This document shows positions 1 to 5,288 of a stretch of 5,288 bases of DNA, piece by piece; positions within the stretch are counted from its first letter, which is position 1; the number at the start of each line of letters is the position of its first letter. Under the pieces are notes generated by a model. The model did not search any database, was not told where the DNA came from, and saw nothing but the letters and a program-made list of their open reading frames with translations. The DNA lies in NCBI GenBank assembly GCA_031274335.1, contig JAISQG010000255.1:1-5288 (forward strand), given 5' to 3'. The translations under genes were made by a program, and so were the position numbers. The stretch comes from Gracilibacteraceae bacterium (GTDB taxonomy: Bacteria; Bacillota; Desulfitobacteriia; Desulfitobacteriales; Syntrophobotulaceae).

Positions 1-42
1 TTCCGCCAGCCGGCGCCCGGCGAATAGCAGCCTGTCAGACAA
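1..42 (-). CDS. Possible start of the gene following the FliG-like tail (partial, runs off left edge)
   Basis: A TTG codon at 42..40 opens a frame that stays open to the window edge and reads [14 protein letters not shown]. It overlaps the last codons of the PPDK/FliG-like frame by 8 bases. A strong purine-rich site, GGAGGGG (49..55), sits 6 bases upstream, an ideal ribosome-binding distance. In flagellar operons fliG is usually followed directly by fliH, so a fliH start is the contextual expectation. The 14 visible residues are too few to recognise FliH or any other family, and the name is therefore left open. Confidence 0.3.
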
Positions 43-145
43 ACTGATCCCCTCCGTCTCCCTTGCCGATAACTATCTTGCCCTCAGCTTCGAGTTTCTT
101 GTCCGCTCTCAGAATGGACTGCTGGGCTTTCTCCACATCGGCCAC
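35..145 (-). other. fliG: FliG-like C-terminal segment inside the chimeric frame
   Basis: Residues 70-105 of the frame follow the pattern that closes FliG proteins: V-x-D-V-E-x-A-Q-Q-x-I, a charged helix, L-E-x-x-G-x-I-V-I, then a short Gly/Asp-rich tail ending in a hydrophobic residue. FliG is the flagellar motor switch protein that couples the rotor to the stator. Only its last 35 or so residues are present, with none of the torque helix or middle domain. The identification rests on remembered family patterns and not on an alignment. The strong ribosome site and overlapping start just downstream fit the compact layout of a flagellar operon. Confidence 0.65.
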
Positions 146-352
146 CGCCGGCGCCACCTGCTCCCACAGCCCCGGCGGAAAAGTCTCTCCGCCTTCGTAA
201 TATTCACGACAGACTTCGGTCGTCAACGTAAAGCCAAAAGGCACATTCAGCCCGATGTTCGTCATTTCAGCCAGGTTAGCCCCCTTGCCGCCGAGCAGGT
301 TGCGCATCCCCCTGTCGCCTTCGCGGAATAAATAAACGTATTTTTTCGCCAT
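35..352 (-). CDS. ppdK: Truncated pyruvate phosphate dikinase N-terminus joined in frame to a FliG-like C-terminal tail
   Basis: A 105-residue frame. Residues 1-75 or so are the beginning of the PPDK nucleotide-binding domain: MAKKYVYLF start, the [17 protein letters not shown] block (19-35) with the conserved Lys23, and GFTLTTEVC (40-48). Full PPDK is close to 880 residues and converts pyruvate, ATP and phosphate to PEP, AMP and PPi. Everything after about residue 76 is missing here: the rest of the ATP-grasp domain, the swivelling phosphohistidine domain and the PEP/pyruvate barrel. Instead, residues 70-105 match the end of FliG (DVEKAQQ, then [11 protein letters not shown], then a Gly/Asp-rich end). 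The ATG at 352 is chosen over one 24 bases upstream because AAAGGA (361..366) lies 8 bases before it and PPDK proteins begin at this point. It lies 47 bases downstream of the regulatory-protein gene, the usual location of ppdK. As it stands the product cannot be a working PPDK. Confidence 0.8.
49..55 (-). promoter_or_regulatory. Ribosome-binding site for the left-edge TTG frame
   Basis: GGAGGGG on the minus strand lies inside the 3' end of the FliG-like coding sequence, 6 bases before the TTG at 42..40. It is the main reason for taking that frame seriously. Confidence 0.35.
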
Positions 353-399
353 AACTCCATTCCTTTCCACTGTCATTGACCGCCTGATGCAAGGTTTGT

Positions 400-1224
400 T
401 CAGCCGTTTCTGCTCTCCTGCCGGTTATACACCTTCTGCAAAATGATGCCGGCTGTTTCTTCCACCGCCTTGCTCGTCGTGTCGATCACCATGCAGCCGA
501 TGCGTTTCATGATATTTTCCGCAAATTCTAATTCTTCCACTATTCGGTTATATTTGGCATAATTGGATGACAAATCCATGCCCATGGATTTCAGACGTTC
601 GCTGCGGATGGAGTTGAGTTTTTCCGGGCTGAGGATGAGCCCGAAAACATTTTGCGGCGAGGCGAGAAAAAGCTCCCGCGGCGGAGCCACCTCCGGCACG
701 AGCGGAATATTGGCCGTTTTGACCCCTTTATGCGCCAGATACATGCTGAGCGGCGTTTTCGAGGTGCGCGACACGCCAATGAGCACGACATCCGCGTAAA
801 GCGCGCCGCGCGGGTCTTTGCCGTCGTCGTATTTAACAGCGAATTCCACGGCTTCGATTTTGCGGAAATACTGCTCGTCCACGCGATGCGTGATGTTCGG
901 TACGCTTTGAGGCGCGACGCCGAGCCTATTGCTCAGAGCGCTGATCAGGGGACTAAGGATATCGATGGCCACAAGATTTTTTTCCCGCGCCTTTTGATCA
1001 AGATATACGCGGAGCGGGTTCACGACCATCGTGTAAACGAGAATAGCGCCCACCGCTGCGGCTTCGGCGATAATCTCGTCGATATGGGCTTCACTCTGGA
1101 CGTATGATCTGCGGCGAAATTCTGAACGCGAGAGGTCAAATTGTGCTGCGGCGGCCTTATAGACCAGCTCCGCCGTTTCGCCGAGGGCGTCCGAGATAAC
1201 GTAGACCACCAGATTGTCAGCCAT
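400..1224 (-). CDS. yqfL: Pyruvate phosphate dikinase regulatory protein (bifunctional Ser/Thr kinase and phosphorylase, DUF299)
   Basis: 274 residues, full length for the family. Members inactivate PPDK (or PEP synthase) by ADP-dependent phosphorylation of a Thr next to the catalytic His, and reactivate it by phosphate-dependent removal that releases pyrophosphate; they act in the cytoplasm. Visible family signatures are the N-terminal [13 protein letters not shown] (7-19), [16 protein letters not shown] (113-128), [10 protein letters not shown] (131-140) and the P-loop-like [15 protein letters not shown] (150-164). The ATG at 1224 is supported by AAGGAGG (1232..1238) at 7-base spacing, and a sigma-70-type promoter precedes it. 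The gene lies directly upstream of ppdK, which supports PPDK rather than PEP synthase as the target. Bacillus YqfL and enterobacterial PpsR are relatives; the symbol is borrowed from the Bacillus member. No key residue appears missing. Confidence 0.95.
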
Positions 1225-1231
1225 AAGGGAA

Positions 1232-1238
1232 CCTCCTT
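1232..1238 (-). promoter_or_regulatory. Ribosome-binding site of the PPDK regulatory protein gene
   Basis: AAGGAGG on the minus strand, 7 bases before the ATG at 1224. It is a near-perfect anti-16S match and fixes the start. Confidence 0.85.
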
Positions 1239-1257
1239 GCGTATGAATATCGTTTCA

Positions 1258-1286
1258 ATTATAAACCACACCGCGAAAAAGCACAA
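1258..1286 (-). promoter_or_regulatory. Sigma-70-type promoter for the PPDK regulatory protein gene
   Basis: On the minus strand a perfect -10 TATAAT (1263..1258) is preceded by TTGTGC (1286..1281) at exactly 17 bases. The -35 matches the consensus only in TTG. The predicted start near 1251 gives a leader of about 27 bases that contains the ribosome site. This suggests the regulatory gene can be transcribed independently of the MATE gene, which ends at 1331. I see no clear intrinsic terminator between the two genes. Confidence 0.65.
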
Positions 1287-1330
1287 CAGTTTTTCAAGGG
1301 CGCGGGCAAAGCGATTCGGCGAGAGGCTGA

Positions 1331-2725
1331 TTAAATTCGCATTCCCAGCTGTTTGTCTTGGTCGGCTTTCTGTTCGCGGGTGAGCCGCTTCATGTCCGAC
1401 GTGAATAAACCCATCGTCACGGCACCGGCCAGAACGTCAGCCACCGGCATGGCGAGCCAGATACCCAGCAGCCCGAAAAAGCGCGGCAGGACAAACAGAG
1501 CCGGGATGAGGAAAATGCATTGCCGCGTCAGAGTGAGAACCAGGGAAATTGCTCCGCGGCCGGTGGCCTGAAAATATTGGCTCCCGATGATTTGCGCGCC
1601 GACGATCATATACAAGGCCAGAAACACACGCAAGCCGTAAACGCCCATATCCGTGAACCCCTCGTCCCCGCCAAACAGGCGTACGAGGACATGGGGCAGG
1701 GTTTCTGCGAAAACAAATCCGGCCGCTGTCATCGCGGAAGCGATGATCATTCCGCCATACACGGCTTTTTTCACCCGCTCAAAATTGCGGGCGCCGTAAT
1801 TGAAGCCGACGATGGGCTGCACACCCTGCGCCACGCCCATTACCGGCATGATAAAAACCATTACGATACCGTTGATCGCGGCATAGGCCGCGATAGCCGG
1901 ATCGCCGCCGTACATTTCCAAGCGGTTGTTAAATATAATGAGGACGAGCGAAGTGGCGGCCTGCGCCGAAAAAGGAGCGACGCCGACGCCTAAAATGCCG
2001 CGCAGGATGCGGATGTCAATGAGAATGTTTTTCCGGCGCAGCCGGAGGACGGAAGAAGCTCGCGGGAAAATCAGATAGTGCAGAACCCAAACCGCGGTGG
2101 CAGCCTGGGCGCAAACCGCAGCCAAGGCCGCTCCTCTCACGCCGAAATCCAGAACGTAAACCAGCAGGGCGGTGAGGCCGACGCTGACCACCGCGCCCAT
2201 AATCTGCGTCAGCATGGCCGTGCGCGGATGTCCTTCCGCCCGGATGAAATTATTCACGCCATAGCCGAGCCCGATGAACGGGATGCCGGGCAGAGAAAAA
2301 AGCATGAACTCTTTCGCGAAGGGCATGATATTGTCCGTCGCGCCCAAGAGGCGCAGCACGGGCTCCAAAAACAAAGCCAGAAACAATATGAGCGTCAGCG
2401 AGATGATCATCAGTGCCACGAACGCCGTGCCGATGATTTTATCCGCTTCCTCAATCTTTTTTTCGCCTAAGCGCAGCGATATCAGAGCGGTCGCTCCGAT
2501 GGTGATAAGCATGCTGAAGGCGATCATGATAATATTGACGGGGAAAGCTACGGCCACGCCGGAAAGAGCGTCCATGCCCTCTTTCTGCCCGACGAAAATC
2601 CGCGATATGATGTTGTAGGCGCTGCTCACCATCATGCCCACAATCGCCGGCAGCGAGTATTTCCACAGCAGCTTGCCTATGCTTCCCGTGCTGAATTCGC
2701 TTTGCGCGGAAGATATGTCACTCAA
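1331..2725 (-). CDS. MATE-family multidrug/cation antiporter, MepA-like
   Basis: 464 residues, typical for the family, with about twelve hydrophobic segments (roughly 22-45, 55-83, 99-120, 138-158, 172-192, 197-220, 243-266, 276-300, 320-341, 362-383, 393-413, 418-441) in two homologous halves. MATE proteins export drugs or metabolites across the inner membrane in exchange for H+ or Na+. MepA-type signatures are NNFIRAEGHPRTAM (158-171), GVRGAALA (195-202), YGGDPAIAA (272-280) and GVAQGVQPIVGFNYGARN (297-314). The N-lobe is odd: the Asp usual in the first helix is Ser41 (IISRIFVG), and the usual N-x3-D pair in the fifth helix is Ser181 and Thr185. The start is TTG with TGAGGA 7 bases upstream; an in-frame TAA lies just before it, so no ATG start is possible. 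Its substrate cannot be read from the sequence. It diverges from pgk and has its own promoter. Confidence 0.9.
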   Translation of the reverse strand: MSDISSAQSEFSTGSIGKLLWKYSLPAIVGMMVSSAYNIISRIFVGQKEGMDALSGVAVAFPVNIIMIAFSMLITIGATALISLRLGEKKIEEADKIIGTAFVALMIISLTLILFLALFLEPVLRLLGATDNIMPFAKEFMLFSLPGIPFIGLGYGVNNFIRAEGHPRTAMLTQIMGAVVSVGLTALLVYVLDFGVRGAALAAVCAQAATAVWVLHYLIFPRASSVLRLRRKNILIDIRILRGILGVGVAPFSAQAATSLVLIIFNNRLEMYGGDPAIAAYAAINGIVMVFIMPVMGVAQGVQPIVGFNYGARNFERVKKAVYGGMIIASAMTAAGFVFAETLPHVLVRLFGGDEGFTDMGVYGLRVFLALYMIVGAQIIGSQYFQATGRGAISLVLTLTRQCIFLIPALFVLPRFFGLLGIWLAMPVADVLAGAVTMGLFTSDMKRLTREQKADQDKQLGMRI

Positions 2726-2732
2726 ATCTTTT

Positions 2733-2738
2733 TCCTCA
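2733..2738 (-). promoter_or_regulatory. Ribosome-binding site deciding the TTG start of the MATE gene
   Basis: TGAGGA on the minus strand, 7 bases before the TTG at 2725..2723. An in-frame TAA only five codons upstream of the TTG rules out a longer N-terminus, and the first downstream Met is well inside the first helix. Confidence 0.65.
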
Positions 2739-2753
2739 ATTTAGCATTAATAC

Positions 2754-2799
2754 AAATTTTTAGTAATAAAATCGTTCCGCCCGGGTTTGGCGCGGAACG
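2754..2799 (-). terminator. Hairpin plus T-rich tract in the MATE leader (attenuator-like intrinsic terminator)
   Basis: On the minus strand CGTTCCGC (2799..2792) pairs perfectly with GCGGAACG (2780..2773) around an 11-base loop, which can add two more C-G pairs past a bulge. The stem is followed by ATTTTATTACT. It lies between the predicted MATE promoter and the MATE start codon, so it would act on the MATE transcript itself. The T-run is interrupted, which weakens the call. No minus-strand gene upstream would need a terminator here. Confidence 0.45.
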
Positions 2800-2813
2800 T
2801 CATCGCGTGACTA

Positions 2814-2832
2814 TTGCTGTATTATAGCACAA
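2814..2832. promoter_or_regulatory. Operator-like imperfect palindrome over the MATE -10 element
   Basis: TTGCTGTATTATAGCACAA is symmetric in its outer TTG/CAA and inner TAT/ATA blocks (12 of 19 positions match the reverse complement). It covers the -10 of the MATE promoter, where a repressor dimer would block initiation. Its right half resembles a Rex half-site (CACAA), but the left half does not fit well, so no regulator is named. Confidence 0.25.
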
Positions 2833-2849
2833 AACCTGCTCCGGCGCAA
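2821..2849 (-). promoter_or_regulatory. Extended -10 promoter for the MATE gene
   Basis: On the minus strand TATAAT (2826..2821) carries the TGC extension immediately upstream, and TTGCGC (2849..2844) lies 17 bases before it. Initiation near 2814 gives a leader of roughly 90 bases that includes the hairpin at 2773-2799. Confidence 0.6.
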
Positions 2850-2886
2850 GGCTGGTTGGTTCCGAGGGAATTTTTATCCGAAATTA

Positions 2887-2915
2887 TGCACAAAGCCTTC
2901 GCGATATGATATACT
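2887..2915 (+). promoter_or_regulatory. Candidate promoter for the pgk-tpiA-gpmI operon
   Basis: TATACT (2910-2915) is preceded at 17 bases by TGCACA (2887-2892), four of six matches to TTGACA. An overlapping alternative -10, TATGAT, sits at 2905-2910. Initiation near 2922 would give a leader of about 150 bases. The match is only moderate. Confidence 0.35.
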
Positions 2916-3016
2916 TGAGGAATCGGGTGACCCGCAAAAGTCCGGCACAATCTGCACAAGTTATTTCTGGACAGTTTCTGACGGGCGGGACACACACGGT
3001 TTTTCGCGGGGGCAAT

Positions 3017-3042
3017 GCTCAAAGAGCCGCGGATGGCTCCGC
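3017..3042 (+). promoter_or_regulatory. Mutually exclusive hairpins in the pgk leader
   Basis: GAGC at 3024-3027 can pair with GCTC at 3017-3020 (loop AAA), or GAGCC at 3024-3028 can pair with GGCTC at 3035-3039; GCGGA at 3029-3033 can instead pair with TCCGC at 3038-3042. A short T-run (TTTT, 3047-3050) follows. The arrangement could act as a switch or weak attenuator, but the stems are only 4-5 base pairs. Confidence 0.25.
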
Positions 3043-3065
3043 ATGTTTTACTAAAATATAGAAAT

Positions 3066-3070
3066 GGAGG
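3066..3070 (+). promoter_or_regulatory. Ribosome-binding site deciding the pgk start
   Basis: GGAGG lies 5 bases before the ATG at 3076. It overlaps the upstream in-frame ATG at 3064, which would therefore have no ribosome site of its own, so 3076 is preferred. Confidence 0.8.
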
Positions 3071-3075
3071 ACAAA

Positions 3076-4260
3076 ATGGCTGCAAATATGACGCAGGCTG
3101 ATGTACGAGGCAAACGGGTTTTTGTCCGCGTGGATTTCAACGTGCCGATGGATGAATCCCTGCGCATCACAGATGAAACGCGGATCAGGGCGGCGCTGCC
3201 CACCATCCGTTATCTCAGGGAGAAAGGGGCGAAAGTCATTCTCGCCTCCCATCTCGGCCGCCCCAAAGAGGGATTTGAGGCCAAATTATCGCTCGCTCCG
3301 GCGGCGGCGGCTCTCGGACGGCTCATCGGCACCCCGGTTATCATGGCGCCGGATTGCGTCGGCGCGGAAACAGCCGCTCTCGTTGACAAAATGCTGCCCG
3401 GCGACGTGCTGCTACTGGAAAACCTCCGCTTTCACGCCGAGGAGGAAAAAAACGACGACGCTTTTGCCAAAGAACTCGCCTCACTCGCCGACCTTTACGT
3501 CAATGACGCTTTTGGCAGCGCTCACCGCGCCCACGCCTCTACAGCGGGCATTGCCGCGTATCTGCCGGCCTGCGCCGGTTTCCTCATGGAAAAAGAACTG
3601 AATTTCCTCGGCAACGCCCTGAGCGCCCCGGAACGCCCGTTCGTCGCCGTCATCGGCGGAGCGAAGGTCAAGGACAAGATCGGCGTGGTGGAAAATCTGT
3701 TGACCAAGGTGGACACGCTCATCATCGGCGGCGGCATGGCCTACACTTTCCTCAAGGCGCAGGGATATGACGTCGGCAAATCCCTCCTGGACGAAGAAAG
3801 ACTCGAATTCGCTTCCGCCGTGCTGAAGCAAGGCGCGGAGAAAAATGTGCGCATCCTTCTGCCCGTTGACGTTGTGGCTGCGAAAGAAATAAGCGCCGCT
3901 TCACCGCGCCGCTTCACCTCTGCCGCAGAAATCGCCCCGGACGAAATGGCGCTCGACATAGGGCCGGAGACAGCCAAACTGTTCTCCGCCGTCGTGCGCG
4001 AGGCGCGCACCGTTCTGTGGAACGGGCCGATGGGCGTTTTTGAAATCGAAGCCTTTGCCGCCGGCACGAACGCGATTGCCGCGGCACTTGCCGATTGTAC
4101 CGGCGTGACCATTGTCGGCGGCGGCGATTCCGGGGCGGCGGTGGAAAAAGCCGGCTTGGCGGACAAAATGACGCATGTTTCGACGGGCGGCGGCGCGTCG
4201 CTCGAATTTCTGGAAGGCAAGGCTTTGCCCGGCGTCACAGCGCTGAAACAGGGGGACTGA
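3076..4260 (+). CDS. pgk: Phosphoglycerate kinase
   Basis: 394 residues, the usual bacterial monomer length. It transfers phosphate from 1,3-bisphosphoglycerate to ADP, giving 3-phosphoglycerate and ATP, in the cytoplasm. The substrate-side N-domain shows RVDFNVP (18-24), Arg36, SHLGRP (58-63), LLENLRF (113-119) and [13 protein letters not shown] (143-155). The nucleotide-side C-domain shows [11 protein letters not shown] (194-204) with Lys197, GGGMAYTF (218-225), WNGPMGVFE (315-323), GGGDS (348-352) and [13 protein letters not shown] (369-381). All catalytic positions I can check are intact. The start at 3076 is set by GGAGG at 3066-3070; an in-frame ATG at 3064 would add four residues not seen in the family. 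It is the first gene of a tight operon with tpiA and gpmI. Unlike many gap-pgk operons, no gap gene precedes it here; the upstream neighbour is the divergent MATE gene. Confidence 0.98.
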
Positions 4261-4262
4261 CC

Positions 4263-5024
4263 ATGAAAACACGCACCCCGCTTATCGCGGGCAACTGGAA
4301 AATGAACAAGCTCATGAACGAGGCCCTGGCCTTCGCCCGCGAGTTCAAGCCTTTGGCACAGGAAGCCGTCCACGTCGATATCGCTGTTTGCGCCCCTTTT
4401 ACCTGCCTGGCCGCGTTGCGGGACGAGTTCCGCGGCACAAATATCCGCTTGGGCGCTCAAAACATGTTCTATGAGCGGCAGGGCGCCTTCACGGGTGAAA
4501 TTTCGCCGGCCATGCTGCTTGACGTCGGCTGCTCCTGGGTGATCATCGGCCATTCCGAGCGGCGGGAACTCCTCGGGGAAACGGACGGGGACGTCGCGCG
4601 CAAAACGCGCCTCGCGCTGGAAACAGGGCTGCTCCCCATTGTCTGCGTCGGGGAAACGCTGGCCGTGCGCGAAGCGGGCCGAGCGGCGACACATGTGCGC
4701 GCCCAAACGGAAAAAGGCTTGGCCGGGCTCGCGCCGGATGATTTGCGCCGCGTCACCGTGGCTTATGAGCCGATCTGGGCCATTGGCACGGGCCGCACCG
4801 CGACAGCCGCCGACGCCCAGGAAATCTGCGCGGCCATCCGCGCGACCATCGCCGGGTTTGCCGGCCCGGCGGCCGGAGATATCCGCATCCTATACGGCGG
4901 CAGCGTCAAAAGCGGCAATATCGCCGAACTGCTGAAAACCGGCGACATAGACGGCGCTCTCGTCGGAGGCGCGAGCCTCGGCGCGGCGGAATTCGCTGAA
5001 ATCGTCCGTCTGGCGCGGGTATGA
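4263..5024 (+). CDS. tpiA: Triosephosphate isomerase
   Basis: 253 residues, normal for a bacterial TIM barrel. It interconverts dihydroxyacetone phosphate and glyceraldehyde 3-phosphate. Catalytic residues are all visible: Asn11 and Lys13 in AGNWKMNK, His97 in IIGHSERR (94-101) and Glu169 in [10 protein letters not shown] (168-177). The flexible phosphate-gripping loop is AIGTGRTAT (173-181), and the phosphate-binding ends are YGGSVK (211-216) and VGGASL (234-239). The ATG at 4263 lies two bases after the pgk stop, with GGGGGA (4251-4256) inside the end of pgk at 6-base spacing. The frame remains open further upstream inside pgk, but TIM proteins start at this Met. Transcription is shared with pgk and translational coupling is likely. 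Confidence 0.98.
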
Positions 5025-5026
5025 CC

Positions 5027-5288
5027 ATGAAGCCCCTTGTGCTGATGATTTTAGACGGCTTCGGCTGGACGGAGCGCGCGGAGGGCAACGCTGTCCGTGC
5101 CGCGCGCATGCCGGAATGGGACAGGCTCGGGCAAATTTATCCCCGCACCCTGCTCCGGGCTTCGGGCGACGCCGTCGGTCTGCCCGCGGGCCAAATGGGC
5201 AATTCCGAGGTCGGGCACCTGAATATCGGGGCCGGCCGTGTCGTCTACCAAGAACTGACGCGCATCAGCCGCGCTATCGCCGACGGCG
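5027..5288 (+). CDS. gpmI: 2,3-bisphosphoglycerate-independent phosphoglycerate mutase (5' part, cut by right edge)
   Basis: The first 87 residues of a protein that is normally about 510. It is a Mn-dependent, alkaline-phosphatase-superfamily enzyme that converts 3-phosphoglycerate to 2-phosphoglycerate through a phosphoserine intermediate. [14 protein letters not shown] carries the metal-binding Asp10, and [16 protein letters not shown] (56-71) contains the catalytic Ser60. The remaining metal ligands lie beyond the window. The ATG at 5027 is two bases after the tpiA stop, the same TGA-CC-ATG junction as between pgk and tpiA. An in-frame ATG at 5021 would overlap the tpiA stop in the ATGA manner, but the only purine run (GGG, 5017-5019) is too close to serve it. 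The ribosome site is weak, so translational coupling to tpiA is likely. Confidence 0.96.

What the first reader, a model, noticed from the sequence alone, without database searches (positions are those of the whole stretch)
119..145. In-frame PPDK-FliG chimera joined at a shared VADVEKAQ block
The frame begins as a normal ppdK next to its usual partner gene, then after about 75 residues turns into what looks like the last 35 residues of FliG and stops. The switch falls in VADVEKAQ (122..145), which suits both families at that place: PPDK has a helix with a similar acidic/Lys pattern there, and FliG has D-V-E-x-A-Q-Q. A junction inside shared sequence points to microhomology recombination or to a graph/PCR-type assembly chimera. 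If real, the locus lost most of PPDK and placed a flagellar tail, and perhaps the rest of a flagellar operon, behind the PPDK promoter region. An assembly artefact is at least as likely.
Basis: partly seen in the sequence, partly recalled or inferred. Interest (0 to 1): 0.75.

Follow-up and report, generated by a model that had tools for sequence, protein, structure and literature searches.

The report
Assembly chimera at a contig end
A reading frame at the very end of a metagenome contig starts as the enzyme gene ppdK and finishes as the last residues of a flagellar gene (fliG) that is closest to those of a different bacterial lineage; it is most likely a sequencing or assembly artefact, not a real fused gene.

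Summary
On the minus strand, window 352..125 encodes residues 1-76 of pyruvate, phosphate dikinase (70 of 76 identical to a same-genus PpdK), and 145..35 the last 36 residues and stop of FliG. Both fit in the block VADVEKA (145..125). The contig ends 34 bases after the stop.

Three results settle it. (1) The same genome bin holds the rest of ppdK: contig C218 opens in frame at residue 282 of the same-genus PpdK and runs to the stop; 4 of 4 same-genus genomes held have an unbroken ppdK frame. (2) The tail is not like this genus. Its best match, 35 of 36 residues, is FliG of a MAG labelled Deltaproteobacteria, in a clade with Candidatus Adiutrix; the two same-genus FliGs aligned match 16 of 33. 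(3) In one search of 5.8 billion proteins, only the window itself carried the join.

The foreign tip is about one short read long (124 nt past the block), most likely a cross-species chimera joined through a word of about 21 bases. The source fliG itself was not found (longest exact word shared with a fliG in hand: 13 bases), and no reads were available, so a rare real recombinant is not formally excluded.

The parts
125..352 (-). 5' part of ppdK, residues 1-76 (the shared block is its last 21 bases)
   Evidence: 70 of 76 residues identical to PpdK of same-genus genome G003; TIGR01828 E 5.1e-26; same-genus ppdK identity stops after window 125
125..145 (-). shared block VADVEKA in which the join lies
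   Evidence: 20, 18, 18 and 17 of 21 bases identical to the 4 same-genus ppdK genes; 14-19 of 21 to 29 fliG loci
35..124 (-). foreign tip: last 29 codons and stop of a fliG closest to deltaproteobacterial (Adiutrix-type) fliG
   Evidence: with the block, 35 of 36 residues identical to FliG of L074; window 124..38 has 56-74 of 87 bases identical, ungapped, to 29 such loci
1..34 (-). last 34 bases of the contig, after the fliG stop; not identified
   Evidence: no clear similarity to ppdK or to the 29 fliG loci (identity 0.34-0.39 in the last blocks); contig end
400..1224 (-). ppsR, regulator of PPDK, the usual neighbour of ppdK
   Evidence: PF03618 E 1.1e-97; PRK05339.1 E 4.1e-94; also next to ppdK in G003 and G004

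Best explanation
The PPDK-FliG frame is most likely a cross-species chimera made by short-read assembly or library preparation at the end of contig C166, joining this species' ppdK to a foreign fliG through a shared word that is likely about 21 bases long (VADVEKA). Shown: the join of two families, the contig end 34 bases past the stop, the later part of ppdK on contig C218 of the same bin, and the foreign affinity of the tail. Inferred: that both organisms were in one sample, that both carried the same word of about 21 bases, and that the join arose at low coverage where the assembly of ppdK broke, either as a false link in a de Bruijn graph at a small k or as a chimeric read. The cell itself most likely has an ordinary full-length ppdK behind ppsR.
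For: Own bin: PF01326 matches at two places only, C166 (profile 2-57) and C218 (profile 271-315), which do not overlap. C218 is open from its first base in the ppdK frame and matches residues 282-882 of G003 PpdK, 536 of 601; C166 matches residues 1-76, 70 of 76. 4 of 4 same-genus genomes have an unbroken frame of 890-901 codons over this ppdK. Tail: 35 of 36 residues with L074 and 29-35 in all 29 loci L074-L102; at most 20 in the other 51 of the 80 kept loci; 16 of 33 in the two same-genus FliGs aligned; 44% identity over 32 residues in 4 of 4 same-genus genomes. No other FliG_C in the bin. Of 4 proteins found among 5.8 billion with words from the junction and tail, the 3 others are plain FliG ends. 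Foreign tip of 124 nt past the block, at a contig end. One base (102) differs from 29 of 29 fliG loci and turns an otherwise constant Ala into Asp, which fits thin coverage. In a spike-in study, species of low to intermediate coverage were more often built into chimeric contigs (PMC7881036, passages).
Against: No reads, depth or mate pairs were available. The source fliG was not found: none of the 29 fliG loci has the exact 21-base block (14-19 of 21), and the longest exact word shared between the window's ppdK part and any of them is 13 bases, L099. About 205 residues of ppdK are in neither contig, so the link C166-C218 is inferred. The genes after ppdK differ between C218 and relative G004, so synteny does not confirm that link. 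The base at 102 could be natural variation. The sample of origin is unknown.
Confidence: 0.95

Rival explanations
1. A real recombination in the cell: microhomology joined the end of a horizontally acquired deltaproteobacterial fliG to the first 76 codons of ppdK, breaking ppdK in this strain or in a subpopulation.
For: The join is in frame and inside a block that fits both genes; no reads exclude it.
Against: The rest of ppdK is in the same bin and as conserved as the start; 4 of 4 same-genus genomes have an unbroken ppdK; the foreign part ends with the contig after 124 nt; only the window carried the join in one protein search.
Confidence: 0.02
2. The tail comes from this species' own fliG, through a rearrangement or a misassembly within one genome.
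For: The bin is 67% complete and its own fliG is missing, so it cannot be compared directly.
Against: FliG tails of 4 of 4 same-genus genomes match the tail at only 44%, 16 of 33 residues in the two aligned, against 35 of 36 in a deltaproteobacterial MAG.
Confidence: 0.02

Closest known systems
Interspecies chimeric contigs of metagenome assembly (e.g. PMC7881036, passages seen)
   Same: Two organisms' sequences joined in one contig of a fragmented bin, at a contig end; the missing half of the broken gene is elsewhere in the bin.
   Different: Here the join happens to keep the reading frame and a shared peptide, so that it looks like a fusion protein. Read depth could not be checked.
Pyruvate, phosphate dikinase (ppdK) next to ppsR
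   Same: Residues 1-76 and the neighbour gene ppsR.
   Different: Everything after residue 76 is missing from this frame; residues 282 to the end are on C218.
FliG, flagellar motor switch protein, of the Candidatus Adiutrix-type Deltaproteobacteria
   Same: The last 36 residues and the stop; 35 of 36 with L074.
   Different: Nothing of FliG upstream of those 36 residues is present.

Membership tests
Pyruvate, phosphate dikinase (TIGR01828) | match over the whole model of 865 positions, above its cut-off of 843 bits | tested here: not met
   positions 1-80 only, 90.9 bits; the remaining part is on C218
FliG (TIGR00207) | match over the whole model of 338 positions, above its cut-off of 226.7 bits | tested here: not met
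   positions 303-337 only, 19.6 bits
Cross-species chimeric contig | the two sides have different closest lineages | tested here: met
   ppdK side: same genus, 84-91%; tail: deltaproteobacterial FliG 35 of 36, same genus 16 of 33
Cross-species chimeric contig | the interrupted gene continues elsewhere in the assembly | tested here: met
   C218, residues 282-882; residues 77-281 not found in the bin
Cross-species chimeric contig | both parents share an exact word at the join | tested here: inconclusive
   20 of 21 bases with ppdK of G003, 14-19 of 21 with 29 fliG loci; the source fliG is not in hand
Cross-species chimeric contig | read support drops at the junction | not testable with these tools
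   no reads held

The most novel reading that the evidence does not exclude
A real, rare cross-lineage recombinant in which a bacterium's ppdK was joined in frame to a deltaproteobacterial fliG through a shared word of about 21 bases, in a subpopulation of cells.
Probability: 0.02. Interest if true: 0.5.

Novelty: not a real feature. Interest (0 to 1): 0.06.

Why it matters
It shows how a chimeric contig tip can pass as an in-frame gene fusion when the shared word encodes a peptide that both families use in the same frame. Such frames enter protein databases as short 'fusion' proteins. Three checks used here would catch them: the contig end, the missing half elsewhere in the bin, and a tail from another lineage. 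If the reading is right, there is no new biology in the frame itself.

Tried and rejected
A real gene fusion is rejected as the main reading because ppdK continues in the same bin and the tail is foreign. The species' own fliG as source is unlikely given the divergence of same-genus FliG tails. The exact source fliG was looked for and not found: the genome-contig scan gave relatives, and a viral-contig scan with P0002 gave 34 pattern matches and no relative. A DNA search with window 1-148 in 25 genomes of the family (own included) gave, besides the window itself, only short matches, the best being 23 of 24 bases on the ppdK side in G003 (list cut by the tool). Rfam: 0 matches in the window at E up to 1. 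I looked for an assembler behind the data: PMC9137090 (passages) used metaSPAdes with k 21 to 71, but the fliG MAG records carry k119 names, which suggest another assembler (recalled), and the window's own data set is unknown; no assembler is claimed. PMC10281810 and PMC7953547 were seen in passages. Paper searches. No claim is made that such a join is absent from the literature.

Full report
What the window is. The window is the whole of contig C166 (5288 bases) of a genome bin of 1,485,589 bases in 285 contigs, 67.2% complete. On the minus strand it carries the start of ppdK, ppsR (400-1224) and a MATE transporter (1331-2725). On the plus strand are pgk, tpiA and the start of gpmI; these three are named from their sequences by recall, not by a family search.

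The observation. The 105-residue frame 352..35 is PpdK over residues 1-76 and FliG over the last 36, with VADVEKA in both. NCBIfam sees both families in the one protein: TIGR01828 residues 3-82, E 5.1e-26, and TIGR00207 residues 70-104, E 4.7e-4. Mean base identity to 4 same-genus ppdK genes is 0.83 over 160..146, 0.88 over 145..131 and 0.33 over 130..116. To 29 fliG loci it is 0.37, 0.77 and 0.83 over the same stretches. The switch therefore lies within 125..146.

The ppdK side. Of 41 genomes searched (own included), 40 matched. In the 39 matching relatives the best match, to ppdK, ends between residues 74 and 86 of the query; weaker matches in some of them are to related dikinases or to FliG ends. 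The 4 same-genus genomes have unbroken frames of 890, 897, 898 and 901 codons there. Two more distant relatives show shorter frames (677 and 398 codons), which by their coordinates run into contig ends. In the window's own bin, PF01326 matches at two places only: C166, profile positions 2-57, and C218, positions 271-315. C218 is open from its first base in the ppdK frame to the stop. Against G003 PpdK, C166 matches residues 1-76 (70 of 76) and C218 residues 282-882 (536 of 601). The two contigs are complementary parts of what is most likely one gene, with about 205 residues missing between them. Gene order after ppdK does not help: C218 has other genes there than relative G004.

The FliG side. 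The bin holds no FliG_C match besides the window's own. The protein search with residues 64-105 gave 4 proteins among 6 candidates: the window's own and three FliG ends at 84, 81 and 70% identity. A profile of those three found 223 relatives in genome contigs, of which the best 80 were kept. In 29 of these 80 (L074-L102) the tail is identical at 29-35 of 35-36 aligned residues, best L074 with 35 of 36. By their titles, 25 of the 29 are MAGs called Deltaproteobacteria bacterium, 3 are MAGs called Candidatus Adiutrix sp. and 1 is the chromosome of Deltaproteobacteria bacterium Smac51. The other 51 loci reach at most 20 residues. Of the 29 FliG loci taken from relatives of the window's genome (of 55 relatives with a match), the best reaches 19, and the two same-genus ones 16 of 33. 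In one search the 4 same-genus genomes all match at 44% over 32 residues. That the tail comes from a gut, perhaps termite, community is inferred from Candidatus Adiutrix being a termite gut lineage (PMC10281810 and PMC9137090, passages); it was not read from the records of this bin.

Mechanism. The block 145..125 shares 20 of 21 bases with ppdK of G003 (18, 18 and 17 with the other three) and 14-19 of 21 with the 29 fliG loci. None of the latter has it exactly, and the longest exact word shared between the window's ppdK part and any of those fliG genes is 13 bases. The source fliG is not in hand, so that both parents had the same 21 or so bases is an inference. A word of this size would be enough for a false link in a de Bruijn graph at small k (metaSPAdes was run from k = 21 in PMC9137090) or for template switching in library preparation; the two cannot be told apart here. 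The foreign tip is 124 bases past the block, about one short read. One base of it (102) differs from 29 of 29 fliG loci and changes an Ala that is constant among them, which fits thin coverage but may be natural. PMC7881036 reports that species of low to intermediate coverage are more often built into chimeric contigs (passages).

Verdict. A real recombinant is left at 0.02 for want of reads.

Noticed in passing
window 1225-1330 and 2726-3063: In the same-genus genomes the three blocks of this contig (ppdK-ppsR; MATE; pgk-tpiA-gpmI) match on different contigs, and the gene before ppsR differs. This may be ordinary rearrangement between species or further joins; not resolved.
   Followed up: partly
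window 2919-2985: The stretch before pgk has diverged copies (84-89% over 38-64 bases) on contigs C41, C264 and C15 of the same bin; a small dispersed repeat. Rfam has no match in the window.
   Followed up: partly
L072 (G000:C218) 1828-3471: In this bin ppdK is followed by a small frame that looks like a CBS-domain protein and an isocitrate dehydrogenase-like gene (names by eye), whereas in G004 a recJ-like gene lies there on the other strand (name by eye).
   Followed up: no
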